Source: Diphasiastrum complanatum (lineage: Eukaryota > Streptophyta > Lycopodiopsida > Lycopodiales > Lycopodiaceae). Taken from it: a stretch of 64,000 nucleotides of DNA. A program made the position numbers and the translations under genes. The DNA is taken from contig CM055111.1 in assembly GCA_029204225.1 (NCBI GenBank), forward strand, positions 47,915,594-47,979,593, read 5' to 3'. This document shows, piece by piece, positions 1-64,000 of the stretch; the first letter of the stretch is position 1, and every line of letters starts with the position of its first letter. The notes below the pieces were generated by a model. The model saw nothing but the letters and a program-made list of their open reading frames with translations, did no database searches and was not told the origin of the DNA.

Positions 1-830
1 CAATATTATTTGTACATTTTCCACAAACCTATCTCTGCAAAGGTGTTTCCTTTAGTATGGGTAGATTCTGTGCCACCCCAAGAGAAGTGGGTGACAATAT
101 CCCCCCCCTCTTCGTGGACGAGCTCAAGGTGGTTCATAAAGTAGAAGGGGTCGAAGGGGAAGGAGTAGGGGAAGGGGCACGTCTCCACATGCCTCTTCCC
201 ATGATATCACTTCTGCAATCTCCACTTCCGCTCGTTCCAGGATTGTGGATGATGTGAAGTGGTTTCTTTCTTTGCCGAATGTTTGTCTTGGATTTCTAAA
301 TTTGGATTCAGTCCTCAGCAAAAGCAAATCGAGCATGGTATGGACAACACCACTGGTTGGGAAGTAAAATTGTTTGAGTTTTGTGAGTCCTTCAAAGAAC
401 TGAGCGCTTTTAGAAACGAAATTGATGTATACATATATCTTGCATATTTGCAAGGGATTATAGCAAGGATCCTTAGGTACAAGGCCTCTTGGGAACACTT
501 TTTGGGATTTTTAGTGTCAGAACAAGAGGGTAAGCCACTCGCCGAAACTCCTGTGGTGGAGGGGATGGTCTCGTCCCAGTTGAAGGGTCCCAAGCTATTT
601 GTTTGGAACTGTCAAAAGCCCTTTACTTGCAAGTTACAACTTGAGCTTACGGCGTCATGAAAAAAAATTTCGTCATCTTGTCAAAAAATGAAAAACTTTC
701 TCGGACTATAAGGTTGTTGGCTCTCCAAACTTTGCGATCGTTTTATTTTAAAAACTTTCTGGAGTTGAGAAAATTGGAACACATGATGTTCTCACGCACA
801 TTACCAGTTAGAGTCAAATTGGAAATTTAA
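1..830. other. unassigned flank with an open frame at 259-660
   Basis: No family is recognisable here. The longest open frame on the plus strand (259-660, 133 residues) starts at a GTG rather than an ATG and shows no motif I know. It could be the end of an older coding exon or chance. There is no RNA gene or repeat that I can support. Confidence 0.25.
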
Positions 831-1157
831 TGGGCAGAACTGAAATCCTTTGTACTATTATTATCATCCCGATATCAGCTTGATGTATGTCTAGCATGTT
901 GATCTCAAAGCTGAAACTTTATTTTCTGGTTTTTGAAAGTTGATTTCATGAATAATAAGGTAGTTGCCTGGGTTTATTTCTATGTCTTTTGTGGCATGAT
1001 TTTTCCTTTTGTTTTTCTAAAAATCCTTTTTTGGCTGCACTGCATGCCCATGTTCATGATTGATGTCAATTTTTTTCTTCAGAGGATCGGAAGTTCAAAT
1101 TTCTCCACTTCAAGACCCTGAGCACCAATAAGATTCTTCTTTTTGTTTGGAGTGCAG

Positions 1158-1249
1158 GTTGTTCTTGTCAGGCTTGATCGTGTCCCTCAACTATTCGTTG
1201 AAGTTTTCAAAGCCATGCACTTTGTAGCTCAAGCTTGCAGCTTCATGAA
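1158..1249 (+). pseudogene. exon-like segment in the left arm of the inverted duplication
   Basis: A 92-nt open segment is preceded by a pyrimidine-rich tract ending in TTTGGAGTGCAG (acceptor-like) and followed by GTAAGAAG (donor-like). It translates to an uninterrupted peptide containing FVEVFKAMHFVAQACSF. The same-length segment with splice-like borders survives in the other arm. I do not recognise the protein family, so this is a captured gene fragment at most. Confidence 0.4.
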
Positions 1250-1573
1250 GTAAGAAGCCAGTCCTCTTGTGAAATCAAAAACATTCTCGAACTGTAGTAT
1301 CAGGTAGTTTTATTCACAACGCTGCCATTTCTCACAATCTCAAGCATGTGTTCAGATGTTCAATTGAGGTCTGTGCCCCTCTCAGTTTTGCACTACATTT
1401 GCTCAGTCTCAATTGAACAATCTATAGTCCCAATGTAGTGCAAAAAAGAGGGGCACATGCCTCAATTGAACATTTATACACGTCCTTGAGATTGTGAGAA
1501 ATGGCAGTGTTGTGAATAACTGATACTGCAATCTGAAAATGCTCTTAATTTCACAAGATGACTAGCTTCTCAC

Positions 1574-1665
1574 TTCATGAAGCTGCAGGCATGAGCTACA
1601 AAGTGCATGGCTTTGAAAACTTCAATGAATAGTTGAAAGACACGACCAACTTTGACAAAAGCGAC
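1574..1665 (-). pseudogene. matching exon-like segment in the right arm
   Basis: On the minus strand this 92-nt segment is bordered by ...GTGCAG and GTGAGAAG and encodes FIEVFKAMHFVAHACSF, the diverged counterpart of the left-arm segment. Both copies keep the frame and the splice-like borders although intronic parts have diverged. A further open stretch just upstream on this strand (about 2100-2012, containing VYALNYGLEISDEAIVG) has no counterpart in the left arm. It may be the preceding exon of the same donor gene. Function unknown. Confidence 0.4.
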
Positions 1666-2005
1666 CTGCACTCCAAACAAAAAGAAGAACCTTATTGGCG
1701 CTTAGGATCATGAAGTGAAAAAATTTGGACTTCCGATCGTCTGAAGAAAAAAATTGACATTAATCATGAAAATGGCCATGCAGTGCAACCAAAAAAGGAT
1801 TTTAAAAAAAAAACCAAAGAAAAAATCATGCATCCCCTAAAGACATAGAAATAAAACACTAACTCAGGCAACAACTTTATTATTCATGAAAACAACTTTC
1901 AAAAACTGAAAATAAAGTTTCAGCTTTGAGATCAACATGCTAAACATATTACATTAAGATATCTGGGTGATGATAATAGTACCAAAGATTTCAATTCTGC
2001 CCATC

Positions 2006-2935
2006 CTGTTATCACTCCTACAATGGCTTCATCACTAATCTCAAGACCATAGTTGAGAGCATACACACGACGGGGGAGGTTCTCGTTGCAAGGAGTTTGT
2101 AGTTCGTTGCAAGAAGTTTGGCAAAAAAAACAATACCTCTTGCTCGAAACCCACCCATCTATCAAGCGTGTCTGGTGCTTGGCCCATGATGCCCATGCTT
2201 TGCTCGAACCGGCAGACTAGGACTCTTCCTTTCTACCAAGATGTAAGTATTCTTCATCATCCAATGACTCCTCTATCCTTTCTCTCCAGGTTGCCATCAT
2301 TTGCAAACCCTTTCAACACTAACAACCAATGTTTGAACACCCAAATACACCAATAGCAGTTAGCAAGTGCATAGATGGATAATTGTGTGTGTTGGAACAG
2401 GAGGATCCTTCTCTCTTCTTCTTCCTCTTCTATTGTTGCGCCTCCTTTGTAATTTGAAAGAAAATATGAAAGGGGGGGGGGGGGGGGGGGTGGTATGTAA
2501 TTTAAAAGAAAATATGAAAGGAAGCGTAAGTAACCTTTGAGGGTAGGGAAGAACTAAGCACTTGTAGCAGCAACTGGAAATGCAAAATTGATAGGGCTCA
2601 CTTTCGAAAAACGAAATTGGCCAGTAAAATCACACAACTGCTGCAATATTTTTCACAAAACAAATAATAGCCAAGCCCATCAATAAACTAAGAGATGCTT
2701 CCTTGATGTTGTAAACTGAAAAGTCACGAGAAAACACACACCTCAGCCTAACATTTCCCTGTTCATATTACAAGAAGCACAAAAGAGTTCTTTAAAGTAA
2801 ATTAAGCTTAGTACCTTATGCGGGATACAAGGAACTTGGGCCATTTTGAGAGGTACATAGGCAGACGTCCACCGACCTTTTAGGCATTGAATTTTCAATT
2901 CAATCCTTGATATCGCTTGCATATGTTAGGAAAAT
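2006..2935. other. intergenic, with a 19-bp poly-G run
   Basis: There is no supportable gene. A run of 19 G lies at 2472-2490 between two near-identical AAGAAAATATGAAAGG segments (about 2457 and 2504), a short duplication around the homopolymer. The last few hundred bases are the 3' flank of the PPR gene. Confidence 0.6.
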
Positions 2936-4903
2936 TTAAGTAGATTGTTGAACCACAATCTTCAACCTCTTCACTATGTCTGCTTTATCATCCCACCTGT
3001 GAGAAGCCGCATAGATATTTGACATGAGAGCATATGCAGCTTTATTCGTTGGTTCCAACTTCACAATTGACTCAAACGACCTACGACCTAGGTCAACCTT
3101 TCCATGTGTCCGGCATGCTCCGAGCACTGACATCCATATTACAGCATCGGGTTTTAAGGGCATATTGCTGATAAACTCCTCTGCCTCATATAGATGGCCA
3201 GCGCGGCCAAGAAGGTCGACCATACACACATAGTGCTCCATCTGGGGCGTAATATCATGCACATCTGACATTGATGTAAAGAGTTCCACGGCTTTAGACA
3301 TAAGGCCAACGTGGCTGCAAGCTGTGAGCATAGAGATGAATGTCACCTTGTTTGGCTTCAGGCCATCTTGTTGCATTAGGTCAAATAATCGAAAAGCCTC
3401 GCAAGCAAGGCCTTGTTGGGCATACCCACTAATCATTGCAGTCCATGACACGACATCACGCTGGGGCATACCGTCAAATACTTTACGAGCCTCGTTAAGA
3501 TCCGCACACGAGGCATACATGTCAATCAGGGCATTTCCAATGGGCACATGAGATTCAAGTCCATTCTCCTTTATCTGACTGTGAATCTTCCTTCCAGGAC
3601 TCAAAGCCGCTACGCTCGCACATGCCTTAAGCGCACTTAAATAGGTGACGCTATTTGGAGGAATGGCTTCTTGCTGCATTCGATCAAATAATTCTAGGGC
3701 TTGCTTACCAAGACCCAGGTGGGTATACCCACTAATAATGGAGGTCCAAGACACTACATTACGATCTGGCAGTTCGTTAAATACTTTGATTGCCTCGCAA
3801 ATGCTGCCGCATTTGGCATACATATCAATCAGTGTGCTTCCAATCACAACATCCATTTCCCATCCACTTCTTACCATGTCTTTATGTATTAGTTTACCCA
3901 GGTCCAGTGCTGCTAGGCCACTACATGCTTTGAAGATGCTCAAGAAAGTTACTTTATTCGGCTCGAATCCCTCCTGTTGCATTTGCTCAAAACGATGCAG
4001 CGCATCAAGAAATAACCCATGCTGTGCATACCCTGAGAGTAGAGCAGTCCACGATATCACATCTCGTTCTGGCAATTTGTCGAACACTTTGCGAGCTTTG
4101 TCAAGCCTACCACAACTTATGTACATGTCAATGAGGGAATTTGCAACCACAACAAGGGATTCAAGGCCGCAATCAATGGTCTGTGCATGGATCTTCTTGC
4201 CCTTTTCTAAAGCGCCTAGGTTTGCACATGCCTTAAGGCTTGTTACGAAAGTGATAATATTCGGCCTAATGCCTTCTTGTTGCATTCGATCAAACAGCTC
4301 TAAAGCGTCATTGCCGCATGATTGCTGAGCATACCCTGTGATCATCGCCGTCCATGCAACCACATTAGGGCTAGGTAAGCTATCGAAAACCCTACGAGCT
4401 TCGTCGAGACTGCCACATTTTGCATACATGTGGATCAGACTGCTGGCCACAAAAACACTCAATTCTACTCCATTTTCCTTAACATGCCTATGAATCAACC
4501 TGCCGCGGATCAGGTCATTCATGCTCGCACACGCTTTGATGACAGCCACATAAACCCGAGGGCTAGAATTAGGGTTCGGCTTCGCCGCTGCCATTTCAAA
4601 ATAGAGCTGAAGGGCTTGTTCTGCTTGGCCATGCTGCAAATGCGAGGATATGATGGCAGCCCAGGCATGCGCGCTTGGCTGAGGAAGCCTCCGGAACACC
4701 TGCTTCGCTTCTTGCAGTTCCCCACAGGACGCAAACATGATAATAAGATGGTATGCCAGAATGGTATTTGTCTGGAAGCCATTGCTGAGGATGAGGGAAT
4801 ACACACGCCTGCCCGCAGAAACATCCTTTTTCTTAATGCAATCCTGCAGAAGAGAGTATAGTATGGTGATGGAAGCCTGTAGGTGTAACTTTGGGTGGAT
4901 CAT
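2936..4903 (-). CDS. PLS-class pentatricopeptide repeat protein, E-type, no DYW domain
   Basis: This single-exon gene encodes 655 residues. The ATG at 4903 is the first in the frame, with an in-frame TAG eight codons upstream. Residues ~47-586 are alternating S, P and L PPR motifs with the canonical phrases LIDMYAKCG, DVVSWTAMISGYAQQG and ARKVFD. An L2/S2 pair and a short E-like segment (~587-650) follow. The protein stops right after the IYAA..RWDD block, so E+ and DYW domains are absent. PPR proteins of this class act in mitochondria or plastids on specific RNAs, mostly in C-to-U editing; one without DYW needs a partner deaminase. The paired code residues in successive S and P motifs are S/N, T/N, N/D, T/N, S/N, T/N, N/D, T/N, which by the published code would favour A,A,U,A,A,A,U,A with L motifs unassigned (inference). 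I see no clear transit peptide. The frame is intact, unlike everything around it. Confidence 0.95.
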   Translation of the reverse strand: MIHPKLHLQASITILYSLLQDCIKKKDVSAGRRVYSLILSNGFQTNTILAYHLIIMFASCGELQEAKQVFRRLPQPSAHAWAAIISSHLQHGQAEQALQLYFEMAAAKPNPNSSPRVYVAVIKACASMNDLIRGRLIHRHVKENGVELSVFVASSLIHMYAKCGSLDEARRVFDSLPSPNVVAWTAMITGYAQQSCGNDALELFDRMQQEGIRPNIITFVTSLKACANLGALEKGKKIHAQTIDCGLESLVVVANSLIDMYISCGRLDKARKVFDKLPERDVISWTALLSGYAQHGLFLDALHRFEQMQQEGFEPNKVTFLSIFKACSGLAALDLGKLIHKDMVRSGWEMDVVIGSTLIDMYAKCGSICEAIKVFNELPDRNVVSWTSIISGYTHLGLGKQALELFDRMQQEAIPPNSVTYLSALKACASVAALSPGRKIHSQIKENGLESHVPIGNALIDMYASCADLNEARKVFDGMPQRDVVSWTAMISGYAQQGLACEAFRLFDLMQQDGLKPNKVTFISMLTACSHVGLMSKAVELFTSMSDVHDITPQMEHYVCMVDLLGRAGHLYEAEEFISNMPLKPDAVIWMSVLGACRTHGKVDLGRRSFESIVKLEPTNKAAYALMSNIYAASHRWDDKADIVKRLKIVVQQST

Positions 4904-5192
4904 CAGAGCTGCTATGGTTTGAAGCTATGGCGTCAGAAAATTTCTCAGCATCACCATCCAACCAGACTCTTTTTTCTTTTTTTTTTGCTTCTTTACCAAA
5001 AACAAAAAAAAAAGCGAGTTTAGAGAGAAAACAAAGAGAGTGTGGCAAGCCACATGCCCTTACTCAAATCTTGCTTTGCTTCCTTTTTTTTTAAGAAACT
5101 CGTTGACAATAGTAGCATGTAACAATAGATAAAGGTGAAGAGCATCACGGTTTTCAAAGCAAAAGGAATAAGATTCTCTCCAATCGTGGGAT

Positions 5193-5648
5193 GACATTAA
5201 GCCAGCTCTTTATCTTAAGTTGCATGAGAAGAAGCAATAGTACCTTCGCTGTCATGCGCTTGCTGCTCAGTGGGATTCGACTTCGGATGGTGTTTCTATA
5301 TCCCCTGTTTATCGTCGGTTGTGTCACTGTGTTTTACTTGGGCAAGTGGGTGAGTATTCTCATGCAGCTCGTGCTCTAGCTCCTACAAGTCCAGCTACTC
5401 CTTCTGCTGCAACCCTTCAGGCTTTGGAGCTTCTTCATCCACCGGCAAATGACTCCCTTCCCTCTTTTGTTGAGGACTTCGAACTTGATTCCGATTTGCA
5501 GCTCTCAGAATCTCATTTTCTTAATGCTTTTCTACGCAGCCCTCATCTATCAACTGGGGGTCCTTCTGGTATGGTTTTCGAGCATCTTCGTGATTGTTTT
5601 TCTCTTGATGACTCTGCTAGCGGGTTTGGTTTGCTCTTTGATCACTGA
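5193..5648 (+). pseudogene. LINE-like reverse transcriptase N-terminal fragment
   Basis: One reading frame runs from about 5193 to the TGA at 5646, with a TAG at 5238-5240. It carries the sequence typical of the region before the RT palm in a class of non-LTR retroelements: a GQVGEYSHAARAL block, an ATLQALELLHPPAND block, and STGGPSGMVFEHLRD, the counterpart of the 'GPSG..EHL' motif. The catalytic RT motifs are missing, so this is a truncated fragment. No ATG start is seen. Confidence 0.6.
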
Positions 5649-7688
5649 CTGAGGTGCCTTTGCACATCTTGAGTGTCAGTACTTTTTTTTTCTCAGAAAG
5701 AGACGAGTCAATATATCTGAGTCGGTGCTTTCACACTTATTATTCTCACTGTACAGTGTATTGTGGTGGGGCCCACTAGGTAAGGCTTGGCCAAAAGTAC
5801 TTTGAGTGGTGGGACCCACTTGTTTATTTATGTACAGGAAATACCCACAACAAAGATCCATTATATCAAAGTTTCTAGTTTGTGGTTCAAAATATTGGAG
5901 ACATCAATAAAAAATGAAGGTTCAATCAGAATATCATTTGTCATTGCCAGAGATGATCAATCAAAATATGCTGATTTCTATATTGGAAATGTAATTTGCC
6001 AAATCCAAACTAGTAGGAATTACAATGGAAGTAAGCTAATAGCAAGAAAGGTACAAAGCATTCATGATAGCATATCCATAGAAAGCCAGAAACAAGGAGA
6101 TCTCCATGGAATCACATTAGGCATGGAAGAATGAGTACATAGCAATGAATAGAGCATGGATTCATGTAGATAAGGCACATGAGACCTAGCAATGGAAATC
6201 CCAAAGCTCATATTCACAAGAGAAAGCTTAGAGCTCTCTCATTTGCAAATGAGCCAAATGATCCTAAGATTGATGTCTCTTGCCTACTTATAGGAAAATC
6301 CCTTAACTTAACTTAACATAACTATCTTGAGGGATATTTAGCCCTTGTTAAAAGCCTTATTAAATTTATTTGGCCTATTATCTTTATTGAGGTAATTTGA
6401 AAGACCTAAAGAGAGACCACCTTGTTCTTAAGGTTAATAACTCCTTTTGGGCCAAATAAAGCTTACATTGGATATTATCATGCATCCCGAGACCAGTCAG
6501 TCTATGTATGAATGTAACCTCTTTCAAATTTATCCTTGGGGATGATTACCATTTCGGTTTCGCCTCCGGGATTGGTCCAAGTGGAAGGACCCTTACTACA
6601 ACCTTTTTGCGTCGCCGGTGTCCAAGGGTCCATGTCACCGACATGTGGCTCGCCGCTATGCCAATTGGTCAGTTTTGGCGACCACTATGCCTTGGGTTTC
6701 ATGTGTGGTTTGTCTTTGCCTTTGGTTACCTTTTGGGGACGGATTCTGAGTTGGCTTTCGGGGTGGTTGGGATTCCAGTTTTCTTAAGTCTGAATGGTTA
6801 AGCTTGTTACGTTTCTAGGTTGGCTTTCACGTAAGTGCATGATTAATGAATGTTAGACTTAAGCGCATGTTGGGGAAACTGCTCAAGTCTCAGCGCCCTT
6901 TGAGGCGTCGGCGCAACAAGAGCTTAGGGATCTCAACACAAAGTGCATCAAGGACAAATCAAGAGCTCAAAGGAGTTCCAAAGTCAAAAGTCAGAAGCGA
7001 CATGGACGGACATTTCACAGAAAGGCCTCTGTCACCAGTTAATAAGGTTCTTGGGTTTCACGTAAGCGATAAAAATCTACGCTTTTCCAAGACAAAGTGA
7101 TATTTTCAAGTTATGTAATTCTTCAATACAAAGAGCTGAGCCTCCGACTTTTGGTGTGCCAGCCACCATGTTAATAACAAGTGGCCAGTAAACTGAGTAC
7201 TGTGCCAAGTAGCTTAAATGTATAGTTATTTTTAATTGGGAGGCACCTTTACTTTAATCTGACATCTGATGAGGACATCAAATTTTATAAAGGTGGGGTG
7301 GATGTTGTAAAGCTACCTTTACAAGCTTTACTTCCGGCGTCACTGGCGCCAACATTGCCCCCGGTGCCAGCAGCGCCACTACTGCTCCTGGCGCCACTGG
7401 TGCCAACATTGCCACTCTCAGCGCCATTGTAACCAGAATCCAGCCGATGCCAAGTTTCTATGGCTGAAAATCTTTGATCGGTTTTAGCGAAGTCCAAAGA
7501 GCTCAAATTGATGTGCAATCACCTCACACGATCTAGGCATGATTTAAGGGATAAATAAATTCTAGAGAGAAAAAATGACTTTCTAGAGAGAGATAATACT
7601 AGAGAGAGAAAATGTGCTTTACCAGCTTGGATAGAGTACTTGGTATGAGGGGAGGTGGCGAATCCCACCAATACTATAGGGGAGTGCG
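5649..7688. other. unassigned sequence between LINE fragment and copia element
   Basis: Open frames here (for example 5787-6134 and 6508-6801, plus strand) have no recognisable motifs. The first begins with TTG. Around 7320-7430 there is a GC-rich stretch with repeated GGCGCCACTGGTGCCAAC-like units. The end of this stretch is the insertion target of the copia element. Confidence 0.4.
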
Positions 7689-7693
7689 GATTG

Positions 7694-8375
7694 TGTTAAA
7701 AATTCACAATTCTAGCTTGACTAGTTTTGGTCATATGACTTGTAAATAGTTAGATGGTCATGATGTGGCTTGTCACACGTGCCAAATAGCATAGGATTCC
7801 ATTCATAAGGATGTTCTCAAGTAGACCTAAGTGTTAGAACCTTTGGAATGAGTCCAAATTATGCTTAGATACAAGGGAGAAAAAATAGGAGCTATTTTTG
7901 GTAATTTTTGCATTGTTGAGGGATCTCCAAGATTCCAACCCTAACTTGGTAGGGATGAAAGATCCACCAAAATTAGCATTAGAGATAGGTTTAGGGCTAC
8001 TCATACCTACCCAAAACCGTGATGGATCATGTATATATAGGTGATGATATCTCACCAAAATCAATCAAGCAATTTCATGTTTTTTCTCTCATAATGGTGC
8101 AATTGCTCTCTATGTTCATAATTATTTGAGTACTTGTGATTACTAATGATTATAGGATTGAATGTAGGTCTGGTGTACAGTACTCAGACTGTGGGAGGCC
8201 GTACTTTCACACGTGTGAAGCCTTCTTCAAGGATTTGGGCCATTTAGTGAGGTTCAAGCATAGATTTTTGATGGATTTTGATGGTTCAACTTGTGCTAAT
8301 CTTATGAAATCATAATCTATTGTTTTCCTCATCATTTCAAGTGTTTTAGGATCCTTATTTGCTGTAATTTTTACA
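7694..8375 (+). repeat. 5' LTR of copia element A
   Basis: The 682-bp LTR has TG...CA ends. A TATA-like GTATATATAG lies at 8031-8040 and is the likely core promoter. The CACACGTGTGAAG stretch near 8211 contains a G-box CACGTG. The 3' LTR is almost identical. Confidence 0.95.
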
Positions 8376-8388
8376 TGGTATCAGAGCC
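8376..8388 (+). other. primer binding site of copia element A
   Basis: TGGTATCAGAGCC follows the 5' LTR directly. It is the usual copia sequence complementary to the 3' end of initiator methionine tRNA, which primes minus-strand cDNA. Confidence 0.95.
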
Positions 8389-9099
8389 TAAAGGCTGAAA
8401 TGAGCTAAATCCTTGGTTTTCATTCAATTTGATCACAATTTTTGATCTAAATCTTGTGTAGATTGGATCTTAGCATCTAGTATTGATTCTAGAACTCAAA
8501 GTGAGTTAAATACATTGGAGATTGGTGTTGTGTGACTTCATTTGCAGGTGTTTAGGTGTCTAAAACCAGAGGCAAAGTTGAATTCAATTCACATTACCAA
8601 GATAGCAAGTTTTGCTTGCTCCAAGCATTGATTTCTAAGCGAGTTTTGGAGGTGATTTCATAGAGGAGGCTTTCTAGCATTCAAGGAGAGGGAAGATCAG
8701 AGTTTTGGGGACTCTTCAAGGCTGTTCTAAGGTGTAGTAGACACCTCCTAAAGTGATTTAGGTTCAGTCCAACCATTGCTTGACTTATGCACCAAATTAG
8801 ATCAATTTTTCATCAATTTTGATCCTTTTTTGCTTGTGATTGGATAGTAGATTGTGTTGCATCCTCATTAAGTTCCATTTAGATCTTTTACAAGTGATTT
8901 TGGAAGTATATTAGGTTGCTGAAATTCACTCTTGATCAGATCATTTGGAAGCTTTAATGTTCTTTATAGAAAGAGGGGCAATTCTACTAGTATTGTCTAC
9001 TTCAATCAAGCAAGTGCATTGTTTCTAGTATTCTATGATTTGATTTTGTTAGAGATCATTCTTAGATCTTTATAGGAAGTCTATTACTGATCTTTTCAG

Positions 9100-12000
9100 G
9101 TCCCTAAGAAGTGGGATAAGGTAGACCTTCATCCTCAAGAAAAAGCCAAATACATCAAGAGGTGCAATGTTGCACTACATTGCATAAAAATGAATGTTGC
9201 AAATGAACTCTTAAGAGAGGTAGGAGATTGCACTTCAGCTCAAGATGCTTGGGAGACTTTGCGAAAGGTCTATTAATCCAAGAACCAAACTAGAATGTTA
9301 GCTTTGAAGAATCAAATCTATAGAAGCTATCAAAAGAAAGGAGAGAGTGCACATACTTTTGTCCTAAGAGTAAAGGAATTGAACAAAGAGCTAGCCTTTA
9401 TAGGTGACCCTATCAAGGATGAAGAGCTTGTTCAACTCATATTGAATGGACTAAGCTTTGAATTTGACAATTTGGTTCAGGGATATGCAATTATGGGTAA
9501 GCTACCTATACTTGAAGAACTCCAAGGCACACTCATGGTCGAGGAATCAAGAAGGAGCCAAATGCAAGAGAGGATGGATAGGCTTTCCATCCAAGGTGGA
9601 GATGACCAAGCTCTCTTCACCAAAGGCAAAGGCAAGTCCAAAGGCAAAGGATCAACATTCAAGAAGTCTACAAAGCTTGAGGATCAAGAAGGACCCCCAA
9701 AGGCATCTCCATCAACCACCAAAGTCAAGAAGGACAAATCAAAGGTGAAGTGCTACTATTGTAGCAAGATGGGGCATTATGCCTCGGAATGCTTCAAGAG
9801 GAAGCAAGATCAAAGCCAAGCCAACATGAGCAAAGAGGAGGAGGAGGAGAGTTCACATGAGGACTCTCTCATGATGTCCATATTTTCTTCAACAAGCTTC
9901 AAAGGAGAAGATCCTTGGTGGATTGACTCGGGTGCTAGTTCACACATGACTAGTAAAAGGGAGTTTTTCTCTTCTCTCTTATCTTATGATGGACCTATAA
10001 AGTCTATCTATACAGCAAATGATGAAGCTTGTAAGATTGAAGGAGTTGGTAGCATTCCCCTTTGCTTAGGATCTTCCAAAAAGATCAACATAGAAGGTGT
10101 TTTGTACATTCCTACAATAACAAAGAATCTACTAAGTGTTGGCCAAATGGTAGACAATAGTTTCAATGTTGACTTTGCTTCAAATGAATGTTTCATCAAG
10201 AAGAAGGGTAAGATAGTGGCTAAGGGCACTAGACTTGGCAAACTTTATAAGCTGGATGCATTTGTGGATACTAATGTTGTCATGTTGGCCGAGAAGAGCA
10301 AAATATCTACCTTTACTTTATGGCACAAAAGACTTGGACATGTCAACTCGCGTTCCATGGAGGCTATGATCAAGGAGGAGTATGCTTTAGGCCTACCAAG
10401 GTCTATTGGGAAGGAAGACAAGGTTTGTGAAGCTTGTGCCTTATCCAAGGCACATAAGAAGGTGTTTCCTAACTCCATCACAAAGTCATCTCATCCTCTT
10501 GAACTCATACACTCGGATGTGCACATTGCTAGCACCAAATCTAATGGAGGTTCATCCATGTTTTTAACCTTCATTGATGACTACTCAAGATATTGTTGGG
10601 TGTTCTTACTTTCCTTCAAGTCTCAAGTATTTGATACTTTTGTAAAGTTCAAGTTGTTTGTGGAAAAGCATCATAATCATAGCATCAAGATTCTTAGAAG
10701 TGACAATGGTGGAGAATTCATCTCCAATGAGTTCAAGGTCTTTTGTGAGGAGGAAGGGATCAAGAAAGAGACTTCTTGTCCTTACACTCCTCAACAAAAT
10801 GGAGTTGCTGAAAGAAGGAATAGAACATTATGTGAATGTTCTAAGGCTTTAAGATTAGATGCTTGTTTGCCCAAATCCTTTTGGGGCAGTCTCTTGTATG
10901 TGCAAACTACTTGATGAATAGGGTGTCTTGCAAAGCCATTGAAGGCAAAACTCCTTCTGAGATGTTGTATGGAAAGAAACCCAATCTTAATCACTTGAAA
11001 GTTTTTGGGTGTATATGTTATGTGCATGTGCCATTGGAAACAAGAACCAAGGAGGATCCATCTTCCACAAGAGTGATCATGCTTGGATATGCAAGCTCAA
11101 GCAAGGGCTACAAAGTCTATCTCCCATCCTTGAACAAATTTGTTGTTTCAAGGGATGTCATCTTTGATGAACATCATATGCATATGCTTGAAGAAGGCTC
11201 AAGTGCTCCAACAATCAAGAAGAAGATGGCCGAGGAGCAAGATCTTGGTTTTGAGGAGGAGCTCATGGAGGAGCAAGCACCAAACCCACCTATCACACCA
11301 AGGAGATCTTCAAGGGCAAAAGTGGAGCCATCAAGGCTCACATATCAAGGCAAAGGACAGCAAGTTGAGGGTATCTCATCCACTTCTTATGCTTTATCTA
11401 GTTTTGAAGAACCGTCTAATGTTGAAGATGCATTGAACTCCAAAGAATGGTATAAAGCTACGTTGGATGAGTATGATGCCTTGATTGAGAATGAAACTTG
11501 GTTGCTTGTTGAGAGACCTCAAAGGAATGTAATAGGATGCAAGTGGGTCTTCAAGCTTAAGTTGAATGCAAATGGGAGTGTTAACAAACATAAAGCAAGA
11601 TTAGTTGCAAAAGGTTATGCTCAAGAGAAAGGGATAGACTATGAGAAAACTTTTGCACCCGTGGCCAAGATGGTCACAATAAGACTAATCATTGCACTTG
11701 CATCACATTTTGGATGGATTCTATGTCAAATGGATGTCTCTAATGCTTTCTTGAATGGTTTTTTGGAAGAAGATATCTATATGGAGCAGCCACAAGGGTT
11801 CATCAAGCATGGAATGGAGAACAAAGTATGCCATCTCCAAAGAAGCATCTATGGCTTGAAGCAAGCCTCGAGATCTTGGAATTCAAGACTACATTGCTAT
11901 CTTATTTCACTTTCTTTTGTTCAAAGTGAAAATGATCCCACTCTTTACATTAAGTTTGATGATGTTGGTATTGTACTTTTACTCATTTATGTAGATGACA

Positions 12001-12953
12001 TCATCATTAGTGAAAATAGTGTTGATGGTATTGAAAAAATCAAGATAGATCTATCTTTAGAGTTCAAGATGGTAGATCTAGGGTGTCTTCACTTCATCTT
12101 AGACATAGAAGTACTTAGAGGGTCTGATTTTATCTTTATAAGTCAAGTAAACTATGCTCAAAGTCTTTTGAAGAAGTTTAAGATGAAAGTATGCAAAAGT
12201 GTTGACACACCAATGGAGCAAGATGTAAAAGTGCCAAATGAAGATGATGAAAGATCCTTTATGGACATCACTTTGTTTAGGCAACTTATAGGTTCCTTAA
12301 TGTGGATCACTATAACTAGACCAGATCTTAGCTTTAGTGTATGTAGGTTGAGCCAATCCATGCAAAAGCCATTGACTATCCATTGGAAAAAGGCTAAGAG
12401 GATTCTAAGATACATCTCGGGTACATTGGATTTTGGGATTCTATATAGAGGAGATGTGATTAACCTTCATGCATTTAGTGATTCAGATTTTGCAGGGGAC
12501 AAGAGGGATAGGAAATCAACAAGTGCCTATTCAACTTTCATAGGAGAAGGTGTGGTTTCATGGCTTTCAAAAAAGCAAGAAACTATATCTCTATCTTCAA
12601 CCGAGGCCGAGTACAAAGCTTTGACAACCACTACAAAGGAGGTACTTTGGATCAAGAGATTATTGGTGGAACTAAAGATCATGGATTCAGAGGAGGCACC
12701 AATCATCTACAATGACAATATATCATCCCAACACCTTGCATCTAACCCAATCTTCCATGCAAGATCTAAGCACATTGAGGTATGCCATCACTTTGTGAGA
12801 GAAATGGTGCAAGCCAAGGAGATTGCTTTGGAGCATGTTCCAAGCAATGAATGTGTAGCTGATCTACTTACTAAACCACTTCAAAAGACACCTTTTATGA
12901 AGTTCAGATCATCACTTGGAGTGATTAGTAAAGCAATGATTGAACCAAGCTAG
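9100..12953 (+). pseudogene. gag-pol of copia element A (broken)
   Basis: The polyprotein would supply capsid, protease, integrase, reverse transcriptase and RNase H in cytoplasmic particles. The domains in order are gag; a CCHC knuckle (CYYCSKMGHYASEC, 9751-9792); retropepsin (WIDSGASSHMT, ~9920); pre-integrase (LWHKRLGH); an integrase core with D, D, E (LIHSDVH, RSDNGGEF, NGVAERRNR); RT with YVDD at 11988-11999; and RNase H (SLSSTEAEYKA). It ends at ADLLTKPL. Lesions: an in-frame TAA at 9274-9276 in gag; and a frameshift near 10885-10895, where the frame from 9295 ends at 10914 and pol continues in the frame open from 10863. The first ~60 gag residues usual in this family are absent: upstream of 9100 the frame hits TGA at 9088. 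The text there, TCTTTTCAG|G, resembles a splice acceptor. Confidence 0.93.
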
Positions 12954-12955
12954 AT

Positions 12956-12967
12956 AGTGAGGAGGAG
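12956..12967 (+). other. polypurine tract of copia element A
   Basis: AGTGAGGAGGAG lies directly before the 3' LTR, just after the TAG that ends pol. It is the expected primer for plus-strand DNA synthesis. Confidence 0.85.
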
Positions 12968-13649
12968 TGTTAAAAATTCACAATTCTAGCTTGACTAGTT
13001 TTGGTCATATGACTTGTAAATAGTTAGATGGTCATGATGTGGCTTGTCACACGTGCCAAATAGCATAGGATTCCATTCATAAGGATGTTCTCAAGTAGAC
13101 CTAAGTGTTAGAACCTTTGGAATGAGTCCAAATTATGCTTAGATACAAGGGAGAAAAAATAGGAGCTATTTCTGGTAATTTTTGCATTGTTGAGGGATCT
13201 CCAAGATTCCAACCCTAACTTGGTAGGGATGAAAGATCCACCAAAATTAGCAGTAGGGATAGGTTTAGGGCTACTCATACCTGCCCAAAACCGTGATGGA
13301 TCATGTATATATAGGTGATGATATCTCACCAAAATCAATCAAGCAATTTCATGTTTTTTCTCTCATAATGGTGCAATTGCTCTCTATATTCATAATTGTT
13401 TGAGTACTTGTGATTACTAATGATTATAGGATTGAATGTAGGTCTGGTGTACAGTACTCAGACTGTGGGAGGCCGTACTTTCACACGTGTGAAGCCTTCT
13501 TCAAGGATTTGGGCCATTTAGTGAGGTTCAAGCATAGATTTTTGATGGATTTTGATGGTTCAACTTGTGCTAATCTTATGAAATCATAATCTATTGTTTC
13601 CCTCATCATTTCAAGTGTTTTAGGATCCTTATTTGCTGTCATTTTTACA
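12968..13649 (+). repeat. 3' LTR of copia element A
   Basis: It is 682 bp, the same length as the 5' LTR, and is followed by the GATTG target duplication. Differences from the 5' LTR are scattered single bases. Confidence 0.95.
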
Positions 13650-13654
13650 GATTG

Positions 13655-14779
13655 CGACTCAGGGCGAGCTCCAACCAAGTCTCAGCCTCCCTTGCTGGAA
13701 TGTTGTCCTGGCGCCTGCCTTGGCATGCCAGCACCCCAGAGACTAGGATTGGTCACACACTTGAAATGTAACCTTCTTAGAATTATTAATAAAGTGGGAT
13801 TTTTCTCAGACTGACTCTGATTACCTTCTGGGTTTCAGTGTTCGGTAAAAGCGCCAGTTGTAAGGCCGCTTCAAACTTTTTGATCTGGCACAGAGCTGAG
13901 GGTCGTATCGTGGGACGCTAGCGGTATGCCGTCGGAACCATTCGGTCTATGGCGCCAACGGTATGCTGTAGGGACCATTCGCTCCAAGAACTAGTTGTCT
14001 CCATATCTGTCGCTGCTTGCGGTTCTGAGTGTTTCTTGCATGAACGTGAATGGGTTAAGCTCTTGGGGAACGGGCTCTAACTTGTCGGCTGAGTTGGATG
14101 GCTTGCTTGGGTGGAAGTTACTTGTTTATGGCTGTCCAGTCTAGCGTGGCGCCAGGCTAGCTTCCAGCGCTCATGACTAAGCTTTCAGTTGGTTAAGTCT
14201 GATGTAAGTCAGACCGCTTGCTTGGAATGGATGTTACTCGTTTGTTACGAAGCTTCGAGTTGGTTAAGTTTGATGTATGTTGGGCGGCTTGCTTGGAGGG
14301 AAGTCACCCACATCGGGGCCCCCAATCTGGCATGGCACCAGGTTGGATCTCAATGTTGGTTTCAGAACCTCAAGTTGGTTAAGCCTGATCATTGTTGGCG
14401 AGTTGGCTGCTTGTATGTCAAGTCGAATCAGCCCAAATGTAACCATCGTGGAGAGCCAAGGGGTCGCACCAGTTTGATCCGCATACGAACTATCTCTTCA
14501 CGTTTGTTTGAAGCACCATGTCTGTCGTCGTGCAAAACTTGACTTTCACAATTCCATCACTGGTCAGTTGCCTCACAGTCAAAACAAGAAGTGTACATCT
14601 AGCTTGGCTTCGAGTAGCTCTCTTTGAATCAGACACATGCACCCAGAGTTTGCATTAGTCCGATTTCAATACGAACTGTCCCTTAGCGGCCATTCGAAGT
14701 ACCAAGTCTCTCCAATTCTTTCGTTGATCAGCTGCTTTACATGTAACGGAAGTCAGCCGACTCATTATGTCTCCTCATC
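13655..14779. other. unassigned sequence with diverged tandem units
   Basis: There is no supportable gene. Between about 14085 and 14410 a unit resembling GAGTTGGTTAAGTYTGATGT followed by GGCTTGCTTGGANGGAAGT recurs three to four times with strong divergence and uneven spacing. Open frames across it are by-products of these units. Confidence 0.4.
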
Positions 14780-15190
14780 ATTAAAGTAGATTAGATCTAG
14801 GTAATTAGTCAGATTGATCTTAGAGTAGCTAGACTAATTAGATCAATTAGGAAAGACTTAGAGCTAGTCCTAGGATAGTCGACCGTGATCCATATAATAA
14901 CTCATCTAGGATTAGATTACTTCCTTAGGAATAGATTGTTAAACAGATTAGATTAGATAGATCTAGATTGATAATATTAGGTCCATAAGTACTGGATAGA
15001 TTAGGCTTAGATAGTTTTAGGTTGTAAGTCTTCGGTAAGTTAAGCTTGGAGTATGGTTAGATCATAATAGATAGATAAAATAGATCGAATTAGATCTAAA
15101 GCCCCATAACATAGCCTAGGCATAGTTTTAGAATAGATCAATCAAGTATTAAGCTAGAGAAAAATTAGATTAGATCTAGCAGTACCCTTC
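14780..15190. repeat. TAGATTAGAT-rich low-complexity stretch
   Basis: Words such as TAGATTAGAT, TTAGATCTAG and TAGATAGAT recur throughout without a fixed period. It is simple-sequence DNA with no open frame of note. Confidence 0.6.
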
Positions 15191-15339
15191 ATGGTATGAA
15201 TTGTCTTCCATAACTGCTCGTAAATGAGGTTCAAGACCTTGTATGTAGCACACCACATTGGTCTTCTCAATCAAAAATTGCATACATTCAGCTACTTCAA
15301 CAAATTGCACATTGTATTCTTCAACTATAGATTTTTTTC

Positions 15340-16039
15340 AAATGAAATATCATCTTTGAAATGATCTCCTTGAAAAGACTTCAATAGTCTTTGGTTTGAA
15401 CATAAGGCAACGATTTCTAGTCCAAGCCAATGCTTCATATTCCATCCAATTTTGCCACCAAATATGAGCAAGGCCACTAAGGTACTTTCCCACCATTTCC
15501 AATTAATCCTTATCATTGTGTCAATGAATGGAAAAATGGAGTTCAAACTTTTCCAACCATTGTTCAAATGAAGTAGGGCTCGATTGTCCATTGAAGAATA
15601 GTAATGACGAACCACAATGGATACAAGAAGTGGCACAATAACGATTTTGTTGATCTCCAGGAGAGTTACTGAAAGTGCTACTTTGTATGTAAAGTTGCAC
15701 TGGAGGTGAAGATTGTTCAAGTTGGCAAATAGAGCTCATGTACCACATTGCATGCTCACCACCTTGTGAATTACAATGATGTTTTGATTGTCACGAATTG
15801 GGCTCATCATCACTGTCACTACTATAACAACCGCCATTCATTGTTGGATTGATTCGATTGATATAGCTCATGGTCTTTATATCATAGACCAAACAGTCTC
15901 CGCATGAGTCGTGTTGCTCATATTGATATGAATTATTGTCACTATGCTGTTCAAATTGATCTCCAAAATCATAGTATGATTGGTCATCACATTCATATTA
16001 ACTATCAAATTCCAGCTCATAGTCATAATCAAAATCCAT
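15340..16039 (-). pseudogene. LTR-retrotransposon gag remnant
   Basis: One minus-strand frame runs from an ATG at 16039 to about 15340 with in-frame stops but little or no frameshift. An acidic, tyrosine-rich start is followed by FNGQSSPTSFEQWLEKFELHF and then LSGLAHIWWQNWMEY. This is the 'F.G......WL..FE..F ... L.G.A..WW' pattern of plant gag domains. At least four stops interrupt it. There is no protease or RT beside it, so only gag remains. Confidence 0.7.
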
Positions 16040-16588
16040 TTTGGCAAATCAAAGGAGAATATGAATTTGAAAGTTTATAAAGAACCTTATAAATTTTTTT
16101 TGAAATTTACTTTTGCAAGGAAATAAGCTCTTGATAGTTTTCTCCACCCACTTAACACTCAGAGTTCTACGATGAGTAAAAGAAAGCAAAAACTTGTAGG
16201 TGGTATGAGATTGAGCACTTTTGCTCTTTACAACAATGAATTCTAAGCTCAAACGCAAAAGTTGTGAGGATTCGAAAATAACTAATGAAAACACATAAAA
16301 TCTGACTTAAAAAAGGGGTCTTGAAAAAAAAAATTGAAAAGTAATAATCACAAAATCTTAACAACTTCTCAATGTCAGACTCGTCATTCTGATCAGTTTT
16401 TGTTTTGATTGCATTTTCTTGACGATGACTTCGATGCGCCATTCAAATGTCCATGGGGCTTGGCATTTTGCGAGTGATTATTCTGCGAGTTTAGCGAGTT
16501 TTTATCTTACCAAGTTTCAAAAAATTGATGGCACGTGGTGTGCCATTTGCATGTGGCTTGCATGCATACAATAAGACTTTGCATGCTA

Positions 16589-16802
16589 TCAAAACATTTG
16601 CATGTCATTACAATTCGTTGATCCTGTTCCCGTGAGCAATGCATAGTTATTGTGCATCCAATCTGGCATTATAGGCTGCTGTGGGTACATGAGAACTCCC
16701 TGAGGGATCTCATCAACGGCAGTTGTATACAACATTTCTTCTGCAGTCGAGAGGTTGTCTATGATCTGAGTAGGAAGAACGGAAAAGCTCTCCCAGGCTG
16801 GC
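16589..16802 (-). pseudogene. exon-like segment, unrecognised
   Basis: The minus strand has ...TTTTATTTTGCAG, a good splice acceptor, then an open stretch to a TGA. Its translation includes LSTAEEMLYTTAVDEIPQG and PIMPDWMHNNYALL and looks like a conserved protein tail rather than chance. I do not recognise the family. It may be the last exon of a host gene whose other exons lie in 16.8-17.2 kb or were destroyed by TE insertions. Confidence 0.35.
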
Positions 16803-17249
16803 CTGCAAAATAAAACGCAATAATTACTCCACATTCATAGTTTGAATATGTATGTTGCTTTCCAATCCAAGAACATGTTTTATTTGAAACAACACAAGAT
16901 ACTCCAAAACAAAGCCCCGTTCTATGTTGTAACACAACTTAATCCAAAGTGTAACAAACATCAATGCAAGTACATTCTCTCTCTGATTTAATTCACAATA
17001 TGACAAAAGTCTGAAAACAAGAAAAAAACATATCAAAGTTGAAATTCAAAAACCCGCAACAAAGAGAATACTTGGCTGAAAAGCGTTGCTTCTAGGTTGG
17101 GAACACTCATTGGCCATATTATTTGAGCACAAACTAGACAACAAAAAACATTCTCACATAGTGGATATTGTTGTGCAGCTGGATCTGATGGTTGAGACGG
17201 AAGATTCCATCTTTTGATCAAACTTCGCAGTCATCTATTCCATTCATTG

Positions 17250-17860
17250 CTAGTGTTGCCTTGCCATCTTTTCCATTTGTTGCCTTGCCATCTTTTCCAT
17301 CTGATCCATTAGGATCTGTGTTGAGGTAGATGTAGCCCTATATGTTGATGCATAAGGCATCGTACTGGTTGTAATTTCATCATCATATCCTCCATCTTCC
17401 TCTTTGACAACGTCTTCCATTGCTTCATTTAAAGTTTTGTATTGGTCTGCCTTTTTTAATTCTCTTCTTCTTTTTTTTAGGCAGTCGCCAAAAACCACAT
17501 GATCATTGCATGTTCAGGTGTTAGGTCGAGATTACATTTAGAACGATGATGTTTGATTCTTTCAATGTAATCACAAACTCGCTCCTTTTTTTTCCGTTCT
17601 GATCAAGATGAATGGATCTTCTAAAAATTTGCATGGCTTGAATCTCATGATCAGAGTTGTTTTTTATAGCCTTCCAATCATCTCCACAACATAATTAAAA
17701 ACCATTCATGGGTAGCTCCAACGAGTGCCATAGGAAATAACTTAAGCTTATCACATGGGATAATTTTTCCACAAATTTCACAAGCTTCTCCAAAGATCTG
17801 TAGGAATCCGATTGGATCAAAAGATCCATCAAATTTAGGACCAAATTCATCCCCCATTTC
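17250..17860 (-). pseudogene. second gag-like remnant (Ty3/gypsy type)
   Basis: A minus-strand frame starts near 17860 with FDGSFDPIGFLQIFGEACE and continues to KLKLFPMALVGATHEWF. This is the 'YDG..DP..F...F...C......LF...L.G.A..WF' pattern of plant gypsy gag. Stops and a frameshift follow, then a charged stretch to 17250 with a tandem MEKMARQQMEKMARQ. It lies upstream on the same strand as the 15.3-16.0 kb gag piece but is a different gag, so they are probably separate relics. Confidence 0.55.
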
Positions 17861-18610
17861 TAAAATTATGAATGACGCATATCACAGATGCAAGCGTCTC
17901 ATAATGTTCTCATGATAGGAAGCTGACATATGGGTAGTAAAAAAGCTATCGGATATTCCAATTCCTTTCTATTGCATCAATTTAATGTAGATGTGTAGGA
18001 AACTCTGAGGTTTCATTCGATCTTGTGAAGGAAACCTATGATGATGCTCCCTAGCTCTTTGGTAAGGTGGTTGTGTTTAGAGATAAGGTGGCACCTCATC
18101 TAGTTGTGGCAATTCTTGATATTGGATATGGACACAAAGGAAGTGAAAGTGGGTGACAATAGACAATATTCAACACATTAAATAGACCAATGCTCAAAGT
18201 GTTTTGAAGAAAATCAGAATAAGCTTGTATGTTCAACTTTTTGATGAAATTTTAACCTTTTTTTGCCAAAGCAAGCTTAATTCAAAAATACAAAAAACAA
18301 GCTCAAAGAGGCACTCCACAATTTTTGTAGTTAGCAATGTGATTGGAAGAAAAGAACATTTATTTTTGAAGATAAATGTACATGTTGATGAAATACAAAC
18401 AAAGCAAAGTCATGCAATCATGAAAGAATTAGAATAGACATGAAACACGCTTAAGATGTAGCATATTAAATACTTGATGATCAACAATTGAACTATTGTA
18501 ATGTTGCTAAAGAAGTAAGATATCTTGTTTTGTTAAATTGTGTGCCATATGGTCTTAGATTACCTATACAGATGGAGGGCATTAGATTAATATATGAGGG
18601 GCCAAGTTAT
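17861..18610. other. no supportable gene
   Basis: This is AT-rich sequence. A plus-strand open frame (18204-18437) has no recognisable motif. Confidence 0.4.
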
Positions 18611-18772
18611 TTGACTGAGCATTCTTCTTCATAGTAGTATCTCAGTTTAGGTGTGTTATCGAGTGCTTGGTTTGTCGCTTGTCGCTTGTCCGATAAGGGG
18701 GTCCTTAGGTTGTAGATTGTTGATGGCTCCACGAGCACCTAGGTTTCTTGTTCAGAGGTTTCATTATCTACT
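18611..18772. repeat. 162-bp direct repeat, copy 1
   Basis: It runs from TTGACTGAG to TTATCTACT and is repeated in the same orientation at 21936-22098 with only one or two base differences that I can see. The content (ATAGTAGTATCTCAGTTTAG, TTTGTCGCTTGTCGCTTGTC) matches no family I know. The outer flanks of the two copies differ. Confidence 0.9.
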
Positions 18773-20317
18773 TTGGTAGGTAGGTATGGGTGTTCTCGAT
18801 GCCCACTCAAGGCTCTTTGGCTGCTCCATTATCTCGACCCCATTGTTGCCAAGTCCCATTATGGTACCTAGTGGATGGGTGTCGGTACATTTGTCCATGC
18901 ATAAAAAAAAAAACATAAAGCGGACATCGGATTCCGACGGATAATACGGATGTCGGAATCCAACGTCTGTGACCAAATTCTCAAAGCCGCGTCATTTTTC
19001 TGGGGCTTTCTTATTTTTTATTCTTGCAGGAGATTGTTGGAGATCGTGTTTGGCGCTTCTTCTCAACTCTATCAATTCCATTTGTCTCATTCCAAGTACG
19101 ATTCTTTTGTTTTGTTATGTGCAACTAATATTTCTTTCTTTGTAACTTTTTCTTGTACACTATCTTTCTTGTATTGTATATTTTGTGTAGTTAAACATAA
19201 ATATGTGTCTTAGTGATTTATGTTCATGAGCGAATGAGAGAAGAAGAGAAGGATGTGTGTGAGAGACAGAGAGAGCAAGAAAAATATAGATAGAAAAGTT
19301 TGATTTAATATTATGTTCTTTGTAAATTTTAGGGTCTAGATTTAATGTTATGTTCTTTGTGAAATAGTGTGAGAATAAAGCTCTTGAGGTTTGAATGAAG
19401 ATCATAACCAGCTCCACTATCAAAGATGTAGAGCTACCACGTTTTCTCACTGATTGATCTAGTATGGCTATCTTATTGCTACTCCCTATCGAGCCATAAA
19501 GGGTAATCCATCGCTGCTTGATACATGTAAAATGAGATATCAGCTAGAGAAAGCTAGTGAAGTGTGCTCGGTATGATGGCATTTCTGTTAAAAATCAGAA
19601 CTCAAAATGATCTTTGACATTGACTCACTATCTCCATTGGAAGCTTGAGATATCTTGGCTATGGGATATTTAATTATCTCTGCTTTGTGAGTTAGAACCC
19701 AGTTTTCCTTGCAAGATATTTGGAGAGCTGGCCTACCATCGTTGCTAGATGAGTGAGCCATCTAACCATTCAATCACATTATAGTCGTTGAGGAATTGAA
19801 CGTTGACTTCCAAAATACTGAAGGATTATTGCTGATTTCCAAAAGAGAGTTCAGAGATGTGATTATTAATATCGCTACCTCTATAATACATCTGACCATC
19901 GCTACTACTACTTTGCAGGCCTTCACTACGTCTATGAGTATTAGATATGAAAGAAAGCCAACACTAAGCTAGTTGTCAAATCAGAGACTCAGCTAACTAA
20001 GCCTTCACGACCATGAAAAGGGAGTTTGCAACTGTTGTCTAAAGCTGATGTATCAACAACCATTGAGAACTCACTAATTTATTGTCAATGGGAGCCCTCA
20101 TGGCTGTTCTAGTTGAGAGCAATTTTGTACTTGGAGACTTTATGTATGAATATATATTCGTTGAATTGAAATTTCTTTCATCAAATTTTAAGTGCTTAAA
20201 ATGTAACTCAAATAATTTTTGCAAATTTTTTATTAACAATCATGAACGAATGATTTTGTTTACCAACTTCATAAGAAGTGGTGCAAAAGACTCCTAGGGT
20301 CGGATGGAGTCCATTTT

Positions 20318-20359
20318 TAGGACAGAATGGAGCCAATAAACTGGTTCCATTCTGTCCTA
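20318..20359. repeat. short hairpin
   Basis: TAGGACAGAATGGAGCCA pairs with TGGTTCCATTCTGTCCTA across a loop of about five bases. It could be the end of a small foldback element. No target duplication is evident. Confidence 0.6.
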
Positions 20360-20416
20360 GTTTTTTTTTTTTCATTTTTTACTCTCAGAATAATTCTCGG
20401 AACAGGGTGCCATTTT

Positions 20417-20455
20417 GATAGGGATATACCAAGGGATGGCCCTCGGTATATCCCT
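20417..20455. repeat. short hairpin with a nearby third copy
   Basis: GGGATATACCAAGGG pairs with CCCTCGGTATATCCC (one G-U type mismatch) over a 4-5-base loop. A third related word, CTGAGGGCCATCGATATATCCC, lies at ~20497-20518, so this is a small repeat family. Confidence 0.55.
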
Positions 20456-20559
20456 CAATAGAGATAGGCCACCAACAGCCTTTTTAGAGGAATATACTGA
20501 GGGCCATCGATATATCCCTTGATATCCCCGTGCTATAAACAACGCAGAAACGAGATGAA

Positions 20560-21785
20560 AAAATCTTGATTAACGAGGGATATATCCAGGATCTCGTTCC
20601 GAGACATACTTCATGGTGTATGAAGAGCTTTATGATGTTTTTTCAAAAAAAAAAAATTCTTCATAAAAGCTTTGGTAATCCTCTAGAATCTTGTAGCAAT
20701 TCTCTTCTAGCACTTATACCAAGCAAATCAATGCATAGAATAGTGAAATTTTGATCAACCTTTGATCTATCCTTAATCTAATGACTCTTGCCACTGCCTA
20801 AGATAAAGCCACACTCAAATAAAGTTTAGCAACCTCACTATCTAGAGATCCAATCAAAATTAGGGTTTTGACAAAATCACAAAAGATTGATTATTTCAAA
20901 ATCTACATGCAAATGCCAAAAACTTGATATGCAATCTAATAGCCACCACTTAGGCTTTTCCAGTGATCCAAAAATTGGCCAAATCCAACATGAAATGTGT
21001 GAAATTAGAGTTGATCAAGATTATAAATCTATATAGGGTTTTGATCTACAAAAGATCCAATCTACATATGCAAGAAACTTGATTTTGGTGTAGAATCCAA
21101 TCTAGCATGCTATAGCATTGATATCTTCTCCAAATCATTGATAGATGTGATTGCTTCCTTCATAACCTGAAACCATATGAAGAATTTCTAATCAATAAAG
21201 ATCCAAATCCATAAAATGATCATGGGTTAGAAAGACAACATATCACCAATCTTGCCAATGTAGAAAAATCAGCATCTACTTTAAGAATGAGATGCAAACT
21301 CCGATAGATCTTGACAAAAAATGAACCAAAACATAAAATAATGTTTTTGTCCATACACTTAATCTAAAAATAGCAATTAATGATCATTCTACACATAGAA
21401 TTGCAAGATATCACAAGTATAGTGCACCAATGGATAATAGAACCCAAGCAAACCATGTATAAGCATGAATGAGATAAGAGAGAGAGTGTGATCCCTCTTT
21501 CCACGAGTTACATCCTTTTATAACAGGTCCAAAACCTAAATTGCCACTTGGTTTCCCTCCATAATGAAAATCCTACTATTTTTGGGACTAGATTCAATTT
21601 ACCCGACATTCAAATTTGAATGTACTAAAAATCGGCTTCTACATTTCCTACACTTTCAAAAAGTGTTTATTCAAATACTTTTAGACTACTTTGAAAAGTC
21701 AAACTCTAAGTCTAACATGAAATTGGCCTCAAATGCCAAATAAACAAATGTAGCAAATATGACTAAACTAGTTGAATTTCTCACA
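20560..21785 (-). mobile_element. copia-type LTR plus leader, truncated (family B)
   Basis: In minus orientation, 21785-21176 is an LTR (start TGTGAGAAATTCAAC) and 21175-20560 is the untranslated leader of the same family found at 52.4-53.1 kb and 55.5-63.9 kb. Shared words include TTTTGATCTACAAAAGATCC and CAATCTACATATGCAAGAAAC. The primer-binding region has lost its TATCAGAGC core. No gag follows, so the copy is 3'-truncated. Confidence 0.7.
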
Positions 21786-21935
21786 CAAATCAGTCTCCAT
21801 TTGGGGTCCACTAATGCATCAAATTACATTGGGATCTAGTTCACTTGTGCTAGATCACCACTCAAGAGAGTTTCACAAAGGAAGGATGGCACTAGAGATC
21901 GTGTTGGTCATGGGCATGTCCTCGTTGTTCTTGGG

Positions 21936-22098
21936 TTGACTGAGTCATTCTTCTTCATAGTAGTATCTCAGTTTAGGTGTGTTATCGAGTGCTTGGTTTG
22001 TCGCTTGTCGCTTGTCCGATAAGGGGGTCCTTAGGTTGTAGATTGTTGATGGCTCCACGAGCACCTAGGTTTCTTGTTCAGAGGTTTCATTATCTACT
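21936..22098. repeat. 162-bp direct repeat, copy 2
   Basis: This is the second copy of 18611-18772. The 3.2 kb between the copies includes the truncated family-B LTR. The copies are too alike to be as old as the surrounding decayed sequence. Confidence 0.9.
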
Positions 22099-22244
22099 GA
22101 TTTCTTTTAACTATTTAAAAAACTAAGCAGTGATTAATACATATTTGTCATTTTTAAAAAAGCATCAAAATCTTCAAAGTTTCGAGTTTGGAAAAATCAA
22201 GTAACTTGAATTTGATACTTACATGTGAAACAACTCTATTTTGG

Positions 22245-23210
22245 TCCCTATCACTTGACATAGCCCATTGAATAATCATAATTAACCAGCATCACATGAG
22301 ATAGCTCAAACAACTTGATGTCTATCAATGTAAAAAGACTCATTTTGGCACTTCTCACCTGAGGCTCCTCATAGAGTGATCAACTTTGAGGGATTTCATC
22401 CAAATAGATTAAATTTGTTGCCTATCACTTGGGAATGCCAAAATTTGATGCCCAATGTGTAATTTTTTTTCTTATCACCCAACATGGCTCATCAAGTTAT
22501 TAGACTCAACTAGTTTCAAATCTAGTATATTTTGTTACACCAGTTATTGTTGACGTTTGATCCCTATCACATCAGATAGCTCAAATTTGCTATCTACCAT
22601 TAAAGATAGTTGTATTTTTGGCCTTTATCACTCGAGATTGTCTATTAAGTGATGAAACCAATAGAATAGTGACTTCAAGACATTGAAATACCTTGAATTT
22701 GGTACCTATCACTTAGAATAGCTCAAATTCGATGCCTAACATGTGATTTTGATGCAGTCACTCGACATGGCTGGTCAAGGGATTAGACTCAACTAGTTTC
22801 AAATCTACTATGAATGAGATCTAATGACTTAGAAGATCTAGTAGAAGAGTTAGCAAATGGTTGCTTTCGAGCCTTTGAGAAAAGCCTCATTTGCTTAACT
22901 AAACCACTATCCATTAGTTGCCCAACACCAAGCGAGCTCCTAGTAAGATTAGAAACATAGAGTACATTTTCTATATCCAATCTTTTAGAGGATACAAGAC
23001 TTAAAGAGATTGTTCCCACTCAATCTATTCTACATTCTTGATCACTTGCTGTTAGAATAAACTTTTTACAACCTAAAAAGGATACAAGAGTTGAGAAGAA
23101 TTCCTTTTGGAATGTCATGTGGGAACTAGCTCCACTCTCAATCCACTATGTGTCATTGGAGTAGCTCCACCCGACATGGCTCATCAAGTGATCAGACTCA
23201 ACTAATCCCA
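22245..23210. repeat. degenerate repeated phrases, about 130-bp spacing
   Basis: A phrase resembling CACTCGACATGGCTCATCAAG, often followed by ATTAGACTCAACTAGTTTC, recurs at about 22252, 22363, 22488, 22629, 22758 and 23170 with heavy divergence. The spacing is irregular, near 110-140 bp at first. It is an old tandem array, partly overlapping a copia pol fragment. Confidence 0.55.
22789..23165 (-). pseudogene. copia protease / pre-integrase fragment
   Basis: One minus-strand frame carries WIESGASSHMT, a retropepsin site with the catalytic Asp changed to Glu. It continues through ENVLYVSNLTRSSLGVGQLMD and, after an internal deletion, SSKSLDLIHS from the start of integrase. In-frame stops are present upstream of 23019. 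It is a short dead fragment. Confidence 0.75.
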
Positions 23211-23334
23211 AGTCTAGTATAGTAAGATAGCTCAACCTTGACCCATTGTCAACGAAATTGACTGCATTTCATACGTTTATTGTTTACCAATAATTTTTTG
23301 TTTTTTTTCTAATCATCAATTTGTGTTGATGTAG

Positions 23335-23705
23335 GTTGAAGATTATGGGCATAAGTATACAAATGTCGAGTACAATATTGGATATTGCCAAGGCTATAGT
23401 GCCTTGGTTGATCATCTCGCGGCACAAGGCGTACATCCAAGGGTAAATTTTTGCTATATAATTTGTATTTCTCTTATTTTTTATACACAATTTGTATTTC
23501 ATTTCAATTTTATGACAAGTGTTTGGCTAATAATTATTAATCTGTTTTGTGAATGTGTATGTAGCAGGCATCCGCTTCCTTTGTGAAAAAAAGTATGGGA
23601 GGAAACCAAGGAGAAGAAGGGAATGAAGATGAAGGGGACAAATTCGAAGACGAAGGACAAGATTCGGCTATGGACAATAATGAGGGAGAAGATAGCGAAG
23701 ACTAA
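23335..23705 (+). CDS. two terminal exons of an unrecognised gene with acidic tail
   Basis: After a long pyrimidine tract ending in TTGATGTAG, an open 108-nt exon (23335-23442) encodes VEYNIGYCQGYSALVDHLA and ends AGG|GTAAAT. An intron of 125 bp ends GTAGCAG. The last exon (23568-23705) joins in phase 0 and encodes a lysine start then a very acidic tail (NEDEGDKFEDEGQDSAMD) to TAA. The matching phases and good splice sites argue for a real or recently real gene. The upstream exons should lie before 23.3 kb but that region is repeat-derived, so the gene may be truncated or part of a DNA transposon. Function unknown. Confidence 0.45.
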
Positions 23706-24279
23706 GAAACCTACTATTACTTCTTAGATTTGATGTATTTCTAGTATTTGCAAATGTAGAAAAAAAAGGGTATTAGTATCAATGCTCTTTTCATGAATTA
23801 GATGCGAATATGTACGCTTTTTTCAATTATGAATATAAACTTTTGTATTTGATCATCTCTATCTCATTATGTATGGAATGATTGTTTATTGTTTATGTTT
23901 TTCTATTTCATCTTGTATAAATTTGTTGTAAATATATACAAACAATAAAAAAACAAACAAAAACATCAATTTAAGATGATAAAAACATACCTCATCTATT
24001 GTTTGAATGATCTTTAATTCCTTCTAAGATGCATCTCTTTTTTTCTCTATAAAAGCAAACAATGAAAACCAAATCATTGTTAGATTAGAAATCAAATAAT
24101 CATTGTTAGATTACAAATCAATCAACAAGATGATAATTGTTAGAATACAAATCAAAGAATCATTGTTAAATTAAAAATCAGTAATCATTGTTACATCAAT
24201 CTCACCATGTTGAAGATACTATGAAAATGCACTTTATGACTCAAATGTAATCTACCAAAATTTGCAATGCATAATATAC
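23706..24279. other. AT-rich 3' flank, no gene seen
   Basis: AT-rich sequence with ATCATTGTTAGATTA-like words repeated around 24075-24190. No gene is supported. Confidence 0.4.
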
Positions 24280-24720
<441 letters not shown>

Positions 24721-24799
24721 AAAAGCTTCTCTTCACAAAATCTATTTGCAAATGCAGTCGAGGCCCCCACCTTTTCCATATCGCGGGTTTTTCTTGTGG

Positions 24800-25235
24800 C
24801 ACTGCCACGCGTGGCAGTGCCACGCCCAAATTCTTTTTTTTCCAGAAAACTTGCCACGGCATGGCAAGTTTTTGCTTGCTGGAAAAACTTGCAACTTCAA
24901 AATTCTTTTTAAGAATTTTGCCACGCATGGCAAAATTCAGCATTCTGGAAAAAAAATGCCATGCGTGGCAGTAACACGCGTGGCAAATTTTCAGAATTTC
25001 AAGCGTGGCAGTGCCACGCGAATTTAAAATTTGAATAGCTCTAAGCCCCCCCCCCCCCCCCCCCCCCAACAAAAGAATCTGTTCAGAAGAAGAGCCGGTG
25101 ATGGAAAACTTTGATTGCGTGGCAATGCCACGCGTTCATTGCCACGCAGTTTGCCACGGACATTGCCACGCGAGGGACGTTGGATCAAATTTGGTCCCCG
25201 TCTTATGTGTGTGGCAATGGGCATGGCAATGGGCC
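24800..25235. repeat. cluster of GCCACGCGTGGC-type palindromes with a 22-bp poly-C run
   Basis: GCCACGCGTGGC (24804-24815) and near-matches such as GCCACGCATGGC, GCCATGCGTGGC and GCGTGGCAATGCCACGC recur about ten times between 24804 and 25215. Each can form a short hairpin. A run of 22 C lies at 25046-25067. Peptides rich in CHAWQCHA from these words are artefacts of the palindrome. Confidence 0.8.
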
Positions 25236-25366
25236 TATATTTGTAGTTGTAATCCTGAGAAAAGGATAAGTACAAAGGTGAGACACCTGCATCATCCTCG
25301 AGCTATACTTTGGAGGATGAAGGACTTCAGTCCGTAAGGACTGAGGAAGGAGAGAGATTTGTCACA

Positions 25367-26230
25367 TTAAGTATATCTGCATACAGTAATAAAGTAGAAT
25401 ATGTAGATAGAGGAGATTGTGGAGTTCCAAAGATTAGTGCTATTATAGGAGATCATACTATGATAGAATACTAATAGACTCAGGATCCAGTATCAACTTA
25501 ATAATTGAAACAATGGTTAAGGACCTAGGACTAGAAAAACAGATACAACCTATTACTTACCATGAAATCCATTTAGCAGAGGCATCCAAATGCATACCAG
25601 TAGGAGAGCTAAAGGGTATTAGTGTAGTTATAGAGACATAGACATTCGTTATGAATTTCTTTGGCATAAACCCAGTAGATACACCACCATATTCAATATT
25701 ATTTGGAAGATCGTGGCTATATCAAGGATATGCTATTATAAACTGGTCTACTAAACAAATATTTTTTCCAAGCATTCTCACAACTAGTCCAATAGGGGGT
25801 CACCTTCTGAGATGGGGTGAGGAGTTAGCCAGACCTACTGAATCCTGTATCAATTTCATAGGATGTTATGAGATCGACAAGGAAGAGAAAATTCCAACAA
25901 CATCCGAGTCGAGAGAAGTTCTGGGTGGAACCGGAGCAAGCCTGACCAAAGGGATGGTAGATAAGACAGATTATGTAGAAATAGAAATTAATAAAGGTGA
26001 AATTTATATAAACACCAATCGGACTAGGAATGTGAAGAGTATATATTACTTTTTCAGAAATATCAAAACGTATTTCCTTGGTCAATGGACGATTTAATAG
26101 GAATATCAGTTAAATGGGGAGAACATAGAATAGATCTCAGGGAGCAATACCTGTTAGGCAGCGCCAATATAGACTAAATCCGAAGTATTCCTTGTTAGTT
26201 TGAAAAAACCTCAAAAAATAAAACTTATTA
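25367..26230 (+). pseudogene. Ty3/gypsy protease and start of RT (decayed)
   Basis: A retropepsin (LIDSGSSINLI at ~25471-25500) is preceded, in another frame, by YVDRGDCGVPKISAIIGDH and followed by ILFGRSWLYQGYAIINWS. Lesions include a frameshift near 25462 and TAG at 25639-25641. At ~26150-26200 the pre-RT signature PVRQRQYRLNPKYSLLV appears, then stops. The RT and RNase H domains are deleted before the integrase remnant begins at ~26260. Confidence 0.8.
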
Positions 26231-26259
26231 TGAAATCCTTGCGATATCATCTTATTGCA

Positions 26260-26957
26260 TGACAATTATATAAGTTAGGTATTTATGGTATTACACGACA
26301 TTGTCCTCACGAATTTGAAGTCTGACAGATTATTGCCTTGACACATGAAGGTATCGGAGGTGGATATTTTTCCTCCGATGCTACTGCTAGGACAATTCTT
26401 TTGCCAAGTTTTTGGTGGCCAACCCTTTTCAAAGACACCCATGCTTATGTAAAAGTTTGCGACATTTGTCAACGTGCAAAGAATATAAAAAAGGCCGACC
26501 ACAATCTCCGTACTCCAATACTTGAAAGCGAAGCATTTCACAAATGGAGTATCGATTTCGTTGGCCCTATTAGTTCGGCAACATGTGGCACACAATCCCG
26601 ATACATCTGGATTGCCACTAATTATGCGACAAAATGGATAGAGGCTAGAGCAACATGCAAAGCAGATACAAAATCTATAACACGTTTCCTCTCTGAAAAT
26701 ATTATCACTCAATTTGGTTGTCCAATAGAGCTTGTTAGTGATCAAGGTTCTCACTTCCTTAATGAAGTAATCAACAGTTTACTGACTCATTACTTCGTTA
26801 GCACCCCGTACTATCCTAGATGCAATGGACTAGCTGAATCTATGAATAAAACAATTTGTAAAGCCTTAACCAAGATAATAGAAATAAGTCGATCAGATTG
26901 GAAAACGAAATTATTTTCTGCTATCTGGGTGTATCGAACAACGTCAAAGCGAGCCAC
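26260..26957 (+). pseudogene. gypsy integrase remnant, copy 1
   Basis: The zinc-binding region reads LTHEGIGGGYFSSDATA ... VCDICQRAK, with Tyr in place of the second His of the HHCC finger. The DDE core is visible: FHKWSIDFVGPIS, ELVSDQGSHF, YYPRCNGLAESMNK. A TGA interrupts the start, before QIIALTHEG. The frame is cut at 26957 by an inverted copy of downstream DNA; after that point the protein turns into unrelated residues. Confidence 0.85.
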
Positions 26958-27261
26958 TATTCTATGGGCCATTTCTAAGGCCTCAAATTTTGCTCTAGCC
27001 ACATTTTGGGCGGGCTGGGACCCCTACCTATAGGAAACTGTGTGCTGATTTTACCATTAATAGTCGAGTTTTACATGCCGATTTTTATAGAAAATTGTGA
27101 AAATTGCTTTAAAAATAGTCCGTTTTTTCTTCGAAAATATCGGCTAACATGAGTCGATTGCTAAGTAAAGGTCTCAAAGTGGAGAAAACTTGGGTAAGAA
27201 TATACATAAACAAAAATGTTTATTTGAATCATTATATACAAGAGAATGGATCAGAGAGAAA
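26956..27261. repeat. inverted repeat, left copy (of 28198-28505)
   Basis: About 305 bp are the reverse complement of 28198-28505, nearly exact except for one short indel (AACGAAAAATCGG side). It separates the two copies of the integrase segment. The source is most likely the right copy, which sits in its natural place after pol. Confidence 0.95.
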
Positions 27262-28165
27262 TGCCACTAATTATGCGACAAAATGGATAGAGGCTAGAGC
27301 AACACGCAAAGCAGATACAAAATCTATAACACGTTTCCTCTCTGAAAATATTATCACTCAATTTGGCTGTCCAATAGAGCTTGTTAGTGATCAAGGTTCT
27401 CACTTCCTTAATGAAGTAATCAACAGTTTACTGACTCATTACTTCGTTAGCACCCCGTACTATCCTAGATGCAATGGACTAGCTGAATCTATGAATTAAA
27501 CAATTTGTAAAGTCTTAACCAAGATAATAGAAACAAGTCGATCAAACTGGAAAACAAAATTATTTTCTGCTATCTGGGTGTATCGAACAACGTCAAAGCG
27601 AGCCACAACTTGGAAAACACCATTTGAGCTGGTATATGGCGAAGAGGCTTTTATGCCAGTAGAGTTTTTAATTTCTTCTCTATGCATTACTTTAGCTTAT
27701 GCCACTGACTTGTGTGACGATAGTGCTTATCAACACCAAGTTTAGAATCGACTCTTTACATTGACGAAACTGTGTGAAACATGACTCATATTTTATCGAA
27801 ACATGACTCATATTTTATCATGCACAGTTAGTTCATAAATGACGGCAAAAGGCTTGGCATGATCATCATGTCAAGACTAAGGATATTCATGATGGTGATA
27901 AAGTTTTACTTTATACATCTTCCAAGGTCCATCCAGAAGGATATTCATGATGGTGATAAAATTTTACTTTATACATCTTCCAAGGTCCATCCAGGGAAAT
28001 TAAAATTCCATAGCCAAGGTCCTTACGTTGTCAAGAATTTTTTTACAAATGGTGTCGTGCAATTAGAGACATTAGAAGGCATACCCCGTGACACATTAAT
28101 CAATGGTAGCCGACTACAGTGATACTATGAGGATACCTCTACAGTAGATCCTACCTGTCTAAGAA
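27262..28165 (+). pseudogene. gypsy integrase remnant, copy 2 with C-terminal part
   Basis: 27262-27606 is a direct duplicate of 26613-26957 (345 bp each, a handful of differences). The frame then continues as it should (WKTPFELVYGEEAFMPVEF). A 60-bp tandem duplication (27883-28000) and several stops break it. Further down the integrase C-terminal domain is readable (KILLYTSSKVHPGKLKFHSQ) to about 28122. Copy 1 and copy 2 together show a local rearrangement, not two insertions. Confidence 0.85.
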
Positions 28166-28197
28166 GTATTTCAGGGGTATTGTTTTTCTCTTTCAAT

Positions 28198-28505
28198 TTT
28201 TCTCTCTGATCCATTCTCTTGTATATAATGATTCAAATAAACATTTTTGTTTATGTATATTCTTACCCAAGTTTTCTCCACTTTGAGACCTTTACTTAGC
28301 AATCGACTCATGTTAGCCGATATTTTCGAACGAAAAATCGGACTATTTTTAGAGCAATTTTCACAATTTTCTATAAAAATCGGCATGTAAAACTCGACTA
28401 TTAATGGTAAAATCAGCACACAGTTTCCTATAGGTAGGGGTCCCAGCCCGCCCAAAATGTGGCTAGAGCAAATTTTGAGGCCTTAGAAATGGCCCATAGA
28501 ATAGT
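28198..28505. repeat. inverted repeat, right copy
   Basis: This is the partner of 26956-27261. It contains the junction CGACTCA|TGTTAGCCGATA at 28310/28311, the start of the 3.5-kb repeat, so the inverted copy carries that junction too. Confidence 0.95.
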
Positions 28506-30051
28506 TTACGGCCTTAGAATTGGCCCAATTATACTACCTGACACTGCCAAGTAAATTTTCAATGTACTCCGTTACTTTTATTAATGCAAAAATTGCCTAC
28601 TGTGTTTTTCAGGGAACCAATTGCCTTGAAGAAACCCCAAGTCATGAGTGCTCGCCAGTAACGACACACGGGAAAAACCGGCAAAATCAACTCGCAACCA
28701 ATGATCGAAAATTATGGGACAAGGTCAAGGAAACTTCAACAAAAATATAGGCAAGTTCTAGCGCAAGTTGAAGCAGCACACTGATAGGAAAATCACCTCG
28801 ACAGCTTAAGCCATGGGCCACAGACACACAAAGGGAAAAATGCAAAGGGAGGCCAAAAGTGCATAAGAAAAAATATCCTACCTAAAAGTGGTAGGGGTTG
28901 ACCACAAGTAGCAAAGAGGACTACTCAATTAAGAAATACAAGCAAGTAAAGTACTCGCCATTTACACTACCAACAAGTGCAAAAGAGGAAATTGGGTCAC
29001 ACAAGTGGTACCCCAGTACCAGTGACCCAAAACATCTCTCAAAACAAAGGGGGTACCACTTCAAGTCCAATCCCAAGTTAAAGAGCCATGTACAAAATGG
29101 GACTCATGTCATGAAGGCCTAAGGATGAAAGTATGACATTTTGAAGGGGAAGGTGTGAGAGATGCCTATAAGAGGAGGGCCTTTTTTTTTTTTTTGGCAT
29201 AAACGTTGAAGGATAGAGGAGTTAAGAAACTAGTTGATGATAGAGAGTGGTTGATGTTGGTTCATGTGAATTCAAGGAGAGTTGCAAGAGAGTGACAAAT
29301 AGTGTTGTTGGGGTTGGGAGAGAATTCTTTTAGACGTGAAGCAAAGATGAGAACTTTTTGTGGAATGAGTGGGGGATTGAGGCCAAGCTCGTTGAATGTT
29401 ACGTGAGAGGAGGTGTGTGTAAAAGAAGAAATACGGAGGTACCATCTCCCATCCCGCATAAGATCAAGCTGTGATCCAAATGGCTTGTAGAACGAGTCAG
29501 AGACAGGCAATCGGAAGACAACTACCGTATTAGAGATGGATCAGAAACCAATGGAAATCCTTCATGAATCGGTGTATTGTTTCAACCGTCATTCGTCGCT
29601 AAGGATTTGGGGGTCGGAAAGAGTGCGGTTTGATCACTATTAGCTATCCACTCTGTGTGGGATGCAATCTATAGCTCAAGCGTGGTCCCTCAACCTACTA
29701 TATGTGATCCGTCGGACCGGAAACTATGGTGCACGCTGCCTCCTCTCTGATGAAGTCGCTGCAGATCCAAGAGAGAGCTACGCAATGGGTATTTGAAGTA
29801 TGACAATCCTGCTACTCCTGGCACTGACTGTTTGAGTGACCCAGAGGATACACATACCCATATGAATAACGTTTAGCTCTCTGTCTGAGTGACATATATA
29901 AAGTATCAAGGCGATTGAGTGTCGTGTGATCTCCACTCAGGTGTACCTAGCTACTGTCATCTTCATACCAGAACTGCAACGTCCACCGAGCCCATCATGT
30001 TCACAATCAGCGTTGATCTCGTTGAACCTCTGCTAGCTCGCTGGGGTGCTG

Positions 30052-30092
<41 letters not shown>

Positions 30093-31870
30093 TGAATCCA
30101 TGCTTATTGTCTAAACCTTGTCTGGAACCTGCTGTATCCTTGACAAAGTCCAATGAGTCTCTGTGGGGATTTCGCTAATTCACTAGAGCTCTATCAAGCT
30201 TGGGTCGCCGGTTGAAACTCTTCTGGAATCCGCAGACTCCTTGCTAAAGCTCCCTGAGCTCGGAACCTGCTAGCTCGACGCATCTGGACACGCCCACCTG
30301 AAGCATAACTGCAGATCGACCAGCAGCTACAACATCTCAAAGTCATGCGACCTCCAGTGAGGCTAGAAAGAACGACCAACGAGGCCAAGATGAGCTATGA
30401 ATACCACCATCCAAAAGACCAACGAACCTCGTACCAAGGCTTATGGCATCTATCGGAAATGGTGTGAACTCATGATTTGGGGGAGTCCAAGGGCACTCTG
30501 GTCTCCCGTTTTCACATAAGGTATAGTTTTCAGTTCCTTGTTAAAGCATGTATCTTTCCATATGTCATGAAATATAATGTCATCCTTGGAATTTTGTGGG
30601 CATTGCTTAGCATAACTTGGATTTGGCGTGGCTCTCTAGCCTGACTTCGATTATAAATTAGTATTGTTACCTTGGTATGGGTTTGCTTGACGATGATCAA
30701 ATTAGATAGCATGCTAGTCGTGTCTCCTCAGAGTATGCTCACAATCATCAAAAGTTAAAATCTCTATGCATATTATGCTTAGATTATAAGACTTAGTTTG
30801 ATGTTGTATTTGGAAATGAGATGTTTTGTGTGTACTTAAGTCACTGGCCTGACCTCTTTGAAATAGAAGAGTGGGCCGTCACTGTACGTGGTTGAAATAC
30901 CCCACCTCGGTTAGGGGTCATCATAGTCACCTCCATTCTGCCTAGCGAAATAACTAGGCCTGACGTTTGGCAAAATACCACCGCCTATCAAGCAAGGCGG
31001 CGCGTATAATTGACACCCTCACACTGCACGGAACTAATCATGACATATCGTAGCATAATTATCTGAGAACGGTTTGCTTATCTCACCCTGATCAGTTGGA
31101 CACTCTAGTGACGCATTCCAAGTAAGTAACAAGCAACAGACGATGGCTCCATTTCATTTGACCTATGAGTGAGCACCCCTATGGAAACCTCTATAGCATT
31201 TGGAAGTAATTACACTCGGGTGGCCTCGAGCCGTGAACCTCGACCATTGTGAAGTACCAGAAACACTGGCATGAGCAAAACTACCCAGAATAGTATCTCG
31301 AGTTATAGATATGATCTCGTCTTGACAATAGTCGGTGCCTCTAGAGACCTAGGATGGGGGACGCGCCAAACAACTTCCGTACTCGTGGGGGGTTGGACCC
31401 TTAAACATAATGGATGAGAATCAGTTCCACCCTATATTAGGGGATGTCTGTCAATTAATCCGAGAAGGAGCCATACACTACTATGTCTATACCCCGGCAC
31501 TCCACCCTCACCTACGGGCGGGAGATACTATATTTAGAGTACAACATTGCGGGGGTTATAATAACTTTGAAACCTATGAGTTCAATATTGATGGGTTCTG
31601 GCATCTGACTTACGCCGTTTCCACCGATTACACGAAACCCACGCAGCCTTTCATACCATTTGGATCGCCAGCGCAGTCACCCGGACCAAGTGGCAGTACT
31701 AATAGACCCCCATAATTAGATCCACCAGAAACAAAGAGAGATGAAACCAGTAGCAATGACCCCTCTACGAACTTCTATATAGAGGGATGGCCAATCTAGA
31801 GGACGAACAGTCTAGGCATCAAACCGATAGGACTGAGATTGCAATTACACCTCCCTACAGCCGTGCCTCT
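28311..31870 (+). repeat. 3.5-kb direct repeat, copy 1 (LTR-like plus gag-like start)
   Basis: It begins TGTTAGCCGATATTTTC and matches 34335-37841 throughout, ending at GTGCCTCT in both. Inside are a TATA-like GCCTATAAGAGGAGGGCC (~29163), a (GA)n insertion (30053-30089) absent from copy 2, and an open frame at 31410-31715. The sharp left edge, the TG start and a promoter-like box suggest an LTR followed by the 5' end of a gypsy-type internal region. I could not find the LTR's right end or a primer site. Confidence 0.8.
31410..31715 (+). pseudogene. gag-position ORF of the repeated gypsy-like element, copy 1
   Basis: An ATG-started frame of 101 residues with YYVYTPALHPHLRAGDTIF and GGYNNFETYEFNIDGFWH ends at TAA. 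The same frame is readable beyond it with stops to about 32168. I do not recognise the fold. Its place before protease-proximal sequence fits the N-terminal gag-like part of a gypsy polyprotein. The second copy (37380-37685) differs by a few residues, so the frame has been kept. Confidence 0.5.
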
Positions 31871-33261
31871 GGACATGCCTAGCCCCGTGGACCCGAAAAT
31901 TCAAAGTACAAACAAAACTATGCAACACCCTCAGAAAATGCCTAGCAATATCCCTTCAGAGGAAAGGATGAACAAAACTAGGAAGAGAATGAGAGTAGAG
32001 ACCCACAACAAGAGAGTTATTCCCCAGGGACAACCATCAGTTACAACGCCTTTAGAAAAAACTGTCTTGGGGGCTCTACCCAAGATAACTCCACTTGTGC
32101 AACCCAGAAATATCATTGATCATGAATCTGCTAACGAAAGTATATGGGAAAACATGATTGGGAAATGACCTCCTAGGATCTGCTTGGAAAAGGGAATCAC
32201 CAATACTTGGCTATCGCCTAGAGCCAAAGAACCAAAGCAAAAAGACACTACCCCAGAAAAGGAGTGTGTTTAAGTAGTAGCATAGGAAGTGTAGACCTAC
32301 CAAAAATTTCAAATGATCTGAACATAGAAGTAACTTTGTGGCAATTGCTTAGACTATCCCCGCTGATGAGAAAAAAAGTCAAGCAACTGATAGGGTCATC
32401 TGTTCTTCAAAAGCTAGTTCCACCCAATGGCGAGCTAAACTATTACAATATCCAACATGAGGCTGATAGAGATTTACCACCTACAGACCTCAAAGTAACC
32501 CCTCAGGATAGATGAGATGAGACCAATGACAAGAGGCCCCCGACACACTCAGAAAGCACACCCATACCCAGAGAGGCTAGGGCGAGTGTACTGAAGATAA
32601 CCCAAAGTGAGTTACGAACAGACCCCCCTAGAGAAGAGTGGATGGAAGAGAGTGAATGGCAGGTGAGTCTTTGGAAGTCCACTAAGTCTGAGGAGGAAAT
32701 ACTAGCAATATTTAGCAATCAGCCAATTGAAGTTGTACCTCCTAACGAGGGCAACAAAAATGGTAGCTCAAAATGGGAGGAAATAGAAGAACCCGTATGG
32801 ACCACCCCTACAAATCACTCTGCTAGATCCAGACGCACAAATCTAGATTCCACGACTTTCGATAAAGAATATGACCTATTCGAAGATCACGTGACCATGG
32901 TGGGCATGAGTACGTTGATACACAATGGTGAAACTGAGTACCAAAATCCTACCCAAGGAACCCAAGAGATGCCAGTTGATACACTCTATTGGGTGGATTG
33001 CCGGGCTTTGATTCTAAAGTTGAAGATGAAGATCCCGAGTCTGGATTTAAAGGTAAAGTAAGAAATACCCCAACCATGGATAGGACCAAAGGTGAGGAAA
33101 TCTATGATATGGCCGAAAGAATATTCCAAGCTATATGTATGGATCTCTCATTTCTACTATGGAGTCCAAATATACATGAGAATCACATGCATCAGACGAG
33201 AGATCTGAGCTCTTTGGCCCCTAACCCTATACATCATGATAGATCTACCACAGAGGATTAA
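31871..33261 (+). pseudogene. gypsy polyprotein, region before protease (decayed)
   Basis: Frames around 32264-33061 show NIEVTLWQLLRLSPLMRKK, the 'LLK.SP..R' box that precedes the protease in plant gypsy polyproteins. A charged, low-complexity spacer follows (EEPVWTTPTNHSARSRR, DHVTMVG). Several stops and at least one frame change occur. No protease active site follows before the sequence changes at ~33.26 kb. Confidence 0.5.
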
Positions 33262-34334
33262 TACCCAGATAACAAGCTCGATGTTGGGTAGATGATGCGA
33301 TAACAGGCCACACCCTTATCTTTAATTTTACCTATGGGATGAGGGAAAATAGGAAGTTTATGTTTTATTTTCATTTGTTCATTTCGTTGTTTTGCTAATT
33401 TTGTTGTTTGGTGAATTTCTTTCTATCTATATATTATGAAAAAAAAAAATATTATTGTTGTATGCACTACCCGTTGTTGGAGTGCAGAAACCAGATGATC
33501 CAAAAGTCAAAAGCAATTGCACCCACCACCTTTGCACTTGCATCATATAGTCACGACGTGATTAGACCAATTGATTGCACGGTTGAATGAATGCATCCAT
33601 ATCCATGCACTCTGCATATACCTTGAGCTGCATAAGGCATTGTGCATTATTGTAATGGGCATACGTTTGACTGACATAGAAGCATATGGGGGGGTTAGAG
33701 AGAAAAGTTGGGAATGGAAACATTGTAGCGAGGAGAAGAGTGACTCCTTTGCCCAATAGATAAGACACTGAAAAAAAAAAGCAGGTTCACATTGCTCTAG
33801 TCGGTTGTAGATAGAGAATTGTGGTAAATCATCTTACGCACTTTGGATTCAAGCTAGGAACATCTCATTTAGATCGACGATGTTTACAAGAGCAAAGCTA
33901 GTCTTCGAACTGTGCAACATTTTTGAAGCTGCAACACACATGCACACTGCAATCACGCAATATTAGACACAGCACTGGTAACCTGCATCCATGCTAAATC
34001 ACTCAAAAATGCATTTGCATATCCCTCCATGCATGGGTCTGAGACGGGCATGTCTTGAATATGATGGGTGGGAGCATTTGCCAAATAGGTCATGGGTGTT
34101 TTGATGCAGGTATGAAGACACTAGCTTATTTGAAGATGTTGCAATGAAGACCAACCAGTTGCAGATGGATCCTAAAGGCTCAACCAATGGCCTTTGGAAA
34201 GAGAGCAATTCAAGACACCATCCTTGTGGTTAGCATCACCCAGCAAGGGTGCTGAGCCCACTATCGTTGATTCACCACCAAGAACAGTCTGAGTTCGTTC
34301 GTGTGCGGACCACACTCCCCAGTGACGTCGCCAA
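33262..34334. other. unassigned sequence before the second 3.5-kb repeat
   Basis: There is no recognisable gene. The last bases, CCCCAGTGACGTCGCCAA, sit directly against the TGTTAGCC start of the second repeat and resemble the 3' end of a gypsy internal region. Confidence 0.35.
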
Positions 34335-37300
34335 TGTTAGCCGATATTTTCACACGCACAATTGCCTATAGGTAGGGGTCCCAGCCCGTCCAACATGTGG
34401 CTAGAGCAAATTTTGAAGCCTTAGAAATGGCCCATAGAATAGTTTACGGCCTTACAATTGGCCCGATTATACTAGCCGGCACTGCCGAGCAAATTTTCAA
34501 TGTACTCCGTTACTTTTATTAATACAAAAATTGTCTACTGTGTTTTTCAGGGAACTAGTTGCCTTGAAGAAACCCCAAGTCATGAGTGCTCGCCAGTAAC
34601 GACACACGGGAAAACTAGCAAAATCAACTCGCAACCAATGGTCAGAAATTATGGGACAGGGTCAAGGAAACTGCAACAAAAATATAGGCAAGTTCTAGCG
34701 CAAGTCGAAGCAGCACATTGATAGGAAAATCACCTCGACAACTTAAGCCATGGGCCACAGACACGCAAAGGGGAAAATGCAAAGGGAGGCCAAAAGTGCA
34801 TAACAAAAAATATCCTACCTAAAAGTGGTAGGGGTTGACCACAAGTAGCAAAAAGACTATCCAATTAAAAAAGACAAGCAAGTAAAGTACTTGCCATTTA
34901 CCTCACCAACAAGTGCAAAAAATAAAATTGCAAAAAATAAAATTGGGTCACACAAGTGGTAGTGGTACCCACTACCAATGACCCAAAACATCTTTTCAGA
35001 ACAAGGATACCACTTCAAGTCCAATCCTAAGTTAAAGAGCCATGTACAAAATGGGACACATGTACAAAATGGGACACATGTCATGAAGGCCTTGAAGGAA
35101 GAAAGTATGGCATTCTGAATGGGAAGGTGTGAGAGATGCGTATAAGAGAGGGCCTACATAAACGTTGAAGGATAGAGGAGTTAAGAAACTAGTTGATGAT
35201 AGAGAGTGGTTGATGTTGGTTCACGTGAATTCAAGGAGAGTTGCAAGAGAGTGACAAATAGTGTTGTTGGGTTGAGAGAGAATTCTTTTAGACGTGAAGC
35301 AAAGATGAGAACTTTTTGTGGAATGAGTGGGGGATTGAGGCCAAGCTCGTTGAATGTTACGTGAGAGGAGGTGTGTGTAATAGAAGCAATACGGAGGTAC
35401 CATCTCCCATCCCGCATAAGATCAAGCTGTGATCCAAATGGCTTGTAGAACGAGTCAGAGACATGCAATCGGAAGACAACTACCGTATCAGAGATGGATC
35501 AGAAACCAATGTAAATCTTTCATGAATCAGTCTGCTGCTTCAACCGTCATTCGCTGCTAAGGATTTGGGGGTCGGAGAGAGTGCGGTTTGATCACTGTTA
35601 GCTATCCACTCTATGTGGATGCAATCTATAGCTCAAGCGTGGTCCCTCAACCTACTATATGTGATCCATCGGACCAGAAACTATGGTGCACACTGCCTCC
35701 TCTCTGATGAAGTCGCTGCAGATCCAAGAGAGAGCTACGCAATGGGTATTTGAAGTATGACACTCCTGCTGCTCCTTGCACTGACTGTTTGAGTGACCCA
35801 GAGGATACACATACCCATATGAAGAACGTTTAGCTCTCTGTCTGAGTGACATATATGAAGTATCAAGGCGGTTGAGGGCCGTGTGATCTCCCCTCAGGTG
35901 TACCTGGCTACTGTCATCTTCATACCAGAACTGCAACGTCCACGTGCACCAAGCCCATAATGTTCACAATCAGCGTTGATCCCGTTGAACCTCTGCTAGC
36001 TCGCTGGGGTGCTGCCAGGCTTACTGAATCCATGCTTACTGTCTAAACCCTGTCTGGAACCTGCTGTATCCTTGCCAAAGTCCAATGACTCTCTGTGGGA
36101 ATTTCGCTAATTTACTAGAGCTCTGTCAAGCTTGGGTCACCGGTTGAAACTCTTCTGGAATCCGCAGACTCCTTGCTAAAGCTCTGGACACATCTGGACA
36201 CGCCCACCTGAAGCATAACTGCAAATTGACCAGCAGCTACGACATCTCAAAGTCACGCGACCTCCGGAGAGGCTAGAAAGAACGACCAACGAGGCCAAGA
36301 TGAGCTATGAATACGACCATCCAAAAGACCAACGAATCTCGTACCAAGACTTATGGCATCAATCGGAAATGGTGTGAACTCATGATTTTTGGGAGTCCAA
36401 GGGCACTCCGGTCCCCCGTTTCCACATAAGGTATAATTTTCAGTTCCTTGTTAAAGCGTTTCCACATAAGCTATAGTTTTCAGTTCCTTGTTAAAGCATG
36501 TATCTTTCCATTCGTAAGTTCATATGTCGATGAAATATAATGTCATCCTTGGAATTTTGTGGGCATTGCTTAGCACAACTTGGATTTGGCGTGGCTCTCT
36601 AGCTTGACTTTGATTATGAATTAGTATTGTTACCTTGGTATGGGTTTGCTTGACGATGATAAAATTAGATAGCATGCTAGTCGTGTCTCCTCAGAGTATG
36701 CTCACAATCATCCAAAGTTAAAATCTCTACGCTTATTATGCTTAGGTTATAAGACTCAGTTTGATGTTGTATTTGGAAATGAGATGTTCTGTGTGTACTT
36801 AAGTCACTGGCCCGACCTCTTTGAAATAGAAGAACGGGTCGTCACCGTATGTGGTTGAAATACCCCACCTCGGTTAGGGGTCATCATAGTCACCTCCATT
36901 GTTGGAACTGCCTAGCGAAATATCTAGGCCTGATGTTTTGCAAAATACCGACGCCTAACAAACAAGGCGACACGTATAATTGACACCCTCACACTGCACG
37001 AAACTAATCATGACATATCGTAGCATAATTATCTGAGAACGGTTTGCTTATCTCACCCTGATCAGTTGGACACTCTAGTGACGCATTCCAAGTAAGTAAC
37101 AAGCAACAGACGATGGCTCCATTTCATTTGACCTATGATTGAGCACCCCTATGGAAACCTCTATAGCATTTGGAAGTAATTACACTCGGGTGGCCTCGAG
37201 CCGTGAACCTCGACCATTGTGAAGTACCAGAAACACTGGCATGAGCAAAACTACTCAGAATAGTATCTCGAGTTATAGATATGATCTCGTCTTGACAATA

Positions 37301-37841
37301 GTCGGTGCTTCTAGAGACCTAGGATGGGGGACGCGCCAAACAACTTCCGTCCTCGTGGGGGGTTGGACCCTTAAACATAATGGATGAGAATCAGTTCCAC
37401 CCTACATTAGGGGATGTCTGTCCATTAATCCGAGAAGGAGCCATACACTACTATGTCTATACCCCGGCACTCCACCCTCACCTACGGGCGGGAGATACTA
37501 TATTTAGAGTACAACATTGCGGGGGTTATAATAACTTCGAAACCTATGAGCTCAATATTGATGGGTTCTGGCATCTGACTTACGCCGTTTCCACCGATTA
37601 CACGAAACCCACGCAGCCTTTCATACCATTTGGATCGCCAGCGCAGTCACCCGAACCAACTGGCAGTACTAACAGACCCCCATAATTAGATCCACTAGAA
37701 ACAAAGAGAGATGAAACCAGTAGCAATGACCCCTCTATAGACTTCTATATAGAGGGATGGACAATCTAGAGGACGAGCAGTCTAGGCATCAAGACTGATA
37801 GGACTGAGATTGCAATTACACCTCCCTACAGTCGTGCCTCT
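34335..37841 (+). repeat. 3.5-kb direct repeat, copy 2
   Basis: It is the second copy of 28311-31870, beginning TGTTAGCCGATATTTTC after a different flank and lacking ~95 bp near its start (after 34351) and the (GA)n tract. It is cut at 37841, where unrelated sequence (TTGGGGCCTGG...) begins. Divergence by eye is a few percent. Confidence 0.85.
37380..37685 (+). pseudogene. gag-position ORF, copy 2
   Basis: This 101-residue frame is the counterpart of 31410-31715 with few substitutions. The following TAA is shared. The repeat ends 156 bp later, so nothing downstream of the element remains. Confidence 0.5.
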
Positions 37842-38003
37842 TGGGGCCTGGAAAACCCCCATCGACTGGGGAGCACGGGGTGATTTAGACGGCCCTCGGG
37901 ATTGGAAGCGACATCCCTCAATCACTTGCGTAAGGTTAGTGTGGGCCCTTCCCCTGTAGGGCAACCTGGCGAGACCAAACCCCCCGTCGGGAATTTTCTC
38001 CTA

Positions 38004-38973
38004 TCAACTCACATTAAGTGTTCTTGGTAATGGATGGAATGAACAAAACATCTTCCAAATGTTCCTATTTGTAGAGAGAAAAATAAGAATTGTGCCAATC
38101 CCTTTGATTGCACACTCATCATCATTGGCAATATAGATCACCCTCTTGTCATCTCCATATGCCAACAAAGAAGTGAAGTACTCTATAGTCATGTGCGAAC
38201 TTGCTCCACTATCAATCCACCATGGATCTAGATCTCCATCATTAGCAAGCATACATGAAGACATCACAAAAGCATCCTCATTTTGAACATCCAAACCATC
38301 CTCATCAAGAGTTAGATTACCTTGCTTGTCTCCTTGATCTTTTTTTTTTTTGTAGCACTCACTTGCAAAGTGTCCTTTGATGCCACAATAGAAGCACTTG
38401 AGCTTTGACCTATCTTTCTTTTTTTCATTTGAACTCCCCTTGATCTTGCCCTTTAGACCACTTGCTTTTGCATCTTCCCTTGAATTTGCCCTTGATGAAC
38501 ATAGCCTCTTCTCCAACTTGAGATGTTTGTGAAGATCCACCTCTTGCTTGAAGCCTATATTCTTCATTGATCAAGATCTCTTGAAGATCAATCAAACTTG
38601 GAAAAGTTCTTTGAATGGAAAGACGTTGTACAATGTTAGCATGAGCATCCAACAAACCATTAATAATAAGTTGAACAAGCTCTCTTTCCTTAATGCTCTC
38701 ATCAATGCAAGCCAACTCATCATTCAAAGATTTTACTCTCAAAACCAAAGTATTCGGACTTTCTTCACTCTTTTGCAAACATTGAAAGATTTGTCTTCTT
38801 AGAATCAACACTCTAGAAGTAGACTTGGATTCATAACGCTTCTTTAAAGAATCCCAAACATCCTTTGATGAAGTACTCTTACCAACTTCCTTGAGAAGTT
38901 CATTGGTAACATTCATCTTGATCATATGTAGAGCTCTTTTAGCTCTCTTGTCATACCTCACTTGGTCTTGCAT
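38004..38973 (-). pseudogene. copia gag to protease fragment (family B gag)
   Basis: The minus frame from 38973 encodes gag (RAKRALHMIKMNVTNELLKEV ... VLRVKSLNDELA), matching the gag start at 63639 on the plus strand. A frameshift near 38440-38560 moves to the next frame, with a CCHC knuckle (CFYCGIKGHFASEC) and retropepsin (WWIDSGASSHMT). The fragment stops at ~38004. Both ends are abrupt: an unassigned GC-rich stretch on one side and gypsy pol on the other. Confidence 0.85.
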
Positions 38974-39023
38974 TCTACACAGACCATCAAGCCCTTCTAT
39001 ATATCGTTAATAAATCTTGTAAA

Positions 39024-40501
39024 ATGGGACGCATAGCTCGATGGTTGTTGATTTTAGAGGAATTCAATTTTCGCGTAGTCGTTCGGAAAGGGACCCAACA
39101 TTTCATGGCGGACCACCTTTCCCGACTACCAAGTGCTGAAAAAGCAACTGCACCAGTCAACGATGATCTCCCTTATGCATGCCTTTTTCGGATTGATGCT
39201 ACACCCTTATGGGCTGAGGAGATCACTTAGTTTCTAACAACAGGTAGGCTCAAAGAAGGCCCAAGTACGGCGGCAAAAAGAAATTTTTTACTAAAAGTAG
39301 TGCCCTTTCAGTTAATTGCGGGACAACTTTACAAAAGGGGCATTGACGGTATCATTTGTCGATGTGCTTATGGATCTCAAATACAACCTATCATATCTTA
39401 GACTCATGAGGGCATTGGAGGTGGCCACTATTCTGCTGAAGCCACAATGAAGATTATCCTTCGAGCAGGATTGTGGTGGCCATCTTTGTTTAAGGACACG
39501 TTTGCTATCATTAAAGCGTGTGATGTCTGTCAACGAGCAAAGAGAAATACCAAAGCAGACTTCACACCACTGACTCCCATTATAGAAGGCGAAGCCTTCC
39601 ATAAATGGGAAATTGACTTTGTTGGACCAATCAGTTCAGTCGCAAAACATACGCAAGCTCGTTACATCCTCATAGCCACCGAATACGCCACTAAGTGAGT
39701 TGAGGCTCGAGCAACAAAGGACGCCAACGCAAAGACAGTCGCGCGTTTTCTTTAGAAAAACATTAGTACACGTTCTGGCTATCCCATAGAGCTAGTTAGT
39801 GATCACGGCATGCATTTTTTAAATGCTGTTGTTGATAACCTCCTATGCCATTACCTTGTCGTTCACAGAAAAAGTCTACCGTACTACCCTAGATGTAATG
39901 GCTAGGCTGAATCAACTAACAAGACGTTATGTAACATTTTGACCAAGATAGTTGAAACTAGTCACTCTGATTGGGAAACAAAACTTTTCTCAGCTGTCTG
40001 GGCTTACCGCACCACCCCGAAGAAAGCCACTGGGTGGGTTACCCCTTTCCACTTTTAGTATATGGTCAAGAGGCGGTAATGCCCGTAGAATTCTTAGTAC
40101 CTTCGCTAAGAGTCATGGAAGCTTTTTCAACAGATCTCTGTGAAAAAGCTGCAATCGAACAACAAGTCAAAACCAGACTATTTACGTTAGCCCAGTTATG
40201 CGAGACACAACTTATATCTTACCACGCACAACTGGTTAACAAATGACGCCAAAAGGCCTGGCATGACTGTCACCTACGCAATAAAGATCTACACTTAGGT
40301 GACCAGGTGCTTCTTTATACATCAAAGAAGCACCCTGACAAATTGAAATTCAGAAGTGAGGGGTCGTATGTTATTAGTAAAATCTTTCCTAATGGTGCAG
40401 TCCAGTTACAAACACTTGACGGGATACTCCTAGACACTGTCGTAAACGGTGGTCGTCTACGACGGTATTACGAAGAGTTGTTCTTTGTTGACCCAATTTA
40501 A
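39024..40501 (+). pseudogene. Ty3/gypsy RNase H end and integrase (decayed, second copy)
   Basis: The frame starts with the end of RNase H (RWLLILEEFNFRVVVRKGTQ, MADHLSRLP). An HHCC-type finger follows (THEGIGGGHYSAEATMK ... ACDVCQRAK), then the DDE core (KWEIDFVGPIS, LVSDHGMHFLN, YYPRCNG.AESTNK) and the C-terminal domain (LLYTSKKHPDKLKFRSEG) ending with TAA near 40501. TAG and TGA codons interrupt it at several places. It belongs to the same lineage as the 26-28 kb copy but keeps the second His of the zinc finger. Confidence 0.85.
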
Positions 40502-40919
40502 CATCTTTTCTCTCGTATATATTCTACATTTTATTTTTATTTTTTGTGTTATTTTTTATTCATTCTATTACTTTTTATTTTATTTCCTTGTTTGTAATTC
40601 TCGTTTTGCATGCCTGTTGTTCACCTCATTCCTTGTTTATACTTCATACCATTTCTTATGTACTATCTATGCATTTTCTTTTTTCTGTACATACTCATGG
40701 GTCATGGATGTTCTAGATCAACAAATGATAGGCTACACCATAGGAAGTGATTCTCACACTTTAGCCACCTCATCTTCGTCTGACTGGTATCTCAGGCATA
40801 CAAACATTCCTGGAGATACACCTTCTTCGTAAGAGCTTCTACTCTGAGCCACAGTCATGTTTTCCCTTGAAGTTCTTCACTTGCAGAAAATAGATCAATT
40901 CCTTCATATTGGAATTTTG

Positions 40920-41119
40920 TCAAATCTCAACCGACTGGATCCGTTCAAATCTCAACCGACGGGATTCGTTCAAATCTCAACGGATGGGATCTGCTCAAAT
41001 CTCAACCGATGGGATCCGTTCAAATCTCAACCGACGGGATCTGTTCAAATCTCAACCGACGAGATTCGCTCAAATCTCAACCGACGGGATCCGCCCGAAT
41101 CTCAACTGATGGATTTTCA
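40920..41119 (+). repeat. tandem array, 8 x 25 bp, with DRE-like cores
   Basis: Eight units of 25 bp (starts 40920, 40945, ... 41095) have consensus TCAAATCTCAACCGAC plus GGGATYYGY. Five units carry ACCGAC, the RCCGAC core bound by DREB/CBF factors. The array lies downstream of gypsy pol, where an LTR would be. Because 25 is not a multiple of 3, all three frames translate to the same repeating peptide; none is a gene. Confidence 0.95.
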
Positions 41120-41809
41120 TCAAATCTTGACACTTCTCATTCAAAATCCAACGAACAGACACGTCCCATCGCGCCCGAACCTAGCCGACGACGACCATAA
41201 ATGCCATCACTTCAACGCCATTCACACTTCAGCAAAGTGCGAACTCTGGAGCTCTCTGATGACAATCTGTTGGTGAGTTTCTGGCTCTCCTACACGATCT
41301 TGGCGCTCTCTCGTCCGGTGCATCAGTCATTGCTTCCACACCATCTCCACCCAATATCAGCCATCCTAGTGTGTTTCCCATTGAGAGTGCCATCACAAAC
41401 CATCTCCAAACCTTATATTGCCAGTGGAGAACAAAGCATTTGAAACATTTCGCACGCTGAGGGGTAGTGTCATGCAAGCCTTCAACACACTTCCGTTACA
41501 CTATTGAGTATCACCTTTTAATCTTACACACTTTTCTTTCATCCTGTCCAAACACCCGTTTTCACCGAAAGCTACTTTCTTTACATCTCCCAATATCTTC
41601 ATCCCTTTCGCTTAGTCACAAACATATATCAACATCTTCTTTTTCGGAACTTCTACTTTCCATTGTTCACACCATACTTCATTTTCCACACATCCTCCAT
41701 ACCCTTCTATCCACAACGCCTCCACTTTCACACACCTTCCTTCCCAACCTCAGTTCCTCACAGTCCATTCCTTTCCCGCCATCACTCCCTTCAGCCAGCC
41801 TTTCCATTA

Positions 41810-41984
41810 CATCTCAACCGACACATTTCCATTACATCTCAGCCGACGCCTTTCTATTACATCTCAGCTGACGCCCTCCCCTCCCATCTCAGCCGACGCC
41901 CTCCGCTCCCATCTGAACCGACGCCCTCCGCTCCCATCTCAGCCAACACCCTCCGATCAAATCTCAACCAACGCCTGTTAACCC
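41810..41984 (+). repeat. second tandem array, 7 x 25 bp, related core
   Basis: Seven units of 25 bp start at 41810, 41835 and so on to 41960. They have core CATCTCARCCGACGCCCTCC. ACCGAC and GCCGAC both occur, so both bases allowed by the RCCGAC motif are used. The core ATCTCAACCGAC is shared with the array at 40.9 kb; the other half of the unit differs. Confidence 0.9.
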
Positions 41985-42042
41985 TGTCTGAAATCTCAAC
42001 TGACACCATTTTTTCTAGATTCTTCTTTCCCAGTTTTTCATC

Positions 42043-42429
42043 ATGTCTACCAACCCTGCCTCTAGTTTTGATGATCCTGATGCCAATAAGCTCGACATCC
42101 AATTGTCCAAATTGGATATTACTGAAATGCAACACTGGTACCAATAAGCAGCGTCCTTATTTCAAGCCATTGAGTTTCAGATGCCAGTCTTGATGAGGTA
42201 TCAAAGCCTGTACCTCGTGCATATGATATCTGCCAACTACAATGCTTCAGCAAGGTTGTGCCAGCTAATAGTTCCTCCTGTGAGGAACTATGTTTACAAC
42301 ATATCATTTGCATCGGCTGACTTGCAACCTTTTGGGTTACCAGGAGGACCCAATGCTGTCACCAGAACACTTAAAAAGATCAAGCAGACAGTATATTTTA
42401 AATTCATTGACCCATCCATGGCCAAGTGA
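42043..42429 (+). pseudogene. unrecognised ORF remnant after the repeat arrays
   Basis: An ATG frame starts MSTNPASSFDDPDANKLDIQ, has TAA at 42145-42147, then reads on (VLMRYQSLYLVHMISANYNA) to TGA at 42429. Its place, following LTR-like sequence, and its composition suggest an LTR-element gag start, but I cannot match a domain. Confidence 0.4.
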
Positions 42430-42984
42430 GAAAACAAGGATGGGTATTGAGTCGAAGCAATCAATGACTCACAACTACAAGCGACATGTGTGTACTTGAC
42501 AAAGTGCACACAATGACCAAGAACCAAGTTGCAGAGTGTACCCATGTCCATGTTTCACATGATGGCAGATTCACGACTGCATTTTCAGAATCTCTATGAT
42601 TGGGCACAGTTTGTTTTGAACTGCCTTCATGAGTGCATTAAGAACAAGTAGCCAATAACAATACTCAGATATCTCTTGACAGATATCACCCTCCACCAAG
42701 TCTAGAACGGGCCAAAGCTTCAACACCACTTGCAGCTTGCGAACAAGGCATGGGACATTCCCATCGAGCAAAAAAAGTCCAAGCGTGCACGATCACGAGC
42801 TACCTCCCTATCAGGATCCCAAGATAAACGAGTCCACACCAGTATTCTCCCTCTGGTACAGAAGCAAGATCAACAAATCACTGCAACCTCCGAAGCTCAA
42901 GAGGCCGATACCTCCAAGGCCCAGTTGCCAAACACATGACAACAAATGATGCAAAAGTAGCTTCAAGTTGGGAGCACCTCACCA

Positions 42985-43828
42985 GTGGGATCAGTTTCAG
43001 ATGGTTCTGCCTCAGATGATGGAAGCTCATCCATGTCATCACAACAACACTCATCACCCTCACATGTCATCAACGGGGGTGATGGAGCAACTACCTCCAC
43101 ACCGGCACCTGACACAACAGTATCTCAAGTCACAGGTCAGCCAGATAGAGTCACCACTCCACCCACACTGATTACTACACCAACGCCACCAACATCAGCA
43201 CCGACACAAGTTTTGGGGAGGGGACGAGTGGGGATATCTAGTCCCTAGGACACAGAGGCGGCTCAACAACCACACGACCAACAACCACAGGCCCAACAAG
43301 TCCACACATTGGACACATTGCAATATTTTGATGCCGCGGACTTGATGAAAATAAACGACGACGAGACAGAAAAGGGGAAGCAGCCAAGAAGAAGTATGAC
43401 CCCTCCACTAACCACCACCACTACAACAGTTACTAACATCATCCCTCCACTTCCTCCACCTCCACCTCCACCTCCATTTTCAGCTCTAACACAACGGTTA
43501 TTTTTTGGTTTAGCCTCACCATCCCACACTCCAGATCAGTACCCAACCCAAAGATTGTTTCTGGGATCGAGGCTTGGATCCCATCAAGATCAACCTGAAT
43601 GTAGCTCTCCAGTCGAAAGAAGACCATGAGATGATGGCCAAGCTATACTACAGAGCGGCTTTCATGTCATCATGCTATGTGACCATGGTGGAGGACTGGC
43701 AAGAAATGGGCTTTGTTGAAAAGGTAAGAGAATACCTGGGGCCCCTCAATTTTGGAAGTAAGCTCCGCTTCCAAGTTTTTGAAGCCCTGGGGCGAAAGAT
43801 GAGTGAGAGAAAGCAAACAGCACGATGA
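42985..43828 (+). pseudogene. low-complexity Ser/Thr/Pro-rich ORF and following frame
   Basis: The frame from 42985 is Ser/Thr/Pro-rich, has TAG at 43246-43248 and continues to 43629 with a PPLPPPPPPPPF tract. An overlapping frame (43574-43828) encodes a more ordinary peptide (MMAKLYYRAAFMSSCYVTMV). Together they look like the linker and next domain of one protein split by a frameshift. It probably belongs with the 42.0-42.4 kb remnant. Function unknown. Confidence 0.4.
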
Positions 43829-44009
43829 CGAGGCGAGCAGGACTCGCAAAAAGCTCTCAACAGGGCTGGAATGTAGCGGCCAATTGAGAGACTTCCAATT
43901 TTGAAGAATAAGTTTTGCAGATAATAAGCTCCTGGTTTTACGGAAGCGAATGAAGATCCACGCTTTTCCAAGTGCCAAGCGAAAAGACATTACTGGTGTT
44001 GTAGTGGGT

Positions 44010-44044
44010 CATTAGAGGAGTTCTCAATATCAAAAAGACCCTTT
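44010..44044 (+). repeat. left terminal inverted repeat of the four-gene element
   Basis: The outer end reads CATTAGAGGAGTTCTCAATA and continues to GACCCTTT. It is the reverse complement of 51260-51294 with one mismatch. The sequence does not begin with CACTA. Confidence 0.85.
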
Positions 44045-44477
44045 GTATAGATATTTTTATTTTTTATTTTTTTCAGTTTCGACCGTCACCAGGTCCAATC
44101 AAAATGCACAGATTTGAAATCTACGTAACGTAGTTCAAATTGACTAAAAAATAAAAATGCAATATAGCGAAATTTAAAATTTTGTCCGGGCAACATGTAC
44201 GTATCCCATTGGTTTCTTTTTCCTGCTCGACACATGCTAATATGCCCGACGTCAATATCTCAAGTTAAATTTACTTTACTATGCTAGTTAGTATAATGAA
44301 ATTTTCTAACTATACTAGTTACGGTTATAGAAATAAAGTATGTACAGTTACATAAAATATGGTATACGCAGTAATTGTGACTATGTTGGCATTCACATTA
44401 GATTAAATGTGATACGAAAAATTAAAACCAAGTAACATATCAGAGAGATTTTTGGCGCCCAAGCTTTGAAAATAGCA

Positions 44478-45852
44478 ATGGTGAGGAGACCCAGATCTAC
44501 AATCGATTATGTGATTCTTTACAATGAGAAAGATGAAGCTGATAACTAGAAGCCAACAAAATATACGAAGAACTCATGGGTATTGCTGCATCCATCATCA
44601 AAAGGCAATTTTCGACAAAAGAAAAGAGCAAAAATGACTTACAAATCTTATTGGAAAGCAAAAATTTTGGGATTTAAGACTACCCTGGGAGGTTAATCGA
44701 TATCCGAAGTCTTAGTGCAACATGTATATATGCATTCAGAAATCAAAGTACATGATATCAATCCTCATGATCATAAAAAATGTAATTGTAAGTATATCAA
44801 AACATATGCACTCTACAGCAATCATAGGTGATTTCCTTTATTGATGCTCTTCAGATTATGATTTAAATGCTTCAACATTGTTTTTTTTTTTTTCGGATTT
44901 ATATCCATTATGCATAAGTGAATGGGAGCCCGCACAATCACTTGCAGGAATATTAGACATGATTCACTCTGATGTTGGAAAGCTACAATACAGAGGAAGA
45001 AGTCCAAAGGAACTTGCAGATTGTGGTATCTATTTTTATGAATCTTTATATACGCCACAAACAGATGGAGGTTTTGGCAAGCTCGAAGCAATTCCATTGC
45101 CTAGTTTTCAAAGTGATGAGTGGCCTACTCCTGACAACATTGTTTCTGAATCCTTGAGATGCAAGCTACTCATTGATATTAAAAATGCTATGAAGATAAG
45201 CACAAGCTCAAAAATTGTTCACCTAAGTTGGTTTATCTCATTGCATACATTTGTTGATTTTTTCTCGAGTGCTAGTGTTTGTAGGACACCAACTTTATTT
45301 GTTTGCAAGGATTTATCAGATGAGACTTTGTCAGATCTCATGGATCAAGGCTGGGATAGTAAAACAAATAATGGCATAGAATTCAGGATTAAAAAGTACT
45401 CAATGATCTTTCAATATTATATCGAAAAGCAAATGCTCAGTCTCACATTTAGCTACCAGAGATACAAGAAAATTGAAGGTACATGGCTACCACTGGATTA
45501 AGACTTTGAACTAAATGGTCACACAAACTGAATGGAGATAAGCATTATCTACAATGAGGAATATTTGACTATGGTTGAGGTGGAAGAGCACTAAAAGCTT
45601 GATTTTATCAGAACAGAGCTGATGCTATTACAAACCAATCTACCAACATATTTCAGATTTATCATCAACGGAAGACTCGTAAGTACTTTATGTTTATTGC
45701 CATTTCAAAATAGAACAAAATAATAGAAAATGTCATCATTTACAATTACACATTCACTAATATTTGCCATGTCATAGATGCGAAAAAGACAGGAGCTGAT
45801 AACGTGCTGCAAAGATCTACCTACAACAATCACCATTGTGGGAGAACAATAG
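44478..45852 (+). pseudogene. element gene 1: spliced, unrecognised protein (~340 codons)
   Basis: Three exons join in phase: 44478-44691 (ends G|GTTAAT, phase 1), 44948-45678 (acceptor CAATCACTTGCAG, donor CTC|GTAAGTAC) and 45778-45852 (acceptor TGTCATAG), ending in TAG. An in-frame TAA upstream supports the ATG at 44478. The protein starts basic (MVRRPRSTIDYVILY, FRQKKRAKMTYKSYWKAK). It continues with GILDMIHSDVGKLQYRGRSP and a middle rich in aromatic residues. I recognise no domain, and it is one of the places to look for a transposase. In-frame stops: TAG 44547, TAA 45499, TGA 45529, TAA 45592; no frameshift. The stop codon lies 195 bp from the end of the convergent gene 2. Confidence 0.6.
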
Positions 45853-46047
45853 TTTCAAATAAACTTTGGTAAAAATCTGTGTATACACCCTTTCATTCAA
45901 TAAATGAAAGCCCAAGTTGGGCATCTGTACATGTATTTTGTGCTCCCAAATTCATAAACTGGAGCAACATTTGATATATCAATGTATATTTTTCTATGAA
46001 GTCTATACATGTATTTTGGTTCTATGCTATCTATATTGTTTCTGATT

Positions 46048-47762
46048 TTAATTTAGTACAACTACATCATCTTTTGTACCATCATCAATAACGGGAGGCT
46101 GAAGCCTTGCCCGAGCCAGTATACTCAGGATAATTTCTTGTCTAAATCTGTACACCTGGCTTGATGTGTACTCTGGAAGTGTAAACTGCAAAATAGAACA
46201 TTTATGCATTAGTAATGGCCAATAACATCACCAGAATAGAAAACTAATCATGATTCCAAAATAAGAATAAACAGAATTTATTACCTTAGAAATATCAACA
46301 TCTTGTTGAAGGATGAACCACTCAAAAAACAGCTTGGCATTGTACAATGTGTACCACCCACAGTTGAATGAATCATTTTGCTAGGGTGACTGCAAAATAA
46401 TTCAGCACACAAGAAATCAATTATGAAACAGAATGAATTAGATTGAAAATATTTCATTGGAATACTGATTTCAAAATGCTATTAAGAAAGAAGAGTTTAC
46501 CTCCAAGCTGACGATCTGCCAGTCCACGGAATGGGGAACGTCTGTAGGAATATATTTACTTAGATATGGAATGAATATATCTACATCCTTATGCGTATTT
46601 CTCGCCGAATTCATCTTGACACAAGAACATTTAGTAATATTATTTACAGATCTCTTAATAGAGATCAGGTTTAAACTCCAGTGGTCACTGCAAAATAAGA
46701 TTGAAAGTACTTTAGCGGCAATTCTGAGAACTATTTAAATTGAAAATGTCAATGTTAATGCATAAAACAAGAAGAAGCACTTAATATATCTTATTTGGTA
46801 TGATAAGGAATGACCAGATACTTTGTTGCTGGTGTGAATCCACTTGTCAGACACTGTGACAATGTGTCATTATTCTCCTTGAAGGCCTGGAGCCGAAAGT
46901 TACTCAGCACCAGCAACTCGTTTGATGAATCTCTTGCAATGTCAAATTGCAAGAGTGTCAGTCCGGAATCTATCACAGGATCAATGATAGAAGCCCATCT
47001 GTCTTTGAGATCCAGACAATCTAGAACTCTAAAATCAATACTAAAATCAAGTTCTTCTAGTCTAAAACAAAAAGGAGTACCAATTGTATCTATAGCATCC
47101 GATATGTCTTTCTCAAATTTAAGATAATCATGCGAATCTATATATGTATAGAAACTGGGAGGAGGAGGAGGAGGTGGAAGTGTAGTATCTACAGCAATAT
47201 TAGGAGTATCCAAAACAGAGGTAGCTATATTTACAGCATTATCTACAATGGATTCTGGGATAGGCTTCACTTTCTTAGGAGCATGCTTGGGGGCTGTCTG
47301 CTTCCTAGGACGCTTTGTAGGAAGATGAGTCCTATCTACAGGAGTTGGTCTAGGAGCAGCAGGCTGAGATACATGTAACCTATAGTACCTATCCCTCATT
47401 CTCATCAGAAGCTGAAAATCCTTGGGCATTATGGTAACCCTCTTGGTATGGATGGCAAGCAAAAAAGAATCCTAAAAAAAAAGGCTAATATAATCTTTAG
47501 CAGCCTCCTGAAGGCACTGAAGAGCACTCGGTGTGAATCTAACGTGCTATCCGAGATCATTTCTTGTTATGTTTCGGATAGCACAGTAGAATGGAGCTCT
47601 TGGGATCAACAGAGCTGTTGACCTCTGATACTTGCGTATCTCAGAGAGCCACCTGCTGCGGTTGCGCGTTCTAGGTCTAGCAGGGGGTGTGATGGCAACC
47701 GTAGGAGATGAGGATCAGCCAGGAGAGAAGAAGTCTCTCCTTGTCTGCTTTCTCCTATCCAT
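46048..47762 (-). pseudogene. element gene 2: histone H3-fold fused to Ulp1/C48 cysteine protease
   Basis: Four exons: 47762-46795, 46687-46501, 46389-46285, 46185-46048. Phases agree (2, 0, 0), giving ~465 codons. Residues 1-120 are an H3 domain: an H3-like start (MDRRKQTRR), then SEIRKYQRSTALL, SALQCLQEAAKDY and AIHTKRVTIMPKDFQL. The Phe after MPKD and a loop 1 one residue longer than canonical H3 resemble CENH3. A basic segment (KRPRKQTAPKHAPKKVK) and PPPPPPP linker follow. Residues ~200-465 are a Ulp1-type domain with YLVIPYH, DHWSLNLI (His325) and QNDSFNCGWY (Gln389, Cys395). The usual Asp may be Asn349. Such proteases cleave SUMO or related modifiers. Lesions: TGA 47717, TAG 47549, TAG 47474, TAG 46383 (positions of first base, minus strand), and exon 1 donor AT instead of GT at 46794-46793. 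Confidence 0.85.
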
Positions 47763-48084
47763 GGGCGTGAACTGTGTGATAGCGGACTTGTGCGTGAAGG
47801 TTAGGATGACAAGGAAGGGATGATAAAGGACTCGCAGAGGACCACTATGTACGGACAGAATGTACGGTATATCGGACCTATGCGAGCCGAATATCAGAGA
47901 GAACGATTAGATTTGAGGAAAGACGCACAAGTGCGATATGGGGTGACACGTAGGAAGATGTATCAGACCTGTGCGCATGGAAGGTAGTAGGAGGAATTTT
48001 GATCGTGAAGGACGCGCACAAATGCGATATGCGAAGCGAGAAAAAAGTGAAAAAAATTCATCGAAATTTGTGATTTTATATCGG

Positions 48085-48295
48085 GGTTTGCACGTGCGAA
48101 AGAACGTCCTGTCACACGTGTGGGAGTTGTACGGACAAATGCGAGAGCGACACGTGTCACTCTGTCACACTACACGTGTGGGATTTGTACGATCGAATGT
48201 GAGAGCGACACGTGTTTATAAGCACTCGAATGAACACGCGACACGTGTCTAGGTGTCATTTCACACATGTGCAGGTGTCATCTCACACGTGCCTG
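48085..48295. promoter_or_regulatory. bidirectional promoter candidate with seven G-boxes
   Basis: CACGTG occurs at 48091, 48115, 48151, 48173, 48209, 48242 and 48286, several in the form ACACGTGT, plus CACATG variants near 48262 and 48317. The cluster lies between the start of gene 2 (47762, minus) and gene 3 (plus, ~48.5 kb). G-boxes bind bZIP and bHLH factors; a dense cluster could drive both genes. Chance occurrence of seven 6-mers in 200 bp is very unlikely, but regulation is inferred. Confidence 0.6.
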
Positions 48296-48734
48296 CGCCT
48301 GTTGTCGAATTGAAAGTAGACATGTGTCATAAGTCCGTTGACCATGTGCGAAAATTTAATATAAATGGCACGAAAACCGAATATTTTTTTACCTTTTGCG
48401 TTCTCGAAATTCGCGACATATCGCTTTTGTGCATGCTCATTTCATATCTACATGTTTTCAGGACTGTATAACCAAATTCTGACGTATTTTATAAACATTA
48501 TGTCAGATTCAGGGATATACTTAGAAGCCTATTTCCTCCATAGGTCAACTCCAGTACATGCATTATACTGATCTTGTTCATTTCTTCCCAGCTTTTAGAC
48601 ATAGACTGGATAGAATGTTCACCAAATTGTTTGATCTTTTCAAAAGTAGTTCTATGTGTTCGTATTGCAACAAGAAATGTCAATTGGTTGAATATCAGAG
48701 TGGTTTCGTACTTTTTCTTTTAGTTCAGATCCCA

Positions 48735-49800
48735 GATGATGATGAGTTTCTTGTTGCTGACTCTCCTTTTGCACCCTCCTCTGTTCATCAGCCATTAGGG
48801 ATATCAGTCACTTTCTTATCGACACTCCTGATAAAGAAAGTGACTTCATTGATTTAAATACTGATGTTCTCCGGGATTCTTTCACTGGCCAAAATACATC
48901 TGATGATGAATCCAAATCTATGGAGGATTCGAAATGTCTTTTCAATTTGCTTGTATATTATATTAATGACAATGTATATTTTACTACTGCTGATTTATGT
49001 AAATTATTTGACTATCGTGAGGACGAGGTTCTATGTTTATTATCCGGCACAATTTCCGAATTCTCCGACTTTGTAGATTTTGAGACAGATGACCTTGTTG
49101 TTGGTATTGATTTTGATGATGAGGAGGGTCTTATGACCGGTGAAGAATGCCTGAATAAGCCTTTATCAAATATAGCTGAGGATGGGTGAGGCAGACCATC
49201 CGATGAAGAATTCACGGCATTTCAATCCCAGATGGGCTTCCTTCGTCCATCATTAATGCATTTCACTGATGATTCCACTTCAATACATGGTCATTATATT
49301 GATCATCCTGATCTGGTTGCTGCTGATGATGAAGAATGTGTAAGTGTTTAATCTTCCTTGCATTTGAATGTTTTCAATCACTGAATGTATTTTCGCTAAC
49401 ATATTTCCTATTGCAAAATGCTCTCATAATAGATGATTTTTCTGTGAGACGAGGTGGTTTCAGACAACACGCATCCTTGTTCCAGAGGGACAGTGGACTG
49501 GGCCACTATCTTCGGCATTTCTTGAAGAGTGAGATCTGTATTGCTCATTCCAAGCTGAGCCCAGTCGGGGAGAGTCTTATAATGGCAGTTAAAGCTTTAT
49601 CATTTTATTTAGGAGGACATAAATTTGTTAAGACAAATAAGATCATTTTTGTCAAAAGATCTTATGTTTTGAACATTTTAGGCTTTACTGATGGGAATGT
49701 TCCTTTAAGGAGATCCCATTATTCATTGTATTCCACTTATATTGAGCTTAGTGGAAATAAGGATAATGCACATCTATTAGATGCATACGCTAGCAGATAA
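48735..49800 (+). pseudogene. element gene 3: acidic, unrecognised, spliced
   Basis: The sequence opens after an acceptor-like TTCTTTTAGTTCAG at ~48734 (IPDDDEFLVADSPFAP) and shifts frame near 48798. It continues (FLIDTPDKESDFIDLNTDV, YINDNVYFTTADLCKLFDYR) to a TGA at 49187, reads on to TGT|GTAAGTG at 49340, and resumes at ~49433 with DFSVRRGGFRQHASLFQRDS and SLIMAVKALSFYLGGHKFVK, ending TAA at 49798-49800. The first half is strongly acidic and the second neutral to basic. Intron phases do not quite match (one base off), so another small indel is likely. Upstream exons before 48735 are probable (FRHRLDRMFTKLFDLF in 48.6 kb) but not resolved. No known domain is recognised. Confidence 0.5.
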
Positions 49801-50769
49801 TTTCTTTAGTTTAAATATTGTTGCATATGCTTCCCTACTAATACCTACAAAATCACAAGCACCCTGAACTATAGTCTTATCTAAAATATTTTGAATGTCC
49901 ACCATCAAAGACTCTGCTATTTTAAACTTTACATTTGAAATCCTATTGTTCATCATGATACGCTCAATGGATTTGCAAGTCAATATTGTGCCCAATGACA
50001 TTCCTAGTGAAGCATTGTCTTTAATATTCCGAGGAGCTACTAATGCAGATCTGCAAAAAAAAATAGATAGTTAGCAGAATATCACCATAGCTGAAATTAA
50101 AATCCAAATGTCATTGAAAAACTTACAAAATTTAGAATATGCTTACTTGAATGCACAGATCCTTCTATTTCGATAACCTCCTTTTGAAAGCGTTTGAATA
50201 TCCTTGCAACTTTGTCGCTTTCGCTTCTTACTTTCAGCCTTCTTCTTTACTAAATCCACATCCTTCAGTAATTGCAAGTTTTCAATACGAATAGACTGTA
50301 AGACTGATTGCATTTGCTCTATTTTTGATTTGATATTGATTGCTATCTTCTATAATGATTCATGATTTTTTTTAAGTTGTTCATTTTCTTCTAACGTCTT
50401 TTGGAGATGACAATCTCTATTCTGACAATAAGAGGATATCCGAATTAACTCACCTTCTAAAAAGTGAACTTTATTCATATAAAGTTGTTTTCCATGGTTT
50501 TGCAATCTTTCACAATATCCTAGTAATCCACTATGCCCATTGCATATCCATGTAACTAAATGAGTTATTGAAGAGAATGTGGGATGTGTCAAAGTGCTTG
50601 GATCTTGTGGATATAATGTTCCATCTGTCCACAAATCCACGTTTTTCTTTCCTTCTGCCCTGTAACGAGAACGATCTTCAGTAGATATTTGAACTCCTTT
50701 GCCTCCTCTTCTCTGCAAAGGTGCCAAATCAACAGGGATATCCACATGTAGATGATATAATGTCATCAT
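49777..50769 (-). pseudogene. element gene 4: coiled-coil protein with NLS, spliced, unrecognised
   Basis: Exon 1 (50769-50147) starts at ATG and ends AA|GTAAGC; exon 2 (50050-49777) follows TTTTTTGCAG and completes the codon in phase 2, giving ~298 codons. The N-terminal part (VDLWTDGTLYPQDPSTLTHP, ITHLVTWICNGHSGLLGYC) is unrecognised. Residues ~100-185 predict coiled coil (KTLEENEQLKKNHESL, SKIEQMQSVLQSI), then a nuclear-localisation-like KKKAESKKRKR and a C-terminal domain with CKSIERIMMNNRISNVKFKI. One TAG (50352) interrupts exon 1; otherwise intact. Its last 24 bp overlap the end of gene 3 on the other strand. Confidence 0.6.
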
Positions 50770-50898
50770 AAAAAAAAAATAGAGTAATCACTTGCATCAA
50801 AGTACTATGACCAGATTCTATGAAGCAAAACAAAATACTCATCTTTGATTATATTATATACTATGTACGATCAATCCAATCTCCATGCTTGTATGCTT

Positions 50899-51034
50899 GA
50901 TTCAAATTTGGAAATGCCGCTCATTTTTTCATTCCAATAGGTAGTTGGCGCTCATATTTCCATTCTTGTGGAAGGAATGCATATGTAAACATTTTGCAAT
51001 TTTTTCTGATTCAAATTTGGGGATGGCGGTCATA
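50899..51034 (-). repeat. subterminal repeats at the right end of the element
   Basis: GATTCAAATTTGGAAATGCC (50899) and GATTCAAATTTGGGGATGGC (51009) share a 26-bp unit ending in a CGSTCAT word. They lie between gene 4 and the right terminus. Subterminal repeats are common transposase-binding sites in DNA transposons; the role here is inferred. Confidence 0.4.
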
Positions 51035-51259
51035 TTCTAGATCCAGTGAAAATATTGTCCTTTTCGTAACCAATGGAGGGAATATTTTTGAATTTAGTCA
51101 AGTTATACTGCGAACTATTAACAGTTCTTAACTGTGACTATAGACACTGTGGTTAGATCATTGAGAGTTGGGGAGGCCTTGGGAGTGGTGTGGGCAAGCA
51201 AACAAACAATATTGTTTTATTTATTTTGATATTTTTGTATATCCTACATGGCATTTCTT

Positions 51260-51294
51260 AAAGGGTCTTTTTGATATTAAGAACTCCTCTAATG
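51260..51294 (-). repeat. right terminal inverted repeat of the four-gene element
   Basis: AAAGGGTCTTTTTGATATTA continues to CTCCTCTAATG and is the reverse complement of 44010-44044 with one mismatch. Bases outside (CCTGCAACAG) do not match the left flank. Confidence 0.85.
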
Positions 51295-52419
51295 CCTGCA
51301 ACAGATTAGGGGAGGATAATGTTAGCAGATTTCGGAGAATCCCCAGATGTCAAGCCAAGTTGAAGACACAAAATATCTCTCACCCATGACCGAGGAGGTC
51401 TCAGAAGGAGGAGAGCAGAAGAAGTTGAGAGCCGAGCATGAGAGCCGAGAAATTACTAGCTAGAATGACAGTAAAATATCTATGTGAGCCTACATGGTGT
51501 ATCCCAGAGAAGGAACGACCATGTAGGAGGTAGCAATATTTCCTAGGCATTGTAAATAAATGTAGACCCCCCTTAAATTAGTTAGAGTGAGCCACCTTTT
51601 GATGGCGACCTTTAGTGAAAGGGCAAATTCCACATGTAATTTCTAATTTGGTGGAATTGCCACTTGGGCTCTACATGGGCAGCCTTCTTGCTTATTTAAG
51701 GGCCCCCCTCTCTTGTGAGGGAGCTTTGAATGTATTATCAAATTCTCTTGAGCAAATAAAGAGGATCCTCCACGAGTTCTTGATGATTGCTAAGCTCCTT
51801 GTTAATGGCAATGTTCTTGAGTGAAGTTTCTATGAGCATGCTACTGTGGATTAACTAGGTTCTTGCTTTCTTGTCTCTTGCTTAGTTACGGATTAGGATT
51901 CATTTTCTTGCTTGTGAAATAAGGTAGAAATCAGCATTCAAGTAAACTAAATAGGCTGGTTTGTGGTGTAGATCTTGCATACTTTCTTACAGTCCAGTTC
52001 TTGATTGTTCTTGAGTAATCTAAGCTTCAAGAAATGAGTGTTTCTTGATTCTTAGACTGTTAAAATGCTGTAAGGAATCTAGTTTTTTCTTGTTTCAGTA
52101 GTTAATCTTGTTCTTGATTGTTTTTTGAATTGGTAGATAGTGGTAGGATTGCTCCCCGTTCCAGAACGTTGATCCTCTTGAGGTATATCTGGTTAAATGG
52201 CTGGTTTATGCACGTAGCTGAGTATCGGAACCGCGACTCCCACTGACAGGCTATGAAATACATGTTGCAATCTAAGTAACACTGTTGTTTTGTAACTGTT
52301 CTAATAAGAAGAAGAACCATAAGAACCGTAACTACAGAAGAACGAAGAAGAAGTAAAAGAAATTCTAAAACCGTGTTCACAGATTCAGTGAATCTGTGAA
52401 CAGACAAAATCACAAAAAA
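51295..52419. other. LTR-like sequence, unassigned
   Basis: A TATA-like GCTTATTTAAGGGCCCCCC at ~51691 is followed by AATAAAGAGG at ~51756. A possible primer-site-like GAGTATCGGAACCGC near 52219 suggests an LTR of an unidentified element. I cannot define its borders. No protein gene is supported. Confidence 0.3.
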
Positions 52420-53100
52420 TCGAATATTTCAATTTCTACATGCAATTGCTTAAAAGTTGATATGCAATCTTGTAGCTACCACTTAGGCTTTTCTAATTCA
52501 AAAAAAAATTGACCAAATCCAATATGTGAAGTGTATAATTGGAATTGTAACCTAATTTGAGTTTTGATCTACAAAAGATCCAATCTACATATGCAAGAAA
52601 CTCAATCTTTGGGTAGAAGTTAATCATTAATGCTCTAGCATTGATATCTCCTCCAAATTCTTGATAAATGTGATTGCTTACTTCATAACCTAAAACACAA
52701 GAGCTCTGATACTATGTGAATAATTTCAGACCATTAAGATCCAAAATCATCCCTTTGATCTTTGGTTAGAAGACAACAAATCACCAACCTTGCCAATGTA
52801 GAAAAACCAACATCTATTCTATGAATGAGATGCAAACTCTAATAGATCTTGATCAAACATAAATCAAAACATGAAATGAAGTTTCTGTCCATACAAAAAT
52901 AGTAAGCTACTATTTTTCACACATGTGGATCCGATTATAACATTTAATGAGCATTCTACACACAAAATTGCAAGATATCACAAATATAGTGCACCAATGG
53001 CTAGATGAACCCAAGAGAACTCATGTATAAGCATGAAATGAGATGAGAGAGAGAGAGAATGCTTCTCCTCACACATGTGTATAGCTATATATAGTAGATC
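52420..53100 (-). mobile_element. copia LTR and leader fragment (family B)
   Basis: In minus orientation an LTR part (about 53100-52715) ends TTCACA and is followed by ATAGTATCAGAGCTC, a primer-binding site, and by ~280 bp of leader. The sequence matches 20.6-21.8 kb and 62.7-63.6 kb. Both ends are truncated. Confidence 0.75.
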
Positions 53101-53289
53101 CATGACACATTCTACAAAAATGGATTCAAAACACCTTTAAAAATGACCCTCCTTTGATGCTCTTGACTAGTTCCGAATTCCCGCTTTCCCTTTTGTGTTG
53201 TTGAAGCCCTTTGAGATCAAATTCTTGATCTTCCACTTGACCATCAAATTCATTGACTAAGATCTCCTTTACAAATCCTTTAGTTTATG

Positions 53290-54240
53290 TAAAACCATGA
53301 ATACCAATATTTACTTGCATAGCATCATCTACGGAAGAAGATTCTCCAAACGTGTGAGTAAAACAAAGAGTGTCACTTCCACTTGCTTACCTTTCTCTTG
53401 ATCGTCAAAGATATCAAATATATCAATATCTTCAGACCTGAACCTCTAAAAATTTTCTCTCTCAAACATATGATCTAGATCCAACAAGATCTCATCAATG
53501 TCTGATTTTGAATTTCCACAAAGGTTAGTGAAAACAATGCCACCATCATAAAGCAAAAGATAGATTCCAAACTTTTCATCGAACATGAAGTAGAGTAGGT
53601 GAAGATGAGTATCAAACCTAATAGATCCAGACTTCTTGAGTCCATAAGGAACCTCAATAAGCTCACCAATGAGATCTCCCTTGCCTTGTAGAAATTGCCT
53701 CTCGATTTGCTCCATGTAGTCTTCTCCAACCAACCTTTTTCCATCTCGATCATGAGTGATTAATTCATAATCATAGAATCCTTTGAGTTGATGAAGAGAT
53801 GTGAGATCCATGCCTTGGATCTTCCATTGCTCTTTCCTTCATAAGACTTCCTCTTAATGATTGCATCATAAGAAGTAGAAATCTCAAAAACATTAGAAGC
53901 CATGATAAAAATCATCAGTACCTTCAACATAAGGACGATTGAAGTACTCTCTTTTTTCAAACAAGAACTTCTATTAAATGTTTTAGGTAATGACTAATAT
54001 GATGATGATTATTTCTCACTATCATTCACAAGGACATCATTCAAAGTACACCCTACTTTGAACTCTTCAAATACTTCTCTTCTTCTTGAATTGTGTTTAC
54101 CTCCCTCACCAAGTCTCATGATGGAACCATTTGATCTACTCTCTTTATGAAAATATGTGACTCCACTTGATGCAAAAATGACTTTCTTGGACTCATCACA
54201 AAAGAATGTAGAAGAACCACCTTCTTCATGTATGCATTGT
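53290..54240 (-). pseudogene. unrecognised decayed coding segments
   Basis: Minus-strand frames connect into what looks like one broken gene. Pieces include EEGGSSTFFCDESKK and REVFEEFKVGCTLNDVLVND (before ~53.97 kb), MASNVFEISTSYDAIIKRKS, then GFYDYELITHDRDGKRLVGE and LLYDGGIVFTNLCGNSKSD to TAG at 53446. Codon-like composition and long readable stretches argue for former coding. Stops and at least one frameshift break it. I do not recognise the family. It abuts a family-B LTR fragment. Confidence 0.4.
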
Positions 54241-54319
54241 TGGATTTATCTTCTCTACTCTCTTAAATCCTATGTTAATCTACTTCCATTCATGTTGCTG
54301 TATTTTTACTTGTGTTGTC

Positions 54320-54520
54320 GCACAGTCTGCATATTTACATGTAAAATAAGACAGGCGAAAAATGCGGCAGTCACCACAATTTGCATATTTACACGTAAAA
54401 TAAGATAGGCGAAAAATGCGACAAAGTTTCACCTTTGTATTTTTTGCGAAGACATAAATGCCGAAGGTGCCCTACAATAGCCGAAGGTGCCCTTATAGAA
54501 AGGCGAAGGTACCTTGCAAA
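54320..54520. repeat. two short tandem duplications
   Basis: GCATATTTACATGTAAAATA followed by AGACAGGCGAAAAATGCG is repeated ~53 bp later (54328 and 54381). A GCCGAAGGTGCCCT unit recurs two to three times at 54460-54510. No gene is associated. Confidence 0.75.
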
Positions 54521-55552
54521 TCATTTTCTAAGGCATTGGACAGAGTGTTGCAATTTTCGCATTTTCACCAGCATGAAATTTAGCGAAGCCCGACGTTGCG
54601 GCCTCCTCACGCTCGTTCTATGCACTGTGCAATCAAATTGACAACAACAACAACCACCCACGATCTCCCACAGACAACACAACCACTTTTGTACCTTCTT
54701 CATCTGCACAGCTATAAAATTTATGTAGATATTGAATACCATCTTAGTATTTAAACAACAGAAGATAGAACTAAACATGATTTGTAATTCAGAGACAGAC
54801 ATTGTAGATGCCTTCGCGCATTGATTCTTTCTTTTAGATAGATTGTCAGTAATAGGTTCATAACCTTTACAAATTGTGATTAGCTTTGAGAAGCACACGG
54901 TCACGTCCGCTATTGTTTTGTGCTCGCCTGCAATATTGACTTGTATATTTCATTATACTTAATCTGATTACAAAACCTGCTGGGTTCTACGTTCAGATTT
55001 GTGTCAATACTGCAATGCTTTTCTATGTTTTGTCTGGCTGTCTGCTCTTCGCGACTAATTACTTGTCTATTTGTTGATCAATTCTTGACATGCCACTCCA
55101 TTGATTGTGCCAAAAATACAATCAAACTTATTATTGGACTTAGAAAAGACCACCTTTTTTTTATAAAGTGGACTAGATAAAAAAAAATTGGCCTTTCATT
55201 GGCCTCCAAATTCAATCTCATTTGTCATGTTGAAGTACTATTGTGCTTGAATTCTAATATTGTCATATGTGTATACAACAATTACATCTTTATCCAAAAG
55301 GGCCAATGCATTGTACGTCAAGATGCCACTCTAAAGAGGTGGATGTCTTTGTCAATGAGTGTATTCCACTCCAATGCTTTGCAATCTCTGCACACTCCAT
55401 GGTAGACAACACCCGTTGGGGTACCGGTGAGGGAACCAATGACATATGATCTCTCTTATAATGTGAGATCTTAGCAAAACATTAAAAAAAATATTTTTAC
55501 TATTTGTAGCAAAGATTCATTTGTAGCGTACACAAAGGATCATAGTAAAACT
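54521..55552. other. no supportable gene
   Basis: The open frames here are short and show no known motif or splice pattern. Confidence 0.4.
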
Positions 55553-55689
55553 TGTGAGAGATTTCAACTAGTTTAGTCAAGTTTGGTCATAATTTGTTTA
55601 TTTAACATTTTAGACTTAGAGATTAACATTTCAAAGTTATTTTAGTTCAAATGTTTTTGAATTACCATTTTTAGAAAGTGAGGGATGTT

Positions 55690-56771
55690 GTAAAACTGAG
55701 AATAGAGATAGAAAGAATCTTTGAATCAAGGTTTACCAATCTAGGAGACCTTGATGGTCTTCGACAACTCAAAATAGATTAAAACCACTAACATGCATTC
55801 GACATGCAAGCATATATGGCAACATGCAAGCAATCTGAAAAAATCAAGAGACATGCATGCAACATGCATGGACTAATACTTGCACATGCAAAAGTAAATT
55901 GCTAGCAAATTGTAAATTTGTTGACATGCGATTAATTGATCATACTTATGAAGCGATTGGATCTACCCAGCTATGGTGGACAACTAAGAAGATGAAGAGG
56001 ATGTGAGCAGAAAATTACAAAATACTCATGAAAGAAACTTGCTTCATTATCTAGAATGATAGTGTGTGTTGTAGGGAGCATTCTAGCATCATTAATCTTT
56101 GATATTGCTCCTTCAATTAGGCCAAATGGATCTCAAATACTTGTTGTCCACAAATTTCCAGCATGAAGAACATAACATTAGCAAGATACAATGAAAGAAA
56201 CAAGATCCAACTAAACACCATTCAAGAAACCATATGGAGAGCATAACACTATCATTAATGAGCAAGAAATCTACCACACAAGAGAGCAAAACACTATAGC
56301 ATATGTAAGAAATATCTCTCCATCAAAAGTGCACCCACTAGCAGGTCTCTTTTATAGATAAGAAACAAATAATATGTGATGTACATGGCTTCCAAGTGTC
56401 AAAGTACGTGTCCCACATGCTAAGTCTCAAGCATGCACTTTTATGCATGGGTTTTCACATTCTCTCTACATGCAATGAGTCTTTGCATGATTTGCCTTGG
56501 TCCACAGGTTTCCACACTAGGAAAAATGCACCCTCTTCTACATGCAAAATTGACAAAATTCCAACATTAAGCTAGAAGTATGTGAAATTGCCTCTAGGGG
56601 CCCATGTACGACTTGTTGGGCCTACTCAAGGCTAAAAACCTTAACAATAAATTATCTTATAATGTTTTACAGACTTGGAAAGTCTTTTTAAAACATTGAG
56701 AGAATACAATGTTGCATGGCGCCAGATTACATGGTGAAATTGATCCAAACTTAAACCATATCAAGGGAAAA
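55690..56771. mobile_element. unknown ~1.1-kb insert in the family B LTR
   Basis: Homology to the family B LTR stops at about 55690 (after GAAAGTGAGGGATGT) and resumes at about 56772 (AATGTAGGAGG). The insert carries no long frame. On the minus strand it has a TATA-like TCTATAAAAGAGAC, so it may be a solo LTR. ATGT on both sides may be a short target duplication. Borders are uncertain by a few bases. Confidence 0.45.
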
Positions 56772-56968
56772 TGTAGGAGGTCGCATTTGGATGATTCAAA
56801 TTTGAATATCTTGTTCATTGAATCTAGTCCACATTAATAGTAGGGTTTTTGTTATGGAGGGAAACCAAGATCATTAATGAGACATGGACCTGTTATAAAT
56901 AGATGTAAACTCATGGGAAGAGAAGCATTCTCTCTCTCATCTCATTTCATATTTATACATGAGTTCTC

Positions 56969-57705
56969 TGTTGAATTTCACACATGTGGACTGTCCACTA
57001 CATGTACTTGTGATCTCCTAAGGTTTGTAGATGCACCAAGATCAAGACTAGATTGAGATTCAAGATCAATTTTGAATCCTATGGCAAAAACACACTACTA
57101 CATGCATTCAATCACTTCCAACTCTCACTCACACGTGTGGGAAGTACTCAAAAAATAATCTAAGTAAAAACAAGCTGCTCTCCTCGAGTAGAGAGAGAAA
57201 ATGCATCATGAGCTCTCGGGTAGAGAGAGAAAGCTAGAAATCCAATAACTCACAAAATCCATGAAATCACCAAATCAATTGACTTCAAAATGAGGAGTAC
57301 AATGATACTAGTAGGTCCACGAGCTACCACTATGCTTAACTATGATTGGACCATATTTTGTCACCTCTTGATCCTATTGGATCATTGATCTATGCACCTC
57401 TTAATTCTATTGGACTATATTCAAGCACACCTCAATTTCCTATTGGACCTCACAAGGTTCCACCTCTAAATCCTATTGGACCTCTTGGAATTCATCAAAC
57501 AAAAATTTTACACTTGTCTACACTCTAATTAGCAAGTGTTTAGCCTCTTACTCTATTTTGGCTCAATAGTGGCATTACAAGTGGAAATGCATGATTTGCC
57601 ATCTATGCCAAATTTATTCCTATCAACATCCTACATCTAGATGCTTGATGTAAAAAACATAAGACCCCTATATCTAATATAGATAATCTTTTTCAATTCT
57701 TCACA
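56969..57705 (-). repeat. 3' LTR of copia element C
   Basis: 737 bp; the TG...CA ends are preserved. CTATTGGAYC-type words (CCTATTGGATC, TCTATTGGACT, CCTATTGGACC) recur within 57368-57482. CACACGTGTGG occurs near 57131. Confidence 0.95.
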
Positions 57706-57713
57706 CTCCTCCT
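57706..57713 (-). other. polypurine tract of copia element C
   Basis: On the minus strand AGGAGGAG lies directly before the 3' LTR, the same purine motif used by element A. Confidence 0.8.
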
Positions 57714-57723
57714 AAAAAATTAT

Positions 57724-60700
57724 CTATGAAGATTTGAACATTGATCTTGATATAACTCCAAGATTAGATCTATGCTTGATGAAAGCACTTTTGCTCAAAG
57801 GCTTGGTGAGTAGATCGGCAATACAAGAGGACGAGTTGACATGCTCCAAATAGATTTCTTCTCCAATAAGCTTTTCTCTCACAAAATGGTGTGCCACTTC
57901 TATGTGCTTGCTTCTTGCATGAAATATGGGATTATTGGCAAGAGCTTGGGCCGAGATGTTATCACACTTGATCATTGGTAGATCATCCTCCTTGATGCAC
58001 TTTAGTTCCAAAGCACTTCTTTGGTAGTTGTAGTGAGTGCTTTGTACTCGGCCTCACATGAAGAGAGAGATATAGTATCTTGCTTTTTGGAAAGCCAAGA
58101 TATTAGATTGCCTCCAAGAAAGATAGTGTATGCACTAATAGACTTTCGATCCATCTTGTCACTTGCAAAGTCCGAATCCGAGTAGCCAATAATGGATAGA
58201 TCTTCACTTTTATAGAGTAGACCATAATCACAAGATGAAGATACATATCTTAGAATCCTCTTGGCCATCTTCCAATGATGGATCTTAGGATCTTGCATAA
58301 CTTGACTCAATTTGTGCACACAAAAACTAAGATCGGGCCTAGTAATGGTAAGCCAAATCAAGGAGCCTACAAGACTCCTAAAAAGTGTGATGTCCTCAAA
58401 GGATCTTTCATCACCTTTATTAGGATCTTTTACAATTTGCTCCATTGGAGTATCTATGCTCTTAGAATGGAACACCTTCCAATTGAAAAAACAAGCAAGA
58501 GATATAAGAATTCTTATTGTCACCATCTTTGCAACGGATGCAAAGGTCTCCTCATAATCAAGACCATGGATTTGAGCAAATCCTTTGGCACATAATCTTG
58601 CTTTATGCTTGTTGATGGTGCCATCATGATTGAACTTGATCCGAAATACCCACTTGCAACCAATCACATGCTTGTTGGATGGAGGATCCACAAGCTCCCA
58701 AGTATTGTTGGTGATCAATGCATCATACTCTTGCTTCATGGCATCATACCACTCCTTGGTATTGAGTGCCTCTTGTACATTCTTTGGCTCTTCATGAGAG
58801 ACATAAAAAACATAATTAGTGGAATCAAGATCCACTTGTTTGCCTTTGTCAACATATGAGAGCCTCTTAGGCTCGGATCTATCTCTCATGGATCTTCTTG
58901 GTGAAAAAATCCGAGGAGAGTCTTCTTCAAATCTCGACCCCATCACATCATGATTGTCTTCAAAATCAATAATTGATGATGCATTCATAGATTTCTTGAT
59001 CTCGGCCTCTTCAAATGATGAGTGTTGATCTTCATGAAAGACAACATCTCTACTTTCAACAACTTGAGAAGTAGAGAGTATAAAGAATCTATAGGCCTTC
59101 TTGGTGGATGAGTATCCAACCATGATCCCTTTGCATGCACTAGGATCTTCCTTCTTCCTTGTTTCCAAGGGAATATGGACAAAGCATAAGCATCCAAAAA
59201 CTCTAAGGTGATCAACCTTAGGCTTCTTAAAAAAAAAGATTTCATATGGTGACTTTCCTCCAAGAGCTATATGTGGGAGCCTATTGCAAAGATAATTTGC
59301 ACAATTGATGGCTTCTCCCCAAAAATCTTTGGGCAAAGATGCCTCAATTATCATAGATTTTGCACATTCACATAGAGATCTATTCTTTCTCTCGGCCACT
59401 CCATTTTGAGATGGAGAGTAGGCACAAGAAAACTCTCTTTTAATGCCTTCAAGCTCACAAAAATCTTGAAATTTATTGGAGATATATTCACCACCTTTAT
59501 CACTTCTAAGATCTTTAATCTTGAATGAGAATTGCTTCTCTACATAAGCTTTGAAAATAAGGAAATGATAAAACACCATAGATTTTGAAGCAAGAAGATA
59601 TATCCAAGTGAATCTTGTGTAATCATCAATGAAAGTAACAAAACAAGTGGCTCCTCCCTTGCTTGTAGTTGATGAGAAATGCACATCCGAGTGGATTAAC
59701 TCCAAAGGATGCTTGCTTTTGATAGAAGATCTTGTAAATGGCTTTTTGTGAGATTTAGCAACAGCACAAGCCTCACAAGGCTTGATCTTCTTGGAGAATG
59801 ACTTTGGCAAACCAATAGCTTTGGTCTCTTTGATCATAGAGAGCATGGATTTGTAGTTGGGATGTCCCAACCTCCTATGCCATAATTCCTCCATAGAGAG
59901 CTTGTTCACAAGAGCAACATTACAAGCATTCACATACTCATTTGGATCTAGTTTATAGATGCCACCAAATCTAGATCCTAATGCAAGTATCTCATCATTC
60001 TTCTTGATAGTGCAAGTATCAACATTGAATTCTACATCAAGGCCATTATCAAGCAATTGGCCAGCACTAATAAGATTCTTGGTAAGCTTAGGTACATAAA
60101 GAACTCTAGAGAGAGAAAGAACTTTAGAGGATGCAAGCTTCAAGGGAATGTTCCCTATGCCTTCAATAGGACATTCAAAATCATTTGTAGTGTATATTGA
60201 TTTCCTCACTCCATCATAAGGTGCAATAGAAGAGAAAGAGTCCTTGAAGCTACACATATGTGAAGAGGATCCACTATCAATATACCATAGGCCGTCCTTC
60301 TTGAAAGGAGTAGATGAGAAACTAGAGACCATAAGAGATCCCTCTCCATCACTTGCAATAGTATCTTCCTTCTCATTGGTAATATTGGCTTGCTTGAGTT
60401 GATTCTTCTTTTTGAAGCAATTGGTGGCATAATGACCTTTCTTGCCACAATAAAAGCACTTGATCTTCTTCTTCTTCTTGAGCTTGGATGATGAAGCATT
60501 AGAGGAATCATCTTCCTCCTCATCTTTGTCTTTGGATTTGACTTTGTCCTTGCTTGAGGATTGTTGATGTTGGTTCTTGCTCCTCTCTTTGTGCTTATCC
60601 TTGGCAAAGAGAGCTTTGCCATCATTATGAGTGAGAGAAAGCTTGTCCATCCTCAAGTGCTTGTACTCTTGTCTTGATTCTTCTGAAATTAGCACACTTT

Positions 60701-61238
60701 GGAGAGTCTCCAAACTTGGTAGCTCCTCCTTAATGGCATAGGATTGGACAAGGTTATCAAATTCACTTATCAAGCCATTGAGAATGACTTGAACTAGCTC
60801 ATTTTGATTGATGGAATCACCAATGCAAACAAGCTTTCTATGAATATCTTTTACTCTCAAAACATAACTAGATGCACTCTCATCACTCTTTTGGCTACTT
60901 TGAAAGATTTGATTCCTAAGAGTGAGAAGCCTAGAGGTATTCTTAGCCTCATAGATAGTCTTGAGACAATCCCAAGCTTCTTTGGCTGTTGTACAAGTAC
61001 CTATCTCCCTCAATATCTCATTAGAGACATTCATCTTAATGTAGTGGAGAGCCATCCTAGCTCTCTTTTTGTATTTTTGAACCTCTTGAAGAACTTGTGG
61101 TTCTTCTTCAAGGCCAAGAACTATGTCCATCACGTCTTGAAGAATCAAGATGGACTCCAGCCTCATTTTCCAAATTGAATAATTTGAAGTGGTCAATCTT
61201 TCACTTGGTTCCAACAAGGATGAACCCATTGAAGACAT
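57724..61238 (-). pseudogene. gag-pol of copia element C with RT catalytic core deleted
   Basis: The start is taken as the ATG at 61238 (MSSMGSSLLEPSERL); the frame is open further up only from a TTG. Gag, a CCHC knuckle (CFYCGKKGHYATNC), retropepsin (YIDSGSSSHM), pre-integrase (LWHRRLGHPN), and integrase (LIHSDVHF, RSDKGGEY, NGVAERKNR) are complete. RT begins (GCKWVFRIKFNHDGTINKHK) and then jumps from CFFNWKV to HSKSIDTPMEQ at ~58475, losing the segment with the catalytic YVDD while keeping frame. RNase H (SLSSCEAEYKALTT) follows to a premature TAA at 58002-58004. The last 95 residues (ADLLTKPL) continue in another frame (58011-57724). The deletion makes it unable to copy itself. Confidence 0.95.
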
Positions 61239-61983
61239 TTGAAGTGAAGAAAACTCAAATGATGAACAATAAATGTTGTTACACACTTTCAATAGGATCC
61301 AATAATTGAGTACTATCTCCTCCTATGAAAGATCTTACAACAATTTGTGAATTGATTCTCACTAGCTACTCAAATCTCTCTAAAACAAGATCTGTTTCAC
61401 ATCAAATGATGGAGTATAGGCAAAGTTAGGATCTAACACTCTTAGCACGTGTGAAATACACTAAGAAACCAAATTTGACTCAAATACAATGATATTGCAT
61501 GAAACAAAATGGCTAAGATCTCAAAACAGTGCCTAGATCACATATAGATGAGATTGGCAAGCATACAACTGTGATTTTGGATCAACCAAGCAATCTCTTG
61601 AACAAACCAAATGTGTCCACCCAGGTCTAGGTGCCCTACCTAACCTTCTTCAAAAGCTTATAACTTTTGATTGGCTCAACCAAATGGAATAAAACTGATT
61701 GCAACAGAAACTAGACAAAAATAGCTTCAAAACAAGCTATCAAGCAAGATAAATGGATCAAACATGAGAGAGAATTTTCAAACTGAAATTGGATGTTCCT
61801 CACACGTGTCTGAGCACCTGATTCCGTACAGTACCAGGTCAGACCCAATCAATGTCCTTTTGATCTCTTTTGATCCAAGATTGAACAAGATAGCTAGGAA
61901 AATGGGCCTTGACAACTTATAGCTCAAGATTGATGGAAATTTTTTCACTTAGATGGATCAAAATGCATGGTAACCTTAGGTAG

Positions 61984-61995
61984 GCTCTGATACCA
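61984..61995 (-). other. primer binding site of copia element C
   Basis: On the minus strand TGGTATCAGAGC follows the 5' LTR directly, the initiator-Met tRNA type. Confidence 0.95.
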
Positions 61996-62733
61996 TGTTG
62001 AATTTCACACGTGTGGACTGTCCACTACATGTACTTGTGATCTCCTAAGGTGTGTAGATGCACCAAAATCAAGACTAGATTGAGATTCAAGATCAATCTT
62101 GAATCCTCTGGCAAAAACACGCTACTACATGCATTCAATCACTTCCAACTCTCACTCACACGTGTGGGAAGTATTCAAAAAATAATCTAAGTAAAAACAA
62201 GTTGCTCTCCTCAGGTAGAGAGAGAAAATGCATCATGAGCTCTCGGGTAGAGAGAGAAAGCTAGAAATCCAATAACTCACAAAATTCATGAAATCACCAA
62301 ATCAATTGATTTCAAAATGAGGAGTACAATGATACTAGTAGGTCCACGAGCTACCACTATGCTTAACTATGATTGGACCATATTTTGTCACCTCTTGATC
62401 CTATTGGATCATTGATCTATGCACCTCTTGATTCTATTGGACTATATTCAAGCACACCTCAATTTCCTATTGGACCTCACAAGGTTCCACCTCTAAATCC
62501 TATTGGACCTCTTGGAATTCATCAAACAAAAACTTTACACTTGTCTACACTCTAATTAGCAAGTGTTTAGCCTCTTACTCTATTTTGGCTCAATAGTGGC
62601 ATTACAAGTGGAAATGCATAATTTGCCATCTATGCCAAATTTATTCCTATCAGCATCCTACATCTAGATGCTTGATGTAAAAAACATAAGACCCCTATAT
62701 CTAACATAGATAATCTTTTTTCAATTCTTCACA
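61996..62733 (-). repeat. 5' LTR of copia element C
   Basis: 738 bp, followed on the plus strand by the TTCTC duplication. It differs from the 3' LTR by about 17 scattered changes, mostly transitions. Confidence 0.95.
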
Positions 62734-63039
62734 TTCTCTTGGATTCATCTATCCATTGGTGCACTATCTTGGTGATATCTTGCAATCTTGTGTGTAGAAT
62801 GTATTGTTTAGTTGATATTCGGATCCACACGTGTGAAATATAGGAGCTTACTATTTTTGTATGGACAACAACTTCATTTTATCATAAGTTTGATGTTTGA
62901 TCAAGATCTTGTTGAGTTTGCATCTCTTTCATCAAGTAGATGTTGATTTTCTATATTGCAAATGGTGTAAATAATGTTGTTTTTCTAACCAAAGATCAAT
63001 AGGTGATGTTGGATCTTAATGATTGACAAAATATTCACA

Positions 63040-63052
63040 TCGTATCAGAGCT
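63040..63052 (+). other. primer binding site of copia family B element
   Basis: TCGTATCAGAGCT follows the LTR end ATTCACA. It is the initiator-Met tRNA type with a base change at position 2. Confidence 0.75.
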
Positions 63053-63638
63053 TGCGTTGTAGATTATGAATAAAAAAGCCACATTTATCAAAGATTTGGA
63101 GGAGTTATCAATTCTAGAGTGTGCTAGATTGATTTCTACTCAAAAATCAAGCATTTTGCATATGTAGAATTGATCTTTTGTAGGTCAAAACTAAATTTAG
63201 GTTTATGAACTTAAAGAATTCTAATTTCACACATGGCTTACTGTATTTGGACAATTTTTGATGCATTAGGAAAGCTTCATTAGAGGCTACTAGATTCTAT
63301 ATCAAGTTTTTCACAATTGCATGTAGAATTTGAAATATTCAATTTTTTGTGATTTTTTCAAAATCTTATTTTTTTATTGGATCTCTATTTTTTGAGGTTG
63401 CTGTACTTCAATAGAGTGTGTTTCAATATTAGAAAGTGGCAAGATTCATTAGATTGTAGGTGGATCATAGGTTGATCAGAATTTCTTCATTCAATGTGTT
63501 GATTTGCTAGTTATAGTGCTAGAAGAGAATTGAGAGGTTCCATATCTTTGTGATTTATTTTTAAAAACATTTGTTGTTATTCAAAAGAGTGATTTGTGCA
63601 TTGGAACATGTTGAAAGAGAAGATCAGGTCATTGCAAC
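63053..63638 (+). other. leader of copia family B element
   Basis: Untranslated AT-rich leader shared with 20.6-21.2 kb and 52.4-52.7 kb (both minus). No open frame of note. Confidence 0.65.
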
Positions 63639-63887
63639 ATGGCTACGTCAAGTGGTTTTATGTTGGAAGGCAATGATAGACTTACCTCAAGCGACTATTC
63701 ATTGTGGAAGGTGAGGATGGAATCACTTCTTGAAATGAATGACTTGTTAGATATTTTTTTAGGTGTGGAGGAAAGGCCCATGGAACAACAAGATCAAGGG
63801 AGGTATGACAAGAGAGCTAAAAAGGCTCTACACATGATAATGATGAATGTTACCAATGAACTCCTTAAAGAGGTGGTAAGAGTATAA
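63639..63887 (+). pseudogene. gag N-terminus of copia family B, truncated
   Basis: The ATG frame encodes MLEGNDRLTSSDYSLWKVRM, LLDIFLGVEERPMEQQ and RAKKALHMIMMNVTNELLKE, the start of copia gag, then shifts at GAGGTGGTAAGAG and stops. From ~63880 to the window end the sequence no longer matches gag, so the element is truncated or interrupted there. The gag is the same family as the minus fragment at 38.0-39.0 kb. Confidence 0.85.
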
Positions 63888-64000
63888 AGGAACAATTTGT
63901 TTCGAGCCACAAAGCTCTACTAAATTTAGAGCTCCATTCTGCAGAAACACAAGGGAGCTGCCTAGATGCGAAGACCAAAGCTTCAAGGAGTGAAGACCCG

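Follow-up and report, generated by a model that had tools for sequence, protein, structure and literature searches.

A histone H3-C48 protease fusion encoded by a high-copy inverted-repeat transposon family of Diphasiastrum complanatum and its possible role in anti-silencing

A family of inverted-repeat DNA transposons with high copy number in the genome of Diphasiastrum complanatum encodes a spliced protein of 470-473 aa in which a histone H3 fold is fused to a Ulp1-type (C48) protease domain; we are almost certain of this. We propose that the transposon-encoded H3-C48 fusion acts as an anti-silencing factor, a statement to which, taken as a whole, we assign a probability of roughly 45%. One copy of the gene is located in the 64,000-nucleotide stretch of DNA analysed here, hereafter the window. 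Its family is referred to as Fam1, and a related second family, with an H3 but a different protein architecture, as Fam2.

In the window, the gene occupies positions 46048-47762 of the minus strand. Both stretches that the initial annotation had recognized there are matched by Pfam at these positions: the H3-like stretch in the exon-1 frame as Histone (6.6e-25, 88.2 bits, cut-off 26.4) and the C48 stretch, with the exon pieces joined with X, at 6.2e-10. The exon model given with them also holds, with the ATG at 47762, exons 2-4 of 187, 105 and 138 bases and the final TAA at 46048; the inner exons are preceded by AG and followed by GT, and exon 1 leaves two bases. The features of this copy are:

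46795-47762, minus strand: exon 1 of the H3-C48 gene, with a short tail, the H3 fold, a basic/proline linker and the N-terminal part of C48
47385-47648, minus strand: H3 histone-fold segment, 94% identical to the family-typical fold segment
46501-46687, minus strand: exon 2, C48 with DHW (catalytic His)
46285-46389, minus strand: exon 3, C48 with QNDSFNCG (Gln and nucleophile Cys), containing a TAG at 46381-46383
46048-46185, minus strand: exon 4 and stop codon
47715-47717, minus strand: in-frame stop TGA (majority codon TCA in the 16 aligned regions)
47547-47549, minus strand: in-frame stop TAG (majority codon CAG in the 16 aligned regions)
47472-47474, minus strand: in-frame stop TAG (majority codon GAG in the 16 aligned regions)
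46381-46383, minus strand: in-frame stop TAG (majority codon CAG in the 16 aligned regions)

The exon-1 donor is AT and not GT, as annotated: the window reads ATAAGA, whereas the other 15 aligned gene regions read GTAAGA (13), GTAGGA (one) or ATAAGA (one), in line with the single G-to-A change that had been proposed. Exon 1 thus combines three in-frame stops with an AT donor, and its linker is five codons shorter than that of sister copy L016. The reading of one gene that runs from H3 to protease is right as to the structure of the fusion; that the frame is not open in the window had gone unmentioned. Interrupted by four stops and deprived of its exon-1 donor, the window copy is dead, a pseudogene. 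A further copy, ~163 kb away in the opposite orientation (G000:C20:47799126-47800091 (+)), matches window exon 1 in its stops (one TGA and two TAG) and in its 371-aa frame; it and the window copy are perhaps a recent inverted duplication.

An exon-1 protein search with L016 as query returned 122 scored matches (from 9918 first-look candidates) with 84-100% identity. Nearly all of them (120) extend to query position 326 or 327 (out of 327), and the remaining two reach 311. No stop is present in 24 of the 122, and 98 contain one or more. The exon-1 stops across the scored copies comprise 162 TAG, 16 TAA and 14 TGA. CHG deamination was considered as the source of the TAG excess: C-to-T singletons occur at 2.5% in CG, 2.0% in CHG and 1.5% in CHH contexts, so the deamination signal is mild.

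For closer comparison, 20 loci were chosen for long stop-free frames and eight more for a stop-free exon 1. The 16 aligned Fam1 gene regions consist of 15 fetched regions, largely picked for intactness, and the window; because loci were chosen for open frames, the numbers of intact genes cannot be taken as those of a random sample. In six of the 16 regions (L016, L026, L046, L047, L049 and L051), all four exons are open and have GT-AG borders. Intact relatives therefore keep H3 and protease together in one frame, and the two form a single gene. When the spliced translation is scanned, as the initial annotation had advised, both domains score above their cut-offs in the 470-aa protein of L016: Histone at residues 27-123 (1e-27, 97.3 bits, cut-off 26.4) and Peptidase_C48 at residues 316-442 (1.1e-10, 42.2 bits, cut-off 20.7). 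The spliced protein of L051 gives a similar Pfam result. Since the exon 1/2 junction follows codon 327, the C48 match begins ahead of it, and exon 1 encodes the H3 fold together with the start of the protease; a weak alignment to SENP2 (E 0.01) extends further into the exon-1 part. A genome search with PF02902 yielded three matches among the 150 of 520 candidates that were scored, with no Fam1 copy among them, and exon-by-exon searching may explain why these copies were missed.

The window gene is enclosed by an inverted-repeat element of 7.3 kb (44010-51294). By open frames, the element consists of four genes, of which the putative transposase and H3-C48 share one strand and gene X and gene 3 lie on the opposite one:

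44010-44044, plus strand: left terminal inverted repeat (TIR) of 35 bp, CATTAGAGGAGTTCT..., 97% complementary to 51260-51294
51260-51294, minus strand: right terminal inverted repeat
49777-50787, minus strand: putative transposase remnants, N-terminal part (ORFs and blastn to sister copies)
48525-49800, plus strand: gene X, broken in the window copy (ORFs)
44845-45501, plus strand: part of gene 3 (ORF)

The terminal repeat is found 2,033 times in the 1.74-Gb genome with at most two mismatches (993 forward and 1040 reverse matches), and the same pattern read backwards, used as a control, gives 0 matches. Inverted repeats are present at both ends in all three copies in which ends and gene were read (window, L016 and L026). 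The elements of L016 and L026 share 94-99% DNA identity with the window element in long blocks (blastn) and carry ~1.8 kb that is absent from the window copy at ~49806. Sister copies have identical termini (CATTAG...) in unrelated flanks, with the exception of L038 and L039, which share one flank. Terminal inverted repeats, many dispersed copies and unrelated flanks identify the element as a TIR DNA transposon. H3-C48 is thus not a host gene but belongs, as an accessory gene, to this transposon.

Among eight elements with both ends read, one is flanked by a 3-bp direct repeat (TCA) and the Fam2 one by a 2-bp repeat (CA) as candidate target-site duplications, and the other six show no clear direct repeat. 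There is neither a hAT match in the scanned frames nor an 8-bp repeat at the eight elements. Pfam returned no match at cut-off for the scanned frames of the putative transposase, gene X or gene 3. The transposase was called by its place and, by eye, by its acidic residues and a Cys / HPCLYC-type motif, which resemble those of RNase-H-type transposases. The N-terminus of its Fam2 counterpart matches window positions 50757-50503 with 40% identity (6e-18, tblastn). A transposase is located within 12 kb for 24 of 39 H3 rows, at 3.6-3.8 kb and in convergent orientation for 21 of these; the sample, which comprised 39 rows for H3 and 30 of the 150 for the transposase, was picked by eye for apparent adjacency, and these counts illustrate linkage and are not an unbiased rate.

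Gene 3 has two features of its own. Its C-terminal part (L026:6996-7364 (-), and Fam2 L019) has a ubiquitin-like beta-grasp look by eye, which, if real, would be notable beside a Ulp1 domain; Fam2 gene 3 matches PB1 at just E 0.04 (Pfam). Its N-terminal part (L026:7883-8278 (-)) resembles the N terminus of a TnsA-like endonuclease below the cut-off (E 0.003, 18.5 bits, cut-off 26.5). Elsewhere in the window, a 662-aa open frame at 2939-4924 (minus strand) looks PPR-like by eye and is probably a host gene. Long frames at 9277-12950 (plus strand) and 58005-61322 (minus strand) have a Copia-type gag-pol look, likewise by eye, and tandem 25-bp repeats around TCAAATCTCAACCGACGGGATCCGT form two blocks at 40870-41169 and 41807-41981.

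Selection on the fusion was estimated with the Nei-Gojobori method between two subfamilies named by eye, A (seven copies: the six intact ones and L015) and B (three copies: L024, L027 and L053); L020, L025, L048, L050, L052 and the window fall outside this comparison. The dN/dS ratio is 0.25 for the tail, 0.11 for the H3 fold, 0.41 for the linker, 0.27 for the exon-1 part of C48, 0.26 for the rest of C48 and 0.64 for the last 25 codons. In all three A-B pairs tested, which were hand-picked and are not independent of one another, neutrality is rejected for the H3 fold (p 9.9e-7, 6.3e-8 and 1.2e-8) and for C48 (p 0.011, 7.4e-9 and 1.8e-8); the linker gives p values of 0.019, 0.0034 and 0.0058. 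Both the H3 fold and C48 are under purifying selection between the subfamilies. Among the six intact copies only, the ratios are higher (tail 0.58, H3 0.65, linker 2.34, C48 0.46 and 0.29), which we interpret as post-insertion drift. Near the linker (L016 codons 126-215), silent divergence between A and B falls: pS is 0.40 for the H3 fold and 0.16 for the first part of C48 (0.16-0.25 over C48). Because pS is higher in H3 than in C48, this pattern suggests an exchange of halves between the subfamilies near the linker.

The family-typical Fam1 fold is 57% identical to the canonical H3 of the same genome, which we take to be of the plant type, and 51% identical to Arabidopsis CENH3. The names of the PDB matches listed (60 of 177) are H3 names, with one group called 'Histone domain-containing protein'; H3.1 chains take second and third place (8kcb and 8j90), and no CENP-A or CENH3 name occurs among those listed. 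A CENH3 origin, hinted at by the initial annotation, is rejected on these identities and names. The extra residue in loop 1, one of the features behind the hint, is seen in the fold alignment. As the folds are nearer to canonical H3 and the PDB matches carry H3 names, the fold is most likely derived from canonical H3, the CENH3 compared being that of Arabidopsis. IMG/VR was also scanned with the H3 part, and none of the 31 pattern matches was confirmed as a relative.

Ahead of the fold, Fam1 has a short tail (MDRRKQTRRD...) and not the canonical tail with K4, K9 and K27; there is no K27 segment before the fold. The K4-like place holds Lys in 16 of 16 copies, and the K9-like place Asp in 14 of 16 and Lys in none. 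Six shuffle comparisons of tails and segments were made overall. Taken by itself, the Fam1 tail is not significantly like that of H3, as 565 of 3000 shuffles score as well. The segment behind the fold resembles H3 residues 14-27 (KAPRKQLATKAARK vs KRPRKQTAPKRAPK), with 5 to 15 of 3000 shuffles scoring as high (11 for L016 and 5 for L027). The fusion protein may thus display part of the H3 tail at a new place, behind the fold.

In the protease domain, the His (DHW) is present in 14 of the 16 aligned regions, with one of the others out of frame at this place and one cut short. Gln is in place in most of the 16. Of 14 readable regions, 12 retain the catalytic Cys; L015 and L049, the latter one of the six intact ORFs, have Tyr instead. 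The domain resembles the Ulp1/SENP SUMO proteases (6dg4, 1euv and 1tgz), whose catalytic region aligns with it, His, Gln and Cys included, but the similarity is weak (best E 0.001) and the catalytic Asp is not evident in these alignments, where a CVKMNS stretch offers at best an Asn. An Asn could take the place of the Asp, as in papain. Because the Asp is not evident, the protease activity is putative; with this qualification, chromatin-targeted deSUMOylation, as raised by the initial annotation, is a reasonable prediction.

Fam2 comprises 13 of the 20 loci picked for open frames, and here the H3 fold ends the protein. Its fold is 57% identical to the genome's H3, 49% to Arabidopsis CENH3 and 49% to the Fam1 fold. 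The frame of L009 matches Pfam Histone at 6.8e-29, and the 60 of 178 PDB matches listed for the Fam2 fold likewise carry H3 names, with no CENP-A among them. The pN/pS of the fold is 0.40 over 78 pairs. The two families have homologous genes around H3, with 43% identity for the putative transposase and, in pairwise comparisons, 31% for gene X (L016 vs Fam2, E 4e-14) and 32% for gene 3 (L026 vs Fam2, E 7e-16); the Fam2 TIR likewise starts with CATTAG. The Fam1 protease exons gave no tblastn match to Fam2 at E 0.05, and the few scattered matches of a Ulp1 motif scan over the 13 loci were dismissed by eye. As no C48 was found beside the Fam2 H3, the H3 and protease activities are separable.

The H3 frame of Fam2 begins with MSEEMARTKQTARD or a near variant, and ARTKQTAR is unchanged in 6 of 13 copies. 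Lys occupies the K4-like place in all 13, and the K9-like place is D in 11 and G in two. The tail as tested is an exact match to the H3 tail, and its likeness is significant (15 of 3000 shuffles as high). The first ATG precedes ARTK by five codons (MSEEM). In L009, L010 and L012, a TATA-like box is seen ahead of the H3 frame (~3960-4111, H3 orientation), and by eye the first ATG (MSEE) has a weak context and is followed by an ATG with a stronger context at MARTKQTARD. This arrangement suggests that leaky scanning could give Fam2 an exact H3 N-terminus.

H3K9 methylation keeps plant transposons silent, and a few plant transposons encode anti-silencing proteins, some of which have a Ulp1 domain. 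The H3-C48 protein could act in a similar way. By pairing with host H4, the H3 fold would bring the protein into or up to nucleosomes. The tail has a K4-like Lys, and H3-C48 could not take repressive H3K9 methylation because Asp is at the K9-like place and no K27 segment lies ahead of the fold. The tethered protease would strip SUMO from nearby silencing proteins, and the outcome would be a window for expression of the element's genes. Judged on its own, this mechanism is somewhat less likely than not to be right. A wider formulation, in which transposons evolved a K9-less H3, joined to a SUMO protease in one of the families, that sits in element chromatin and breaks the loop between H3K9 methylation and DNA methylation, is rather unlikely to hold in full. 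If true, a mobile element would edit its own chromatin with its own histone. The protein also provides a natural H3 in which more than 40% of the fold positions depart from the canonical sequence, and with it one can test directly if DNA is shielded from H3K9 and CHG methylation by an H3 that lacks K9.

Alternatively, the gene may serve movement and not escape from silencing, as an integration-targeting or transposition cofactor. The H3 fold would then tether the machinery to certain nucleosomes, and C48 would remove SUMO from the transposase or from host repair proteins. We regard this role as unlikely, yet it agrees with the putative transposase in the same element, the purifying selection on both domains and the presence of H3 in the second family as well; these features do not tell a cofactor from an anti-silencing factor.

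The chances are smaller that the protein is a poison histone, a dominant-negative H3 that sequesters H4 or histone chaperones or keeps nucleosomes from being assembled on the element, with a bulky C-terminal fusion partner and a protease that may be part-degenerate. Such a function would fit the H3 fold as the most constrained part (dN/dS 0.11), the catalytic Asp that is not evident, the loss of the Cys by substitution from two of the 14 copies readable there and the Fam2 H3, beside which no C48 was found. C48 is constrained too, however (0.26-0.27), and its His, Gln and Cys are mostly kept.

Capture of a host H3 and a protease piece by chance, amplified without function, is improbable. Plant transposons commonly capture genes, according to the accessible part of PMC13317346, capture and amplification of H3 is on record in fungi in that of PMC6710886, and 98 of the 122 scored copies have an exon-1 stop. 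Against such passive cargo stand an H3-fold dN/dS well under 1, the purifying selection seen in both domains when the subfamilies are compared, six intact spliced ORFs and an H3 kept in two related families. A host gene, or two adjacent genes misread as one, could be suspected from the window alone, with its single broken copy, but is ruled out for practical purposes by 122 scored copies with the same structure, inverted repeats at both ends in the window, L016 and L026, and an exon-1 frame in which both H3 and C48 start.

The reading of H3-C48 as an anti-silencing factor has its closest functional precedent in the Ulp1-bearing VANC (KIU) group of Arabidopsis VANDAL elements, a likeness by functional analogy. 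Anti-silencing proteins of this kind recognise non-coding motifs of their own and bring about hypomethylation of these. VANC proteins of these elements are described as anti-silencing factors in the accessible portions of PMC13317346, PMC10398659 and PMC5735166, and the Ulp1-bearing VANC (KIU) genes have been linked to hypomethylation of related elements (PMC13317346, same portion). KIU and KI-MULE (Kaonashi) elements resemble Fam1 as plant DNA transposons with an accessory gene for a Ulp1-type protease (PMC13317346 and PMC2528002, in the parts available). They are, however, non-TIR MULEs, whereas Fam1 has TIRs and a putative transposase without Pfam match, and the available text of PMC13317346 contains 0 occurrences of a histone. 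CACTA elements of grapevine and rice are likewise DNA transposons with a ULP1-like region; as given in the available part of PMC2528002, they have a Tnp2 transposase domain and no histone, in contrast to the H3 and the putative transposase without Pfam match of Fam1.

Compared to canonical plant H3, to which the fold is related as given above for the genome's own H3, the Fam1 protein has a replaced tail, a loop 1 longer by one residue and a C-terminal extension of ~345 aa with the protease. The initial annotation knew of no H3-Ulp1 fusion, and open-licence papers indeed yielded no described H3-Ulp1 fusion or histone-encoding transposon except for one fungal hAT case. This histone H3 in fungal hAT elements is the closest structural precedent, as far as the excerpted text of PMC6710886 goes, from which the following particulars also come. 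In Pseudocercospora fijiensis and relatives, an H3-like sequence is carried by a DNA transposon in hundreds of copies; the P. fijiensis hAT element has 20-bp TIRs and 8-bp target duplications, 90% of its H3 copies are truncated, and RIP has inactivated every copy except the original. Pyrenophora tritici-repentis has tens of H3 copies with little RIP, many of them potentially active. Unlike the hAT H3 of P. fijiensis, the H3 of Fam1 forms one spliced gene with a protease; some copies of this gene are intact, and purifying selection acts on it.
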